A DNA stretch of 43,326 nt, taken from Thermincola ferriacetica (lineage in GTDB: Bacteria; Bacillota; Thermincolia; Thermincolales; Thermincolaceae). Positions 1 through 43,326 of the stretch are shown here, in pieces. The notes beneath the pieces were generated by a model that worked only from the letters and a program-made list of their open reading frames with translations, was not told the origin of the DNA and made no database searches. Position 1 is the first letter of the stretch; every line of letters begins with the position of its first letter. A program made the translations under genes and the position numbers. The stretch is taken from assembly GCF_001263415.1 (NCBI RefSeq), contig NZ_LGTE01000024.1, positions 1 through 43,326 on the forward strand, given 5' to 3'.

Positions 1-1
1 G

Positions 2-241
2 CAGCCGGCCAATGCCAACCGTTATCTTGTCAACAGGGCTGGCGTAAGGTTCCGGAAATACGACCTGGTGGTCTACCGCAGCAAAGCCGGCAGGGTGGTC
101 AAGGGGTATATCAATACCCTGTTCAGCCGCGGCGCGGTGCGTATAACCGACTACAGCGGCAAGGAACTGTATGCTGGTGCCAGTATCAACAAACTGAAGA
201 AACTTCAAAACACGGATACTTTGATATGGGAGGTGGCCTGA
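2..241 (+). CDS. iscB: Probable IscB C-terminal fragment (cut by window start)
   Basis: The reading frame is open from the first base to a TGA at 239-241 and gives about 79 residues; the true start lies outside the window. The visible segment (KYDLVVYRSKAGRVVKGYI, then RGAVRITDYSGKELYAGAS and KLKKLQ) matches in style the C-terminal target-recognition domain of IscB, the RNA-guided RuvC/HNH nuclease of IS200/IS605-like elements and ancestor of Cas9. No RuvC or HNH motif is visible because they would lie upstream. Support comes from context: a hairpin resembling the element's right end follows at once, and IscB-type omegaRNA-like sequences recur elsewhere in the window. The family call is an inference from a short fragment. 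Confidence 0.6.
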   Translation, partial: QPANANRYLVNRAGVRFRKYDLVVYRSKAGRVVKGYINTLFSRGAVRITDYSGKELYAGASINKLKKLQNTDTLIWEVA

Positions 242-242
242 C

Positions 243-283
243 GGCGCTTCCTCCCACGGTACGAGACCGTGGGTTCCCGCGCC
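243..283. mobile_element. IS200/IS605-like right-end hairpin after iscB
   Basis: CCCACGGT (253-260) pairs with ACCGTGGG (266-273), and an outer GGCGC pairs with GCGCC. The layout CGCTTCCTCCC - hairpin - GGGTTCCCGCG closely resembles the one at 24091-24132 (GCTTCCTCCC - hairpin - GGGGTTTCCGCG). This position just behind an iscB end is where a TnpA-recognised right-end hairpin is expected. Confidence 0.55.
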
Positions 284-294
284 GTCGGATTTTT

Positions 295-669
295 ATGGAA
301 AGTATAGGCATAGTTAAAGTTGACGAAAACGACCCGCGCTTGGCGGAATTGATGAAAGACCTGGACGCATTGGGTGCGCAGGTCAGCAGCGGCAACAAGC
401 CTGCTGCTTCAAAGTTAGCGGACGAGATAGCTGAACGCCTGAATGTTCTGCCTGTTCTGGTCGTCCAGGCAGGGTTCAGGCAGTGTATGCTGGGCAAGCG
501 CCCGGAAGCTGCCGTATATCTTCTGGGGCTGAGCGACATGGCCAAAGCGATGTTTGAACAGCTTGCGGCTGATCCGGACTGTGGTCCTGGCGAAGCAATG
601 GGGGTCATACTGGCCCTGATGCAGGAAATTGCCCGGCAGAACAGCATTGGAAAGGTGGGTGTGGTATGA
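295..669 (+). CDS. Small conserved protein of unknown function
   Basis: Encodes about 124 residues starting MESIGIVKVDEND. An in-frame ATG at 226 exists, but it lies inside the iscB end and transposon hairpin, so 295 is preferred even though its ribosome site is weak. The protein looks helical and soluble, with an Ala/Leu-rich middle (LADEIAERLNVLPVLVVQAG) and no membrane segment. It overlaps the next gene by 4 bases (ATGA), so the two are probably translationally coupled. The insertion of the iscB element just upstream may have removed its original promoter. I do not recognise the family. Confidence 0.65.
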   Translation: MESIGIVKVDENDPRLAELMKDLDALGAQVSSGNKPAASKLADEIAERLNVLPVLVVQAGFRQCMLGKRPEAAVYLLGLSDMAKAMFEQLAADPDCGPGEAMGVILALMQEIARQNSIGKVGVV

Positions 670-1040
670 AAATTCTTGTTGCCACCACAGAAACCCAGGG
701 TCAGCGCAAAAGCGATTTTTGCTTCGTCCCGGAAGGGGAAATTGTCACGTTCGGTTTTGAATGTGACAGTGACAAAGACAATATAGACGGCGGTTGTGGT
801 TGCCGCAGGTCGATGGTTGGCATCGACTGTCTTAGGGCAACCACAACCTGCAAGGTTGCCGATGTTCGGCTAACTAAAAGACAGTATATACAGAAAATCC
901 AGGCCAGCCTGAACAAGAGCGGGTTTGGCCGGATAATCGACACGAAGAAAGAAGCAGAAGAACTGCTTCGCATTGCAAACTGCTTCCCTGTCGGGGCGGT
1001 GGTTGAAAAACGGGGCAGTGTTTTTCAGGTCAGAAAATAA
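666..1040 (+). CDS. Conserved Cys-rich hypothetical protein (DUF7715-like)
   Basis: A 124-residue protein starting MKILVATTETQGQRKSDF. It contains a compact Cys/Gly motif (DGGCGCRRSMVGID) that could bind metal or be catalytic, then a basic helical C-terminal half. The N-terminal pattern, VATxxTQGxRKxDFC followed by FGFECD and GCGCRRSM, resembles a small conserved family I associate with DUF7715; this is recalled and not verified. The gene overlaps its upstream partner by 4 bases and ends just before a strong terminator, so 295-1040 is a two-gene unit. Function unknown. Confidence 0.65.
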   Translation: MKILVATTETQGQRKSDFCFVPEGEIVTFGFECDSDKDNIDGGCGCRRSMVGIDCLRATTTCKVADVRLTKRQYIQKIQASLNKSGFGRIIDTKKEAEELLRIANCFPVGAVVEKRGSVFQVRK

Positions 1041-1047
1041 CATTTTA

Positions 1048-1080
1048 AACCCCCTCAAAGTTGTTTTGAGGGGGTTTAAA
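1048..1080 (+). terminator. Rho-independent terminator (bidirectional)
   Basis: TTTAAACCCCCTCAAA pairs with TTTGAGGGGGTTTAAA around a short loop. The A/T flanks give a U-tract on both strands. It closes the 295-1040 gene pair. Confidence 0.85.
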
Positions 1081-1094
1081 AATGCCGTTTTTTA

Positions 1095-1133
1095 ATACAA
1101 CACAACCATATAAATTGCTATAATATGTTGTAT
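1095..1133. promoter_or_regulatory. Dyad ATACAACA...TGTTGTAT, copy 1
   Basis: ATACAACA (1095-1102) and TGTTGTAT (1126-1133) are inverted with a 23-base AT-rich centre containing TATAAT. The same arms recur at 1211-1246. They could be operators or recombinase arm sites; nothing in the window shows which protein binds. Confidence 0.4.
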
Positions 1134-1210
1134 AAAAAGCCCCTGTTTTTTGAACTACCAACGCCAAAAATCCAACAACCCTTACAGCGGCAAGGGATAG
1201 CGGCTGTTTT

Positions 1211-1246
1211 GCCAATACAACAAAATTTATATTATGTTGTATTGGC
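1211..1246. promoter_or_regulatory. Perfect 12-bp inverted repeat GCCAATACAACA/TGTTGTATTGGC, copy 2
   Basis: The two 12-bp arms are perfectly inverted around a 12-bp A/T-only centre. It shares ATACAACA...TGTTGTAT with 1095-1133, about 115 bases upstream. Together the two dyads fill the 354-base gene-free gap 1041-1394 along with the terminator and the recombinase-leader remnant. Confidence 0.45.
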
Positions 1247-1326
1247 AAGCAGGAAAAATGAGGAGAAATGTAGAAGAAAATATTGGTAAAAAGATAATTA
1301 TTTGTACAATGCGTCGAAAAAAACTC

Positions 1327-1399
1327 CTTTTTTTGAATACCGTTAAACCGATTTGTGAAATGGTTTTAACGTGCGGTTTTGGGGAAGTGAAATCGTGTT
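1327..1399 (+). pseudogene. Degenerate copy of the recombinase gene start
   Basis: From TTG at 1333 the frame reads LNTVKPICEMVL and stops at TAG (1398-1400). The intact tyrosine recombinase at 5972 begins LNTVEPIRDRRK. At DNA level CCTTTTT..GAA.ACCGTT.AACCGAT is shared between 1327 and 5967. The copy lies at the left edge of the NurA-HerA-methylase block and the intact gene at its right edge, suggesting a flanking repeat left by insertion of that block. Confidence 0.45.
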
Positions 1400-2537
1400 A
1401 GATAGCCAAAATTTATCACAACTAAGAAAGCTTATGAGCAAATGTATGGAGAATGACATGGTTCTTCTTGATACACTTAGGAGAGAAATTAGTGTATTAA
1501 ATGGAGAAGTGCGTAGAATTGTTCCGAGAAATTCTACATCTATTTCCCTTGTTGGCACAGATGGAGGAAATAACAAGTTGAAATTCGATCCTTTTTTTGT
1601 TCAAGTGATAAGGGTTGTTGATTCAAGTAACAACGAATATTATATGGACGTTATTACACCTACAACTAAAGTTGAAGAACTTAACCGGAGAATTTTTGAA
1701 GATAATGAAAGCAAACTTAATTCATTGAAAAAGATGATGGAGTATCTTGGAGTTGACAATATTACGAAGCTAAGTCCAATGATAAAATATAACTCGCCGG
1801 ATAAGCCTATTAGCCCTAGTTGGGTCCAAGTTTATAGGGAACTGGTTGAATGGGCAACGCTTTTTGCGGTAGTCCGAGAGAAAGATTTTGGGACTGATAC
1901 CTTAATTCTTTTTGACGGGCTGCTAAGAAGTAAGGTTTTTGCGGGTGATTTATTTGCTAAATATAGAAGAGGCTTAGAAGAGGGCATACAGAAGCAGTTT
2001 GAACGAAATCGCAGGAGAATTTACATTGCCGGACTTGCCAAGCATAGTAAGGTACTGGAAAGATATCGTTTGGCTATGCACATTGAGAATATAATGACAG
2101 TTAATTATCCTTGTTACGTTGAAATTCCGAGAAGTATTGAAGAGAAAGCATACGTTTGGTCAGAATATGCTAGGGGCGATGATATTATTAGTGAAGGGAC
2201 GGAAGTTAATAAGTTTGTTGCTGGCAAAATGTTTTTTGTAAAGTTTGGATCTGGGAAACAAGATCCGGTATGGGCTGTAGATATTTTGTTAAGTCAGGCG
2301 AGAGAAGCTCAGCAGATTATTGGGTGTTTGTTAGCTGATGCAGTAAACGGCTTTCCTATTCCGTTCTATCCCTTGAGTCTTCAGAAGGCCCATGAAAACG
2401 CTGCATTAATTGATTTTGATATGAATATTATTCAAGACGAGATATTGAACGCTTTAAGGATATCACTTGGGCCTGATTCCGATAAAATTGATATTTTTAG
2501 GTTTGTAGACACAGATCCATCGATTAACAGATATTGA
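1395..2537 (+). CDS. nurA: NurA-family 5'-3' nuclease
   Basis: About 380 residues. NurA nucleases work with the HerA hexameric translocase to resect DNA ends; in bacteria the pair is often part of phage defence. Visible NurA-like elements are the first acidic strand ending in GTDGG, a second LILFDGLL, a conserved KHSK, AVDIL, and a C-terminal ALIDFDMNIIQDE. GTG at 1395 is chosen because GGGGAAG lies 7-8 bases upstream; a GTG at 1371 has no such site. HerA follows after 15 bases. Codon use is AT-rich compared with 20-43 kb, consistent with horizontal acquisition. Confidence 0.75.
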   Translation: MLDSQNLSQLRKLMSKCMENDMVLLDTLRREISVLNGEVRRIVPRNSTSISLVGTDGGNNKLKFDPFFVQVIRVVDSSNNEYYMDVITPTTKVEELNRRIFEDNESKLNSLKKMMEYLGVDNITKLSPMIKYNSPDKPISPSWVQVYRELVEWATLFAVVREKDFGTDTLILFDGLLRSKVFAGDLFAKYRRGLEEGIQKQFERNRRRIYIAGLAKHSKVLERYRLAMHIENIMTVNYPCYVEIPRSIEEKAYVWSEYARGDDIISEGTEVNKFVAGKMFFVKFGSGKQDPVWAVDILLSQAREAQQIIGCLLADAVNGFPIPFYPLSLQKAHENAALIDFDMNIIQDEILNALRISLGPDSDKIDIFRFVDTDPSINRY

Positions 2538-2552
2538 GAGGGATGAAGCACA

Positions 2553-4664
2553 ATGCCAATTGACAATCTTTTTCCGAGAGAACAAATTGTAGGTGTTTTT
2601 AGAGGGTTTACCGAAGGTGGCATGGAATTTCATGCAGATTTGGTTTTACCATACAGAAACGATTTTCAGAATATACCAATGCATGGACAGTTTTTGCTTG
2701 TACAGCTTGAATCTCCAGAAGAGGCAGTTTTAGGTCGTATAACTTCGGTTTCTTCCGAAGGCAAGCTTTCTTCAGGTGTTGGTGAGGATTATAACCTTAG
2801 AGCTATAAGGGATAATAGGCCTATTCCTGAAGATTTAAGGGAGCAATATTTGAAGTATAAAATTAACATCCGTGTTCTTGGAAGTTTAAGGTTAGTGAAT
2901 GGGACAATTGTTTTTGTGCCTTCTCACAGACGAATTCCACATGTGGGTAGTCCCGTTGCTTTTCCGTCTAATGAGGTACTTAAAGAGATTGCTGGACATA
3001 ATGAGACGGGTGCTGAACTCGGTTTTTTTGCACTCGGAGAATATATATATGCGGGTGATAATACGCAATTCAGGGATAGTAAAAAAGATTGGATGCAAGT
3101 CAAACACCCTGAAATATCAGTTAAATTTCCTGTTGAAAATTTAGTTTCTCGTAGGTCATTTATATTTGCTCGCGCTGGTTTTGGAAAGTCAAACCTCAAC
3201 AAACTTTTATTCAGCAGACTCTATAGAAGTACACCAACAGTTGAAAAAAGAGGCGGCAGAAAAGTACCGGTAGGAACTATTATCTTTGATCGAGATGGCG
3301 AGTATTTTTGGCCAGATGATAAAGGCCGTCCGGGACTTTGCGATGTACCAGAACTGAGGGATAACATTGTAGTGTTTACATCCAGACAGGCTCCAAGTAA
3401 ATTTTATGGTTCATTTGTAGCCGGAGGAATACGGCTTGACATACGAAGATTTAGACCTTCAGATATTATTTCTATTGCCTTATCTCAAGAAAAACAAGAC
3501 CAACAAAATGTCAGAAAACTTAAAGGACTCAATCAAGACAATTGGGAAAGACTTGTTAACCTTATTTACAGACAAAAAAATGAAGCTGATTTGAGTGAAA
3601 TAAAGAAATTTCTCAATCTTGACAACCAACAGGACGCGGAAGCGCTTGCTGCAAGGGCAAACATGACAACAATTGTAAATGCCCTGCACGACCCGAGTAG
3701 CCAGTTTGTGGATATGCTGTTTATGGCTCTGGCAGATGGGAAACTTTGTATTGTAGATATTTCACAGCTCAGGGGCGAGCAGGCTTTGATTCTTAGCGGT
3801 ATTATACTGAGAAGGATTTTTGACAGGAACCAAGAAGAGTTTACATCTGCCGAACCGAAAACGATACCAACCATAGCAGTTATTGAGGAGGCACAATCAG
3901 TTTTAGTGCCCGGAGTTTCTGCTACTGAGCCGTATATTGCATGGGTGAAGGAAGGTCGTAAATATGACTTGGGAGCATTACTTATAACACAGCAGCCAGG
4001 AAGCATTCCTTCAGACATACTCAGCCAGGGAGATAATTGGTTTATATTTCACTTACTTTCAGCAGTAGACCTGCAGAATGTAAAAAAAGCCAATGCTCAC
4101 TTTAGTGATGATATTTTGAGTGCATTGTTAAACGAACCTATTGTTGGGCAAGGTGTATTTTGGAGTTCTGTTAGTGGGAAGCCGTATCCAATATCTGTAA
4201 GGGTTATGTCTTTTGAATCCGAAGTAACCACAATTGATAAAAATTACGATAAAGATGAAATTGAAACTTATGCAAATCATCTAAAGAAAAAATTTGCGAA
4301 AGCTTTACAGGAAAGTATGGAATCTTCAAATAGAGTTACCTATGAGGATAGTGAAGATGTTGAAGTGGTGATTGACAATCAAGAAATTTATAAAAATGCT
4401 GTAATCAATAATCTTAAAATTAAAACAGAGTTTATTGAAAAAGTTAGAAAAGGTATTCCATGGCGCGCAGTTGTGTCAGAGATTGAGAATGAGTTACCAG
4501 ATATTATTGACAATAAGAATAATTTTGCCTATAACATGGTTTCAAGATGCCTTGATGAAATATTTGGTAAAGAAAACTTTGGTTGGCATACATATAGGAA
4601 CGATAAAAATATTTTATATGTTAAGGCTTTAGAAAACTTAGGTGATGTTAATGGGGATAACTAA
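2553..4664 (+). CDS. herA: HerA-like hexameric DNA translocase/helicase
   Basis: A 703-residue ATPase. An N-terminal beta-barrel-like region (about 1-150) precedes a RecA-like core with Walker A RAGFGKSN (Lys212), DRDGEYFWPD after the next strand, and Walker B VIEEAQSVL near 445. A QQPGSIPSDIL segment fits the arginine-finger/sensor region of the HerA/FtsK clan. The C-terminal 150 residues are charged and may contact partners. It sits directly behind nurA and overlaps the methylase gene, so the three genes form one operon. The usual HerA-NurA partnership is end resection; the linked methylase suggests self/non-self discrimination. Confidence 0.85.
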   Translation: MPIDNLFPREQIVGVFRGFTEGGMEFHADLVLPYRNDFQNIPMHGQFLLVQLESPEEAVLGRITSVSSEGKLSSGVGEDYNLRAIRDNRPIPEDLREQYLKYKINIRVLGSLRLVNGTIVFVPSHRRIPHVGSPVAFPSNEVLKEIAGHNETGAELGFFALGEYIYAGDNTQFRDSKKDWMQVKHPEISVKFPVENLVSRRSFIFARAGFGKSNLNKLLFSRLYRSTPTVEKRGGRKVPVGTIIFDRDGEYFWPDDKGRPGLCDVPELRDNIVVFTSRQAPSKFYGSFVAGGIRLDIRRFRPSDIISIALSQEKQDQQNVRKLKGLNQDNWERLVNLIYRQKNEADLSEIKKFLNLDNQQDAEALAARANMTTIVNALHDPSSQFVDMLFMALADGKLCIVDISQLRGEQALILSGIILRRIFDRNQEEFTSAEPKTIPTIAVIEEAQSVLVPGVSATEPYIAWVKEGRKYDLGALLITQQPGSIPSDILSQGDNWFIFHLLSAVDLQNVKKANAHFSDDILSALLNEPIVGQGVFWSSVSGKPYPISVRVMSFESEVTTIDKNYDKDEIETYANHLKKKFAKALQESMESSNRVTYEDSEDVEVVIDNQEIYKNAVINNLKIKTEFIEKVRKGIPWRAVVSEIENELPDIIDNKNNFAYNMVSRCLDEIFGKENFGWHTYRNDKNILYVKALENLGDVNGDN

Positions 4665-5760
4665 TCTTAATGCAATATGCCCTTACTTTACTATGTTCCC
4701 TTTAGATTTCCCGTTGAGCATTTTGGAACAATATGGTGAAGGGGCTCAATGGGTATTAGACCCTTTTTGTGGCAGAGGAACAACAAATTTTGCTGCCAGA
4801 TTACATAATTGTCCTTCAATAGGAATTGACAGCAGCCCTGTTGCAGTTGCTTTGACAGAGGCAAAGCTTGTAAATACAACCGTAACTCAAATAATGCGGA
4901 CAGCAGATAAAATTTTATCTAAGGATATAATTCCCGATATCCCTCAAGGTGAGTTTTGGGAACATGCTTTTGATTATGAAGTGCTCTCTAACATATGCAA
5001 AATACGAGAAGCGTTAGTGAAAAGCTGTGATTCTGAAGCAAGAATTGCTCTGCGGGCAATAATGCTTGGTGCGTTACATGGCCCGCAGTCTATTAATAGT
5101 CCATCATATTTTTCAAATCAATGTCCGCGTACTTATGCACCAAAACCGGCTTACGCCGTTAGGTTTTGGAAAGAAAGAAACTTTAAGCCTCTAAAAGTGG
5201 ATATATTAAGTATCATAAAAAAAAGAGCCGAGAGGTATTATGGGCAGGAGTTGCCTAATGGTTATGGGTTTGTGATTAAAGGTGATAGTACGACTGGTCG
5301 GGTTTTTGCGAGAGTGAAAAGAGTTTTAGATAAACATAATGCCAAAGTATCAATGATTATTACTTCCCCGCCTTATTACGGCATGAAGACATATATTGCC
5401 GACCAGTGGATTAGAAACTGGTTTTTAGGTGGGCCAGATGTTGTTGATTATTCTACTAACGGGCAGATCAAACACTCCGGTAAAGAAGTGTTTATAAAAG
5501 AACTAAGAAAAGTTTGGAATAATACAGCAGAAATAAGTAGTCGAAATGCTATTTTGGCTATTAGGTTTGGTAGCATCAATGATCGCAAAGTTAATCCTGA
5601 GGACGTGATTAAAGATTCATTAAGTGGAACATTATGGGAAATTAAAGAGATTAGGTCTGCAGGGTTTGCTAAAAAAGGCCGACGGCAAGCTGATACTTTT
5701 GCGGAAAAAAATAAAGAACAGATTGAAGAAATTGACATTATAGCTGTTAAACGTGGATGA
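4651..5760 (+). CDS. DNA methyltransferase (N4-cytosine/N6-adenine type)
   Basis: About 369 residues. SAM-binding motif I is DPFCGRGTTNFAA (near residue 37) and the catalytic motif IV is SPPYYG (near 239). The order motif I before IV and the SPPY form point to an N4-cytosine or beta/gamma-type amino-methylase. ATG 4651 is preferred over GTG 4642 because TTAGGTGA lies just upstream. It overlaps the herA end by 14 bases, indicating coupling. In this operon it probably marks host DNA so that the NurA-HerA pair attacks only unmodified DNA. Target sequence cannot be read from the protein. Confidence 0.8.
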   Translation: MGITNLNAICPYFTMFPLDFPLSILEQYGEGAQWVLDPFCGRGTTNFAARLHNCPSIGIDSSPVAVALTEAKLVNTTVTQIMRTADKILSKDIIPDIPQGEFWEHAFDYEVLSNICKIREALVKSCDSEARIALRAIMLGALHGPQSINSPSYFSNQCPRTYAPKPAYAVRFWKERNFKPLKVDILSIIKKRAERYYGQELPNGYGFVIKGDSTTGRVFARVKRVLDKHNAKVSMIITSPPYYGMKTYIADQWIRNWFLGGPDVVDYSTNGQIKHSGKEVFIKELRKVWNNTAEISSRNAILAIRFGSINDRKVNPEDVIKDSLSGTLWEIKEIRSAGFAKKGRRQADTFAEKNKEQIEEIDIIAVKRG

Positions 5761-5770
5761 GTCGTTGTAC

Positions 5771-5813
5771 CACGTCTAAAGACGTTGAGTTTCCGGCTAC
5801 TGCGATCGGAAAC
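5771..5813. repeat. Two adjacent hairpins in a 211-base gap
   Basis: ACGTC-TAAA-GACGT is followed by GTTTCCG (5789-5795) pairing with CGGAAAC (5807-5813). No U-tract follows directly, so this is not a clear terminator. The compact hairpin plus short flanks resembles an IS200/IS605 end relic. The rest of the gap to 5971 shows no gene. Confidence 0.35.
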
Positions 5814-5971
5814 CAATGTTTCAAGAAGTAAAAATCACTTGTTTTTGTTATATGTAGGAAATAGTTCCAATTTTGAGTGGTAGCTAAAATGCTAACATGC
5901 AATATATAACGTTTTTGGAGTTTGTGTAAATTTAGTCACTAAAAGCAGGTTTCAAGAAAGGGGGACCCTTT

Positions 5972-6541
5972 TTGAACACCGTTGAACCGATCCGCGACAG
6001 GCGGAAAATCGAAACGATGAAGAAACTGCTCAAAGCAACTAGCAAAAGGGACTACTTGCTTTTTGTCCTGGGCATAAACACCGGCCTGCGCATATCCGAC
6101 CTTTTAAAGCTCAAAGTGGAGGACGTGGCCAGCGGCAACGGCAAAAGGATAAAGGACTGCGTGTATATCCGCGAGAAAAAGACGGACAAGCCGAAAAAAT
6201 TTGGCTTAAATAAATCCTGCCAGGATGCGATCAGGGAATACCTGGCCGAATCCGGCCTTAAGCCCGGACAGTATTTGTTCAAGAGCCGGAAGGGCGAACA
6301 CCCTATTGACCGTATTCAGGCATACAGAGTAATAAACAACGCTGCCAGGCAGGTAGGGCTGGAGGATCATATCGGTACGCATACCCTGCGGAAAACCTTC
6401 GGTTACCATGCCAGGAAGCAGGGGACGTCTATAGAGCTTCTTCAGAAGGTGTTTAACCATTCTGCACCGTCGATTACCATGCGGTATATCGGGATTACGC
6501 AGGATGAGATTGATGAGGTTTACAGTTTTGTGAATTTGTAG
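5972..6541 (+). CDS. Short tyrosine recombinase (XerC/D-like catalytic domain)
   Basis: A 189-residue protein with the full catalytic set: Arg40 (TGLRISDLL), HTLR (His137, Arg140), His163 (FNHSAP) and Tyr172 (MRYIGI). The usual N-terminal SAM-like arm-binding domain is absent, so this is a catalytic-core recombinase of the kind found beside defence islands and integrative elements. TTG 5972 is favoured by AAAGGGGG about 10 bases upstream. Its leader has a degenerate duplicate at 1327. It lacks the extra IntI-specific helix expected of an integron integrase, so it probably does not drive the attC-like cassettes at 11-19 kb. Confidence 0.85.
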   Translation: MNTVEPIRDRRKIETMKKLLKATSKRDYLLFVLGINTGLRISDLLKLKVEDVASGNGKRIKDCVYIREKKTDKPKKFGLNKSCQDAIREYLAESGLKPGQYLFKSRKGEHPIDRIQAYRVINNAARQVGLEDHIGTHTLRKTFGYHARKQGTSIELLQKVFNHSAPSITMRYIGITQDEIDEVYSFVNL

Positions 6542-6593
6542 GAGCGAGCAACAAGGAGATATTAAAAGATTATTGAGGGAGGGGAGAATATTT

Positions 6594-8510
6594 ATGGAGA
6601 AGAGAAATACCGAGTATTTTGTAAGAAAAATGTTGGAACAAAAGGGATATAAACATCCCAATGAAGCAAATCAGGATGACCCTGTTTTCGAAGAGCAAAA
6701 ATCAGAAAAACATAAAATTGCCGAAAGATTATCCAAAGCAAGCAAAAACGGCACAGGCGCTCCAGGAGAACCGGAATTTATCTGTTCTAAGATGAACAGT
6801 GACATAGTAATTGTTATTGAATGCAAAAAAGAATTATCCAAACTTAAAAGCAGTGACTTTAGCAACCAATCGAATATTAAAAATTACGCCGTTGATGGCT
6901 CTTTATGGTACGGGAAATTTTTGTCCGATGTCTTTCATGTTTTTTGCATAGGAGTAGCCGGAACACAAGAAAACAATCTTGATATAGAAACTTATTATAT
7001 TGCAAAAGGTAGTAAAAAACATGAGTTTTTTGGTACAGAAATTCTATCATTTGCTGATTATGAAGCATTTCTAAAAGAAGAAGAACTAAGAGAAACTATT
7101 GACGAAGAAAAGCTGAAAAAAATTGCCAATGAATTAAACAATTTAATGCGAGATGAGTTTAAATTAAGTGAAGATCAGAAACCACTTTTAATCAGTGCCA
7201 TTTTTTTGGCTCTTAAAGATGGTAATTTTAGAGCATCATATCGAAATATGCAAAATTCTTTAGGTTTAGCTACACTTATTGATACAACAGTGTCAAATAT
7301 GATTTTAAAAGATGAAATTGAACAGACCAAAAGGAATGCTCTACTTTCAAAATATGCTTTTTTAAGAACAACTACTAGGCTAATATCAGAAACTCATTGG
7401 GATGTTAATGATATAAGGCCTGAAACGGCTCCGTTATTATACATGGTTAATAAACTTGAATCTGAATGCTTCAGGTTTATTGAAAATAATGAGACAACCC
7501 TTGATATTATCGGGATTTTTTATTCGAATTTTTTGAAATACACTTCTTCTGATGGAAAAGGGTTGGGTATAGTATTGACTCCTCAACATATCACTGAATT
7601 ATTTTGTAACCTTGCCAATGATGGTAGAGGGTTAGATCCTGAAAAGGATATTGTTTTAGACCCTTGTGCCGGTACAGGTGGTTTCCTTGTTAGTGCGATG
7701 CACCAAATGATAACCAAAGCCAAAAATAATCATACTATTATTGAAGATATTAAGAAAAACCGGATTCGAGGTATTGAGTCAAACGACAAAATGTTTGCAT
7801 TATTAAGTGCAAACATGATTGTTCGTGGTGACGGAAGAAGCGGAATACAATATGGAGATTGTTTTGATCAGGCTATCAAACAAAAAGTTATTTCCAAGGG
7901 AAAGCCTACTGTTGGCTTTATGAACCCTCCTTATAGCCAAAAAAAGAGCGATGAATCAGAATACCACTTCATAGAAAATATGCTTGATTTACTTGAACAA
8001 GGAGGTAGTGGAATTGTTATTGTGCCACTCAGTAAAGCCTGTTCCCTGCAAAAGCAAGACGTCGAATATAAAAAATCTATATTAAAAAAACATACATTAA
8101 AGGCAGTTATGAAAATGAATGTGCAGCTATTCGGAGAAAATGCATCATCGCACACCTGCATTATGGTGTTTGAAGCACATAGGCCTCATCAAAAACAAGT
8201 ATCTCCTGTATGGCTGGCTAATTGGAGTGATGATGGTTTTGAAGTACTAATGCATAGGGGTCGGGTGATGGTACGTGATTGGAAAGAAATTCAGAATCAA
8301 TGGTTAAAGGATTTTAGGACTAAAATTGTTAAACCCGGATATTCTACGATAGCTTATTTAGACGAAAACGATGAATGGATTGTTGATGCCCATATCGAAA
8401 CGGATTATTCAAATCTGACGATAAATGATTTTGTACAAAATATTCAAAACTATTTAGCTTTTCAAATTCAGTATCCTTTGCTGTTCGGTGGTGAAGAAGT
8501 TAATGAGTAG
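6594..8510 (+). CDS. BcgI-like type IIB restriction-modification subunit (nuclease plus N6-adenine methylase)
   Basis: About 638 residues, close to the size of the BcgI A subunit. The N-terminus carries a PD-(D/E)xK-type site, SDIVIVIECKKE (Asp70, Glu76, Lys78). The methylase core has a helical HsdM-like region, motif I DPCAGTGG (near 356) and motif IV NPPYSQKK (near 444). Such enzymes cut on both sides of a bipartite site and methylate it; DNA recognition is supplied by the next gene. ATG 6594 has GGGAGGGGAG upstream; the in-frame TTG 6573 overlaps that site and is less likely. Moderate AT-richness sets it apart from the neighbouring recombinase. Confidence 0.85.
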   Translation: MEKRNTEYFVRKMLEQKGYKHPNEANQDDPVFEEQKSEKHKIAERLSKASKNGTGAPGEPEFICSKMNSDIVIVIECKKELSKLKSSDFSNQSNIKNYAVDGSLWYGKFLSDVFHVFCIGVAGTQENNLDIETYYIAKGSKKHEFFGTEILSFADYEAFLKEEELRETIDEEKLKKIANELNNLMRDEFKLSEDQKPLLISAIFLALKDGNFRASYRNMQNSLGLATLIDTTVSNMILKDEIEQTKRNALLSKYAFLRTTTRLISETHWDVNDIRPETAPLLYMVNKLESECFRFIENNETTLDIIGIFYSNFLKYTSSDGKGLGIVLTPQHITELFCNLANDGRGLDPEKDIVLDPCAGTGGFLVSAMHQMITKAKNNHTIIEDIKKNRIRGIESNDKMFALLSANMIVRGDGRSGIQYGDCFDQAIKQKVISKGKPTVGFMNPPYSQKKSDESEYHFIENMLDLLEQGGSGIVIVPLSKACSLQKQDVEYKKSILKKHTLKAVMKMNVQLFGENASSHTCIMVFEAHRPHQKQVSPVWLANWSDDGFEVLMHRGRVMVRDWKEIQNQWLKDFRTKIVKPGYSTIAYLDENDEWIVDAHIETDYSNLTINDFVQNIQNYLAFQIQYPLLFGGEEVNE

Positions 8511-9567
8511 TTTAAGTAATCCTATTGACACTTCTACATGGGAATGGTGGAAAATAAAAGATCTGTTTAAGATAGAGCGTGGCAAGGGAATTGTTAAGCA
8601 AAACAGAATCAACGGTAATATTCCTTACATTAGCGCAAAAAACAATAACAATGGTTTAGAACAGTTAATTTGCGTTAACGATAAGATTTATAAAAATGTA
8701 TTGGGTTGGGTTAATGATGGTAATGGAGGCGTAGGTTACTGTTTCTATCATCCTTACACTTTTAGACCATCAAACCACATTACTGTCCTTATCCCAAAGA
8801 ATTTTCAGCTTAATGAATTAACAGGTTTATTTTTCGCTACAATAATAACCTTAGAAAAAGATAAGCACTCAAGAGGATTTTCAATAAACAACTATCGAGC
8901 TGAAAATACAAAAATAAAATTACCCACAACCATAATCAACCAAGAAAGACATGTCGATTTTGAATGGATAGAAAACTTTATGAAAAATATTCAGCAAAAA
9001 TATTTAATCAATCATATAAACAAAACAGGACAAGTAATAGCAGACTATAAAAAATCTAAAAGCAATTTGGGGCAAAAAATTGACACATCTCATTGGAAAT
9101 GGTTTAAAATTGCAGACCTTTTCGAATTAGAAAAGGGTAAATGCGGAAATGCACGAGCATTACTTCAAGACGGAAATGAGATACCATACATAGGTGCCAA
9201 AAAGTCAAATAATGGCTTAATGAGAATGGTAAAGCGGAGGGAAAATTTAGTAACAGCAGGAAATAGCATTGTATTTATTAGTGATGGGCAGGGGTCTGTT
9301 GGTTATGCTTTATATCAACCAAAAGATTTTATTGGTTCTACGACACTCACGATAGGTAGAAATCCAAACCTCAATGTATATAATGGTTTATTTCTTGTAA
9401 GTATATTAGATAAAGAAAGGCCTAAATATTCTTACGGCAGAAAATACAGCCTAGAGAAAATAAAAGAAACATTAATAAAACTTCCGGCAACTGCTGATGG
9501 CAACCCCGATTGGTGCTACATGGAAAACTACACAAAAGGACTATTATTTTCTAAATATATCAGTTAA
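8503..9567 (+). CDS. BcgI-like specificity subunit with two target-recognition domains
   Basis: About 354 residues with an internal duplication: IDTSTWEWWKIKDLFKIERG near the start and IDTSHWKWFKIADLFELEKG near residue 190, each followed by IPYI(S/G)AK..NNGL. That is the two-TRD layout of type I HsdS and BcgI B subunits, in which each half reads one half-site. It overlaps the upstream subunit by an ATGA-type junction, so the two proteins are coupled. ATG 8503 is preferred over GTG 8488. The differing halves imply an asymmetric bipartite recognition sequence. Confidence 0.85.
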   Translation: MSSLSNPIDTSTWEWWKIKDLFKIERGKGIVKQNRINGNIPYISAKNNNNGLEQLICVNDKIYKNVLGWVNDGNGGVGYCFYHPYTFRPSNHITVLIPKNFQLNELTGLFFATIITLEKDKHSRGFSINNYRAENTKIKLPTTIINQERHVDFEWIENFMKNIQQKYLINHINKTGQVIADYKKSKSNLGQKIDTSHWKWFKIADLFELEKGKCGNARALLQDGNEIPYIGAKKSNNGLMRMVKRRENLVTAGNSIVFISDGQGSVGYALYQPKDFIGSTTLTIGRNPNLNVYNGLFLVSILDKERPKYSYGRKYSLEKIKETLIKLPATADGNPDWCYMENYTKGLLFSKYIS

Positions 9568-9624
9568 GTTGCTTGGTATACAGCTAGGCTTATCGCCTAA
9601 TCTATCTGGAGAGTGTAAAATAAT

Positions 9625-9807
9625 TTGTTTCCATTTCTACTGACTCGGAAAGAAAAAAAGAAGCAGCGATCTATTTTGCTCATAGATGATGTTATTACAA
9701 CAGGAAGCACACTACAAGAAGTTGGGAAACAGCTTAAAATATGTGGCGCAGATAAAATATTTGGTATAGCACTTGCCCATACTGAGGCTTCTTTTATTTA
9801 CGGGTAA
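9625..9807 (+). pseudogene. ComF-like phosphoribosyltransferase C-terminal fragment
   Basis: Sixty residues holding the PRPP-binding motif LLIDDVITTGSTL followed by a GADKIFGIALAHT strand, the end of a ComF/type I phosphoribosyltransferase fold. The N-terminal half and zinc-binding part are missing and no clear ribosome site precedes the TTG. It is best read as the broken tail of a larger gene, probably left by recombination beside the restriction genes. Confidence 0.6.
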
Positions 9808-9873
9808 TTATGGCGTTGCATTGTCGAACAATGTCGCAATTTTTGTCAAGGAAAAAGCTGGAACATGTCGAAT

Positions 9874-9897
9874 ACCTCCGTTAAGGAGGTGTTTTTT
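9874..9897 (+). promoter_or_regulatory. Terminator-like hairpin that contains the ribosome site of the next gene
   Basis: ACCTCC (9874-9879) pairs with GGAGGT (9885-9890) around GTTAA and is followed by a GTTTTTTG tract. The second arm is the only Shine-Dalgarno sequence for the 9902 gene. The element could act as terminator/attenuator and as a translational lock. Confidence 0.55.
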
Positions 9898-9901
9898 GTT
9901 T

Positions 9902-11149
9902 ATGGCCATGCGAAAAAAACAGGGTCCAGGATGCCTTGCCCTGATTTTCTTCTTTTTAATCATAGGGGCCATCGGATCATGTCTTGGCGGCGGTAACCAA
10001 ACGGAGAATAAAATAACGACAGCGCCTGCAACTCAAATAACTCAAAGCGTTTACCAAAGCGCGTACAACACAACCGAATCGCCAAAAGACGCCACCTCAG
10101 ATGTAAACAACACCGGAACCGGCCAGCAAACACCTGTTGTTAATACCGGTGGTAAACTCAAGGTGCATTTTATCAATGTCGGCCAGGGTGACAGCATATT
10201 GATACAGACGCCTGGCGGGAAAAACCTTTTAATAGACGCCGGGCCGAATTCCGCCGAGTCAACTGTTGAGAGCTATCTGCAGGCCCAGGGTGTGAAAAAA
10301 CTGGACGTGGTTGTAGGCACTCACCCCCACGAAGACCATATCGGCGGACTTGATGGAGTGATCCGATCCTTTGACATAGGCAAAATCTATCTGCCGAAAG
10401 CCTCTCATACGACCGAGGCTTACGCCAGTTTACTCCAGTCTATTAAAAATAAGGGGTTGAAAGTCAGCACGGCAGCCGCAGGCGTTGTGCTGGATTTAGG
10501 TCCCGGGATTGAGGCGAAATTTCTGGCCCCCAACGGGACAGGCTACCGGGACTTAAACGATTACAGCGCAGTAATAGAACTGAAGTATGGCAAAAATTCT
10601 TTCCTTTTTGAAGGCGACGCGGAAACTGTTTCGGAGCATCAAATGCTTGCAGCCGGTTACAACCTGGATGTGGATGTTCTGAAGGTCGGTCACCACGGAA
10701 GCCGGTCCTCCAGTTCATCATCTTTTCTCCGCGCCGTCACCCCGAAATATGCCGTTATCAGCGTGGGGGCCGGCAACTCATACGGCCACCCGGCATACGA
10801 GACTGTGGCTGCCCTGGCGAATGCCGGCGCAAAAATATACCGGACAGACGAAGCCGGGACTATTGTTGCGGTGTCCGATGGTACTAACTTTACCATTGAC
10901 AAGAACGCAAGCGCCATTCAACCGCGCGCACCAAACAGCGGTTCTGGTAGCGGTTACGTCGGAGGTGCAGGCCCGGGTCCCCGGCCCGAACCGCAGAGCG
11001 GTGACTATTATATAGGAAACCGCAACACTCATAAATTTCATCTGCCCTCGTGTTCATACTTACCCAACCCGGAAAACCAGGTTATTTTTAAAACCAGGGA
11101 AGCGGCCATCAGTGCCGGTTATGTGCCGTGCAAAAAATGCTATCCGTAG
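9902..11149 (+). CDS. Exported ComEC-like metallo-beta-lactamase protein with C-terminal Ada-like zinc domain
   Basis: About 415 residues. An N-terminal hydrophobic stretch (CLALIFFFLIIGAIGSCLGG) looks like a lipoprotein or uncleaved signal, then a Thr/Gln-rich linker, then the MBL domain of the ComEC/Rec2 C-terminal type: FINVGQGDSILIQ, LLIDAG, GTHPHEDHIGGLDG, GDAE and VGHHGS. A Gly/Pro linker joins a final 45-residue segment with FHLPSCSYLP and YVPCKKCYP, resembling the Ada metal-binding domain. Such stand-alone proteins are thought to degrade external DNA or phosphodiesters. ATG 9902 is chosen; TTG 9896 is also possible given the ribosome site at 9883-9890. DUF3006 follows. Confidence 0.8.
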   Translation: MAMRKKQGPGCLALIFFFLIIGAIGSCLGGGNQTENKITTAPATQITQSVYQSAYNTTESPKDATSDVNNTGTGQQTPVVNTGGKLKVHFINVGQGDSILIQTPGGKNLLIDAGPNSAESTVESYLQAQGVKKLDVVVGTHPHEDHIGGLDGVIRSFDIGKIYLPKASHTTEAYASLLQSIKNKGLKVSTAAAGVVLDLGPGIEAKFLAPNGTGYRDLNDYSAVIELKYGKNSFLFEGDAETVSEHQMLAAGYNLDVDVLKVGHHGSRSSSSSSFLRAVTPKYAVISVGAGNSYGHPAYETVAALANAGAKIYRTDEAGTIVAVSDGTNFTIDKNASAIQPRAPNSGSGSGYVGGAGPGPRPEPQSGDYYIGNRNTHKFHLPSCSYLPNPENQVIFKTREAAISAGYVPCKKCYP

Positions 11150-11160
11150 GAGGGGGAACT

Positions 11161-11376
11161 GTGCAGAAAGGAATAATAGATCGGTTTGAAGGCGATTTTG
11201 CCCTTATAGAGATAAACGGAGAGATCCATGACTATCCCCGGCATTTGCTTCCGGCAGATGCCAGGGAAGGGGATGCTGTAATTATAGAAGGAAACAGGAT
11301 CAGCATTGACCGAAAAGCTACGGCTGAACTGAGAAAGAGGATTGAGGAATTAATGGAAGATGTATGGGAGGATTGA
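11161..11376 (+). CDS. DUF3006 domain protein
   Basis: Seventy-one residues starting at GTG 11161, with GTAGGAGGGGG just upstream. The pattern GIIDRFEGDFALIEI - DYPRHLLP - GDAVII matches DUF3006, a small beta-rich protein commonly encoded next to ComEC-like MBL proteins. It starts 11 bases after the MBL gene, so the two are an operon. Its role is unknown; the recurrent pairing suggests an accessory of the MBL enzyme. Confidence 0.8.
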   Translation: MQKGIIDRFEGDFALIEINGEIHDYPRHLLPADAREGDAVIIEGNRISIDRKATAELRKRIEELMEDVWED

Positions 11377-11670
11377 AGGTGGTAAGGCTGTAGCATACAG
11401 TATTAGTTTACTGTATAGGACGGGGTTAGCACTGAATTATAACTCAGTTGGCCAAGTACAATGTAGGAAGCCATTTACCTCTGACGATTGAAAATGTCAG
11501 TTTTAGGGATTAGCAAGGTTTGTACTATGTAATGCTTAAAATGGATGTTTGCAAATAATAAGCGAAAAAAGTTCGTTTAGGGCAGTGGTAGGCGAAATAG
11601 CCCCCTGACTAAAACTATGGCAAAGTGCGTTTTGCTTTAATTATAATTTTAGATTAAGGAGGAAGTTTTA
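11377..11670 (+). other. Gene-free gap with an attC-like right boundary
   Basis: No credible gene. GGTAGGCGAAAT at 11589-11600 matches the right edges at 14504, 16486 and 19182 (consensus GTTRGGYGAAAT) and lies 70 bases before the first cassette-type gene. I cannot identify a matching left CTAAC edge. A clear ribosome site (AAGGAGGAAG) ends the gap. Confidence 0.4.
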
Positions 11671-13077
11671 GTGAATAGTTTTCGATTGAAGAATATAAAA
11701 GGGTTTATTGATACCGGAAAACTTGAGATAAAGCCCATCACAATTATGATTGGAGAAAACAGTTCAGGGAAAAGTAGTATAGTTAGGTTCCCACTAGTAT
11801 TGAGGCAAACCTTTTTGGATGCATCAATGGCCCCACTTTTGTTATATGGAAAGTCTATAGATTACGGCAACTTCGAGGACGTAGTTTTTGGCCATGATAA
11901 AAAGCAACCAATTGAGTTTGAAATTTCTATTGATGTTAGAGATTTACTCATGATTGTTCCACCATTTTACGAGGAAAAGATTAAAAACTATTTATGTGGA
12001 GAGCTAATTATAAACGTAACGATTTCATATTCCGGAAAAGCTTTAAGGGTTGATAAATTCTGTATCTATAGCTCGGATTCAGAACGACCAGTATTAAGTG
12101 TTGAAAATATTGAAGAGAACGAACAAATAAAGATTACCTTCAAAGATAGACGATACAAATATGAGATATCTAAAAAAGAGTTTGGATTCGAAAAGTTCAT
12201 TCCTGACTTCCGATCTATACGCGTCATCGGAAGTAAAATAAAAAGCAAGAATAAAAAAGAAAGCTTAGACTTCTTATATGCGTTGTTTACTGCTTTGAAT
12301 TTTTATTTCAATAGTTTCGCGAATAAAATCTTTTATATTGGACCGTTCAGAAAAACACCAGAAAGATTTTATAGGTATATTGAAAACGCAGTTAATTACG
12401 TAGGAAGAGACGGGGAGTTTGCTTCTGTTATCCTTGGACAGAATTTAAGAACTAACCAAACATTAATTGAAGATGTTTCAAATTGGTTAGAAAAGAATTT
12501 AGATTTTACCCTTGAAGTGGAAGATTTAAAGGGTGACTTATTTAGGATAATGATAAAGGACAAGAAAACCAATGCAAAAAACAATATTATTGATGTAGGG
12601 CATGGCTTGTCTCAATTACTTCCAATTGTTGTTCAAACTTTCATGAAAACTCCAAATGAAAATTATTCCCTTTTCTACAATAGAATGCCACTATACAATT
12701 TACATATCATTGAGCAACCGGAGCTTCATTTGCATCCAGCTGGACAAGCAAGTCTAGCGGACTTATTTGTAGGAGCGGTTAATCGAAAAGCAAAAAGCAA
12801 AGATTATTTTCTAATTGAGACTCATAGTGAACATATGTTGTTGAGATTGCGGCGATATGTTGTAGAAGAGCGAATTTCTCCCAAAAATATCGCAATCTAT
12901 TACTCGGAAAAGAATTCTAAACATGGGAGCTTAGATATAAGAAGGCTTGAAATATCAGAAGAAGGTAAAATAAAGGGATGGCCGGAAGGATTTTTCTCAC
13001 AAGACTATATTGAAACAATTGCAATGCAGGACGCTCTAAGAAAAAAGACTTTGGGGGGGGAGTCTCCCCTATGGTAG
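11671..13077 (+). CDS. AAA/ABC-type ATPase with DUF3696-like C-terminus (OLD/AriA-like defence ATPase)
   Basis: A 468-residue protein. Walker A is IGENSSGKSS (Lys34). The C-terminal half has the SMC/OLD-type signature DVGHGLSQLLPIVVQ, then LHIIEQPELHLHPAGQASLADLF (Walker B), then ETHSEHMLLRLRR, and ends in the DUF3696-like WPEGFFSQD. It is followed with a 7-base overlap by a Toprim-type protein. That two-gene layout resembles PARIS (AriA/AriB) and AbiL-type phage-exclusion modules; which subtype is not decidable by eye. GTG 11671 has AAGGAGGAAG upstream. AT-rich relative to flanking MBL genes. Confidence 0.8.
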   Translation: MNSFRLKNIKGFIDTGKLEIKPITIMIGENSSGKSSIVRFPLVLRQTFLDASMAPLLLYGKSIDYGNFEDVVFGHDKKQPIEFEISIDVRDLLMIVPPFYEEKIKNYLCGELIINVTISYSGKALRVDKFCIYSSDSERPVLSVENIEENEQIKITFKDRRYKYEISKKEFGFEKFIPDFRSIRVIGSKIKSKNKKESLDFLYALFTALNFYFNSFANKIFYIGPFRKTPERFYRYIENAVNYVGRDGEFASVILGQNLRTNQTLIEDVSNWLEKNLDFTLEVEDLKGDLFRIMIKDKKTNAKNNIIDVGHGLSQLLPIVVQTFMKTPNENYSLFYNRMPLYNLHIIEQPELHLHPAGQASLADLFVGAVNRKAKSKDYFLIETHSEHMLLRLRRYVVEERISPKNIAIYYSEKNSKHGSLDIRRLEISEEGKIKGWPEGFFSQDYIETIAMQDALRKKTLGGESPLW

Positions 13078-14114
13078 TATACATCCCAGACGAATTGTTG
13101 ATTAAGGCAAATGATAATGAAGAGATTGGACAGGTACTAAAGTTGATGTTTGTATTGTTTGAGTGCGGTAAACATAAGTGGTATTTGAAGAAGAACGATG
13201 TTAGGTTGTTTCATAAATCACCATGTTTACAAAGCTATCGCGAATTTATAGAAAAGTATGTTGTAGAACATGTTGCGTATGAAAAAAATGATGAACATTA
13301 TCTAGTTCGGTTAAGTATAGAATCGTATATTAAAGAAAAAATGGATATTCTTACTCAAAACCCTGATATAGAAGTTAAAAAATACTTAGATGGAAAGCGA
13401 GCAATTGCTAAATATGATGGAAATATTCACGATTTTGTGGATATCGAACTTGCTGAATCGTTTTTGGGACAACCGTTGAAAATCGTTGTAGAAAACGTCG
13501 AGTCTGATGCTCTTTTCATTACCACATGCCTTTCAAAGATAGCTAAGATTGATCCTTCCGATCTTTGGATTGAATTTGTTCATGGGGGAGGCAGTGATAT
13601 ACCTAAGGTACTTAAAAACTTTGCTGGAAAAGTACGTGTTGTATGTATTATTGATTGTGATAAAAACTCTCCTGAAGAAATTTCAGCGGATAAAAAAGTT
13701 TTTTGTAAACAACTACAAAAAATTTGCGATAATTTTGGATATATTCTTCATATTCTTAACAAACGTGAAATGGAAAACTATATTCCAGATTCAGCTTTAA
13801 AGAAATATTTAAATGCTACTAATAGATGCTGTGATGACTACGACTATTTTGGATTAGATGATATACAAAAGGATTATTTTGATATGAAAAAAGGACTTCA
13901 TAAAAAATGTATGAACTTACCAATTTGGAAGAGTATCCACTCTTCAGAAAAAGAGATTGCGGCAACTACCACTGTACAAAGTCTTAACCTGTTTGGTTTT
14001 GGCGATAATGTTTGGAAAGCTTTTGAATATGTAGAATCGGAATCAGAACTAAAGAGTAGAGATTTAATTAATGAATTAGATGAAATAGTATCTAAAATTT
14101 TTCAGCTTTTATAA
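13071..14114 (+). CDS. Toprim/DUF4435-like effector nuclease partner
   Basis: A 347-residue protein. The middle shows a Toprim-like acidic set: Glu141 in IVVENVESDALF, a GGGSDIPK turn, and Asp195-x-Asp197 in CIIDCDKN, followed by LNKREMENYIP, which is typical of DUF4435/OLD-type nucleases. The likely role is a DNA or RNA nuclease held in check or delivered by the ATPase encoded just upstream. ATG 13071 overlaps the ATPase stop; its ribosome site is a run of eight G inside the ATPase C-terminus. Ends shortly before an attC-like module, as a cassette gene would. Confidence 0.7.
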   Translation: MVVYIPDELLIKANDNEEIGQVLKLMFVLFECGKHKWYLKKNDVRLFHKSPCLQSYREFIEKYVVEHVAYEKNDEHYLVRLSIESYIKEKMDILTQNPDIEVKKYLDGKRAIAKYDGNIHDFVDIELAESFLGQPLKIVVENVESDALFITTCLSKIAKIDPSDLWIEFVHGGGSDIPKVLKNFAGKVRVVCIIDCDKNSPEEISADKKVFCKQLQKICDNFGYILHILNKREMENYIPDSALKKYLNATNRCCDDYDYFGLDDIQKDYFDMKKGLHKKCMNLPIWKSIHSSEKEIAATTTVQSLNLFGFGDNVWKAFEYVESESELKSRDLINELDEIVSKIFQLL

Positions 14115-14133
14115 GGTAGTTAGGGGGCTACAT

Positions 14134-14516
14134 CGCCTAACAACAGCCAAAAAGGCTCCGCTGCGCTCCGACCTAACTTGCCCTGTCCTAGGCTGTAACG
14201 GTTTTTGCAATTACCTGGAAAAAATCACACCACCAAGCAGGTGAGGCTAGGGCTACTGCAATAACCCGCCCCGCCGCTCATTTGGTACCACTGGACAGGT
14301 GGCACACTGGGAAAAGGCAGCCGGGTGCCTGGCCAATTGGCTGTTCCTACTCAACAAAGCAATAAAGCCGACTCAATTGAGCGGCTCCGCAGATTGGCCG
14401 AGTGACGGTGTTCTCCACGACAATTTTGGTGTCGCAATTTTTGTGGACCAGGTGCAAAAATCGCGCCAGCCATGCGGTCGGGTCAAGTTTGTTTCCAGCC
14501 AATGCGTTGGGCGAAA
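14134..14516 (+). repeat. attC-like cassette junction (long form)
   Basis: The left edge is ATCGCCTAACAACAGCC (R''-type RYYYAAC), followed by GGCTCCGCTGCGCTCCG, a pattern common in attC sites. The right edge is GCGTTGGGCGAAAT at 14503-14516 (R'-type GTTRRRY). At about 380 bases it is longer than typical attC sites; extra sequence, perhaps a gene-less cassette, may lie inside. No credible gene is present in this stretch. Confidence 0.5.
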
Positions 14517-14555
14517 TTCGCTACTGGGAAATTATTTTTAGAAAGGAAAATTTTA

Positions 14556-15326
14556 ATGAACAATGAGGAAGCTAGGAAAATCGACCTGTTAAGCGTGGTT
14601 AGTTTATATTTAGAACCTCAAGTAAATAACAATATTTTAGGATCAGCAACGGGGTTCGTAGTTCAATATGGACAGATGCCTTATCTCATTACAAACTGGC
14701 ATGTGGTATCCGGGAGAAATCCTAATTCGGGTAAATTATTATCACCTGAAACTGGTGCAACTCCAGATAGTATTAGGATATTTCATCACACTGCCAAATT
14801 AGGTGAGTGGATAATAACATCTGAAGCGTTATATGATTCAGACGGTAATCCTAGATGGATTGAACATAAACTTGGCAGAAAAATCGATGTAGTAGCACTA
14901 CCTCTTAGCGAACTTGACAAAGTAAAACTGTACCCACTTGATTTGAGATTAGCCGAAAGTAAAATTATCCCTCAGCCTGGCATGCCAGCCTCTATCATTG
15001 GATACCCTTTTGGATTGTCTAATTTTCTGTGGCCTATTTGGAAAACTGGGCATATTGCTTCAGACCCAGATGTGGATTTTGATGGATGCCCCATTTTTTT
15101 AATAGATGCTACAACACGTAGCGGAATGTCTGGGTCACCTGTTGTATTACGACTTACCCATACATATTATTCAAATAACGTTCAAGGTTTAGTTTCAGAG
15201 GGAGTTACAACTAAATTTCTTGGTGTTTATTCTGGAAGAATTCACAATGAAGCAGAGATAGGCAAGGTATGGAAACCAAAAGTCATATCAGAAATCTTGA
15301 CCGGAGCGAAATATCGTCTAACATAA
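14556..15326 (+). CDS. Trypsin-like serine protease (cassette gene)
   Basis: A 256-residue trypsin-fold protease. The triad is visible: His49 in LITNWHVVSG, Asp111 in KIDVVALPL and Ser192 in GMSGSP. There is no signal peptide or PDZ domain, so it probably acts in the cytoplasm. ATG 14556 has AGAAAGGAAAA upstream. The gene fills the space between two attC-like modules and its stop lies inside the next one, as expected for a mobile cassette. Proteases of this kind appear as effectors in several phage-defence systems, but no partner is visible here, so the role is open. Confidence 0.8.
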   Translation: MNNEEARKIDLLSVVSLYLEPQVNNNILGSATGFVVQYGQMPYLITNWHVVSGRNPNSGKLLSPETGATPDSIRIFHHTAKLGEWIITSEALYDSDGNPRWIEHKLGRKIDVVALPLSELDKVKLYPLDLRLAESKIIPQPGMPASIIGYPFGLSNFLWPIWKTGHIASDPDVDFDGCPIFLIDATTRSGMSGSPVVLRLTHTYYSNNVQGLVSEGVTTKFLGVYSGRIHNEAEIGKVWKPKVISEILTGAKYRLT

Positions 15327-15370
15327 AGCCGTGTTTCCGCATTTGAGCATGAAAAAACACTGGCAAAGGG
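15316..15370 (+). repeat. Left half of an attC-like site split by an insertion
   Basis: CGTCTAACATAAAGCCGTG and the following bases up to CACTGGCAAAG match the left part of the intact module at 19018-19075 almost base for base. Homology stops near 15370; the matching right part resumes at 16378, beyond the Mrr gene. Confidence 0.6.
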
Positions 15371-15407
15371 GGATGACCTTACTAGTGAAAATAATCGAGG
15401 TGAAGAC

Positions 15408-16322
15408 ATGATTCCAGATTATCAATCCATAATGCTTCCTTTACTTCAGTTAATTTCTGACAACCAAAAACATAAGTTCAGGGACATCGTTGAGAACCTC
15501 GCTGTGCATTTCAAACTATCGGAAGATGAAAGAAAGGAACTTTTGCCCAGTGGACAACAGCCAATTTTCGATAATCGAGTAGGATGGGCCAAAACTTATC
15601 TAAAAAAAGCTGGTCTCCTCGATACTCCAATGCGTGCAACGATTGTAATTACGCAACGAGGTCTTGATGTCTTAAAACAAAATCCACGGGAAATAAATGT
15701 TCGTTTCCTACGTCAATTTCCTGAGTTTGTTGAATTTCAAAGCACCAAACGTGATGCTTTGGAAGAAGTACAGCAACATACAGAAGAAATAATTGCTCAG
15801 ACCCCTGAAGAGAATCTTGAAAACGCATACCAAAGAATTAGAAAATCGCTAGCCCAAGACCTTTTGAATAAAGTTATTGGGCTTCCCCCTGCTTTTTTTG
15901 AGAGGCTTGTTGTTGAATTGCTGGTCAAAATGGGCTACGGTGGGTCAATCAAAGATGCAGGAAAGGCTATTGGTAAAAGCGGAGACGAGGGCATTGATGG
16001 TACTATCAAGGAAGATAAACTTGGCCTTGACATTATTTACATTCAAGCCAAACGTTGGCAACCTGGCAATGTAGTTGGTAGACCAGAAATTCAGAAATTC
16101 GTCGGAGCACTGGCGGGGCAGGGAGCTAAAAAAGGTGTTTTTATAACAACCTCATCGTTCACAAAAGAAGCAATTGACTATGTGCAGCGGATTAATACAA
16201 AGATTGTTCTTATAGATGGCGAATATCTTGCTGATTTGATGATTGATTACGATGTTGGTGTTACAAAGAGTGCTGTTTACGAGATTAAAAAAATTGACAG
16301 CGATTATTTTGGTGAGGACTGA
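15408..16322 (+). CDS. mrr: Mrr-family restriction endonuclease
   Basis: A 304-residue protein. Residues 1-100 form an Mrr-type winged-helix DNA-binding domain (MLPLLQLISDNQKHKFRDIV; GLLDTPMRATIVITQRGLDVL). The C-terminal Mrr_cat domain has FFERLVVELLVKMGYGG, SGDEGIDG and the catalytic DIIYIQAKRW (Asp208, Gln213, Lys215), then GVFITTSSFT. Mrr cuts methylated foreign DNA. ATG 15408 has GAGGTGAAG upstream. Length matches the family. The gene and its leader interrupt an attC-like site, so it arrived after that cassette junction formed. Confidence 0.88.
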   Translation: MIPDYQSIMLPLLQLISDNQKHKFRDIVENLAVHFKLSEDERKELLPSGQQPIFDNRVGWAKTYLKKAGLLDTPMRATIVITQRGLDVLKQNPREINVRFLRQFPEFVEFQSTKRDALEEVQQHTEEIIAQTPEENLENAYQRIRKSLAQDLLNKVIGLPPAFFERLVVELLVKMGYGGSIKDAGKAIGKSGDEGIDGTIKEDKLGLDIIYIQAKRWQPGNVVGRPEIQKFVGALAGQGAKKGVFITTSSFTKEAIDYVQRINTKIVLIDGEYLADLMIDYDVGVTKSAVYEIKKIDSDYFGED

Positions 16323-16377
16323 CATGCTATGTCATCCAATATAACATCATGTATCCTTTATAGTTTAAACATATAAG

Positions 16378-16500
16378 CAGGACACTGACCCTGCCGGTGT
16401 TAAACCAATATTCAATATGCCCAATTACAGAAACATGTGTTGTACGAAACCGTGTTCGCAAAGCGTACAGCAGCGCGGCGTGAGGGTGGTTAGGCGAAAT
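16378..16500 (+). repeat. Right half of the split attC-like site
   Basis: From GACACTGACCCTG to GGTTAGGCGAAAT this stretch aligns along its whole length with 19074-19194, the right part of the intact module. The right edge is followed about 50 bases later by the next cassette gene. Confidence 0.6.
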
Positions 16501-16553
16501 CATGGCTCTAATGTTAGCTTTGAAAAGCTTTTACTTGATTCGAGGTTATGACT

Positions 16554-18980
16554 ATGTTTTACAAACGTTTTAAGCATAAAAAGGACAAACTTAAAATTAA
16601 GAAAGACGACTACGAATGTTTCCAACAGGGTCCCATTAAAGTTGAACGCATTGGGCGCTTTGTTAGAATGTCCTCTGATTGGAGACCAGGTGAGTTTGAA
16701 AAGCATATCCAATTTATGCAAGAAAATAGAAGTGAATTACAGGCCGAGATTAATCGTAAAATTGGTGAAATTTTAGATTTGATTGAACAGTATGATCCGT
16801 TAGAGCTAATGACTACAGTTTCAACCAAAAACTGTTTTTCGGACCCTGAACAGTATAGTGAACCAACTCATGAAGGGAAAGAAGCGTATATGGAATACGC
16901 ACAAAGCCTTATAATGGGTCACAATAAGCTGGGGATAGGGAATAGTGTTACTGAAGAAGCGATCGAGAAATTCAACAATTTAATCCAAGAAATACTGAAT
17001 GATGTGACGTGGTTTTTTGGTAGTGAAGCAGCTGAAGGAAGACGAGAACCAAAGGAAGATGAGTTACGTTTCATGTCAATACTGAGATGTTTGTTTCTCA
17101 GAGGAGATTCATTTGAACAGCACCATCTTGAATTGGTCCAGGGATTATATGAACTACACGATGCTTTCTTAAAAGAGAAGATAGGTTTTTCAACGGTAGA
17201 AATAATTGAAGGTTTACAAGAAATAGAGAGACAATTAAATGAAAATATTAGAACATTAATAGATTATTTTAAAAAAATAAAGGAGCTACATCAATTATTT
17301 ATTGAATTTGTTGATAAACAAGATTTTGATAATGTATCTAATTTTGAAGAGTTAAGGGATATCTACAACTCTCTACCTGAGGTTAAGGAGAAAAAACAGG
17401 GATTAGACGAACTCTATAAAAAATCTGAGAAAATAATATTTATCATAGAACCAAATGAAAAGATTCCTAGACAGCTATTAGATTTATTAAGTTGTAGTTT
17501 TGGAGAAAACGAATTATTTGTGGCTTTTGAAAAAGCTCCAGGTTGGCCTACAAATGATTCTATAATATATAGCAAACCACTTGTTTCTTACGGAGAAAAA
17601 TATTACTGCTTTATTCCTCAAGTATTATTTAGGAACATAGGAAATATTTTAGAAGATTTAATAAAACAGATAGATGAGAATTACTATAAAACAACCTATC
17701 AAGAAAAAAGGGCTGAATATTTAGAAAGAAAAGCATTGGAGTATTTTTCAAAGATATTTCCTCAAGCGTTAATATTACATAAAGTTTTTTACGACGTAAC
17801 AGAAAACGGAACTACAAAGAAATGCGAATGCGATGGTTTAGTTCTATTTGATGGAAATCTTTTTATTATCGAAGCAAAGGCTGGATCACTTTCAACGTCG
17901 GCCCGTAGGGGTGGATTAGAACGTATAAAAAGAGATGTCGCTGAGCTAATTGATAAAGCTTATGTTCAAGCTTTAAGGACAGAACATTATATCAATACTT
18001 GCAGTCAACCTAGATTTGAATTTGAGGATGGTACGGAAGCATTGGTATTAAATAAAGAAAAATTACACGACGTATTTCTTGTAAATGTTACACTGGAAAG
18101 TCTGGGGCATTTATCAACTCAATTAAATTCATTGAAGATATTTAATCATCTTCAAGGAGAAAAATGGCCTTGGTCTGTCTTTATAAATGACTTACGAATA
18201 ATTTCAGAACTTATTGAATGTCCATCAGAATTTTTGACATTTTTAAAGAGGCGAATAAGAGTTAATGATTACCCTCAATTTTATACTACAGATGAATTGG
18301 ATTTTTTGATGTATTTTTTCAAAGAAGGGTTGTATTTTGAAGATGGAAAACTAGGAGATATTAATCTGCTAACTCTAACAGGATATACGGATGAGATGGA
18401 CCGTTACTATAACTTTCTTGCAGGCAAAGTGAGTTCTGGTGAAAAACCGAGACTAAGAATTTCTGAAGAGTACAAAAAACTTATTAATGATATTGAGGCA
18501 ACCGGTAAAGAGGGCTTTACTAGAGTAACTACGTTTTTATTGAGTTGTAGTTTCGAAACTCAACAAACCATTTTAGAATATATAAAAACAATTGAGGCCA
18601 AGTTACGCGATGACTCCCGTGACCATGATTTTACACTATATTTTAAAGAAGCAAATGCTGGTTTGTTAGTTGCTGTAACTTCGAAAAGCATTGAGGAAGC
18701 TCTAAATAGTTTAGATTCCCATTGTGAACTTAAGATGTATCAAACTCACTTTGAGAATTGGTTTCTTGTAGTTATTTGTGTTAATGACAAAGGAGAAAGA
18801 AAAATTGACTTCAAGGTTTATCAAAAGAAATGGGAACATAATTCTGAATTGGAACAGCGGCTAGAAGAATTTAAAAAGCGAAAATGGGATATGGTGACGA
18901 AGTCAAGGCAAAAGGTAGGTAGAAATGAATTATGTCCTTGTGGTAGCGGCCTAAAATATAAAAAATGCTGTGGTAAGTAA
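16554..18980 (+). CDS. Large putative nuclease with PD-(D/E)xK core and C-terminal SEC-C zinc motif
   Basis: About 808 residues. The first 400 are charged and helical, probably coiled in parts. A nuclease-like core follows: CECDGLVLFDGNLFIIEAKA (Asp427, Glu440, Lys442), a NERD/PD-(D/E)xK pattern. The last 20 residues are a SEC-C motif, NELCPCGSGLKYKKCCG, a zinc finger that can bind nucleic acids or ribosome-associated partners. ATG 16554 is preferred over 16548 because GAGGT then sits 7 bases upstream. Flanked by attC-like modules, it is a single-gene cassette; a stand-alone defence nuclease is a reasonable but unproven reading. Confidence 0.65.
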   Translation: MFYKRFKHKKDKLKIKKDDYECFQQGPIKVERIGRFVRMSSDWRPGEFEKHIQFMQENRSELQAEINRKIGEILDLIEQYDPLELMTTVSTKNCFSDPEQYSEPTHEGKEAYMEYAQSLIMGHNKLGIGNSVTEEAIEKFNNLIQEILNDVTWFFGSEAAEGRREPKEDELRFMSILRCLFLRGDSFEQHHLELVQGLYELHDAFLKEKIGFSTVEIIEGLQEIERQLNENIRTLIDYFKKIKELHQLFIEFVDKQDFDNVSNFEELRDIYNSLPEVKEKKQGLDELYKKSEKIIFIIEPNEKIPRQLLDLLSCSFGENELFVAFEKAPGWPTNDSIIYSKPLVSYGEKYYCFIPQVLFRNIGNILEDLIKQIDENYYKTTYQEKRAEYLERKALEYFSKIFPQALILHKVFYDVTENGTTKKCECDGLVLFDGNLFIIEAKAGSLSTSARRGGLERIKRDVAELIDKAYVQALRTEHYINTCSQPRFEFEDGTEALVLNKEKLHDVFLVNVTLESLGHLSTQLNSLKIFNHLQGEKWPWSVFINDLRIISELIECPSEFLTFLKRRIRVNDYPQFYTTDELDFLMYFFKEGLYFEDGKLGDINLLTLTGYTDEMDRYYNFLAGKVSSGEKPRLRISEEYKKLINDIEATGKEGFTRVTTFLLSCSFETQQTILEYIKTIEAKLRDDSRDHDFTLYFKEANAGLLVAVTSKSIEEALNSLDSHCELKMYQTHFENWFLVVICVNDKGERKIDFKVYQKKWEHNSELEQRLEEFKKRKWDMVTKSRQKVGRNELCPCGSGLKYKKCCGK

Positions 18981-19015
18981 TCTTTCTGTGTATCTGAAAC
19001 TTGAGCATGAGCCAT

Positions 19016-19194
19016 GACATCGCCTAACATAAAGCCGTGTTTCCGCATTTGACCATGCAAAACACCGGCAAGCACTGACCCTGTTGTCGTTTAACCATTA
19101 CTCAACATGCTAAATTGCGGCAACACGTGTTGGACGAAGCCGCATTCGCGAAGCATACAGCGGCGCGGCATGGTGATGGTTAGGTGAAATGTGA
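19016..19194 (+). repeat. Intact attC-like cassette site
   Basis: Begins ATCGCCTAACATAAAGCC and ends GGTTAGGTGAAAT. Internal inverted pairs include CGTGTTTCCGCA with TGCGGCAACACG, giving the long imperfect hairpin expected of attC. At about 175 bases it is slightly longer than typical. It is the reference copy for the split site at 15316/16378. Confidence 0.6.
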
Positions 19195-19220
19195 ACATTA
19201 ATTCTGGGGGAGGTTTTGGA

Positions 19221-19568
19221 ATGATAAAAATTATATTGACCGCTGTTTATATACTTTCGGCTGGGTTAGGTATTATTCATGGAACATGGTCACGCGCCAG
19301 TAAATTTGAGGTTCCTTTAGCATATTCTAGCGTGATAATACAGGGAATATTGAGCATCGGAACCCTACTTTGGTTTGGGCTAACTATTGCCTTTTTCTTT
19401 ATATTTGGATGGAAATATACACTAATGTTGCTGGTTATAATTGTTTTTACCGGAAAAATTATTTTATACCCATTAGCTGAGATAATCATTATATTTCCTG
19501 TTTATAATTTTTTAAGTAAAAAGGCTGAGCAACACGAAAAGAATAACGATGATTATAATAGGTATTAG
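19221..19568 (+). CDS. Small cassette-borne membrane protein
   Basis: About 115 residues starting MIKIILTAVYILSAG. Three to four hydrophobic segments (about 3-22, 37-60, 62-82, 84-100) and a polar Lys/Glu/Asn tail predict an integral membrane protein. ATG 19221 has GGGGGAGG 7 bases upstream; the in-frame GTG at 19191 overlaps the attC-like boundary and is less likely. I do not recognise the family. Its place directly after a cassette junction fits a single-gene cassette. Confidence 0.65.
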   Translation: MIKIILTAVYILSAGLGIIHGTWSRASKFEVPLAYSSVIIQGILSIGTLLWFGLTIAFFFIFGWKYTLMLLVIIVFTGKIILYPLAEIIIIFPVYNFLSKKAEQHEKNNDDYNRY

Positions 19569-20001
19569 ATAAGTATATTGTCAAGCACATATGGAGGCAA
19601 TGTGCATACATTACTTAACAACACATATGCGACTACACTGCGACCAGCCTTTGCGGTATATAGTGTGCGGTGCCTGGAGCAAAACCGCGCCATCAATGCG
19701 CGAGAAATAGTTATTTAGCCGATATGCGCCAGGTAAACCACTGTGATGCTTTTAACTAATAAAACAAGTGTGCGCAAAAAATCTGGTTAAAACCGTTTTA
19801 AAACCCGCCTATTTACTCGGGCTTAAGCCTGGCAACTTGCGGCGGGTTCAAAGCACGGTCATAGTCGCGGCTGAACCTTTAAAGCCGCTTGACAAAACCT
19901 GCCATATACCAGTAAACTATACTTGTAACCAAAGTTTTTGTGGTTTTATTTCAAGTTTTTTATCCACCCGTTCCCGGGAAAGTTTTATATTAACAACCAA
20001 A
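19569..20001 (+). other. Gene-free gap with possible degenerate cassette site and promoter
   Basis: ACTTAACAACACATATGCG near 19611 resembles an attC left edge, but no clear GTTRRRY right edge follows, so it may be a decayed last site. TTGACA at 19889-19894 with TAAACT 18 bases later is a possible promoter for the operon starting at 20162. No gene is supported here. Confidence 0.3.
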
Positions 20002-20047
20002 GGGGTACGTATGTCACTTTATGAGTGCAGATACGTACCCTTTTTTA
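20002..20047 (+). terminator. Leader terminator 1
   Basis: GGGTACGTAT pairs with ATACGTACCC around an inner CACT/AGTG stem, followed by TTTTTT. It lies 115 bases before the next gene and well after the last one, so it may work as an attenuator. Confidence 0.7.
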
Positions 20048-20097
20048 TATTCACAGCCCAGCCCGGGGCCTTAAAAACTTAATAATTCAAAGGGGAC

Positions 20098-20140
20098 AAA
20101 AAGGGACAGTGTTAAAAACACTGGCCCTTTTAAATTTTTC
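20098..20140 (+). terminator. Leader terminator 2
   Basis: AAAGGG-ACAGTGTT pairs with AACACTG-GCCCTTTT and leads into an AAATTTTT tract, 22 bases before the ATG at 20162. Two terminators in tandem in one leader suggest conditional read-through. Confidence 0.6.
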
Positions 20141-20161
20141 ACAAAAAAGGAGGGGCAAAAG

Positions 20162-20695
20162 ATGAACGTCGCAGTTGACATCTGCAACACAATATCCCAC
20201 ATCAACGCCGCCCTGGCGGAACGGGGGTACAATACAAAGGTATACCCCTCGCCGGACCTGCCGCCAGGATTTTTCCGAAGTGCCGCGGGGCTGGCCGTGT
20301 TCATGGCCGCAAAGCCGCTGCCCTTCGCGGTGGAAGGCGTATGGCAGGTATACCGGTCAGCCAGGGAAACCGGCGGCAGGCTGGTGTACCTTACCGCCCG
20401 CCCGCGGGAGGCCCGGTTCGTCACCCGCCGCTGGCTGGAACTCCACGGTTTCCCCTGCCCGGACGCCGTGGTGTTTGCTGGGAACAAGGCGGAAGCGGCC
20501 AGACGCCTGGGTATCGGCCTGGCCTTCGAGGACGACCCGGTTCAGATTCAGGCGTTGAACGCTGCCGGCATTAAGGTGCTGGCCGTGGAACAGCCGTACA
20601 ACCGGCACCTGATCGGGCCGATGGTTTTCCCTGTGAAATGGCAGGAATGGAGGCGATCCGATGCAGCAAGAACTGAATATCTTAGACGTACTTAA
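20162..20695 (+). CDS. HAD-superfamily phosphatase (5'(3')-deoxyribonucleotidase-like)
   Basis: A 177-residue protein. The N-terminal VAVDICNTI stands where HAD enzymes have DxDxT; here the second Asp is replaced by Cys, which may weaken or alter activity. Motif II is YLTARP and the acidic motif IV is GLAFEDDP, preceded by KAEAARRLGI. The overall plan resembles small 5'(3')-nucleotidases often carried by phages and conjugative elements to tune nucleotide pools. ATG 20162 has AAGGAGGGG upstream. It overlaps the primase-like gene by 35 bases, so they form one operon. Confidence 0.7.
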   Translation: MNVAVDICNTISHINAALAERGYNTKVYPSPDLPPGFFRSAAGLAVFMAAKPLPFAVEGVWQVYRSARETGGRLVYLTARPREARFVTRRWLELHGFPCPDAVVFAGNKAEAARRLGIGLAFEDDPVQIQALNAAGIKVLAVEQPYNRHLIGPMVFPVKWQEWRRSDAARTEYLRRT

Positions 20696-21815
20696 CCGTC
20701 TTAACATGAAGCCGGTTAAAACACCGAAGGGCCGGCACTGGATTTACCGCTGTCCCTTCTGCGGCGATTCCCGTAAAAGGGACAACCACGGCCACCTGTA
20801 CGTGGAGGTCAACAAAAACGTCTGGCAGTGCCACCGCTGCGGCGAAAGCGGCAACGCCCTGACCCTTTACGCGCGCTTAACCGGGCAGGACACCAAAAGC
20901 GCATACAGGGAACTGGTCGGCGGTATGGAAAGCCGGATAAAGGAACGGCCAACACCGAATACGCCGCCCCGACCGCAGCCGGTGAGGCCCTATGGCTCCG
21001 AACCGGAAATGGTCAGCCTGGAACAGCGGGACGCGGTGTACAACGCCCTGCTGGACCTGCTGGAGCTTGAGGTTCGGCACTACCGCGACCTGGTCCGGCG
21101 CGGGTTCCCGGCAGAGATAATCAAAAAAGAAAAATTCCGGTCCGTGCCGGCGGATTACAGCCTGCGGGCGCAGGTATGCCGGGAACTGTTGAGCCGGGGT
21201 TATGACCTGGTAAACGTCCCTGGCTTCTACAAAGACCGTAACGGCAGCTGGAACTTTGTCGCTTCGCCGGGGTATTTCATCCCTGTGCGCACCGCCCTGG
21301 GCATGATTGCCGGTATGCAGATCAGAGCCGACGAGGGCAGCCCAAAATACTTCTGGTTCTCCGGCCATGACGTGGCCTTTGAGGGCCAGATAGAAGTAGC
21401 CGGCCCTCAGTACGACGGCCCTGTCTGGATCACCGAAGGCCCGGTGAAAGCCAAAATCGCCGCATACTATCTGAAACGGACCACCATTGGCATACCGGGT
21501 GTAAGCGCCTGGCGGAAGGCCATGCCGGTACTGAACGATTACCGGGACCGGGATAAAATTCTGGCCTTTGATGCCGACGCAGCAATAAACCCGCACGTCG
21601 CCAAAAACCTGCAGGCGTTTACGGAAGCGCTGTACACCGAACGCCACAGGCTGAAGCTGGCCCGGTGGAGCATTAACCAGGGCAAGGGCCTTGACGACGT
21701 GATCCTGTACCTGGCCCGCCAGGCCCACGGACAGATCGAGAAACAGCTTGTGCCAATGTCGTTATGGGACAAGGTAGTCGGGTGGTTAAAAAAGTTGTTT
21801 AGAAAAAGGGGGTAA
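20661..21815 (+). CDS. Primase-like protein with CHC2-type zinc finger and Toprim domain
   Basis: A 384-residue protein. Residues 25-65 hold a DnaG-type zinc ribbon, CPFCGDSRKRD...WQCHRCGESGNALTL. The C-terminal half is Toprim/DUF3854-like: ITEGPVKAKIAAYYL (Glu), GIPGVSAWRKA and ILAFDADAAIN (DxD). There is no full helicase domain. Such proteins are common in integrative conjugative elements and plasmids and probably prime or help replication of the excised element. GGAGGCGATCCG upstream of ATG 20661 serves as ribosome site. The gene ends just before a strong terminator. Confidence 0.8.
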   Translation: MQQELNILDVLNRLNMKPVKTPKGRHWIYRCPFCGDSRKRDNHGHLYVEVNKNVWQCHRCGESGNALTLYARLTGQDTKSAYRELVGGMESRIKERPTPNTPPRPQPVRPYGSEPEMVSLEQRDAVYNALLDLLELEVRHYRDLVRRGFPAEIIKKEKFRSVPADYSLRAQVCRELLSRGYDLVNVPGFYKDRNGSWNFVASPGYFIPVRTALGMIAGMQIRADEGSPKYFWFSGHDVAFEGQIEVAGPQYDGPVWITEGPVKAKIAAYYLKRTTIGIPGVSAWRKAMPVLNDYRDRDKILAFDADAAINPHVAKNLQAFTEALYTERHRLKLARWSINQGKGLDDVILYLARQAHGQIEKQLVPMSLWDKVVGWLKKLFRKRG

Positions 21816-21850
21816 TGAAACATACGTGCCATAGCATAACAAAAGACCTG

Positions 21851-21898
21851 TATAGCAGAAGGCACGCCGGAAAAGCGTGCCCTCTGCTATTTTTTTGT
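21851..21898 (+). terminator. Strong rho-independent terminator
   Basis: ATAGCAGA-GGCACGC pairs with GCGTGCC-TCTGCTAT and is followed by TTTTTTTG. It ends the 20162-21815 operon and lies close to the 3' end of the opposing gene at 21944. Confidence 0.85.
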
Positions 21899-21943
21899 AG
21901 GCATATTTTAAGTTGTGCAGGAACTTGGCCGGTTTTTTGGTCA

Positions 21944-22246
21944 TTAATCAATATTTTCCTCTGATGGTATGACCGTCTCAATCACCTTTGTGCCAGGCCC
22001 TTCCTTAAATATCTCTTTGTACCTGCCCTTGGTGCGGTCTGAACCTATTTTCCTTATGTCAACGTCATGCTTGCTGCATCTGATTTCAGGATGCCGGAGA
22101 TTATATTCCTTGAATTTCATTAGCGCCTCACGGCTGTTCCTGGCTTGGACATAGGTTATATAATAGACAGACCAGCCGCCTTCTTTACGGTGTCCCACAT
22201 TTTCGTACCAGACCATTTTTTGATTCTTTTTTGGCAAAGGCGTCAC
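21944..22246 (-). CDS. Small basic hypothetical protein
   Basis: About 100 residues from GTG at 22246, or 90 from an ATG at 22216 (MVWYENVGHRKEGGWSVYYI). It is basic, with WSVYYITYVQARNSREALMKFKEYNLRHPEI resembling a small nucleic-acid-binding beta-alpha fold, but I do not recognise a family. It lies on the minus strand 24 bases after the metalloprotease gene and probably belongs to the same transcript as the repressor operon. Confidence 0.5.
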   Translation of the reverse strand: MTPLPKKNQKMVWYENVGHRKEGGWSVYYITYVQARNSREALMKFKEYNLRHPEIRCSKHDVDIRKIGSDRTKGRYKEIFKEGPGTKVIETVIPSEENID

Positions 22247-22269
22247 CCTTGAACAGACAAGACTAAATG

Positions 22270-22929
22270 TTAAGGTATTTGCGGGGGGAAAGTTTTCAAA
22301 ACATGTATGTGCAGTGTTTTTCCGCTGAGCAGGGTCCTCCTGTCATAGTGCCTGTATCCCATACGCTCGTGATACCCCGGTGTGCGGTACCGGAAGCAGT
22401 CTGTAAAGCCGTCCTTGAGGATAATGGACCCCTGGAAAAGCCCAAGGTTGCAGATCCGGTAGGCAGCGGCGGACAGGGAAACGTGACAGACCGACTGTAC
22501 AGCGTCCAGCAGGCCCATTACGTTATACCAGTAGCGTTCGGCCAGCCTGTACACAATATCAAGCGGCATAAGCAGGTTGGCTGCCAGATAGTCAGCTTCT
22601 TTTTCCTGAATGTCTCTGGTCTCATACCAGGCATGTATGCTGGTTTTCCTGTGCCCGAGAATAAAGTGGCCGAATTCGTGAAATATGGAAAAACGCTGTC
22701 TCAGGACAGGGTGGTTTTTGTTCGCCAGAACATAATAACGTTTTTCAGTGCGTTGAACATATCCTCCTATGTCGTCCGGAAGGTTTGATACGCGTAGAAT
22801 ATGCACAGGTTTGTCCAGATTGAGCTTTTGGGCCACTTCCTCCTCATCCAGTGGAAACCGCATTTTGTTTTTCGCGAAAAAATCCATACTGCAGACCGTT
22901 GTGTGCCACATATCGTCCACACTAATCAT
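22270..22929 (-). CDS. immA: ImmA/IrrE-type zinc metalloprotease
   Basis: A 219-residue protein with the zincin motif FHEFGHFILGH in the middle and KEADYLAANLLMP downstream, the third zinc ligand region of the ImmA/IrrE (DUF955) family. ImmA-type proteases cleave the partner phage- or ICE-type repressor to induce excision and transfer. ATG 22929 has a strong GGAGGAGGAG site and overlaps the end of the repressor gene by 8 bases, so the pair is coupled as in the ImmR/ImmA switch of ICEBs1. Confidence 0.88.
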   Translation of the reverse strand: MISVDDMWHTTVCSMDFFAKNKMRFPLDEEEVAQKLNLDKPVHILRVSNLPDDIGGYVQRTEKRYYVLANKNHPVLRQRFSIFHEFGHFILGHRKTSIHAWYETRDIQEKEADYLAANLLMPLDIVYRLAERYWYNVMGLLDAVQSVCHVSLSAAAYRICNLGLFQGSIILKDGFTDCFRYRTPGYHERMGYRHYDRRTLLSGKTLHIHVLKTFPPQIP

Positions 22930-23284
22930 TCTCCTCCTCCTCTCTTTCCAACTGCCTGATTAATTCCAGATTTTCCCGGAATGCCCGCATGAATTGGTTT
23001 TTTGTGGCTTCCGACAGGTTCGACTTTTGCAGCCGCAGGTACAATAATTTTTCCAGGTCCGGTTCGCTTGGCGGGCTGGGGTCGTCGGTGCGGCCAATCA
23101 GGTAATCAGATGATACATTTAGAGCAGAAGACAACCTGTAAATATCATCGTAATTTATTGTTGACGTGTACCCCCGTTCCCAGTTTGAGATCACCTGTGC
23201 CGACTTATTGACCAGCTTCGCCAGTTCTTCTTGTGTTAATCCTTTGGATTTTCTTGTCATGCGAATTCTTTTGCCTATTTCCAT
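22922..23284 (-). CDS. immR: XRE-family repressor (ImmR-like)
   Basis: About 120 residues. Residues 3-60 form a Cro/C1-type helix-turn-helix (GKRIRMTRKSKGLTQEELAKL, then SAQVISNWERGYT), followed by SSDYLIGRTDD, typical of ICE and prophage repressors, and a helical tail that could be the protease target or oligomerisation part. ATG 23284 is preferred over GTG 23293, because that GTG lies inside the AGAGGTGG ribosome site. It is divergent from the HTH gene at 23423, giving the classic switch layout. Confidence 0.88.
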   Translation of the reverse strand: MEIGKRIRMTRKSKGLTQEELAKLVNKSAQVISNWERGYTSTINYDDIYRLSSALNVSSDYLIGRTDDPSPPSEPDLEKLLYLRLQKSNLSEATKNQFMRAFRENLELIRQLEREEEEND

Positions 23285-23294
23285 ATTTGCCACC

Positions 23295-23420
23295 TCTGAA
23301 ATATAATAGCATGAATTAACGAAATATGATACAAAAATAACGATAAAATTTAATTTAATAAAAATATAATCTTGACATTAACGTTAGACGTTAGTAAAAT
23401 AGAGTTAAGGCAGGTGGTAT
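23295..23420. promoter_or_regulatory. Divergent switch region: promoter and repeated operator-like motifs
   Basis: On the plus strand TTGACA (23372-23377) and TAAAAT (23395-23400) are spaced 17 bases, a good sigma-A promoter. Its spacer holds AACGTTAGACGTTAG. Further AACG-type copies (AACGAAAT, AACGATAAA) lie toward the repressor gene, whose own start is preceded on the minus strand by TATTAT. These are probable repressor sites. Confidence 0.65.
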
Positions 23421-23422
23421 AT

Positions 23423-23659
23423 ATGGTATACGAAAACGTGGAAAAAATACGCATAGCAAAAGGAATCACCAAAACACATATAGCAAAAGCCCTGGGGCTA
23501 TCACTGCAGGGTTACAGGCACATTGCCTCGGGGAGCGTGCGGCTGGATGCTGAACGTCTGAAAACTATAGCCGCTATCCTTGGCTGTGAGCCCAGTGTTT
23601 TTTATGACGACAAACTAACGGACGAAGTTATTAAAGGAATTGCGATACAGTCTAATTAA
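23423..23659 (+). CDS. Small XRE-type HTH regulator
   Basis: Seventy-eight residues starting MVYENVEKIRIAKGITKTH, with an HTH core (THIAKALGLSLQGYRHIASGSVRLDAERL). ATG 23423 has AAGGCAGGTGG upstream and lies 23 bases after the -10 box. As the first gene divergent from an ImmR-like repressor it occupies the Cro/excisionase-activator position and probably antagonises the repressor. Downstream, an omegaRNA-like element separates it from the next gene. Confidence 0.75.
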   Translation: MVYENVEKIRIAKGITKTHIAKALGLSLQGYRHIASGSVRLDAERLKTIAAILGCEPSVFYDDKLTDEVIKGIAIQSN

Positions 23660-23789
23660 CGACCAGAGAAATATTTTTGAAATAAAGACAGGTTTCATTT
23701 ATATTATCGAACACAGGTGAAAAACAGTAAACCCCTTCGACAAAACCTGCCAAAAAATCACAAGTTGCAATGCTTGCTTAGGAACTTCA

Positions 23790-24132
23790 GTCAACCACCC
23801 CGGACTGAAGTCCGGGGCTTGCCTTGGCGGGGGCGAGGGCAACAGGTTGACTAGATTGAGCCATGTGTAATATAGGGCTACACAGGCGGGGCTAGAAGAA
23901 CCTCCCGGGTGCAAGTCCCAGCCCGGGGAAATTCGGCAGAACCGCTTAATGCCACGGGGAAAACCCCTAAGCCTTGCCTGTATTGTCGAGGGACACTAAA
24001 CCGGTTTGACCGTTCCGGGCTGAATACCAGCACAAAAACGGTCAGTCTTACAAAAAAAGAGGAAAGAGGAAAGAAATGAGGGAAAGGGCAGCTTCCTCCC
24101 CGGAATGAATTCCGGGGTTTCCGCGAGACGCG
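23790..24132 (+). mobile_element. IscB-less omegaRNA/HEARO-like element, copy 1
   Basis: The left end has GTCAACC (23790-23796) closing with GGTTGAC (23845-23851) around a CCCCGGACTGAAGTCCGGGG hairpin. The stretch to 24059 is about 95% identical by eye to 34227-34495. A ribosome-site-like AGAGGAAAG and an ATG at 24076 start a 10-codon frame that runs straight into a right-end hairpin (24098-24117, CCCCGGAATGAATTCCGGGG). This looks like an IS200/IS605-type element whose iscB has been deleted internally, keeping guide-RNA scaffold and ends. It fills the otherwise gene-free gap 23660-24159. HEARO identity is inferred from context, not from a covariance search. Confidence 0.6.
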
Positions 24133-24159
24133 TTGTTAGGCAAAGAAGGGAGGGTGTAC

Positions 24160-24978
24160 ATGTTAAGCCCACAGCAGCAAGAAATTGTGCGACTTAAAAA
24201 ACAGGGTCTGGGCGCAAAAAAAATAGCCCAAACGCTGGGGGTATCAGAATCAACGGTAAAAACCAACCTTCGGCGGATTAAAGAAAAACTGGCGAGATTG
24301 CAGGGGGGTGACAAAGATAACCCAAACGACCCTTCACAATATCCGTGTGCCCTTTTTGAGGACCAGAATCTGGAAGAAATGATAAGCGAAGTACCTGGAG
24401 CGCCCAGGATGACGGTCAACCAGTTCCAAGTGCTGGCCTTGGCTGGCAAAGGGTTGACTGTAAAACAGGTTGCCAAGAAGCTGAATAAATCGGAAAATGC
24501 CGTAAGATGCACACTTAAGCAGAAAAGCATTTCCGCTAAAGATTTTTCCAAACGCAAGTTAACGGCGGAGGAACGGGAACGCGTCGAAAAGATCAAACCA
24601 CCAGCGGAAAAACGTATCAGTTGGGCCGATGCCGCCCTTCTCCGCGCATACATTAACGGAGAAATCGCCAGGGACCATCTGGCTGGCGTGGAAGTGGTGC
24701 TCCGTGCCAAAGGATATATCCGCCGCACGCCGAACATAAACCGCGCCAACGCCAAACACCTGAAAACAATTATCGCCGGCTCGCGCGAAAAGGTGCTTCG
24801 TGTACCTGCAGACAAAGCCAAAACTGCACAAGCAGATTTGGCGCATAACAATGCAAAACTTCTGTGTTCCGTGACCGAACTCGAATATACCCATGAATAT
24901 GACGAGCCGAAGATAGACAGCTACCGCGTATACAGTGTCAGCGCCGCAGCGCTGGAAACGCTTCTCAAAGCCCTGTAG
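24160..24978 (+). CDS. Two-HTH DNA-binding protein (sigma-4/LuxR-like)
   Basis: A 272-residue protein. Residues 1-45 are a sigma region 4/LuxR-like HTH (MLSPQQQEIVRLKKQGLGAK, then IAQTLGVSESTVKTNLRRIKE), and a second similar HTH lies near 90-125 (FQVLALAGKGLTVKQVAKKL then SENAVRCTLKQK). The C-terminal half is basic and not recognised. ATG 24160 has GAAGGGAGGG upstream. It is the first gene after the omegaRNA-like element and precedes the conjugation genes, so it may regulate them. No sigma region 2 is present, so it is not a full sigma factor. Confidence 0.6.
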   Translation: MLSPQQQEIVRLKKQGLGAKKIAQTLGVSESTVKTNLRRIKEKLARLQGGDKDNPNDPSQYPCALFEDQNLEEMISEVPGAPRMTVNQFQVLALAGKGLTVKQVAKKLNKSENAVRCTLKQKSISAKDFSKRKLTAEERERVEKIKPPAEKRISWADAALLRAYINGEIARDHLAGVEVVLRAKGYIRRTPNINRANAKHLKTIIAGSREKVLRVPADKAKTAQADLAHNNAKLLCSVTELEYTHEYDEPKIDSYRVYSVSAAALETLLKAL

Positions 24979-25166
24979 TCGACTATCAAAGTTTTTTGGT
25001 TTCACCTCAAAGTTTTCAGCTTCAACCCCAAAGTTTTCAACCCGTTAGGAGAATACCCTGGCGGGTTTTTGCTTTTTTCAGAGGCCCGGTTGGCAGACCA
25101 GCGCGGAACGCTGGGGCTGGGAGGGTGCCGGCGGTGCGGGGAGTGCAGCCGGCCCGGGCAAAAAAC

Positions 25167-25493
25167 ATGAGAAAGGGGATGGTTGCTATCGAAGTCTTAA
25201 TCACAAGGCACGCGTTCCAGCGCGCGCAGGTCAGGGGGGTAGAGTGTGAGACTATAGAAGAACTGAGGGAACTGATAAAAAGCGTACACAAACGCGCCCG
25301 CATAATAAAAACCGACAGGCGGGGAAAAGAAGGTGTCTATGCTGCCAAAGAGGTTGTGTACGCCGCTGCCCGAAAAGGAGGCAAACTTGTTGTAAAAACC
25401 ATTTTTGGCACCCTTGCCCGCTACAACTGGGAACGTTCCACGCGCGACCGTCAATTCAGCCGGCACTGCCGCGGCAGAAGAAAAACAGCATAA
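25167..25493 (+). CDS. Small DUF4258/BrnT-like protein
   Basis: About 108 residues. ITRHAFQRAQVRGVECETIEEL, a variable middle and KLVVKTIFGT form the outline of small RNase-toxin-like DUF4258/BrnT proteins, but catalytic residues cannot be assigned with certainty and the C-terminus is unusually basic. Start choice is uncertain: ATG 25167 has no clear ribosome site, and ATG 25179 directly abuts GAAAGGGG. No antitoxin gene is adjacent. It precedes the pilin-like gene by 14 bases and may share its transcript. Confidence 0.45.
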   Translation: MRKGMVAIEVLITRHAFQRAQVRGVECETIEELRELIKSVHKRARIIKTDRRGKEGVYAAKEVVYAAARKGGKLVVKTIFGTLARYNWERSTRDRQFSRHCRGRRKTA

Positions 25494-25507
25494 GGAGGTG
25501 TGTTGTT

Positions 25508-25972
25508 GTGCAGAAAGGTTTTGTTGTTACAATCCTGTGCCTGCTGCTGATTTTTGCTCTGCCTTTGATGGCCAGGGCGGAGACCCTGCTGGACCCTGCA
25601 CCTGTGCCGGCAGGGACTGCGGACCAGACGCCGGCCCAGGCACCGGCACCAACTGTCAGCCCGGATGGTAAGACAATAGTCAGCAGCGGCAGCCCTTACC
25701 GGACCGTAACGCCCGAAGAATTCAGCGGCAAGATAAACACTTTAACCGGCGAGGTAAAACAGTCTTTGGACAAGATTGTCGTACCTGTGTCGGAAGTGGT
25801 GGTTGTTATCCTGCTCCTGGCGCTGCTGGTCGGGTCGCTGTTCGGTATCAAGGTTGTCCGCAAATACGCCCTGGCCGGGCTGGGGTTTTCCGCCCTTGCG
25901 CTGGTGCTGTATTACAGTATCCCGTCAATCATGGGCTTTATCAACCATGTGGCGAAAGTTCTGAATAGCTAA
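25508..25972 (+). CDS. Secreted pilin-like or conjugation membrane protein
   Basis: A 154-residue protein. GTG 25508 with AAGGAGGTG 7 bases upstream gives a signal peptide (FVVTILCLLLIFALPLMARA), a Pro/Ala/Thr-rich linker, and two membrane segments at about 95-115 and 122-145. The layout (signal peptide, short exterior, two helices) resembles VirB2/TrbC-type conjugative pilins or Gram-positive equivalents. It is the first of a run of type IV secretion-like genes with short spacers. Confidence 0.55.
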   Translation: MQKGFVVTILCLLLIFALPLMARAETLLDPAPVPAGTADQTPAQAPAPTVSPDGKTIVSSGSPYRTVTPEEFSGKINTLTGEVKQSLDKIVVPVSEVVVVILLLALLVGSLFGIKVVRKYALAGLGFSALALVLYYSIPSIMGFINHVAKVLNS

Positions 25973-25998
25973 TCTAAAACCAAAAAGGAGATGGTTTC

Positions 25999-26343
25999 AT
26001 GTTCAATAAGAGAAAAACACTGATAATTATGCTGTTGGTTGTTTCTCTCGTTGCCCTGTTTGCACATGTGGCCTTTGCGGAACAACTTCCAAATCCGTCA
26101 GCCAAAGACCTGGGCGACAAAATCATTAAGTTGGTGCAGGATGTAGGTGAACCCCTGGGCTCAGCAGTAGTATTTGCAACGCTGTTGTTTGCTTTCTTCC
26201 GCCTGGCAGTCACCTCCGGTAACCCCACGGAGCGTGCCAAGACAGTGCAGTCGTTGTTGTATATAGTGGTGGCTGGCGTAGGTCTTGGCGGGGCCCTGTT
26301 CCTGGCCGGCTTCATCATGGGCCTGGGCAATAATTTGCAATAA
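25999..26343 (+). CDS. VirB2/TrbC-like conjugative pilin candidate
   Basis: A 114-residue protein with a signal peptide (TLIIMLLVVSLVALFAHVAFA), a short polar part (PSAKDLGDKIIKLVQDVGEP) and two hydrophobic segments separated by a short basic loop (SGNPTERAK). This is the classic VirB2-type hairpin. ATG 25999 has AAAAGGAG upstream. It lies between another two-helix protein and a VirB3-like gene, the order expected for a conjugation channel operon. Confidence 0.6.
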   Translation: MFNKRKTLIIMLLVVSLVALFAHVAFAEQLPNPSAKDLGDKIIKLVQDVGEPLGSAVVFATLLFAFFRLAVTSGNPTERAKTVQSLLYIVVAGVGLGGALFLAGFIMGLGNNLQ

Positions 26344-26358
26344 TTGGAGGTCGGGCTT

Positions 26359-26649
26359 GTGCGAATATTCAAAATGCCCTACGAAACGGAACTGAACATC
26401 AAAATCCTGGGCGGTATAATTGATATTTACCAGGCCGTTTGTATGGGTGTGGTATTGATAATAGTTACCCCAACACTTCTTTCTATGACGTGGCTGCCGC
26501 TGGTCCTGCGGATAGCAGGGATCATACTGGCCGCCATAGCCGGGGTCATATTTGCCGTGGTCCGGGTGGGGGACCTGAACTTCATTCAGTACATATACTA
26601 CCGTTCCAGATTTTTTGGGAACGCGGGCAAAATTCAATACCCAAACTAA
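26359..26649 (+). CDS. VirB3/TcpE-like conjugation membrane protein
   Basis: About 96 residues starting (V)RIFKMPYETELNIKILGGI with two hydrophobic segments (about 18-40, 44-66) and a basic C-terminus. Small two-helix proteins encoded before a VirB4 ATPase correspond to VirB3/PrgI/TcpE. GTG 26359 is chosen because GGAGG lies 8 bases upstream; TTG 26344 lies before that site. The omegaRNA-like element at 26657 separates it from the downstream operon genes. Confidence 0.6.
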   Translation: MRIFKMPYETELNIKILGGIIDIYQAVCMGVVLIIVTPTLLSMTWLPLVLRIAGIILAAIAGVIFAVVRVGDLNFIQYIYYRSRFFGNAGKIQYPN

Positions 26650-26656
26650 AAAAGGG

Positions 26657-27057
26657 GGTCATAGACCCCACGGCTGAAGCCGGGGGCTTGTCCTCCAGGC
26701 TTTAGCCGTAGGCCCAAAAAAGGCCTCGCTATGACCAGCCTCAGAGGCCTGACTCGAAGGACAAGGGGATGAAGGTCCTACGTTACCGGGGAGAGCCGAA
26801 GTTCGCACTCCGGGATGCTCCTCCAGTCCCGAGACCCTGCAACCCGGCGGTTAAACAGCGAGCTGGGGGGTGTAGCGAGCAGTGCCGCCGGGAGACGGCC
26901 GCCCGGTAACATTGGCGAGGAGGGAGGCTGAGGAGAGTCCGCCTCAGCCCGTCACAAGGCCCTTACGGGCACAGGGGGCGTAAACCCCCTCCCCTTTACG
27001 GGGGACAAATTTAAGGCGCTTTCCTCCCTAGGCTTAAAAGCCGGGGCCTCCAGCGCC
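26657..27057 (+). mobile_element. OmegaRNA/HEARO-like structured element in the conjugation operon
   Basis: GGTCATAG (26657-26664) closes with CTATGACC (26729-26736) around a CGGCTGAAGCCG hairpin and a second GGCTTTAGCC-type stem, mirroring the GTCAACC/GGTTGAC architecture of the elements at 23790, 34227 and 43201. The body is rich in pairing (CCGGGGAGAGCC, CACTCCGGG). The right end has GGCGCT (27015-27020) paired with AGCGCC (27052-27057) around an inner GGCTTAAAAGCC hairpin. There is no coding frame for IscB. The primary sequence differs from copies 1 and 2, so it is a separate lineage. Confidence 0.5.
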
Positions 27058-27061
27058 ACAT

Positions 27062-27104
27062 GAGGAGGTGAAAAAGCGGCAGGCAGGGTTCTGCCGCTTT
27101 TCCT
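27062..27104 (+). promoter_or_regulatory. Ribosome site separated from its start codon by a hairpin
   Basis: GAGGAGGTG (27062-27070) is followed by a perfect 10-bp stem, AAAGCGGCAG (27073-27082) and CTGCCGCTTT (27091-27100), then TCCT and ATG 27105. With its U-rich end the hairpin is terminator-like; folded, it would bring the ribosome site close to the ATG. A similar layout occurs at 35251-35316. Confidence 0.5.
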
Positions 27105-27848
27105 ATGTCAACAGCAATAACCGTAATGTTTCTTGTGCTGTCCGCGTTAATGGGCGCGGCAATTTTTTACATGAACAAGAAAGCCCTGAAAGGCAGTGTC
27201 GGTTACGCCGGTAAAGCAGCGGAACAGAAGTCCGAGGAAATTTCCCGGGTGCAGAACCCTTTGCTCGGCCTGAAAAACATCAAAAACGGCATAGCTGAAT
27301 ACGATACCCATATGTGCATCTACCTGCGTTTGGGCAGTATCGATTTTCACCTGCTCACCGAAGGCGAGCAGCAGTCCGTCGAGGACGTGCTGCTGTCCCT
27401 GGCCCGGACAGTAAACTTTCCGGTTCAGGTGGTGGTTATCAGCCGCCAGACCGATACCAGGATGGCGGTAAACGGCGTTGTACAGAGCCTGAATATCAAC
27501 CGGTTAAGCCCGCAGTTGCGGAGCTACGCGGAACAAATGGTGCGGTATTTAAGCGCCATGATGGAGAACCGCGGCACGCCGGATTACGAAAAATACCTGG
27601 TGATCCGCTGTGATATGCTGGACAGCGCGGACAAAACCAGGAACGAGCTTTACCGCCGTGCCGACCTGGTAATCTCCGAACTGGCCAGGGCCAAGATCCC
27701 CTGCCAGCCGGTCAAAACCGACGAAATACCGGATATTTTCTTTGACCAGTTGAACCCGCAGCAGACCTTCAAACCCTCTGCTGCAATCAGGAACGGCGGT
27801 TTATATTACGCAAAAGGGGGTGGGATTGGTGCTGAAAAGACTGCTTGA
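27105..27848 (+). CDS. Conjugation accessory membrane protein (VirB4-associated)
   Basis: A 247-residue protein. One N-terminal membrane helix (ITVMFLVLSALMGAAIFYM) anchors a soluble domain containing YLRLGSIDFHLLTEGEQQSVEDVL and FPVQVVVISRQTDTR. That segment resembles the N-terminal domain of VirB4/TraE-type ATPases, encoded here as a separate protein. It overlaps the VirB4 gene by 20 bases, suggesting the two products act together at the inner face of the secretion channel. Start ATG 27105 has an unusual leader (see the hairpin entry). Confidence 0.6.
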   Translation: MSTAITVMFLVLSALMGAAIFYMNKKALKGSVGYAGKAAEQKSEEISRVQNPLLGLKNIKNGIAEYDTHMCIYLRLGSIDFHLLTEGEQQSVEDVLLSLARTVNFPVQVVVISRQTDTRMAVNGVVQSLNINRLSPQLRSYAEQMVRYLSAMMENRGTPDYEKYLVIRCDMLDSADKTRNELYRRADLVISELARAKIPCQPVKTDEIPDIFFDQLNPQQTFKPSAAIRNGGLYYAKGGGIGAEKTA

Positions 27849-29703
27849 CAGAACATCACAGGCGCGGCAGCCGGAAACCGACGAGTTTACCGCAAACACA
27901 CCCGGCCTGGACAACTTGATCAACCCTCCGTCCATAACAGAATACATAGACTACCTGAAGGTAGGAAGCAAATACCTGCGCGTGTTTGCGGTATCCGTCT
28001 ACCCGCTGCAGACGTATATATCCTGGCTGGACGATGTGTATATGATGGGCAGCGTGATTACCGCAATACACCTGCAGCCGCAGGAGCCGGCCATGGTCAA
28101 GGCTACCCTGACAAGAAAAATCACCAACAAGATGTCGCAGTATATACTCGAAGATAACCGGGGCAACATCCTGAACCTGCCTGAGCTTAAAAAGACCGTT
28201 GCCGATTATGAAAACCTGCGCGAACTCATCCAGACCGGCAGGGAAAAGCTGTTTTCCATTCAGATACTGTTTGGGATATATGCCGACACTATCGACGAAC
28301 TGAACGCGCGCAGTGTGGCCCTGGGCGACATACTGGCCCGGAGCGACGTGCGGATAATATCCCTGGACTATCGGCAGTACCAAGGTTTCAGAAGCCTGCT
28401 GGGCATGTGCCACTCCGGCATAACCCGGCCCTGGCAGAACGGCACGACGGGCAATACAATATCCATGCTGCCCATCACCGGCTCGGCCCTGAACCACCCG
28501 AACGGCATCTGGCTTGGCCGGAACTATTTCACCGGCTCCATGATGTTTTACGACCAGTTTGTCGGCCCGCCGGAACTGATGAACCCGCACATTGCCGTGT
28601 TCGGGTACTCCGGCGCAGGCAAAAGCACAACGCTGAAGGTAATGCTCCTGCGCGGAGCAATAAACGGCAGCCGGTACGTCACCATAGACGTAAACGGCGA
28701 ATATGCCCGGATGGTACCGTTTACCGGCGGCATAAACATCCCCATAAAACCCGGACAGGTATCCGGCATCAACCCCTTTGAACTGTCTGTCGAAGAAACG
28801 GAAACCGGGCAGGAGACGGCGAACGTGGCCGACAAAATTGCCGAGATTAAAGCTCTCATCACGACCATGGTCGAACTGGAAGGCCGGATAAGCCTCACCG
28901 CGCGGGAGAGCGCAATACTGACGGACGCCATAGGCGCGCTGTACGCCAAACGCGGGATAGACAGCAATCCCGACAGCCTGTACGAGCCAGCGCCCGGCGT
29001 GCAGGGAGACGAAATCAAGGTTGGTTATGTCAAAAAAGCCATGCCCACGCTGACCGAACTGGCCGAAGAACTCAGGAACATGGGTGCGGAGGACATGGCG
29101 ATTTATCTGAAACCCTTCCTGCGCACAGGGGAAAAGGGCATGTTCGACTGCACTTCTACAGTAAAACTGCATGACACATCTCACATTAACTTCGACCTGT
29201 CCCATATCAAGGACGACACCACCCGGCTGTATGCCTCTTTTGTTATCTACACCTGGGTCTGGCACGAGTTTGTGCTGAAGCTTGACAAGAGCATCAAAAA
29301 GGTGATAGAAAACGACGAGTGCTGGATGTTCACCAAACACCCTCTGGCCGCCGGGTTCCTGGAGAACTACGCCCGGCGCGGGCGGCACTACAGGTTTTCC
29401 CTGACCGTTGCCAGCCAGCAGGTGGAAGAATTTTTGTCCAGCGAATCAGGCAGGGCCATAATCAACAACTGCAGCACGGTAATCCTGCTGCGCCAGAACC
29501 CGTCGGTAGTTGAGATGGTCTGCGACCACTTCAGGCTGTCCGGCGGCAGCGGCGAGTTCCTGAACGGCTGCGGGCCGGGCGAAGGCATCATGCTGGCCGA
29601 CGGGCGGCTGCACGCAATAAAAATAACGCCGCTGGACTTCGAGATGAAGTACATCGACACAAGGCCGGACAAAGTTGCTGCGGAGGTGCGGAGACATGCT
29701 TAG
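27829..29703 (+). CDS. virB4: VirB4/TraE-like conjugation ATPase
   Basis: About 624 residues. A VirB4-type N-terminal region (YLRVFAVSVYPLQTYISWLD) is followed by the ATPase core: Walker A FGYSGAGKSTTLK (Lys265), TIDVNGEYARM, and Walker B VIENDECWMF near 494 with the RRGRHYRFSLTVASQQVEEFL motif after it. VirB4 energises pilus assembly and DNA transfer. GTG 27829 (or TTG 27826) follows AAAAGGGGGTGG. It overlaps the next gene by 8 bases. Size is at the small end for the family, matching the separate N-terminal partner encoded upstream. Confidence 0.9.
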   Translation: MLKRLLDRTSQARQPETDEFTANTPGLDNLINPPSITEYIDYLKVGSKYLRVFAVSVYPLQTYISWLDDVYMMGSVITAIHLQPQEPAMVKATLTRKITNKMSQYILEDNRGNILNLPELKKTVADYENLRELIQTGREKLFSIQILFGIYADTIDELNARSVALGDILARSDVRIISLDYRQYQGFRSLLGMCHSGITRPWQNGTTGNTISMLPITGSALNHPNGIWLGRNYFTGSMMFYDQFVGPPELMNPHIAVFGYSGAGKSTTLKVMLLRGAINGSRYVTIDVNGEYARMVPFTGGINIPIKPGQVSGINPFELSVEETETGQETANVADKIAEIKALITTMVELEGRISLTARESAILTDAIGALYAKRGIDSNPDSLYEPAPGVQGDEIKVGYVKKAMPTLTELAEELRNMGAEDMAIYLKPFLRTGEKGMFDCTSTVKLHDTSHINFDLSHIKDDTTRLYASFVIYTWVWHEFVLKLDKSIKKVIENDECWMFTKHPLAAGFLENYARRGRHYRFSLTVASQQVEEFLSSESGRAIINNCSTVILLRQNPSVVEMVCDHFRLSGGSGEFLNGCGPGEGIMLADGRLHAIKITPLDFEMKYIDTRPDKVAAEVRRHA

Positions 29704-31519
29704 AATGCAAAAAACAATAACCCTGGCGCTGATACTGACAGTGCTGGTCATGGCGCTGGTGCCTGCCATGGTGTACGCTGCCGGGGAGGACCAGCAGCAA
29801 AAACAGCTTTCCAAGCAGCCATTGGAGGACAAGGGCAGTTTGGGAGAAAGTTTTATCGCGACAATAATTAACGGCCTGGTTGCACCTCTGGAATGGCTGG
29901 GTGAGGTGGGCGGAATCCAGACGCTGGACAAGCTGATATATGACGCATCCGGGGATGCGGATGTGTCGCCGTTAACGGCAGGCGAATGGGCAACGGCGCA
30001 GAAATGGTATGTGGGCATAGCAGGAGCCACAATGTCGCTGCTGATAATTAGCGTGTTCTACACGTTTATAAAAACAGCCGCCTATGCAGCGTACAACCCT
30101 GCGGCCAGGGCCGGACTCGCCCAGGACGTGGGCCGGTGGTTTATCGCCCTGGTCCTGGTGGCAGCCATACCGTATCTGTTCATGGTATTTTCCGGCCTGA
30201 ACACCGCATTTGTCGATACAATCCAGGGTGTTGCCAGGAACGTGTCCGGCGCGGAAGCTGTCCGGCAGTTGGGCGATTATGGTGCCGGCGGCAGTTTCAT
30301 ATCCGGCCTGCACACCGGCAGCATACTGGGCACGGCCATAGCCAAACTTGTGCTTTTGGGCATTCAGGCGTGGATAAATTTTCTGTTCAAGATACGGAAG
30401 ATCATGCTGATTATTATGCTGGTGTTCGCCCCGGTAGCAGTGTACTTGTGGTCCATCCGCGGCGAGCCGCAGCCGCTGTCCGTGCTGTTCGGCGAGCTGG
30501 CCAGCAACTTCTTTATGCAGACAGCCTATGCGCTGGTGTTCTCCGTGTTCCTCTCGTTTGTGAACCTGGCCGAGGCAACATGGATTGACGTGATTGTCTG
30601 GCTGTTTATGATTACTTCGATAGCGGAAGTGATCCGCAACGTACTGCAGTCCCTGGTCTCCCGCTGGTCCGGTGTGAACGAGGCGGGCATTGCCGGCAGG
30701 GCCCTGGCTTTTGCCGGCGGCGGCGCTCTTATGGGCATGTCTCAGGTCCTGCGCGGCAATAAACAGGCCATGGCCGATTTCAATAAGATGCCCAAACCGG
30801 AAGGCATGGCCGGGGCAGGAGGCAGCGGCAGCCTTGGCGGCGGTACCGCGGACTTCTCCGGCAGCCCGGCAATGGGGACACTGTACCGGTCGTCATATAA
30901 CGCCGCCAAGTGGGGCGGTGTTATGGCCGCAGGCGTGTCAACGGCAGGCGCTGCCGCCGGCAGCCTTGTGACCGCCGCCGTGCCGGGTGGTGAGCACCTG
31001 GGCGTGATGGCCGGCCAGGCCGCCGGGGCGATAACGGGCGGCATAATCCGCGGAGTCGGTACATCAGCCGGCCTGGCGCGGAAAACCTGGTTTAACTCCC
31101 GGGCCTACGGCACCAACCTGGCAGGTGGGTTGCAGAAAGCCACGGGTACCGCATCAACCCCGCAGGCGCTGTTCCGCGCCGGGCGGATAGTGGCGCAGAA
31201 CACCTTCAGCCCGGCAGGCATGCCGGGCCTGCTGCAGAAATACGGTGCATCGGGTGCGGCAGCAGAAAACCAGGTGCCGGCAACCTGGCGGCAGTCAAAC
31301 GAGCCGCCGCCGGGTGGCGGAAGTTCCGGTGGAAGCGGACTTGACCGAAGTATGGCACCTGTAAGTTTTGCCGGCAATTCCGGCCCGGAAGGAATCGGCG
31401 GAACGTACAGCGGCGAATCCGAAACAGGGTCCATGCCGGGGCCAGGACAGGTACCGGCAGCGCAGGAAAAAACATTCAAACCGAAACAAAATGATTTTTC
31501 CCTGGACAATCTGGAGTAA
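29696..31519 (+). CDS. virB6: VirB6/TrbL-like polytopic conjugation protein
   Basis: About 607 residues with a signal peptide (ITLALILTVLVMALVPAMVYA), then five to six membrane segments between about 90 and 330 and a Gly/Ala/Pro-rich hydrophilic tail of more than 200 residues. That topology is characteristic of TrbL/VirB6 channel proteins. ATG 29696 overlaps the VirB4 stop, with GCGGAGGTGCGGAG as ribosome site. The tail ends FKPKQNDFSLDNLE just before a terminator-like hairpin. Confidence 0.75.
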   Translation: MLRMQKTITLALILTVLVMALVPAMVYAAGEDQQQKQLSKQPLEDKGSLGESFIATIINGLVAPLEWLGEVGGIQTLDKLIYDASGDADVSPLTAGEWATAQKWYVGIAGATMSLLIISVFYTFIKTAAYAAYNPAARAGLAQDVGRWFIALVLVAAIPYLFMVFSGLNTAFVDTIQGVARNVSGAEAVRQLGDYGAGGSFISGLHTGSILGTAIAKLVLLGIQAWINFLFKIRKIMLIIMLVFAPVAVYLWSIRGEPQPLSVLFGELASNFFMQTAYALVFSVFLSFVNLAEATWIDVIVWLFMITSIAEVIRNVLQSLVSRWSGVNEAGIAGRALAFAGGGALMGMSQVLRGNKQAMADFNKMPKPEGMAGAGGSGSLGGGTADFSGSPAMGTLYRSSYNAAKWGGVMAAGVSTAGAAAGSLVTAAVPGGEHLGVMAGQAAGAITGGIIRGVGTSAGLARKTWFNSRAYGTNLAGGLQKATGTASTPQALFRAGRIVAQNTFSPAGMPGLLQKYGASGAAAENQVPATWRQSNEPPPGGGSSGGSGLDRSMAPVSFAGNSGPEGIGGTYSGESETGSMPGPGQVPAAQEKTFKPKQNDFSLDNLE

Positions 31520-31520
31520 T

Positions 31521-31549
31521 CAGGACGGCAGAACGCCGTCCTTTTTTCT
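31521..31549 (+). terminator. Terminator-like hairpin before the TadE-like gene
   Basis: GGACGGC pairs with GCCGTCC around a short loop, followed by TTTTTTCTT. It sits between virB6 and the next ribosome site (GAGGAGGTGT), so it may reduce rather than stop transcription. Confidence 0.7.
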
Positions 31550-31560
31550 TGAGGAGGTGT

Positions 31561-31995
31561 ATGTTTTTGCTGAAGCTGATAAAAAAATTCATCCGCGACG
31601 AGCGCGGCCTGACCAATCTTCTGTCAGCGACTATGGTGCTGATTGTTCTGATGGCTGTTGTATCCCTGTCCCTCAACCTGACCCTGCTGTGGAACGCCAA
31701 GATCGCCGTCCAGCAGGCGGCCTTTGAAGCGGCCAGGGCGGGCTCGGTGGCCGAGGACCCGGTACCGAAAGCAGTGTCAGTCGCCCGGGGGTTTGCTGCC
31801 GGCGCACTGCCCGGCTGGACAGATCCGAGCGTTGTTACCGTTACAGCCGTCGAAACCGGCGTGGCCCCGGACAAAATGCTGTCCGTGACCGTTAACTACC
31901 ACCTGCCGCTGAAGGTGTTCAACGGCACGGGAGGCACGCTCAGGACTTTTGATCTGGTCGGTCAGGCAGTGGTTCCGATCCGGGAAAAATCGTAA
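31561..31995 (+). CDS. TadE-like pseudopilin
   Basis: A 144-residue protein. It starts with a short basic segment and an ERG processing-like site (FIRDERGLTNLL), then one hydrophobic helix (MVLIVLMAVVSLSLNLTLLW) and a periplasmic-type Ala/Val/Thr-rich domain. This matches TadE/TadG minor pseudopilins, where residues after the site resemble a type IV pilin start. GAGGAGGTGT precedes ATG 31561. It is followed 17 bases later by the Cas12f-like gene, so both may be on one transcript. Confidence 0.7.
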   Translation: MFLLKLIKKFIRDERGLTNLLSATMVLIVLMAVVSLSLNLTLLWNAKIAVQQAAFEAARAGSVAEDPVPKAVSVARGFAAGALPGWTDPSVVTVTAVETGVAPDKMLSVTVNYHLPLKVFNGTGGTLRTFDLVGQAVVPIREKS

Positions 31996-32012
31996 AAAAA
32001 AAGGGGGTGGTC

Positions 32013-33293
32013 ATGTTGCAGGTGACCAAAGCTGTGCGCTTTCAGATTATCAAGCCTTTAAATTTTTCGTGGGATGAGTTTGGCAGGATACTGAACGACC
32101 TGTCATATCACACAACTCTAATGTGCAACGCAGCGGTCCAGATGTACTGGGAGCACAATGTCATGCGGAACCGGTACAAAGCCGAGCACGGCAGGTACCC
32201 GCAGGACAAAGAGATATACGGCCAGAGCTTCCGGAACGTGGTATACCACCGGCTGCGGGAGATGTACCCGCTGATGGCATCTTCCAACGTCAGCCAGACA
32301 AACCAGTTTGCCTTGAAACGATGGCAGACAGACTTGCGTGAGGTCATGCGCCTGCAGAAGTCTGTACCCTCCTTCCGCCTGGGGACTCCTGTTCAGGTAG
32401 CTAACCAGAACTATAGTTTGTATATCGCGAAAGGCGAACCGCCGGAATATTGCGCGGAAATCACGCTGTTGGGAAAGGATGCCGCCTGTCGCCGGTTCAC
32501 TGTTCTGCTCGATGCTGGTGACGCGCCGAAAAAGGCTGTATTCCGGCGCATCGTGGAAGGAAAGTATAAGCAGGGAGTTATGCAGATCATCAAACATCCC
32601 AGAAAAAAGAAATGGTTCTGCATAGTCTCATACACAATAACCAAAGACCCTGCTCCCGGTTTGGACCAGGAACGTGTCATGGGTGTGAACCTTGCCACCG
32701 GCGAGGCGGTATACTGGGCTTTTTCCTTTTCGCCGAAACGGGGAAGCATCCCCGCCGGCGAGATCGAGGCCGCGGAGAAAAAGATTCGGGCCATCACTGC
32801 CCGGCGCAGAGAGATGCAGCGGACTGCAGGCGTGACCGGCCACGGCAGGAAACGCAGGCTCAAGGCCACCAGGGTATTGGCCGGGAAAACTGCAAACATC
32901 CGCGATGCCATCAACCACAAATACAGCAGGCGGATAGTCCGGATCGCCGCTGCCAACCGGTGCGGCAAAATAAGGCTGGCCGACATGTCCGCGCTGGGGA
33001 TGTCAGGCGCGCTTAAAGCATGGCCCTGGTCCGACCTGGTGCAGAAAATAGGGTATAAGGCCGCAGAACAGGGCATTGACGTAGAAATAGTAGAAAAGCC
33101 CGGAGACCGGGCCAAAGCGTGGCACACCTGTTCCGAGTGCGGGTATTCCGCCCCGGAAAACGTGGGAGACAACACCGAATTCCTGGCCTGCAAGGAGTGC
33201 GGGGCCAGAATAAGCCTGGAGTATAACGCCGCGCTGAACATAGCGGTATTGGCCCGGGACAGCATCCCGGAACAGCAGACATCGGCAAGCTGA
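32013..33293 (+). CDS. cas12f: Nuclease-dead Cas12f-like (type V-F/V-U) effector
   Basis: A 426-residue protein. The C-terminal half follows Cas12f order: RuvC-I, a helical RRREMQR..GHGRKRRLK region, RuvC-II, a WPWSDLVQKIGYKA helix, a zinc ribbon (HTCSECG...LACKECG) and RuvC-III (EYNAALNIA). All three catalytic positions are changed: RuvC-I reads GVNLA with Asn226 for Asp, RuvC-II reads RLADM with Ala323 for Glu, and RuvC-III has Glu403 for Asp. The DNA-cutting site is thus predicted dead, while RNA- and DNA-binding parts are kept. ATG 32013 has AAGGGGG 5 bases upstream. A tracrRNA-like RNA and an array follow immediately. A TnpB-derived repressor (TldR) is the alternative family label. Confidence 0.82.
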   Translation: MLQVTKAVRFQIIKPLNFSWDEFGRILNDLSYHTTLMCNAAVQMYWEHNVMRNRYKAEHGRYPQDKEIYGQSFRNVVYHRLREMYPLMASSNVSQTNQFALKRWQTDLREVMRLQKSVPSFRLGTPVQVANQNYSLYIAKGEPPEYCAEITLLGKDAACRRFTVLLDAGDAPKKAVFRRIVEGKYKQGVMQIIKHPRKKKWFCIVSYTITKDPAPGLDQERVMGVNLATGEAVYWAFSFSPKRGSIPAGEIEAAEKKIRAITARRREMQRTAGVTGHGRKRRLKATRVLAGKTANIRDAINHKYSRRIVRIAAANRCGKIRLADMSALGMSGALKAWPWSDLVQKIGYKAAEQGIDVEIVEKPGDRAKAWHTCSECGYSAPENVGDNTEFLACKECGARISLEYNAALNIAVLARDSIPEQQTSAS

Positions 33294-33300
33294 TGTTTTC

Positions 33301-33555
33301 TTTCGGGCGATTCGGCGTCCGAGGGTGAGAAGTGCCGGCGGGACTTCGTGCAGGCCCGGTAACGCTCACCAAGCCTCCGCGGAAGCGGGAAACCTCCGGC
33401 CTGGACTCCCTGGTAAGGGGAAGGCGGGGCCGGACAGCCCGACAAGCACATAACGTGTCGTCGAAGTCCCGGCGTTTTGGCGCTATTGGGGATCGACGAC
33501 AAAAAACAAGCCGGAAACAGCAGAAAACCGCATAGGACCGGGTGTTCACAAACGG
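33301..33555 (+). ncRNA. tracrRNA-like RNA of the Cas12f-like locus, copy 1
   Basis: This starts 7 bases after the effector stop and runs to the first repeat. Conserved stems include GGTGAG/CTCACC and GTCGTCGA (33457-33464) with TCGACGAC (33493-33500). The anti-repeat GCCGGAAAC at 33510-33518 is the exact complement of the first nine bases of the repeat, GTTTCCGGC, and CAGCCC at 33434-33439 can pair with GGGCTG near the repeat end. The whole unit is duplicated at 34869-35126. Position between effector and array is the usual tracrRNA place in type V-F. Confidence 0.78.
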
Positions 33556-33790
33556 GTTTCCGGCCTGACTATGCAGGGCTGGAACCAAACAGCTAAAGTG
33601 CTCCAATTTCCAACCGGGGCACGGGTTTCCGGCCTAACTATACAGGGCTGGAACCCCTATCCCTGCAGCGTGGGTGCTTCTCCGGAAGGTAATCGTTTCC
33701 GGCCTAACTATACAGGGCTGGAACTAAACCCGCAGACCCGAACAGGCCCATTGCTGGCCAGTTTCCGGCCTGGCTGTGCAGGGCTGGAAA
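33556..33790 (+). CRISPR. CRISPR array: four 30-bp repeats, three spacers
   Basis: Repeats are at 33556-33585, 33625-33654, 33695-33724 and 33761-33790. Each starts GTTTCCGGCC and ends GGGCTGGAA(C), with CTGACTATGCA or CTAACTATACA in the middle; the last repeat is degenerate (TGGCTGTGCA, final base A), as usual at an array's distal end. Spacers are 39, 40 and 36 bases and unrelated to each other. The repeat ends are partly self-complementary. No adaptation genes (cas1, cas2) are present in the window. Confidence 0.88.
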
Positions 33791-33806
33791 AGGAGGTAAG
33801 ATAGCT

Positions 33807-34244
33807 ATTAAAACACTGCGAAACTTAATCAAAAGCGAGCGCGGTTCTGCAGGCGTGCTGGTACTGGGGCTGGGCCTGCTGGTAATTATGATCATGCTGG
33901 TCAGCTACAGCCATTCCGTATCCCAGGCCATAGCCGCAAGGAGCGCTTTTTTAAAAGCCCTTACCGCCGGGGCGGAAACAGCCGCGGCCAGGATCGACCT
34001 GACGGCGGCGGAAAGCAGCGGCAGCGTAACGCTGGCTGCCGATGCGGTGCAGGCGGCCAGGGAAGTGGTTATGTTAAACCTGCCGCCGAACCTGCGGCCA
34101 ATGGTGCAGATTACCGGTGTCACCCTGAACCGGCGCGCCGTAACTGTAACGGGCACACTGAACATGAGCATAAAAACCTTTTTCGGCGACAAGCCCGTTC
34201 TGTTCAGCGGCAGCGGTTCGGCCAGCGTCAACCACCCCGACTGA
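33807..34244 (+). CDS. TadE/TadG-like pseudopilin with apparent ATT start
   Basis: About 145 residues. Reading from ATT 33807 gives MKTLRNLIKSERGSAGVLVL, with the same basic segment, SERGSA site and hydrophobic helix as the TadE-like protein at 31561, and AGGAGGT lies 9 bases upstream. No ATG, GTG or TTG occurs before residue 17, inside the helix region, so a rare ATT start is the best reading. The ribosome site directly abuts the last CRISPR repeat. The C-terminus runs into the left end of an omegaRNA-like element (final residues VNHPD), which has probably replaced the native end. Confidence 0.65.
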   Translation: MKTLRNLIKSERGSAGVLVLGLGLLVIMIMLVSYSHSVSQAIAARSAFLKALTAGAETAAARIDLTAAESSGSVTLAADAVQAAREVVMLNLPPNLRPMVQITGVTLNRRAVTVTGTLNMSIKTFFGDKPVLFSGSGSASVNHPD

Positions 34245-34495
34245 AGTCCGGGGCTTGCCTTGGCGGGGGTGAGGGTAACAGGTTGACTAGACTGAGCCCT
34301 GTGTAATATAGGGCTACACAGGCGGGGCTAGAAGAACCACCCGGGTGCCGGTCCCAGCCCGGGGAAATTCGGCAGAACCGCTTAATGCCACGGGGGAAAC
34401 CCCTAAGCCCTGCCTGTATTGTCGAGGGACACTAAACCGGTTTGACCGTTCCGGGCTGAATACCAGCACAAAAACGGTCAGTCTTACAAAAAAAG
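34227..34495 (+). ncRNA. OmegaRNA/HEARO-like RNA, copy 2
   Basis: Aligns with 23790-24059 over about 269 bases with roughly a dozen differences and one missing base in the left hairpin. The closing stem GTCAACC/GGTTGAC and the segments CAGCCCGGGG, AACCGCTTAATGCCACGGG, GTCGAGGGACAC and GAATACCAGCAC are all kept. No iscB follows; instead the RNA ends at AAAAAAAGGGGGT, which is the ribosome site of the gene at 34507. Confidence 0.6.
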
Positions 34496-34506
34496 GGGGT
34501 GTGAAA

Positions 34507-34848
34507 GTGTTCAGAAAAATTTCAGGTATGGCAATTATCGCGTTGCTGGCATTGTTGCTGACAGCCCAGCCGTTATTCGCCGCCACAGCCGGCAACGGCA
34601 AAACATCCGGCGCGACCGGCGGGTCATGGCTGCGAGTCAGGGCGGTAACCAGCGCATCGGTCCCGCAGGGCAGTAAACCGGATATTGTCACCAGCATAAA
34701 TGAAGCCAAGCCTAACAGCTTCCTGGCAAATACAATGACGAAAAGCGAAAAGAAAAGCGTGTTCACCAGTCTTGTTGATCGGATAAAGTCCGGCATGGCA
34801 TATGCCTGGGAGTTTGTGCGGGACTGGATAACCGGGCTTTTCAACTGA
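34507..34848 (+). CDS. Small secreted protein
   Basis: A 113-residue protein with a clear signal peptide (MAIIALLALLLTAQPLFAA) and a short hydrophilic mature part ending in an amphipathic helix (MAYAWEFVRDWITGLF). GTG 34507 is preferred over GTG 34501 since AAAAGGGGGT ends at 34500. The family is not recognised. It lies between an omegaRNA-like element and the second tracrRNA-like copy, within the pilus/conjugation region, and may be an envelope component of that machinery. Confidence 0.55.
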   Translation: MFRKISGMAIIALLALLLTAQPLFAATAGNGKTSGATGGSWLRVRAVTSASVPQGSKPDIVTSINEAKPNSFLANTMTKSEKKSVFTSLVDRIKSGMAYAWEFVRDWITGLFN

Positions 34849-34868
34849 ATCATCGCAGACAGAACTGT

Positions 34869-35126
34869 TTTCGGGCGATTCGGCGTCCGAGGGTGAGAAG
34901 TGCCGGCGGGACTTCGTGCAGGCCCGGTAACGCTCACCAAGCCTCCGCAGAAAGCGGGAAACCTCCGGTCTGGACTCCCTGGGAAGCAGGGAAGGCGGGG
35001 CCGGACAGCCCGACAAGCACATAACGTGTCGTCGAAGTCCCGGCGTTTTAACGCTATTGGGGATCGACGACAAAAAGCAAGCCGGAAACAGCAGAAAACC
35101 GCATAAGACCGGGTGTTCACAGACGG
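34869..35126 (+). ncRNA. tracrRNA-like RNA, copy 2 (no adjacent effector)
   Basis: Near-identical to 33301-33555 from TTTCGGGCGATTCGG onward, with a few substitutions and small indels mainly in loops. The anti-repeat GCCGGAAAC is at 35081-35089. It follows the secreted-protein gene by about 20 bases and leads straight into a two-repeat mini-array. With no effector gene here, it would have to act with the protein encoded at 32013. Confidence 0.75.
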
Positions 35127-35202
35127 GTTTCCGGCCTAACTATACAGGGCTGGAACATGGGTTTGTTGCAAAATTTCCGGCCTGACTATGCAGGGCTGGA
35201 AC
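35127..35202 (+). CRISPR. Mini-array: two repeats around a 16-base spacer
   Basis: Repeat one is 35127-35156 and repeat two 35173-35202, the latter beginning ATTTCC instead of GTTTCC. The spacer 35157-35172 (ATGGGTTTGTTGCAAA) is 16 bases, less than half those in the main array. The sequence after the second repeat runs into the leader of the next gene. Confidence 0.75.
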
Positions 35203-35213
35203 AGGGGCAAAAC

Positions 35214-35732
35214 ATGCAGTACGCAAACAGGACGGCTGCAGAAGAGGAAAGAAGGGAGGGAAAGGGCAGCTTCCTCCCCGGAATGAATTCCGGTGAGGAA
35301 GCTGCCCGGTTTTCTATGAGGAAATGGTTGGTGCTTAAAAATTTTTTGGTTTTATTAGTTGTATCGGGAATTATGGTTAAGGGATATGCTTACTTATGGC
35401 CAGGGATTGTAAAAATGTACCATCATAGCCAGCCGGAAGTGTTTTGGATAAAGTTGAGGCAAGTTTTTGTCTGGGCTATGATAATGGACTTGTCAGTAGC
35501 TATAGTTGTAATGTTTATGCTTAATATCGTTCGAGAAACATCTTGGACTAAAAAGCAAACTGCTACTGTTATAATTGGTTCGTTTATAGCTCCATTTGTT
35601 CAGGTGGGTGCGATAGGTTTTGCAGCATCAGATACTTCTGCGCAAGTTTTATTGATTGTTTTTGTGTTGGGGCTTTTTATCATCGATTTTTTAAAGAATG
35701 GAGGAGCGCGAGGGGGCAGTAATTCCCCTTAA
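35214..35732 (+). CDS. Small polytopic membrane protein
   Basis: Up to 172 residues. From about residue 35 it is AT-rich and hydrophobic with four membrane segments (NFLVLLVVSGIMVKG; FVWAMIMDLSVAIVVMFML; VIIGSFIAPFVQVGAIGF; VLLIVFVLGLFIIDF). Start is uncertain: ATG 35214 follows AGGGG but leads through a transposon-like hairpin; ATG 35316 starts MRKWLVLKNF right before the first helix and has its ribosome site (GAAGGGAGGG) on the far side of that hairpin. The second start looks more natural. Base composition differs from the GC-rich flanks. Family not recognised. Confidence 0.55.
   Translation: MQYANRTAAEEERREGKGSFLPGMNSGEEAARFSMRKWLVLKNFLVLLVVSGIMVKGYAYLWPGIVKMYHHSQPEVFWIKLRQVFVWAMIMDLSVAIVVMFMLNIVRETSWTKKQTATVIIGSFIAPFVQVGAIGFAASDTSAQVLLIVFVLGLFIIDFLKNGGARGGSNSP
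35251..35315 (+). repeat. IS200/IS605-like right-end hairpin, solo
   Basis: GGGCAGCTTCCTC pairs with GAGGAAGCTGCCC (outer arms 35264-35307) around an inner CCGGAAT/ATTCCGG. Its left part, GAGGGAAAGGGCAGCTTCCTCC, is identical to 24078-24099 in the copy-1 element. A GAAGGGAGGG ribosome site lies before and TTTTCT-ATG after the hairpin. Confidence 0.5.
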
Positions 35733-35752
35733 TTCATTGAGGGGATACACGG

Positions 35753-35782
35753 ACCCCCTCGTTTTTCTGAAAAAAGGGGGTG
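35753..35782. mobile_element. Left-end hairpin of the TnpB element
   Basis: ACCCCCT pairs with AGGGGGT around a T/A-rich centre just before tnpB. The second arm also supplies the tnpB ribosome site. The preceding GGGGATACACGG segment probably belongs to the same end. Confidence 0.5.
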
Positions 35783-35790
35783 ACCAGATA

Positions 35791-37032
35791 TTGTTTCTAA
35801 CGGTGAAGGCACAGGTACATGCCGATAGAGAAACCGAAGCCGTTCTGAAAGACGCGATGTTTTGTGCCACCAAAGTTTACAACGGCCTGCTGTGGCATCT
35901 GCGGGAAGGATCGAAAGAGACCGGCAAGGTAAACCTGAGTTGGTCGAACATCAACCGAATAATCAAAGAACTTCCCCAGGCGAAAGGCTACTATTCCCTG
36001 TCCGTGCGGATGACCTGTCTCGAAGTGATGGAGGCGTACAGGTCCTTTTTCGCCTTGAAGAAAAACGGACGTGTTAAGCACAACGCTCCCGGCTTCCGGC
36101 GAAAAACCGCATTGTCACCGCTAAAATACGTCCAAAGCGGGTTTAAAGTAGTCGGTGACCGGGTAACCGTAAGCCTGGGCACATCCCGCCCGGACGGCGT
36201 GCGTCGGGTTTCCTTTCGCGTTTCCCGCCGATCCGGGATAAGCCTAAGTAACCTGCGCGAACTTTCCATCATCTACGATAAGCTAACCGGGCGGCTGGAA
36301 GCCCGTCTGGTGGTGGAAGTTCAGTTATGCGAAAATGCCGGTACCGGCAGGGCGGCAGTGGACCTGGGCGAGACAGTGCTGTTGGCGGCGGCATTTGACG
36401 ACGGCGGGTCTATTCTCTATTCCGGCAGACTGATCAAGTCAATCCGGCGGTATTGGCAGAAAGTGCGTGCGAAAGTCAAACCCCCGTCCAAAGAACAGCC
36501 GCGCATGTCCCGGCATTACCGCCAGATTGCCCGCAAGGAGCGCCGGCAGGTAGAACACCTGCTGCATATAGTCTCCAAGCACTTTGTGGAAGAGTGTGTG
36601 ATGCGCGGGGTGGGCGAGATCGTATTCGGCGACCTGACCGGCAGGGTGGAAGGCAGGAGGTTTGGCCGGATGAACCAGCGGCTGCACGCATGGGCGTTCC
36701 ACAAACTGACAGACATGGTTGTGTACAAAGCGGCGCTGGTCGGGATCGCGGTGCGGAAGCACGACGAAAACGGCACGTCTATAACCTGCCACGCCTGCGG
36801 TGTAGAAAAACCGTCGAACCGGAAAAGCCGCGGCTTGTACCTGTGCAGGTGCGGCTGGACGGCGCACGCCGACATCAATGCAGCCCTAAATATCTACGAG
36901 AGGGCGTACAACGTATCTCCCGTCAAGGGGAGTAGTGGCCTGGTGGCGAGGCCCGTGGTCTTGTCGTTCCGGATGGATCGGCATACGGTCCACGAACCGA
37001 AGCGCAGGATAACCCTGCGCCCATCCGCTTAA
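35791..37032 (+). CDS. tnpB: TnpB RNA-guided nuclease (relocated RuvC-II type)
   Basis: A 413-residue protein with intact RuvC residues: Asp191 in AAVDLGETV, Asp361 in HADINAALNI, and a zinc ribbon (CHACG...CRCG). The RuvC-II strand reads IVFGDLTG, with Gly280 where canonical TnpBs have Glu, and a Glu287 follows in GRVEG. This matches the known TnpB group with a shifted RuvC-II glutamate, so the enzyme is probably active. TTG 35791 follows AAAAAGGGGGTGACC. No tnpA transposase is present; the element would need one in trans. Transposon ends flank it at 35753 and 37033. Confidence 0.85.
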   Translation: MFLTVKAQVHADRETEAVLKDAMFCATKVYNGLLWHLREGSKETGKVNLSWSNINRIIKELPQAKGYYSLSVRMTCLEVMEAYRSFFALKKNGRVKHNAPGFRRKTALSPLKYVQSGFKVVGDRVTVSLGTSRPDGVRRVSFRVSRRSGISLSNLRELSIIYDKLTGRLEARLVVEVQLCENAGTGRAAVDLGETVLLAAAFDDGGSILYSGRLIKSIRRYWQKVRAKVKPPSKEQPRMSRHYRQIARKERRQVEHLLHIVSKHFVEECVMRGVGEIVFGDLTGRVEGRRFGRMNQRLHAWAFHKLTDMVVYKAALVGIAVRKHDENGTSITCHACGVEKPSNRKSRGLYLCRCGWTAHADINAALNIYERAYNVSPVKGSSGLVARPVVLSFRMDRHTVHEPKRRITLRPSA

Positions 37033-37067
37033 GGATGCCCCCTACTTTAGTAGGGGGAGGATGTCAC
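36900..37067 (+). ncRNA. TnpB omegaRNA region and transposon right end
   Basis: TnpB guide RNAs come from the 3' end of tnpB through the right end. Here GTCAAGGGGAGTAGTGGCC, GCGCAGGATAACCCTGCGC and the CCCCCTAC-TTTAG-TAGGGGG hairpin (about 37038-37058) followed by GAGGATGTCAC give the standard layout. The bases after 37067 (GAATGTTCTTTTGTTGCG) would be the guide at this insertion site. Confidence 0.65.
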
Positions 37068-37104
37068 GAATGTTCTTTTGTTGCGAATCTAAAAGAGTGC
37101 AATA

Positions 37105-37136
37105 AGACGGCTGCGGAAGCCGTCTTTTTTTTGAAA
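37105..37136 (+). terminator. Terminator downstream of the TnpB element
   Basis: AAGACGGCTGC pairs with GCAGCC-like GAAGCCGTCTT, followed by TTTTTTT. It directly precedes the ribosome site of the gene at 37151. Confidence 0.75.
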
Positions 37137-37150
37137 GGGGGAATGCCTTT

Positions 37151-37552
37151 TTGACCAGGAAAAAAATTATAATTATCACTGCTGCAGCCGTTACCGCCCT
37201 GGCGGCGGTAATCCTGTTCCTCTGGTGGCTGGGCGGGCGCGGCCCGGTACTCACGAAGCACACCCGTGCGCCGGACCTTACGCCCGGGCAGGTGGAGCAG
37301 GTAACCGACTACGGTACCGTGGTTAAGGCGGTTCCGGACAAAGAGCTTACCTACGCCAGCGCAGAAGCCGGAAAAAACGTCACTGTAAAGCCTGCGCCCG
37401 GCGCGAAATTCCAGTACGCGTCATACGTTACCGACCGCCTGCTGGACATCCCGGTGGGCGCGGAAGTATACGCCATCACCGACGGGGAGGGCCTGCTGTA
37501 CGGGCTGTACACACCGCTTCTGCCGCCGGAACACGCAACAAAAAAAAGATAA
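37151..37552 (+). CDS. Single-pass membrane protein in the pilus/conjugation region
   Basis: A 133-residue protein with an N-terminal membrane anchor (IIIITAAAVTALAAVILFLWWL) and a soluble exterior of about 100 residues with PDLTPGQVEQVTDYGTVVKA and FQYASYVTDRLLDIPVGAEV. It is not a recognised family; the anchor plus small beta-rich domain resembles SAF-like or small pilus-assembly accessory proteins, but this is weak. TTG 37151 has GAAAGGGGGAA upstream. It is 26 bases before the next gene. Confidence 0.55.
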   Translation: MTRKKIIIITAAAVTALAAVILFLWWLGGRGPVLTKHTRAPDLTPGQVEQVTDYGTVVKAVPDKELTYASAEAGKNVTVKPAPGAKFQYASYVTDRLLDIPVGAEVYAITDGEGLLYGLYTPLLPPEHATKKR

Positions 37553-37578
37553 GCAAGCTGGAAGGAGTCTGATAAGAT

Positions 37579-37872
37579 ATGTCAAATATTAACAAAGATT
37601 TTCCTACATACGTAAATAAAGATTTTGTTTCATTGGTGCATGTTGTGGACCAACCAGGGTTCTACCTGGTGGAAAAACCGGAAAAGATGTTTGTTGTGGT
37701 TCGGCAGTTGCTGTACTGCGGCAAACTGGGGAAACCCTTCAAGGCGCTGCGTTCCCGCTGCGTGCCGGTGTCGGCGGACATGGTGCCGAAGGTGCTGAAA
37801 CAGTTTGGCTTCTCTGAAACCGAACCGCCGGAAATAGCTGAACAGCTAACCCTGGCTGAACCCGAGGGTTAG
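37579..37872 (+). CDS. Small hypothetical protein
   Basis: A 97-residue soluble protein (MSNINKDFPTYVNKDFVSLV) with a central KPEKMFVVVRQLLYCGKLGK and an acidic tail. ATG 37579 follows GGAAGGAGTC. No family recognised. It sits in a tight run with the genes at 37151 and 37896, so the three are probably co-transcribed. Confidence 0.55.
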   Translation: MSNINKDFPTYVNKDFVSLVHVVDQPGFYLVEKPEKMFVVVRQLLYCGKLGKPFKALRSRCVPVSADMVPKVLKQFGFSETEPPEIAEQLTLAEPEG

Positions 37873-37895
37873 AAATTTTCAAGGAGGCTGATGCT

Positions 37896-39320
37896 ATGTT
37901 AAAAAGAAAAAAACTGCTCACTCTGGTTCTAACTGCCGTCATGCTGCTTTCTATAACCGTACCCGGCGCATATGCCGCCGACGGCTATGCCGTGGCGGAT
38001 TACGACCGGTACGTCCGGCCCGACGGCGACTTCGCCTGGGCCGTCAACGACCTGACCCTGGCCGTGGCCAGCGAACTGTTCGGCGGGTATCCGCCGGAGG
38101 GTGACAAGGACGGCATCTACTACTGGCGCGGGCTGGGGATCACGAAAGTAAAATTCATCGGTAAGCTCAACCCTGACTGGAACATCACCCGCGGCGAGTT
38201 CGCCACCATCACTGTGAAGGCCCTGGACATGGAAGCCGCGCCCTATGCCGAAAGCCCCTTCGAGGACGTAAAGGAAAGCGCATGGTACGGGAAAAACGTC
38301 CTGCGCCTGGTCAAGGCAGGTATCATTAGACAGGAGGACTACGGTCCCAGGCTGTATCCCGACAAGCCCATCAACCGGCTGGAGATCGCCGTGTGGATGG
38401 CCCGGGCCGCCAGGCTGGCCGGCGCGGCCAAACCCGAACCGGTGCAGGTGAGCTTCAGGGACTTCAACCCCGCGTCCAAATACGCCGGTGAAGTGGCCGA
38501 AGCCGTAAGCCTGGGCATACTGCACGGGTACCCCGACGGCACCTTCCGGCCGACGGCTAACGCCAGACGCGCCGAAGCCGCCGTCATGCTGATAAAAATG
38601 CTCAAACACGTGCCCATCTATGGCGGCATTGATAGGGACACCGCCGGGAAGATGATCAAGCAGTATTTCGACATCGAGACCAAGATGCAGAAAGCCTGGT
38701 TCCCCGACTACCAGGCAAAGATGGTGTACAACGAAGACTTCGAGGCCGCCTTCAAGCAGTGGCAGGCGGAAACTGCCGGCCTGCTCACCGACTACAACCG
38801 CGAGATCCGTATGCACCCGGAGGGGTTGTACAGTCTGAGATGGGATGTGGAGAACAGTGACCGCCTGACTTATGCCTGCAGCGTGGGCGTTTCGCCGGAA
38901 ACGAACCCCGGCTATGGCATAGCCGGCACCCTGCCGCTGAAGGTGGCCCAGGACGAGGGCTACGGCCAAGATGTATGGTATCTGACTTTTTCTAAAATAG
39001 AAGTGGTCAACCTTATTGGCCATGGTCCTATTGTAGAAGTGGTTTTTCGCGCTGCTGGCTCTAACACTTATGTTGACGGCAACACCATAGGCGACGATAC
39101 AGTACAAACTGTTCCCGGCAGCCCTGCAGATTATGGTGGAAAACATGCCCTGTTTGTAAAGCAGGGCGGCAAATGGAAAATCGCCTCCATATGGGGTGAT
39201 GGCCGCAGCCCATGGCTGAACATAATCAAATTCACAGACGGCCCGGCGTACATGATCGAGCGCCTTGACAAGGACCCCTGGCTGAGGGTGATCCCGTATG
39301 ACCCGAACAAAAAGCCGTAA
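37896..39320 (+). CDS. Secreted protein with S-layer homology (SLH) domains
   Basis: A 474-residue protein. A signal peptide (LLTLVLTAVMLLSITVPGAYA) is followed by SLH repeats: one near 85-130 (ITRGEFATITVKALDME, then FEDVKESAWYGKNVLRLVKA), one near 145-180 (YPDKPINRLEIAVWMARAA) and one near 185-240 (FRDFNPASKYAGEVAEAVSL, then YPDGTFRPTANARRAEAAV). The C-terminal half has YDIET-like and SNTYVDGNTIGDDT segments of unknown function. SLH domains bind pyruvylated wall polymers, so the protein is surface-anchored. GGAGGCTGATGCT precedes ATG 37896, and a terminator follows. Confidence 0.85.
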   Translation: MLKRKKLLTLVLTAVMLLSITVPGAYAADGYAVADYDRYVRPDGDFAWAVNDLTLAVASELFGGYPPEGDKDGIYYWRGLGITKVKFIGKLNPDWNITRGEFATITVKALDMEAAPYAESPFEDVKESAWYGKNVLRLVKAGIIRQEDYGPRLYPDKPINRLEIAVWMARAARLAGAAKPEPVQVSFRDFNPASKYAGEVAEAVSLGILHGYPDGTFRPTANARRAEAAVMLIKMLKHVPIYGGIDRDTAGKMIKQYFDIETKMQKAWFPDYQAKMVYNEDFEAAFKQWQAETAGLLTDYNREIRMHPEGLYSLRWDVENSDRLTYACSVGVSPETNPGYGIAGTLPLKVAQDEGYGQDVWYLTFSKIEVVNLIGHGPIVEVVFRAAGSNTYVDGNTIGDDTVQTVPGSPADYGGKHALFVKQGGKWKIASIWGDGRSPWLNIIKFTDGPAYMIERLDKDPWLRVIPYDPNKKP

Positions 39321-39322
39321 GC

Positions 39323-39361
39323 ATTGAGGGAGAGGTTTTCGCCTCTCCCTTCGTTTTTTTT
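39323..39361 (+). terminator. Terminator after the SLH gene
   Basis: GGGAGAGG pairs with CCTCTCCC around TTTTCG and is followed by TTCGTTTTTTTT. It ends the 37151-39320 transcript. Confidence 0.85.
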
Positions 39362-39427
39362 GCGGGGGATAGGTTGCTGGCGGGCCTCACCGACCGGGGG
39401 AAATAAACCCAAAGGGAGGTGAGGCGG

Positions 39428-39517
39428 GTGATAGCAACATCAGATGCAATTCAAATTATTATCGTGGTTGTGCTCCTGCTTAACCTCGTGGTTGCCATAT
39501 CGGACCGGCGCAAGTAG
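39428..39517 (+). CDS. Type I toxin-like (holin-like) peptide, 29 residues
   Basis: Reads (V)IATSDAIQIIIVVVLLLNL then VVAISDRRK, a single membrane helix with a short basic tail, the layout of the putative holin-like/TxpA-Fst type I toxins. AAAGGGAGGTGAGG gives a strong ribosome site before GTG 39428, but that site is the arm of GCCTCACC/GGTGAGGC, so it can be hidden. CCGACCGGGG (39390-39399) is the exact complement of CCCCGGTCGG (39567-39576), allowing the mRNA ends to pair, a known trait of type I toxin messages. A cis-antisense RNA is expected but not directly visible. Confidence 0.6.
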   Translation: MIATSDAIQIIIVVVLLLNLVVAISDRRK

Positions 39518-39521
39518 TTCA

Positions 39522-39556
39522 AAACCCTTAAAACTGTTGCCGCAGTTTTAAGGGTC
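39522..39556 (+). terminator. Terminator-like hairpin behind the mini-toxin gene
   Basis: ACCCTTAAAACTG pairs perfectly with CAGTTTTAAGGGT around TTGCCG. No long U-tract follows; it begins within 10 bases of the peptide stop codon and fits a short toxin mRNA. Confidence 0.7.
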
Positions 39557-39710
39557 TGATTGAAAACCCCGGTCGGGGAACGCGAGCCGCTGGTAACATT
39601 ATTCCCTTTTTGATTTTTATTATAGCCTGCGTTTTTGTTTTGTCAAGGATTTCACAGGAACCTGGTGGTCAGTCGATTTTTGAGGAGAAAAACAGCAAAT
39701 ACTAAAAGTG

Positions 39711-39739
39711 TTGAACGTACTTTTTCTGAGTGCTAAAAT
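39711..39739 (+). promoter_or_regulatory. Sigma-A-type promoter for the 39768 operon
   Basis: TTGAAC (39711-39716), 17-base spacer, TAAAAT (39734-39739), 28 bases before ATG 39768 with GTCAGGTGGG as ribosome site. Confidence 0.65.
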
Positions 39740-39767
39740 ATAAACAAAAATGTCAGGTGGGTAAAAA

Positions 39768-40826
39768 ATGGTGAACGAACGCCAATTTATTGTCAAAATT
39801 GAAGGACCGGAAACAAATGACAACCAGATTCCTTTGTTGTTGCTTGCCGACATTTTAAAGGGAATTCAACAAACAGTTTACTATATTGCTTTGTCAGAAA
39901 AACATTATGATATAAAAAAGAAGGTCAGGGTTCCCAACGATATTCAAAAAGCCTGTGAATTGCGCAGAGTTTTGGAAAAGCCGGGGAGTTATGAAGTTGT
40001 TGTACAGGTAGCCGAACCACCGCAATTGGCGGTATTTGAAAAAGATATTGGTTTAGTTTCATGTAAAAAGTTTTTACACATTGTTGATACGCTTTCCAAT
40101 CAGACATCAACTCCATTAAATGAGCTAGTGCCTGATAGCTTGCACCGCAGAAGGATACTTAGGTCTATCGAATCTTTTTGTCCAAAAGTTGGCGATGAGT
40201 GGCAGTTGTCATTAAGCGGTATTGGTGTGCCCTATACAGGTTACTTAAATGGCAAAGTCCGCCAAAACATTGGAAATTTGTTGGTTGAAAAACAAATTGA
40301 ATATCGCGTAATAACGGGTGAATTGGTGCGTTTGCATTTGGATGAAAACCGCTTGGCTATTGACTACAAACCTACTCAACGGGTTTTGGATTGTTATTAT
40401 GATCCTGAATTAGAAGATTTCGTTATACAAAACCTTAGAGACTTAATTCAGGTGTATGGTAAAGTGCAACTTGATTCAAATGGGCAACCGGACAAAATAG
40501 TCGAAGTGTTTGAAATAGCAGAACTTGACCTTCGTCCCTTAAAACTAACCTTGGTAGCAAGTGACGATACTGTTCTAGTATTAAATACTCCGTTAGAAAT
40601 AGAAGCGGTATTTGATGAAGAATTGCAAGAAATTGTTTTCGAGCTACCGGAATTTAACATAATTGCAGCTGATGTTAAAAGAGAGGAAGCAATACAGCAG
40701 TTACAGTCCGATCTCGTTTGGTTATGGAAGGAATATGTGGATGTGCCTGAACAAACTTTGTCCGAGGACGCTAAAAACCTGAGAGAACGATTGAGGGCGC
40801 TTGTCAAGGAGGTTAAAAGAAGTTGA
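39768..40826 (+). CDS. Conserved hypothetical protein paired with a HicA-type gene
   Basis: A 352-residue soluble protein (MVNERQFIVKIEGPETNDNQ). It has no membrane segment; the middle is beta-rich (SLSGIGVPYTGYLNGKVRQN, IEYRVITGELVRLHLDENRL) and the C-terminus helical (LWLWKEYVDVPEQTL region). I do not recognise the family. It overlaps the HicA-type gene by 4 bases, so the two are translated together. The size is far above a HicB antitoxin, so if it neutralises the toxin it does so by a different fold. AT-rich. Confidence 0.6.
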   Translation: MVNERQFIVKIEGPETNDNQIPLLLLADILKGIQQTVYYIALSEKHYDIKKKVRVPNDIQKACELRRVLEKPGSYEVVVQVAEPPQLAVFEKDIGLVSCKKFLHIVDTLSNQTSTPLNELVPDSLHRRRILRSIESFCPKVGDEWQLSLSGIGVPYTGYLNGKVRQNIGNLLVEKQIEYRVITGELVRLHLDENRLAIDYKPTQRVLDCYYDPELEDFVIQNLRDLIQVYGKVQLDSNGQPDKIVEVFEIAELDLRPLKLTLVASDDTVLVLNTPLEIEAVFDEELQEIVFELPEFNIIAADVKREEAIQQLQSDLVWLWKEYVDVPEQTLSEDAKNLRERLRALVKEVKRS

Positions 40827-41128
40827 GGATTGTTCGTCCAAGAAAAGACGTAGAAACGGCTTTGGAGAATAAAGGTTTTCGGAAAAATAATAACGATCAC
40901 AGAAAATTTGTTTACTATTCTCTTTCTGGTAAAAAAACAAGTATCTGGACTAAGACCAGTCATGGGACTAGCCATAAGGATATATCTTTGGACAACCTGA
41001 AAAAGATGGCAAAGCAGTGCCGGCTAACATTGCAGGATTTTTGTGATTTGCTAGACTGTCCTTTAAGCAGGGAAGAATATGAACAGAGAATGGTTTCTGG
41101 AGGATATATTATGCTAAAACAGATATAG
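40823..41128 (+). CDS. HicA-like mRNA interferase-type protein
   Basis: A 101-residue protein starting at TTG 40823 with AAGGAGGT 9 bases upstream. KDVETALENKGFRKNNNDHRKF places a His where HicA has its catalytic His in a dsRBD-like fold, and HGTSHKDISLDNLKKMAKQC resembles the family's second half; the tail LTLQDFCDLLDCPLSREEYE is an extension. HicA toxins cleave mRNA. There is no HicB behind it; the 352-residue upstream partner takes that place. Confidence 0.6.
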   Translation: MRIVRPRKDVETALENKGFRKNNNDHRKFVYYSLSGKKTSIWTKTSHGTSHKDISLDNLKKMAKQCRLTLQDFCDLLDCPLSREEYEQRMVSGGYIMLKQI

Positions 41129-41143
41129 AGCGGAGTTGATGAG

Positions 41144-41287
41144 GTGGGAAAGGTTCCCCACGCGCCCGTGTGGTCAAAAGAGATGCAGGGTTTACCGTCT
41201 GCCGTCAACTCCGAAAGGGAATACGCTGCAGAAGTGGTTCGCGAGACCGGGGAGGTAATATTATGGCTCCAAAGCAGGCTGAAATAA
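41144..41287 (+). pseudogene. HEPN-domain C-terminal remnant
   Basis: From GTG 41144 the frame reads VGKVPHAPVWSKEMQG, then SEREYAAEVVRETGEVILWLQ and SRLK, then TAA. The ILWLQSRL ending and the position overlapping an MNT nucleotidyltransferase start match the tail of HEPN toxins of HEPN/MNT pairs. The N-terminal two-thirds, including the RxxxxH site, is missing, so it is probably broken. Confidence 0.5.
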
Positions 41288-41589
41288 TTATCGACCGATA
41301 CATCAAACTATTGCGAAGCAAAAATATAAGGATTGACAAAGCGATACTGTTCGGGTCATACGCTGCCGGCAAAGCTGATGAGGACAGCGACATAGACCTG
41401 GCGGTCATAGGCCCTGACTTCGGCAAGGACAGGATAGAAGAAACGGTACGCCTGAAGGAGCTGGCAGAGGAGATAGACTACGACCTGTCACCGAGGCCGT
41501 ATTCTACCGAACAGAACAAAAAAGCAGGCCGGGGAGATTTTCTCCACGATGAGATAATAGAAAAAGGCAAAATAATAACCCCAACCTGA
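41263..41589 (+). CDS. mntA: MNT-type nucleotidyltransferase (MntA-like antitoxin)
   Basis: A 108-residue minimal nucleotidyltransferase with the signature GSYAAGKADEDSDIDLAVIG: GSxxxG and the metal-binding DxD. MntA-type proteins inactivate HEPN RNases by adding AMP groups. ATG 41263 has GGGGAGGTAAT upstream and overlaps the HEPN remnant by 25 bases, the usual HEPN/MNT gene order. With the toxin apparently truncated, the antitoxin would be an orphan. Confidence 0.8.
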   Translation: MAPKQAEIIIDRYIKLLRSKNIRIDKAILFGSYAAGKADEDSDIDLAVIGPDFGKDRIEETVRLKELAEEIDYDLSPRPYSTEQNKKAGRGDFLHDEIIEKGKIITPT

Positions 41590-41814
41590 ACCAGCGGCAG
41601 ATGTCACTGGTTTTCTTTTTTGTACCGGCTAGTTTATGGGTAAATTTTTTAATTTTTTACTCATATTTTATTGAGATGGGAAGTTTTTTCCCATATACTA
41701 TAGACATAAGCGTTTGTTCGAGATAGTACAAAAAGCCGGTTCAAAAAAATAATAACCCCAACCTGAACCAGCGGCAGATGTCCGCTGGTTTTCTTTTTTG
41801 TACCGGCTAGTTTA
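41571..41814. repeat. 67-bp direct repeat (41571-41637 and 41748-41814) carrying a terminator
   Basis: Both copies run from AATAATAACCCCAACCTGAA to ACCGGCTAGTTTA and differ by about two bases. Each includes a terminator (CCAGCGG...CCGCTGG then TTTTCTTTTTT); the stem is perfect in copy 2 and weakened in copy 1 (TCACTGG). Copy 1 contains the stop codon of the nucleotidyltransferase. The 110 bases between hold a promoter. Confidence 0.8.
41671..41699 (+). promoter_or_regulatory. Promoter with an operator-like dyad in its spacer
   Basis: TTGAGA (41671-41676), 17-base spacer, TATACT (41694-41699). The spacer is TGGGAAGTTTTTTCCCA, an inverted repeat (TGGGAA/TTCCCA). It would transcribe through the second terminator copy toward the gene at 41895. 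Confidence 0.6.
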
Positions 41815-41894
41815 CGCCCGGCAGGGGGTGGGTGGTTTGATACGGGCACAGCGCCGGTTTCAAATATATAAAGCAGGAAAGGAGGTAAGGCTCC

Positions 41895-43196
41895 TTGCGG
41901 AGGACAAGGTTAACGACAGCACTGACACTGGCGGTTGTGATGCTTTTCACGGCATCGGCAGTGATGTCGGCCACCGCGGCGACAACCAGTAAATCTTCCA
42001 GCAGTAAATCATCCAGCAGTAAATCGACCAGCAGCAGTAAATCAACCACCAGCAGCAAGTCAACCAGCACCAGCAGTAAGTCAACCAGTACCAGCAGTAA
42101 GTCAACCAGTACCAGCAGTAAGTCAACAACCAGCTCCGGCTGGTCCAGCCCTGCCAGCGGCAGTACCACGCCGGGAAGCGGAAGGAGTAACAATAATAAC
42201 TCTTTGGCCCCAAAACAACCCCCCGCGGCATACGCGGGCACGCAGTACAAGAACCAGCAGCCGCTGCAGATCACCCTGGCGAACGGGCAGAAGGTGACGG
42301 TGCTGGGCGACGTGTTCGGGAACAGCCCGACCGACGGGCGTATGGCCTTAAACGGCAGCAGCCTGTCCAAGGAGGTCCGGGCCGCCCTGGATGCCGCCGG
42401 TATCCCCAAAGAAGGCAGCACCTACCTGATCAACAAGGCATACGGCATATCCGGCGTGCAGTTGGCGTGGCAGAAAGGTACCGGAAAGGACGTTACTCTG
42501 GACAGGGCAATAATAGATTATATGGGTGGTATTGAGTATTTCGTCAGCAAAGGCTATACGAGCTTTAACACTGCAACGCCCTGGGGTCCTGGCGGTATTG
42601 CCACCCTGACCCTGTCCAACCCGTCCGGCAGCGGCAGGGGTTCCGGCGGCGGTAGCGGTGGCGGAGGTGGAGGCGGAGGCCGTACTCTGGCGTCAACGGA
42701 GTACCACGGCACGGTGTCGGTAAGCAAGACACCGAAGTACGTGTTCACCGCCTGGCACCGGCGGCCCAGCGGCGAGCTGTGCGACATGAAGGTGGACGTA
42801 AGCTGGTCCAATTTCCGCAAAGTGGTCTATTATAGCGACGGCTCAAGCGATGAGATACCCGTAGAAGTTACAAAGGTGGAAGCGTACCATGTCATAGAAC
42901 GGTATGACGACAAAGGCCAGATGTACGTCTGGCCCGTGGAAACCCTGGCGTCCAGCCTGGGCAGCAGCGGCCATGTAAAACACCTCTGGCAGTACGAACG
43001 CGCCGGCAAGCCGGGATCGATGGTATATTATCTGCTGCGCCTGGAAACCGGCGACGCCATAGAAGTAACCTTCGAGGTCCCGGTCAACGGGTTCAGCACC
43101 ACATACCTGAACCCCGACGAGGCGGAGACAATGGCCGACAAGGTTGCGCCCACATGGTGGTGCTCGCCGAGGGACAGCCAGACCGTGAGTTTCTAA
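41895..43196 (+). CDS. Secreted Ser/Thr/Lys-repeat protein
   Basis: A 433-residue protein from TTG 41895 with AGGAGGT 8 bases upstream. A signal peptide (LTTALTLAVVMLFTASAVMS) is followed by about 50 residues of SKSTSTS-type repeats, a globular part (NGQKVTVLGDVFGNSPTDGR, YLINKAYGISGVQLAWQKGT), a Gly-rich linker with eight consecutive Gly, and a C-terminal beta-rich domain (YHGTVSVSKTPKYVFTAWHR, LRLETGDAIEVTFEVPVNGF). I do not recognise either domain. The build suggests a wall-spanning or adhesin-type surface protein. Confidence 0.7.
   Translation: MRRTRLTTALTLAVVMLFTASAVMSATAATTSKSSSSKSSSSKSTSSSKSTTSSKSTSTSSKSTSTSSKSTSTSSKSTTSSGWSSPASGSTTPGSGRSNNNNSLAPKQPPAAYAGTQYKNQQPLQITLANGQKVTVLGDVFGNSPTDGRMALNGSSLSKEVRAALDAAGIPKEGSTYLINKAYGISGVQLAWQKGTGKDVTLDRAIIDYMGGIEYFVSKGYTSFNTATPWGPGGIATLTLSNPSGSGRGSGGGSGGGGGGGGRTLASTEYHGTVSVSKTPKYVFTAWHRRPSGELCDMKVDVSWSNFRKVVYYSDGSSDEIPVEVTKVEAYHVIERYDDKGQMYVWPVETLASSLGSSGHVKHLWQYERAGKPGSMVYYLLRLETGDAIEVTFEVPVNGFSTTYLNPDEAETMADKVAPTWWCSPRDSQTVSF
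41988..42133 (+). repeat. In-gene tandem repeats (Ser/Thr/Lys codons)
   Basis: Units such as AGTAAGTCAACCAGTACCAGC (21 bases) are repeated perfectly or nearly so in the second half; shorter AGCAGTAAATC units precede. All units are multiples of three, so copy-number change would alter length without frameshift. Confidence 0.8.
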
Positions 43197-43200
43197 GACA

Positions 43201-43326
43201 GTCAACCACCTCCGGCAAGGCCGGAGGCTTGCGGGAGGATACCGTAAGCCTCGGGTTGACTAGCCCAAGTCTTTTGGAGACTACGTTGGTATGGTGAACA
43301 CACCCCGGAGTATAGCCCGAGCTCCG
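43201..43326 (+). ncRNA. OmegaRNA/HEARO-like element, truncated by window end
   Basis: GTCAACC (43201-43207) closes with GGTTGAC-TAG (43254-43263) around a CCTCCGGC-AAG-GCCGGAGG hairpin, the same left-end plan as the elements at 23790 and 34227 but with diverged interior. It starts right after the stop codon of the secreted-protein gene. Whether an iscB follows is outside the window. Confidence 0.5.

Follow-up and report, generated by a model that had tools for sequence, protein, structure and literature searches.

A repeated gene start on the two sides of a NurA-HerA-methylase block may mark insertion of the block between the control region and the coding sequence of a small tyrosine recombinase gene

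Why does the start of a tyrosine recombinase gene occur twice in this DNA, once at the head of the gene itself and once on the far side of the three-gene block that comes before it? The locus lies in the window, by which we mean the whole stretch of DNA that was analysed, namely contig C24 in full (43,326 bases), which is part of the 3.18-Mb draft genome of Thermincola ferriacetica. The explanation that we prefer, and to which we give slightly less than an even chance, is that the block was inserted between the control and recombination-site region of a resident recombinase gene and its coding sequence, and that the start of the gene was duplicated in the process. The coordinates of the features are given in Table 1.

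Table 1. Features at the left end of the window, with positions, strand and the evidence for each
Feature	Positions	Strand	Evidence or remarks
DUF7715 left-flank gene	666..1040	+	Pfam PF24831 E 1.5e-39; GC3 0.53
Terminator-like hairpin after the DUF7715 gene	1043..1081	.	17-nt perfect inverted repeat; terminator-like site called on the minus strand only
Long-spaced palindrome ATACAACA-N23-TGTTGTAT, candidate promoter/operator	1095..1133	.	TATAAT inside
Dif-like core ATACAACAAAA-TTTATA-TTATGTTGTAT, candidate recombination site	1215..1242	.	arms 10/11 complementary; spacing 12 as in 5 relatives
Left, decayed copy of the recombinase gene start, reading LNTVKPICEM	1330..1362	+	DNA alignment
NurA-like nuclease	1395..2537	+	TdpB profile match E 1.1e-7; model resembles TdpB and NurA 2ygk
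HerA-type ATPase/translocase	2553..4664	+	Pfam DUF87 E 4.8e-21; TdpA E 8.9e-23
DNA N4/N6 methyltransferase	4642..5760	+	Pfam N6_N4_Mtase E 1.4e-11
Non-coding right flank of the block	5761..5968	.	one imperfect hairpin at 5788; family-type palindrome absent
Right, intact copy, the recombinase gene start	5969..6001	+	DNA alignment
Tyrosine recombinase, 189 aa, catalytic domain only, plasmid resolvase-like	5972..6541	+	Pfam Phage_integrase 16-174, E 1.7e-25

A preliminary description of this DNA had reported that the recombinase start, LNTVEPI, has a counterpart, LNTVKPI, and this duplicate is real; it is read from the TTG at 1333, 4639 bases upstream of the TTG at 5972. It had put the length of the repeated flanks at 26 bases, and here the repeat was recovered upon alignment but only 23 of those bases are clear. 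This core (1330-1352 and 5969-5991) is identical at 21 of 23 positions, and a 33-base zone in which the first 10 codons of the recombinase are repeated is identical at 26 of 33; outside this zone the identity at the 4639 offset drops, and the longest identical run between the two copies is 8 bases. At all seven differences the intact gene has G or C and the left copy has A or T. The left copy reads PICE, which is found in none of the 49 relatives of the recombinase, as against PIRD or PIKD in 38 of them. When the window was resampled 200 times with a first-order Markov model, no second match to the 23-mer exceeded 18/23, compared to 21/23 in the window, and within the 3.8 to 20.6 kb fetched for each of the 49 relatives none matched its own start a second time at better than 17/23. 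Among 1000 random 23-mers taken from the first 22 kb, 6 had a second copy at 21/23 or better, all of them in an unrelated attC-like repeat at 15.3 and 19.0 kb. Permissive gapped alignment of longer flanks gave no signal, with 289 and 279 of 500 resampled pairs reaching the observed scores. With up to 3 mismatches allowed, a combined motif was found only at these two sites in the genome, which indicates uniqueness and not significance because the pattern was built from both copies. A third start-like sequence at 1134-1154, matching the left copy at 16 of 21 positions, was set aside as too weak for use. In appearance the left copy is what is left of a decayed recombinase gene start and not a recombination site. 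The other suggestion made earlier, of a recombinase site that overlaps the start of the gene, is not upheld, since no second start was seen in the stretch fetched for any of the 49 relatives and the candidate site seen in relatives is a separate palindrome upstream.

The block itself (1395-5760) encodes a NurA-like nuclease, HerA and a DNA methylase. For the product of the first gene the Pfam NurA model gave E 0.0088, which is below its curated cut-off, and the TdpB match in Table 1 was obtained with a profile of this protein and 8 homologues. When its predicted structure (mean pLDDT 82.5) was compared with solved folds, TdpB was the best match (E 9.7e-12, TM 0.61) and archaeal NurA was matched at E 8.7e-7. 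The best PDB sequence matches were also TdpB for this protein and TdpA for HerA (PDB 8wet/8wfd), so that a NurA fold is encoded beside HerA as in a HerA-NurA (TdpAB-like) pair. In TdpAB the phosphorothioation partner is TdpC; the pair in the window differs from TdpAB in being accompanied by a DNA methylase as the third gene. None of the 9 proteins, the window NurA-like protein and its 8 homologues, was matched by PADLOC models. The presumed role of the block is in DNA defence.

When nine HerA loci (L090-L098) were compared, the trio was found in six, NurA and HerA with no match to the window methylase in two, and a partial HerA match only in one. DNA homology to the nearest trio, L091, whose HerA is 81% identical, is confined to 1442-5751. 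At E 1e-8 the short recombinase was not matched near the nine loci in the 14.6 to 20 kb fetched, except at L094, where there is a tyrosine recombinase that is 23% identical to that of the window. Among the seven trio loci, that of the window included, a flanking direct repeat above the resamplings was found in the window only (score 17 versus at most 11). The idea that the block is a unit with terminal repeats was rejected because none in the 6 other trio loci exceeds resampling, and that of integron cassettes was rejected as well because both a scan for attC-like ends and a search for the attC-like repeat were negative at the block ends. Directly upstream of one of the NurA-HerA pairs with no match to the window methylase lies a 393-aa gene of a different kind (L097:12471-13652), which suggests that HerA-NurA pairs swap partner modules.

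As for the setting, a VirB4-type ATPase and a protein with a DnaG-type zinc finger are encoded on the 43-kb contig, and the element carrying the recombinase is probably conjugative. Low-GC cargo dominates from about 1.1 to 20 kb of the window, with a stretch of higher GC at 10-11 kb. The GC3 of the recombinase gene is 0.64, compared to 0.28-0.32 in the block and 0.27-0.29 in the two restriction genes that come next on the right of the recombinase gene, and it is 0.73 for VirB4, 0.69 for the ORF adjoining VirB4 and 0.73 for the primase-like gene. Thus, the recombinase gene is closer in GC3 to the backbone than to its immediate neighbours. Low GC is an imperfect marker of cargo because the gene at 9773-11149 has a GC3 of 0.52.

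The window contains other repeats. The attC-like repeat is about 165 bases long (GCCTAAC...GTTAGGT) and occurs at 15313-15366, 16383-16500 and 19011-19190, and also on contigs C37 (L131:504-6816), C8 (L130), C13, C49 and C44. It has 14 matches in the genome and none in the plasmid collection, with ORFs between the copies and a regular alternation on C37, and from its sequence it is a candidate integron-like cassette array. No integron integrase above the family cut-off was found in the genome; a partial integrase match on C13 (93 bits over 73 aa) carries little weight, as the same search gives matches in 14 of 14 control genomes, and the folding of one copy gave a z of only -1.4. There are also long direct repeats, 23799-24062 with 34235-34498 and 33301-33585 with 34869-35156, which are 96-99% identical in their aligned pieces and lie near TnpB-like genes at 32007-33293 and 35698-37032.

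In the recombinase the motifs GLRISDL, HTLRKT and HSAPSITMRYIG, which we take to be the conserved R, H-x-x-R and Y motifs, are all present, as expected of a tyrosine-recombinase catalytic domain. Of the 398 phylum genomes searched, 32 contain relatives at E 1e-45 or better, its own genome counted. At E 1e-5, 2625 of 72,556 plasmid records were matched, all at less than 60% identity and with distant recombinases included in this number; the 20 plasmid matches listed are 51-58% identical and all from Firmicutes. The carriers include a complete Natranaerobius plasmid of 8.7 kb and a Caldicellulosiruptor plasmid of 16 kb. Since the best plasmid matches lie on Firmicutes plasmids, the enzyme is, as judged from sequence, of a resident plasmid type rather than an integrase dedicated to the block. 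Contig C5 carries a second copy, 50% identical. Two NCBIfam 'tyrosine-type DNA invertase' models were matched far below their cut-offs. The tyrosine invertases of the FimB/FimE type are short enzymes that consist of the catalytic domain only, and the window enzyme resembles them in this form; it differs from them in that no inverted core pair is present in the window, although some of its relatives do have inverted repeats flanking the gene. In the pdif modules of Acinetobacter plasmids cargo lies beside Xer-type sites, which is similar to what is seen here, but there two such sites bracket the cargo whereas the block in the window has one core, and the next best full-length match to it is 19/28. 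A plasmid-encoded tyrosine recombinase has also been proposed for multimer resolution in pBAS2, and no canonical XerC/XerD sites were identified for this XerD (PMC5779722). The catalytic tyrosine of pBAS2 XerD is at 328, whereas the window enzyme has 189 aa in all and only the catalytic domain, and unlike pBAS2 the window has a dif-like palindrome that can be named (PMC5779722).

Both palindromes of the window lie to the left of the block, have perfect 8-base arms and are found once each in the genome. The dif-like core is 118 bp ahead of the left copy, within the range of 62-239 bp seen in the relatives, and 4757 bp ahead of the intact gene, and no family-type palindrome was found within 300-320 bp upstream of the intact start at 5972. 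Thus, the core is not close to the recombinase gene in the window; only 13 of the 48 relatives have one nearby, and hence such closeness is not strictly defining. Upstream of some relatives the palindrome has the form AnnnnACA-N11/12-TGTnnnnT, mostly with ATnnnACA. When the arms were tested without any motif in the upstream regions of 48 relatives and of the window gene, inverted repeats of dif geometry were found in 13 of these 49 regions, the window gene not being among the 13, compared to 1.35 expected and 4 downstream; nine of the 13 are of the AnnnnACA form and those of L051, L058, L066 and L075 resemble other hairpins. In the stricter motif test the core was present within 320 bp in 13 of the 48 relatives, and there were 10 further sites in the 770 kb searched, where 2.7 were expected in all; one of these 10 is the window core and 6 are inverted partners of near-gene cores. 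Within 320 bp upstream in the 49 relatives the half-sites are spaced by 11 bases at 8 loci, by 12 at 5, by 22 at 3 and by 24 at 1, and at none by any other spacing from 4 to 30, the resampling expectation being at most 0.13 loci per spacing. At L103, one of the three loci with spacing 22, the first arm is shared with its 11-spaced pair. The 22- or 24-spaced pair is found upstream in 4 of the 49 relatives and encloses TATAAT in L012, L043 and L049, and it may be the operator of the promoter in these relatives. In relatives with both palindromes, for instance L048 and L049, the core is followed by the promoter palindrome and then by the gene, whereas in the window the long-spaced palindrome precedes the core. 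At L045 a core (L045:7264-7291) and the recombinase gene downstream of it are 2.58 kb apart, and the interval holds a 585-aa ORF that has no match in Pfam or PHROGs; this is a weak hint of a core that has been displaced or serves another gene, and the repeated start is absent there. The recombinase probably acts on the core at 1215-1242 as its candidate site. In a limited survey of the literature, which covered titles and the openings of abstracts, no description of a dif-like core or of self-inverting members of this recombinase family was found.

An inverted repeat of 24-53 bp is present on both sides of the recombinase gene in 8 of the 49 relatives (L043, L070, L072, L073, L075, L077, L078 and L079), among them L043, which at 64% identity is the closest relative found, and in most of the eight it contains the core site. 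In L070, L072, L077 and L078 the two cores have centres that are exact reverse complements of each other, and in L079 they are one base off. This arrangement suggests that a gene flanked by inverted cores is inverted by its own enzyme and is a candidate self-inverting cassette. The flanks of two orthologues that are 85% identical do not align, and the contig of L075 begins close to the upstream repeat. At L010 an inverted core pair lies upstream of the recombinase, at -333 and about -55, and is a candidate promoter inversion switch.

The preferred reading of the locus can be spelled out as follows. The resident gene would encode a small Xer/resolvase-like recombinase of the probable conjugative element, with its own control palindrome at 1095-1133, and its task on the dif-like core would most likely be the resolution of multimers. 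The NurA-HerA-methylase block, in which HerA-NurA would be a restricting motor and nuclease and the methylase a marker of self, would then have come between this control and recombination region and the coding sequence, and a stretch of 33 bp or more that includes the start codon would have become duplicated in this event. On the right this stretch still serves as the beginning of the intact gene; on the left, freed from selection, it would have decayed towards A/T. The duplication would have arisen near the gene start, either by illegitimate recombination or by recombination between plasmids, and not through the recombinase. Entry of the block into the 5' end of a recombinase gene was among the proposals of the preliminary description, and the GC3 contrast, the left palindrome, the direction of decay and the PICE reading of the left copy support it in outline. 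What counts against the preferred reading is that it comes from a single contig with no second example, that the two palindromes stand in the opposite order to those of L048 and L049, that strict cores lie near the gene in a minority of the relatives, that low GC marks cargo imperfectly and that a 33-bp duplication fits no transposition mechanism known to us. The lack of an empty site counts against it as well: none was found through the left-flank proteins in the 398 genomes (with the DUF7715 family), in viral contigs or in plasmids (with DUF7715 and the preceding ORF), and in these sampled genomes, viral contigs and plasmids the only relative of the left-flank proteins is on one Euzebya plasmid.

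The left copy need not derive from the recombinase gene of the window, because the starts of the 49 relatives match the intact start at up to 24/33 (L064) and 19/23 (L077). It could instead be the stump of a second, related recombinase gene, if two elements had fused or had formed a tandem pair and the block, together with deletions, had replaced the body of the first gene. We regard this as rather unlikely, even though the left copy stands behind a family-type core at the normal distance, just as a full gene would, and the perfect 8-base arms of the left palindromes look as if they had been kept for a gene of their own. In their match to the intact start, the starts of other members come almost up to the left copy, and therefore the two-gene alternative gains weight and the preferred reading loses some; still, at 26/33 the left copy is closer than any of the 49. 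Moreover, when 50 recombinase queries were run against 1001-1460 and 5701-5972, the best match outside the copy was 17 residues long at E 0.018 and no clear recombinase body was seen, and the intact gene is without a palindrome of its own, though a second full unit should have one. We prefer a duplicate of the window gene's own start, and the evidence between the two is thin.

That the block is bracketed by direct repeats with a recombinase gene adjoining them would also be expected if the repeats were a pair of attachment sites at which some recombinase integrates and excises the block at the gene start, thereby restoring the gene. A site-specific integrative element has identical att repeats and an internal integrase, and neither is found here: the repeats are imperfect, with no more than 8 identical bases in a row, and there is no integrase gene between them. 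Such repeats are moreover absent from all 49 recombinase relatives and from the 6 other trio loci, and the relatives have a separate candidate site, so that we consider this improbable. Slightly less probable again is that an unrelated repressor accounts for the left palindromes and that the left copy, lying before nurA, resembles a gene start by chance or as a leader peptide. The left frame does stop at a TAG (1399-1401) that overlaps the beginning of nurA (GTG at 1395), as could be the case for a leader peptide, but a match as good as this one was reached in none of the 200 resamplings, and the 12-base spacing is among the few found before members of the recombinase family.

Regarding the family as a whole, we tentatively propose that the small catalytic-domain-only tyrosine recombinases of Firmicutes mobile elements share a dif-like core of 27-28 bp and a promoter palindrome that uses the half-sites of this core, that a group with a TVEPI-type N-terminus and the closest relative found of the window enzyme flip their own gene between two inverted cores, and that in the window the operator may now drive the defence genes. 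With the preferred reading, a puzzling repeat becomes a scar with a testable history, and a candidate recombination site is named for a small recombinase family with relatives in 32 of the 398 sampled phylum genomes, as well as on numerous plasmids of Firmicutes. The reading further points to a way in which a restriction-like block may enter the control region of a maintenance gene and leave the gene itself intact.

Follow-up and report, generated by a model that had tools for sequence, protein, structure and literature searches.

A nuclease-less, putatively mobile element with a predicted IsrB-type ωRNA on a conjugative replicon of Thermincola ferriacetica

Positions 23790–24132 of a Thermincola ferriacetica contig hold a complete OMEGA guide-RNA scaffold flanked by hairpins at the left and right ends, and no nuclease open reading frame (ORF) separates the scaffold from the right end. 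What kind of element is this, and which protein could its RNA serve? An earlier note read it as an IscB-type RNA left behind by an internal deletion of the nuclease gene and mobilized by a TnpA in trans. The window analyzed here, 43,326 nucleotides in length, makes up all of contig C24, one of the 78 contigs of a 3.18-Mb genome. Conjugation proteins are encoded on it (e.g., a VirB4-like ATPase at 27820–29703 and a TrbC/VirB2-like pilin at 25999–26343), which identifies the replicon as a plasmid or an integrative conjugative element. The contig also encodes a 444-aa TnpB-family protein (35698–37032; NCBIfam guided_TnpB, 173 bits), at the gene for which the IsrB ωRNA model has a weak antisense match (36957–37065, 18.4 bits), and a skipping-rope RNA (RF02924) at 41134–41210 (59.9 bits).

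The 343-base element lies on the forward strand between two helix-turn-helix genes. Its scaffold (S1, SL1, SL2, nexus, and SL4–SL6 in the consensus fold) occupies 23790–23996, with a 3′ limit at 23996/24001. The left-end hairpin corresponds to SL1 (ACCCCGGACTGAAGTCCGGGGC), and an inner right-end hairpin (CCCCGGAATGAATTCCGGGG) is present at 24098–24117. The two terminal hairpins described previously can thus be recognized, except that the right-end outer stem is unformed in this copy; it is formed in a second copy in the window (copy 2, at 35264–35284/35287–35307). Immediately 3′ of the right end, the TAM position is occupied by TTGT (24133–24136), in register with the TTGA motif found 3′ of the right ends of relatives (TTGA, GTGA), and the boundaries originally proposed for the element are therefore correct. 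Directly 5′ of the scaffold, 20 nt of flanking DNA (23770–23789) take the position of the guide segment, based on register with the DtIsrB ωRNA and its 20-nt guide (PMC9581776). Farther upstream of the RNA is a sigma-70-type promoter-like site (TTGAAA-17-TATATT, 23677–23705), recognized solely as a match to 10 of 12 consensus positions. The start-codon stub of ten codons that had been reported does exist as an ORF at 24076–24108 (MRERAASSPE, then stop), but comparison with relatives indicates that it is not an isrB remnant. It does not resemble the N-terminus of IsrB (M..RVPVV) and is absent from a nuclease-less relative in genome G345 (another class of the phylum), which argues that it is probably a chance ORF.

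The class of the RNA was evaluated with a covariance model (R1) comprising 12 IsrB ωRNAs, none of which came from the window. Scores with R1 were 172 bits for the scaffold (E 3.7e-43), 159.7 bits for copy 2, and only 37.7 bits for a third, IscB-type copy in the window. The Rfam HEARO model (RF02033) placed them in the opposite order, with 96 bits for copy 3 versus 67 bits for the 343-base element. A HEARO search had been proposed earlier as a check on the locus; it returned the scaffold (67.1 bits, E 1.8e-13), but below the gathering cut-off of 83. Both models thus confirm the scaffold, but the label ‘IscB’ was mistaken: rather than matching an IscB-type model better than an IsrB-type model, the scaffold scored 67 bits with HEARO versus 172 bits with the IsrB model, and these scores led us to reject an IscB assignment.

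A 20-base signature in SL5 (CGGCAGAACCGCTNAATGCC, 23934–23953), which includes the CCGCT strand of the adaptor pseudoknot, was scanned in 2.9 million viral contigs and ~85,000 species genomes, yielding four matches in the former and 13 in the latter. Two of these 17 were chance matches in coding sequence. The others were ωRNAs, nearly all followed by isrB, and included the one in Desulfovirgula thermocuniculi, the source of the solved DtIsrB complex; the published landmarks C107, A108, G245, and A246 fall on the correct letters of the D. thermocuniculi sequence. A looser SL5 pattern gave 24 matches, and none of the new ones fits the IsrB model. The RNA encoded at 23790–24132 is able to form the two pseudoknots known from the DtIsrB ωRNA structure. 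The adaptor pseudoknot (GGCGG/CCGCT) is retained, and the nexus pseudoknot is GTCCC/GGGAC here and TCGCC/GGCGA in DtIsrB, with strands that pair beyond chance across all sequences (82 pairs versus a maximum of 74 in 5000 shuffles). The consensus fold, derived from 16 sequences, has 28 pairs that changed on both sides. Collectively, the signature, the covariance model, the pseudoknots, the scaffold tree, and the full-length relatives argue that, as judged by comparison of sequences, this RNA is an IsrB-type ωRNA, that is, of the type that belongs to an HNH-less nickase. An SL7 with a Shine-Dalgarno sequence directly upstream of isrB was not found; an 8-bp helix is in its place and no isrB follows, suggesting a nuclease-less variant rather than a complete IsrB system.

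The relatives reveal which gene fills the interval. At two loci in G345 and in G468, the same type of scaffold precedes a full-length isrB and then a right end, and in the scaffold tree the 343-base element and copy 2 group with these IsrB elements (UFBoot 99). The gene proper to the interval is thus isrB, and not iscB as previously assumed. G345 also has a nuclease-less copy (L102:1747–2170), 4.4 kb from its IsrB element. Overall, scaffolds with more than 140 bits and no full isrB were distributed over at least five branches of the tree, comprising the pair in the window, G345, a viral contig (L046), G506 (L132), and G519 (L143 and L146), in a census that relied on ωRNA models and so under-counted copies that have lost the scaffold. 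On a single contig of G519 (C31), a full IsrB element (L133) and two deletion derivatives with intact ωRNA (L143 and L146) are located within 29 kb. The element was absent from all members of the family to which the genome belongs and from the other nine members of the class that were tested, such that no empty site could be read. No matches were obtained in DNA searches with the element (plasmids and phages) or with the G345 copy (plasmids), or in scans of viral contigs with IsrB peptides and with a pattern of the 3′ domain.

Copy 2 spans 34227–35307 on the same strand and comprises the same scaffold and 3′ domain (34227–34498), an internal segment of 743 bp (34499–35241) that separates the 3′ domain from the right end, and a right end with a complete outer stem (35242–35307). 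The internal segment encodes a 113-aa secreted-like ORF (34507–34849); no convincing relatives were found for this small ORF or for its upstream neighbor. It also contains a duplicate (34869–35207, ~95%) of a Cas12f tracrRNA-like segment, here accompanied by two repeats and a 16-nt gap. The other copy of that segment is part of a type V-F CRISPR locus on the conjugative replicon (32007–33790), which encodes a Cas12f-like effector (428 aa; PADLOC Cas12f, 359 bits) followed by the tracrRNA-like segment (33301–33555) and a mini-array of four ~30-nt repeats (GTTTCCGGCCTAACTATACAGGGCTGGAAC) and three 36–40-nt spacers. We do not favor the 743-bp segment as the ancestral state, since the short layout of 23790–24132 is shared by the G345 copy. 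Copy 3 (26658–27058, forward strand) is likewise nuclease-less, with a right-end hairpin at ~27018–27058 followed by ATGA. Copies 1 (23790–24132) and 2 are 96% identical and have unrelated flanks; two near-identical copies at unrelated sites of one contig are a signature of mobility. Together with near-terminal palindromes and the lack of any gene, they support the earlier view that the element is non-autonomous.

Does the element represent a recent loss of isrB or something older? The 343-base element and the nuclease-less G345 copy have a 3′ domain in common that is absent from the IsrB-bearing copies examined. It contains an 8-bp helix around SL8, formed by TGACCGTT (24007–24014) and AACGGTCA (24037–24044) in the former and by TAGTGGTT/AACCACTA in the latter; each helix alone is expected in <2% of shuffles. 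At that position, IsrB-bearing copies mostly have the Shine-Dalgarno hairpin of isrB, and none has the 8-bp helix. Between the two nuclease-less copies, four of the eight pairs in this helix changed on both sides and none was broken. Among all 29 pairs checked, nine double-sided changes were identified and every position remains paired, whereas slid controls gave at most one. The CCGG/CCGG stem of the 3′ domain never varies, and for the 8-bp helix RNAfold prefers a long hairpin around SL8 over a pseudoknot. Since this helix is confined to nuclease-less copies, its paired changes indicate that selection probably acted on the RNA after isrB was lost, the covariation of this helix being drawn from two independent lineages. 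Likewise, the gene-less layout and special 3′ domain common to the G345 copy suggest that the element probably belongs to an older nuclease-less lineage, one apparently akin to the G345 and G468 IsrB elements, and is not a fresh deletion. Internal deletion of a nuclease gene, as the earlier note proposed for this locus, is instead true of L143 and L146 in G519, where an isrB stub or fused ends are found. The core of the nuclease-less G345 copy is 88% identical to IsrB-bearing copies of its own genome versus 76% to 23790–24132, and the common 3′ domain could thus have spread by recombination.

These paired changes also bear on the alternative that the element is a decaying remnant, that is, a core-deleted IS605-type element that is passively moved or inherited and in which the ωRNA survives because it overlaps the left end and decay is recent. 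Palindrome-associated transposable elements (PATEs) are core-deleted IS605 elements, and their origin through repeat-mediated deletion of the core is known (PMC3119063). L143 and L146 are plain deletion derivatives beside a full copy, a pseudogene is present in G121, and the outer right-end stem at 23790–24132 is broken, all of which are in line with decay. However, PATEs that consist of termini only indicate that mobility requires far less than 210 nt (PMC3119063), and nine double-sided changes with no broken pair relative to the G345 copy are not expected under drift, particularly as four of the nine are in the helix found only in nuclease-less copies. We therefore regard simple decay as a serious but rather unlikely explanation.

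A second alternative follows from the guide. The guide positions of the element (23770–23789) and of the nuclease-less G345 copy (L102:1727–1746) are identical at 14 of 20 positions, a level reached at ~1 in 10,000 window positions, while other pairs of copies share 2–10. Both copies are also upstream of helix-turn-helix genes. An exapted regulatory RNA, in which a stand-alone ωRNA and IsrB act on a fixed target such as a promoter of the replicon or a competing plasmid, would account for these likenesses. It is nonetheless improbable, given that no second match to the guide with three or fewer mismatches was found in G000 or G345 beyond the self locus, that the guide of copy 2 is unrelated, and that the likeness involves two sequences only.

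The least credible candidate is the IscB of the ORF that stops at position 241, which the earlier note had named as a possible partner: the IscB-like C-terminus and partial IscB-type ωRNA found at the contig ends and an intact IscB on contig C4 would fit such a pairing, but since model, signature, pseudoknots, and tree all assign the scaffold to the IsrB type we consider it very improbable. The region in question (1–290, forward strand) is truncated by the contig start and comprises the C-terminal codons of an IscB/IsrB-like ORF (a weak match to IscB, E 0.014) and a right-end hairpin, and the 5′ half of an IscB-type ωRNA is cut at its 3′ side by the contig end (43201–43326, forward strand; R1 44.7 bits). 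The two are probably parts of one IscB element split by the contig ends, which makes for a mismatched partner. Since they look like halves of a single element, the contig may derive from a circular replicon that the assembly interrupted within that element.

The same genome encodes an intact IsrB on contig C4 (343 aa, ~82% to DtIsrB) as well as three Y1 TnpA genes, and this IsrB appears to be a better candidate partner than the ORF ending at 241. It is a member of the DtIsrB-like subgroup, however, and the ωRNA that goes with it shares only 67% identity with that at 23790–24132. In the latter RNA, SL7, a point of contact with IsrB in the DtIsrB complex, is altered. No close cognate IsrB of this ωRNA was found in the assembly, and no ends matching the element were seen beside the three Y1 TnpA genes.

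Collectively, we slightly favor the interpretation that 23790–24132 is a miniature, non-autonomous IS200/IS605-like element, the sole content of which is a complete IsrB-type ωRNA, and that it parasitizes both a transposase and a nickase. Under this interpretation, the element would be moved by a TnpA supplied in trans. Its RNA, in which the adjoining 20 nt of left flank would serve as the guide, would be transcribed from its own promoter (candidate at 23677–23705) or from one of the host, and would be loaded into the IsrB of another element, whether the C4 protein or a closer IsrB that was formerly present. The ribonucleoprotein would then nick the empty donor site, in which the left flank adjoins a TTG-type TAM (the right side begins TTGT), and nicking there would favor retention of the element. 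More tentatively, nuclease-less IsrB-type ωRNAs as a whole may constitute a maintained, RNA-only class of OMEGA with a 3′ domain of its own, one that exploits the IsrB and transposase of others in trans.

How does such an element compare to known systems? The DtIsrB ωRNA (PMC9581776) is alike in architecture, position of the 20-nt guide, nexus and adaptor pseudoknots, and a TTG-type TAM at the right end (TTGA is the TAM of DtIsrB, and PMC9581776 gives TTGA and NTG TAMs). The two RNAs are 66.5% identical, however, no isrB follows the scaffold at 23790–24132, and the 8-bp helix around SL8 replaces the SL7 hairpin with its Shine-Dalgarno sequence. The overall consensus fold of HEARO RNA (RF02033) is also alike, although here the score is below the cut-off and there is no HNH ORF. 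Stand-alone ωRNAs that work with IscB are reported (ref. 4 of PMC9581776, the IsrB structure paper) and are similar in that the guide RNA has no adjacent nuclease gene, whereas the RNA described here is IsrB-type and is located inside a mobile element with both ends, its use in trans being putative. PATEs (PMC3119063) share IS605-type ends, the lack of a transposase or nuclease gene, and multiple copies. The element likewise has near-terminal palindromes at both ends, albeit with the right outer stem unformed, and no transposase gene. Yet PATEs are described as terminal sequences (PMC3119063), whereas an entire structured guide RNA is retained at 23790–24132. The literature searched, the coverage of which was incomplete, contained no recurrent IsrB-type version with a covarying 3′ domain of its own, and such a variant thus appears to be new.

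The presence of two copies on one replicon, an intact IsrB encoded on another contig of the genome, and the sets of elements in G345 and G519 make the question of use in trans directly testable. If the RNA is used in trans, then a mobile element needs nothing more than a guide RNA to persist, with transposase and nickase both borrowed. Free-standing guides that are apart from their nuclease would be an expected intermediate in the transition from OMEGA systems to the CRISPR-like split between tracrRNA and effector.
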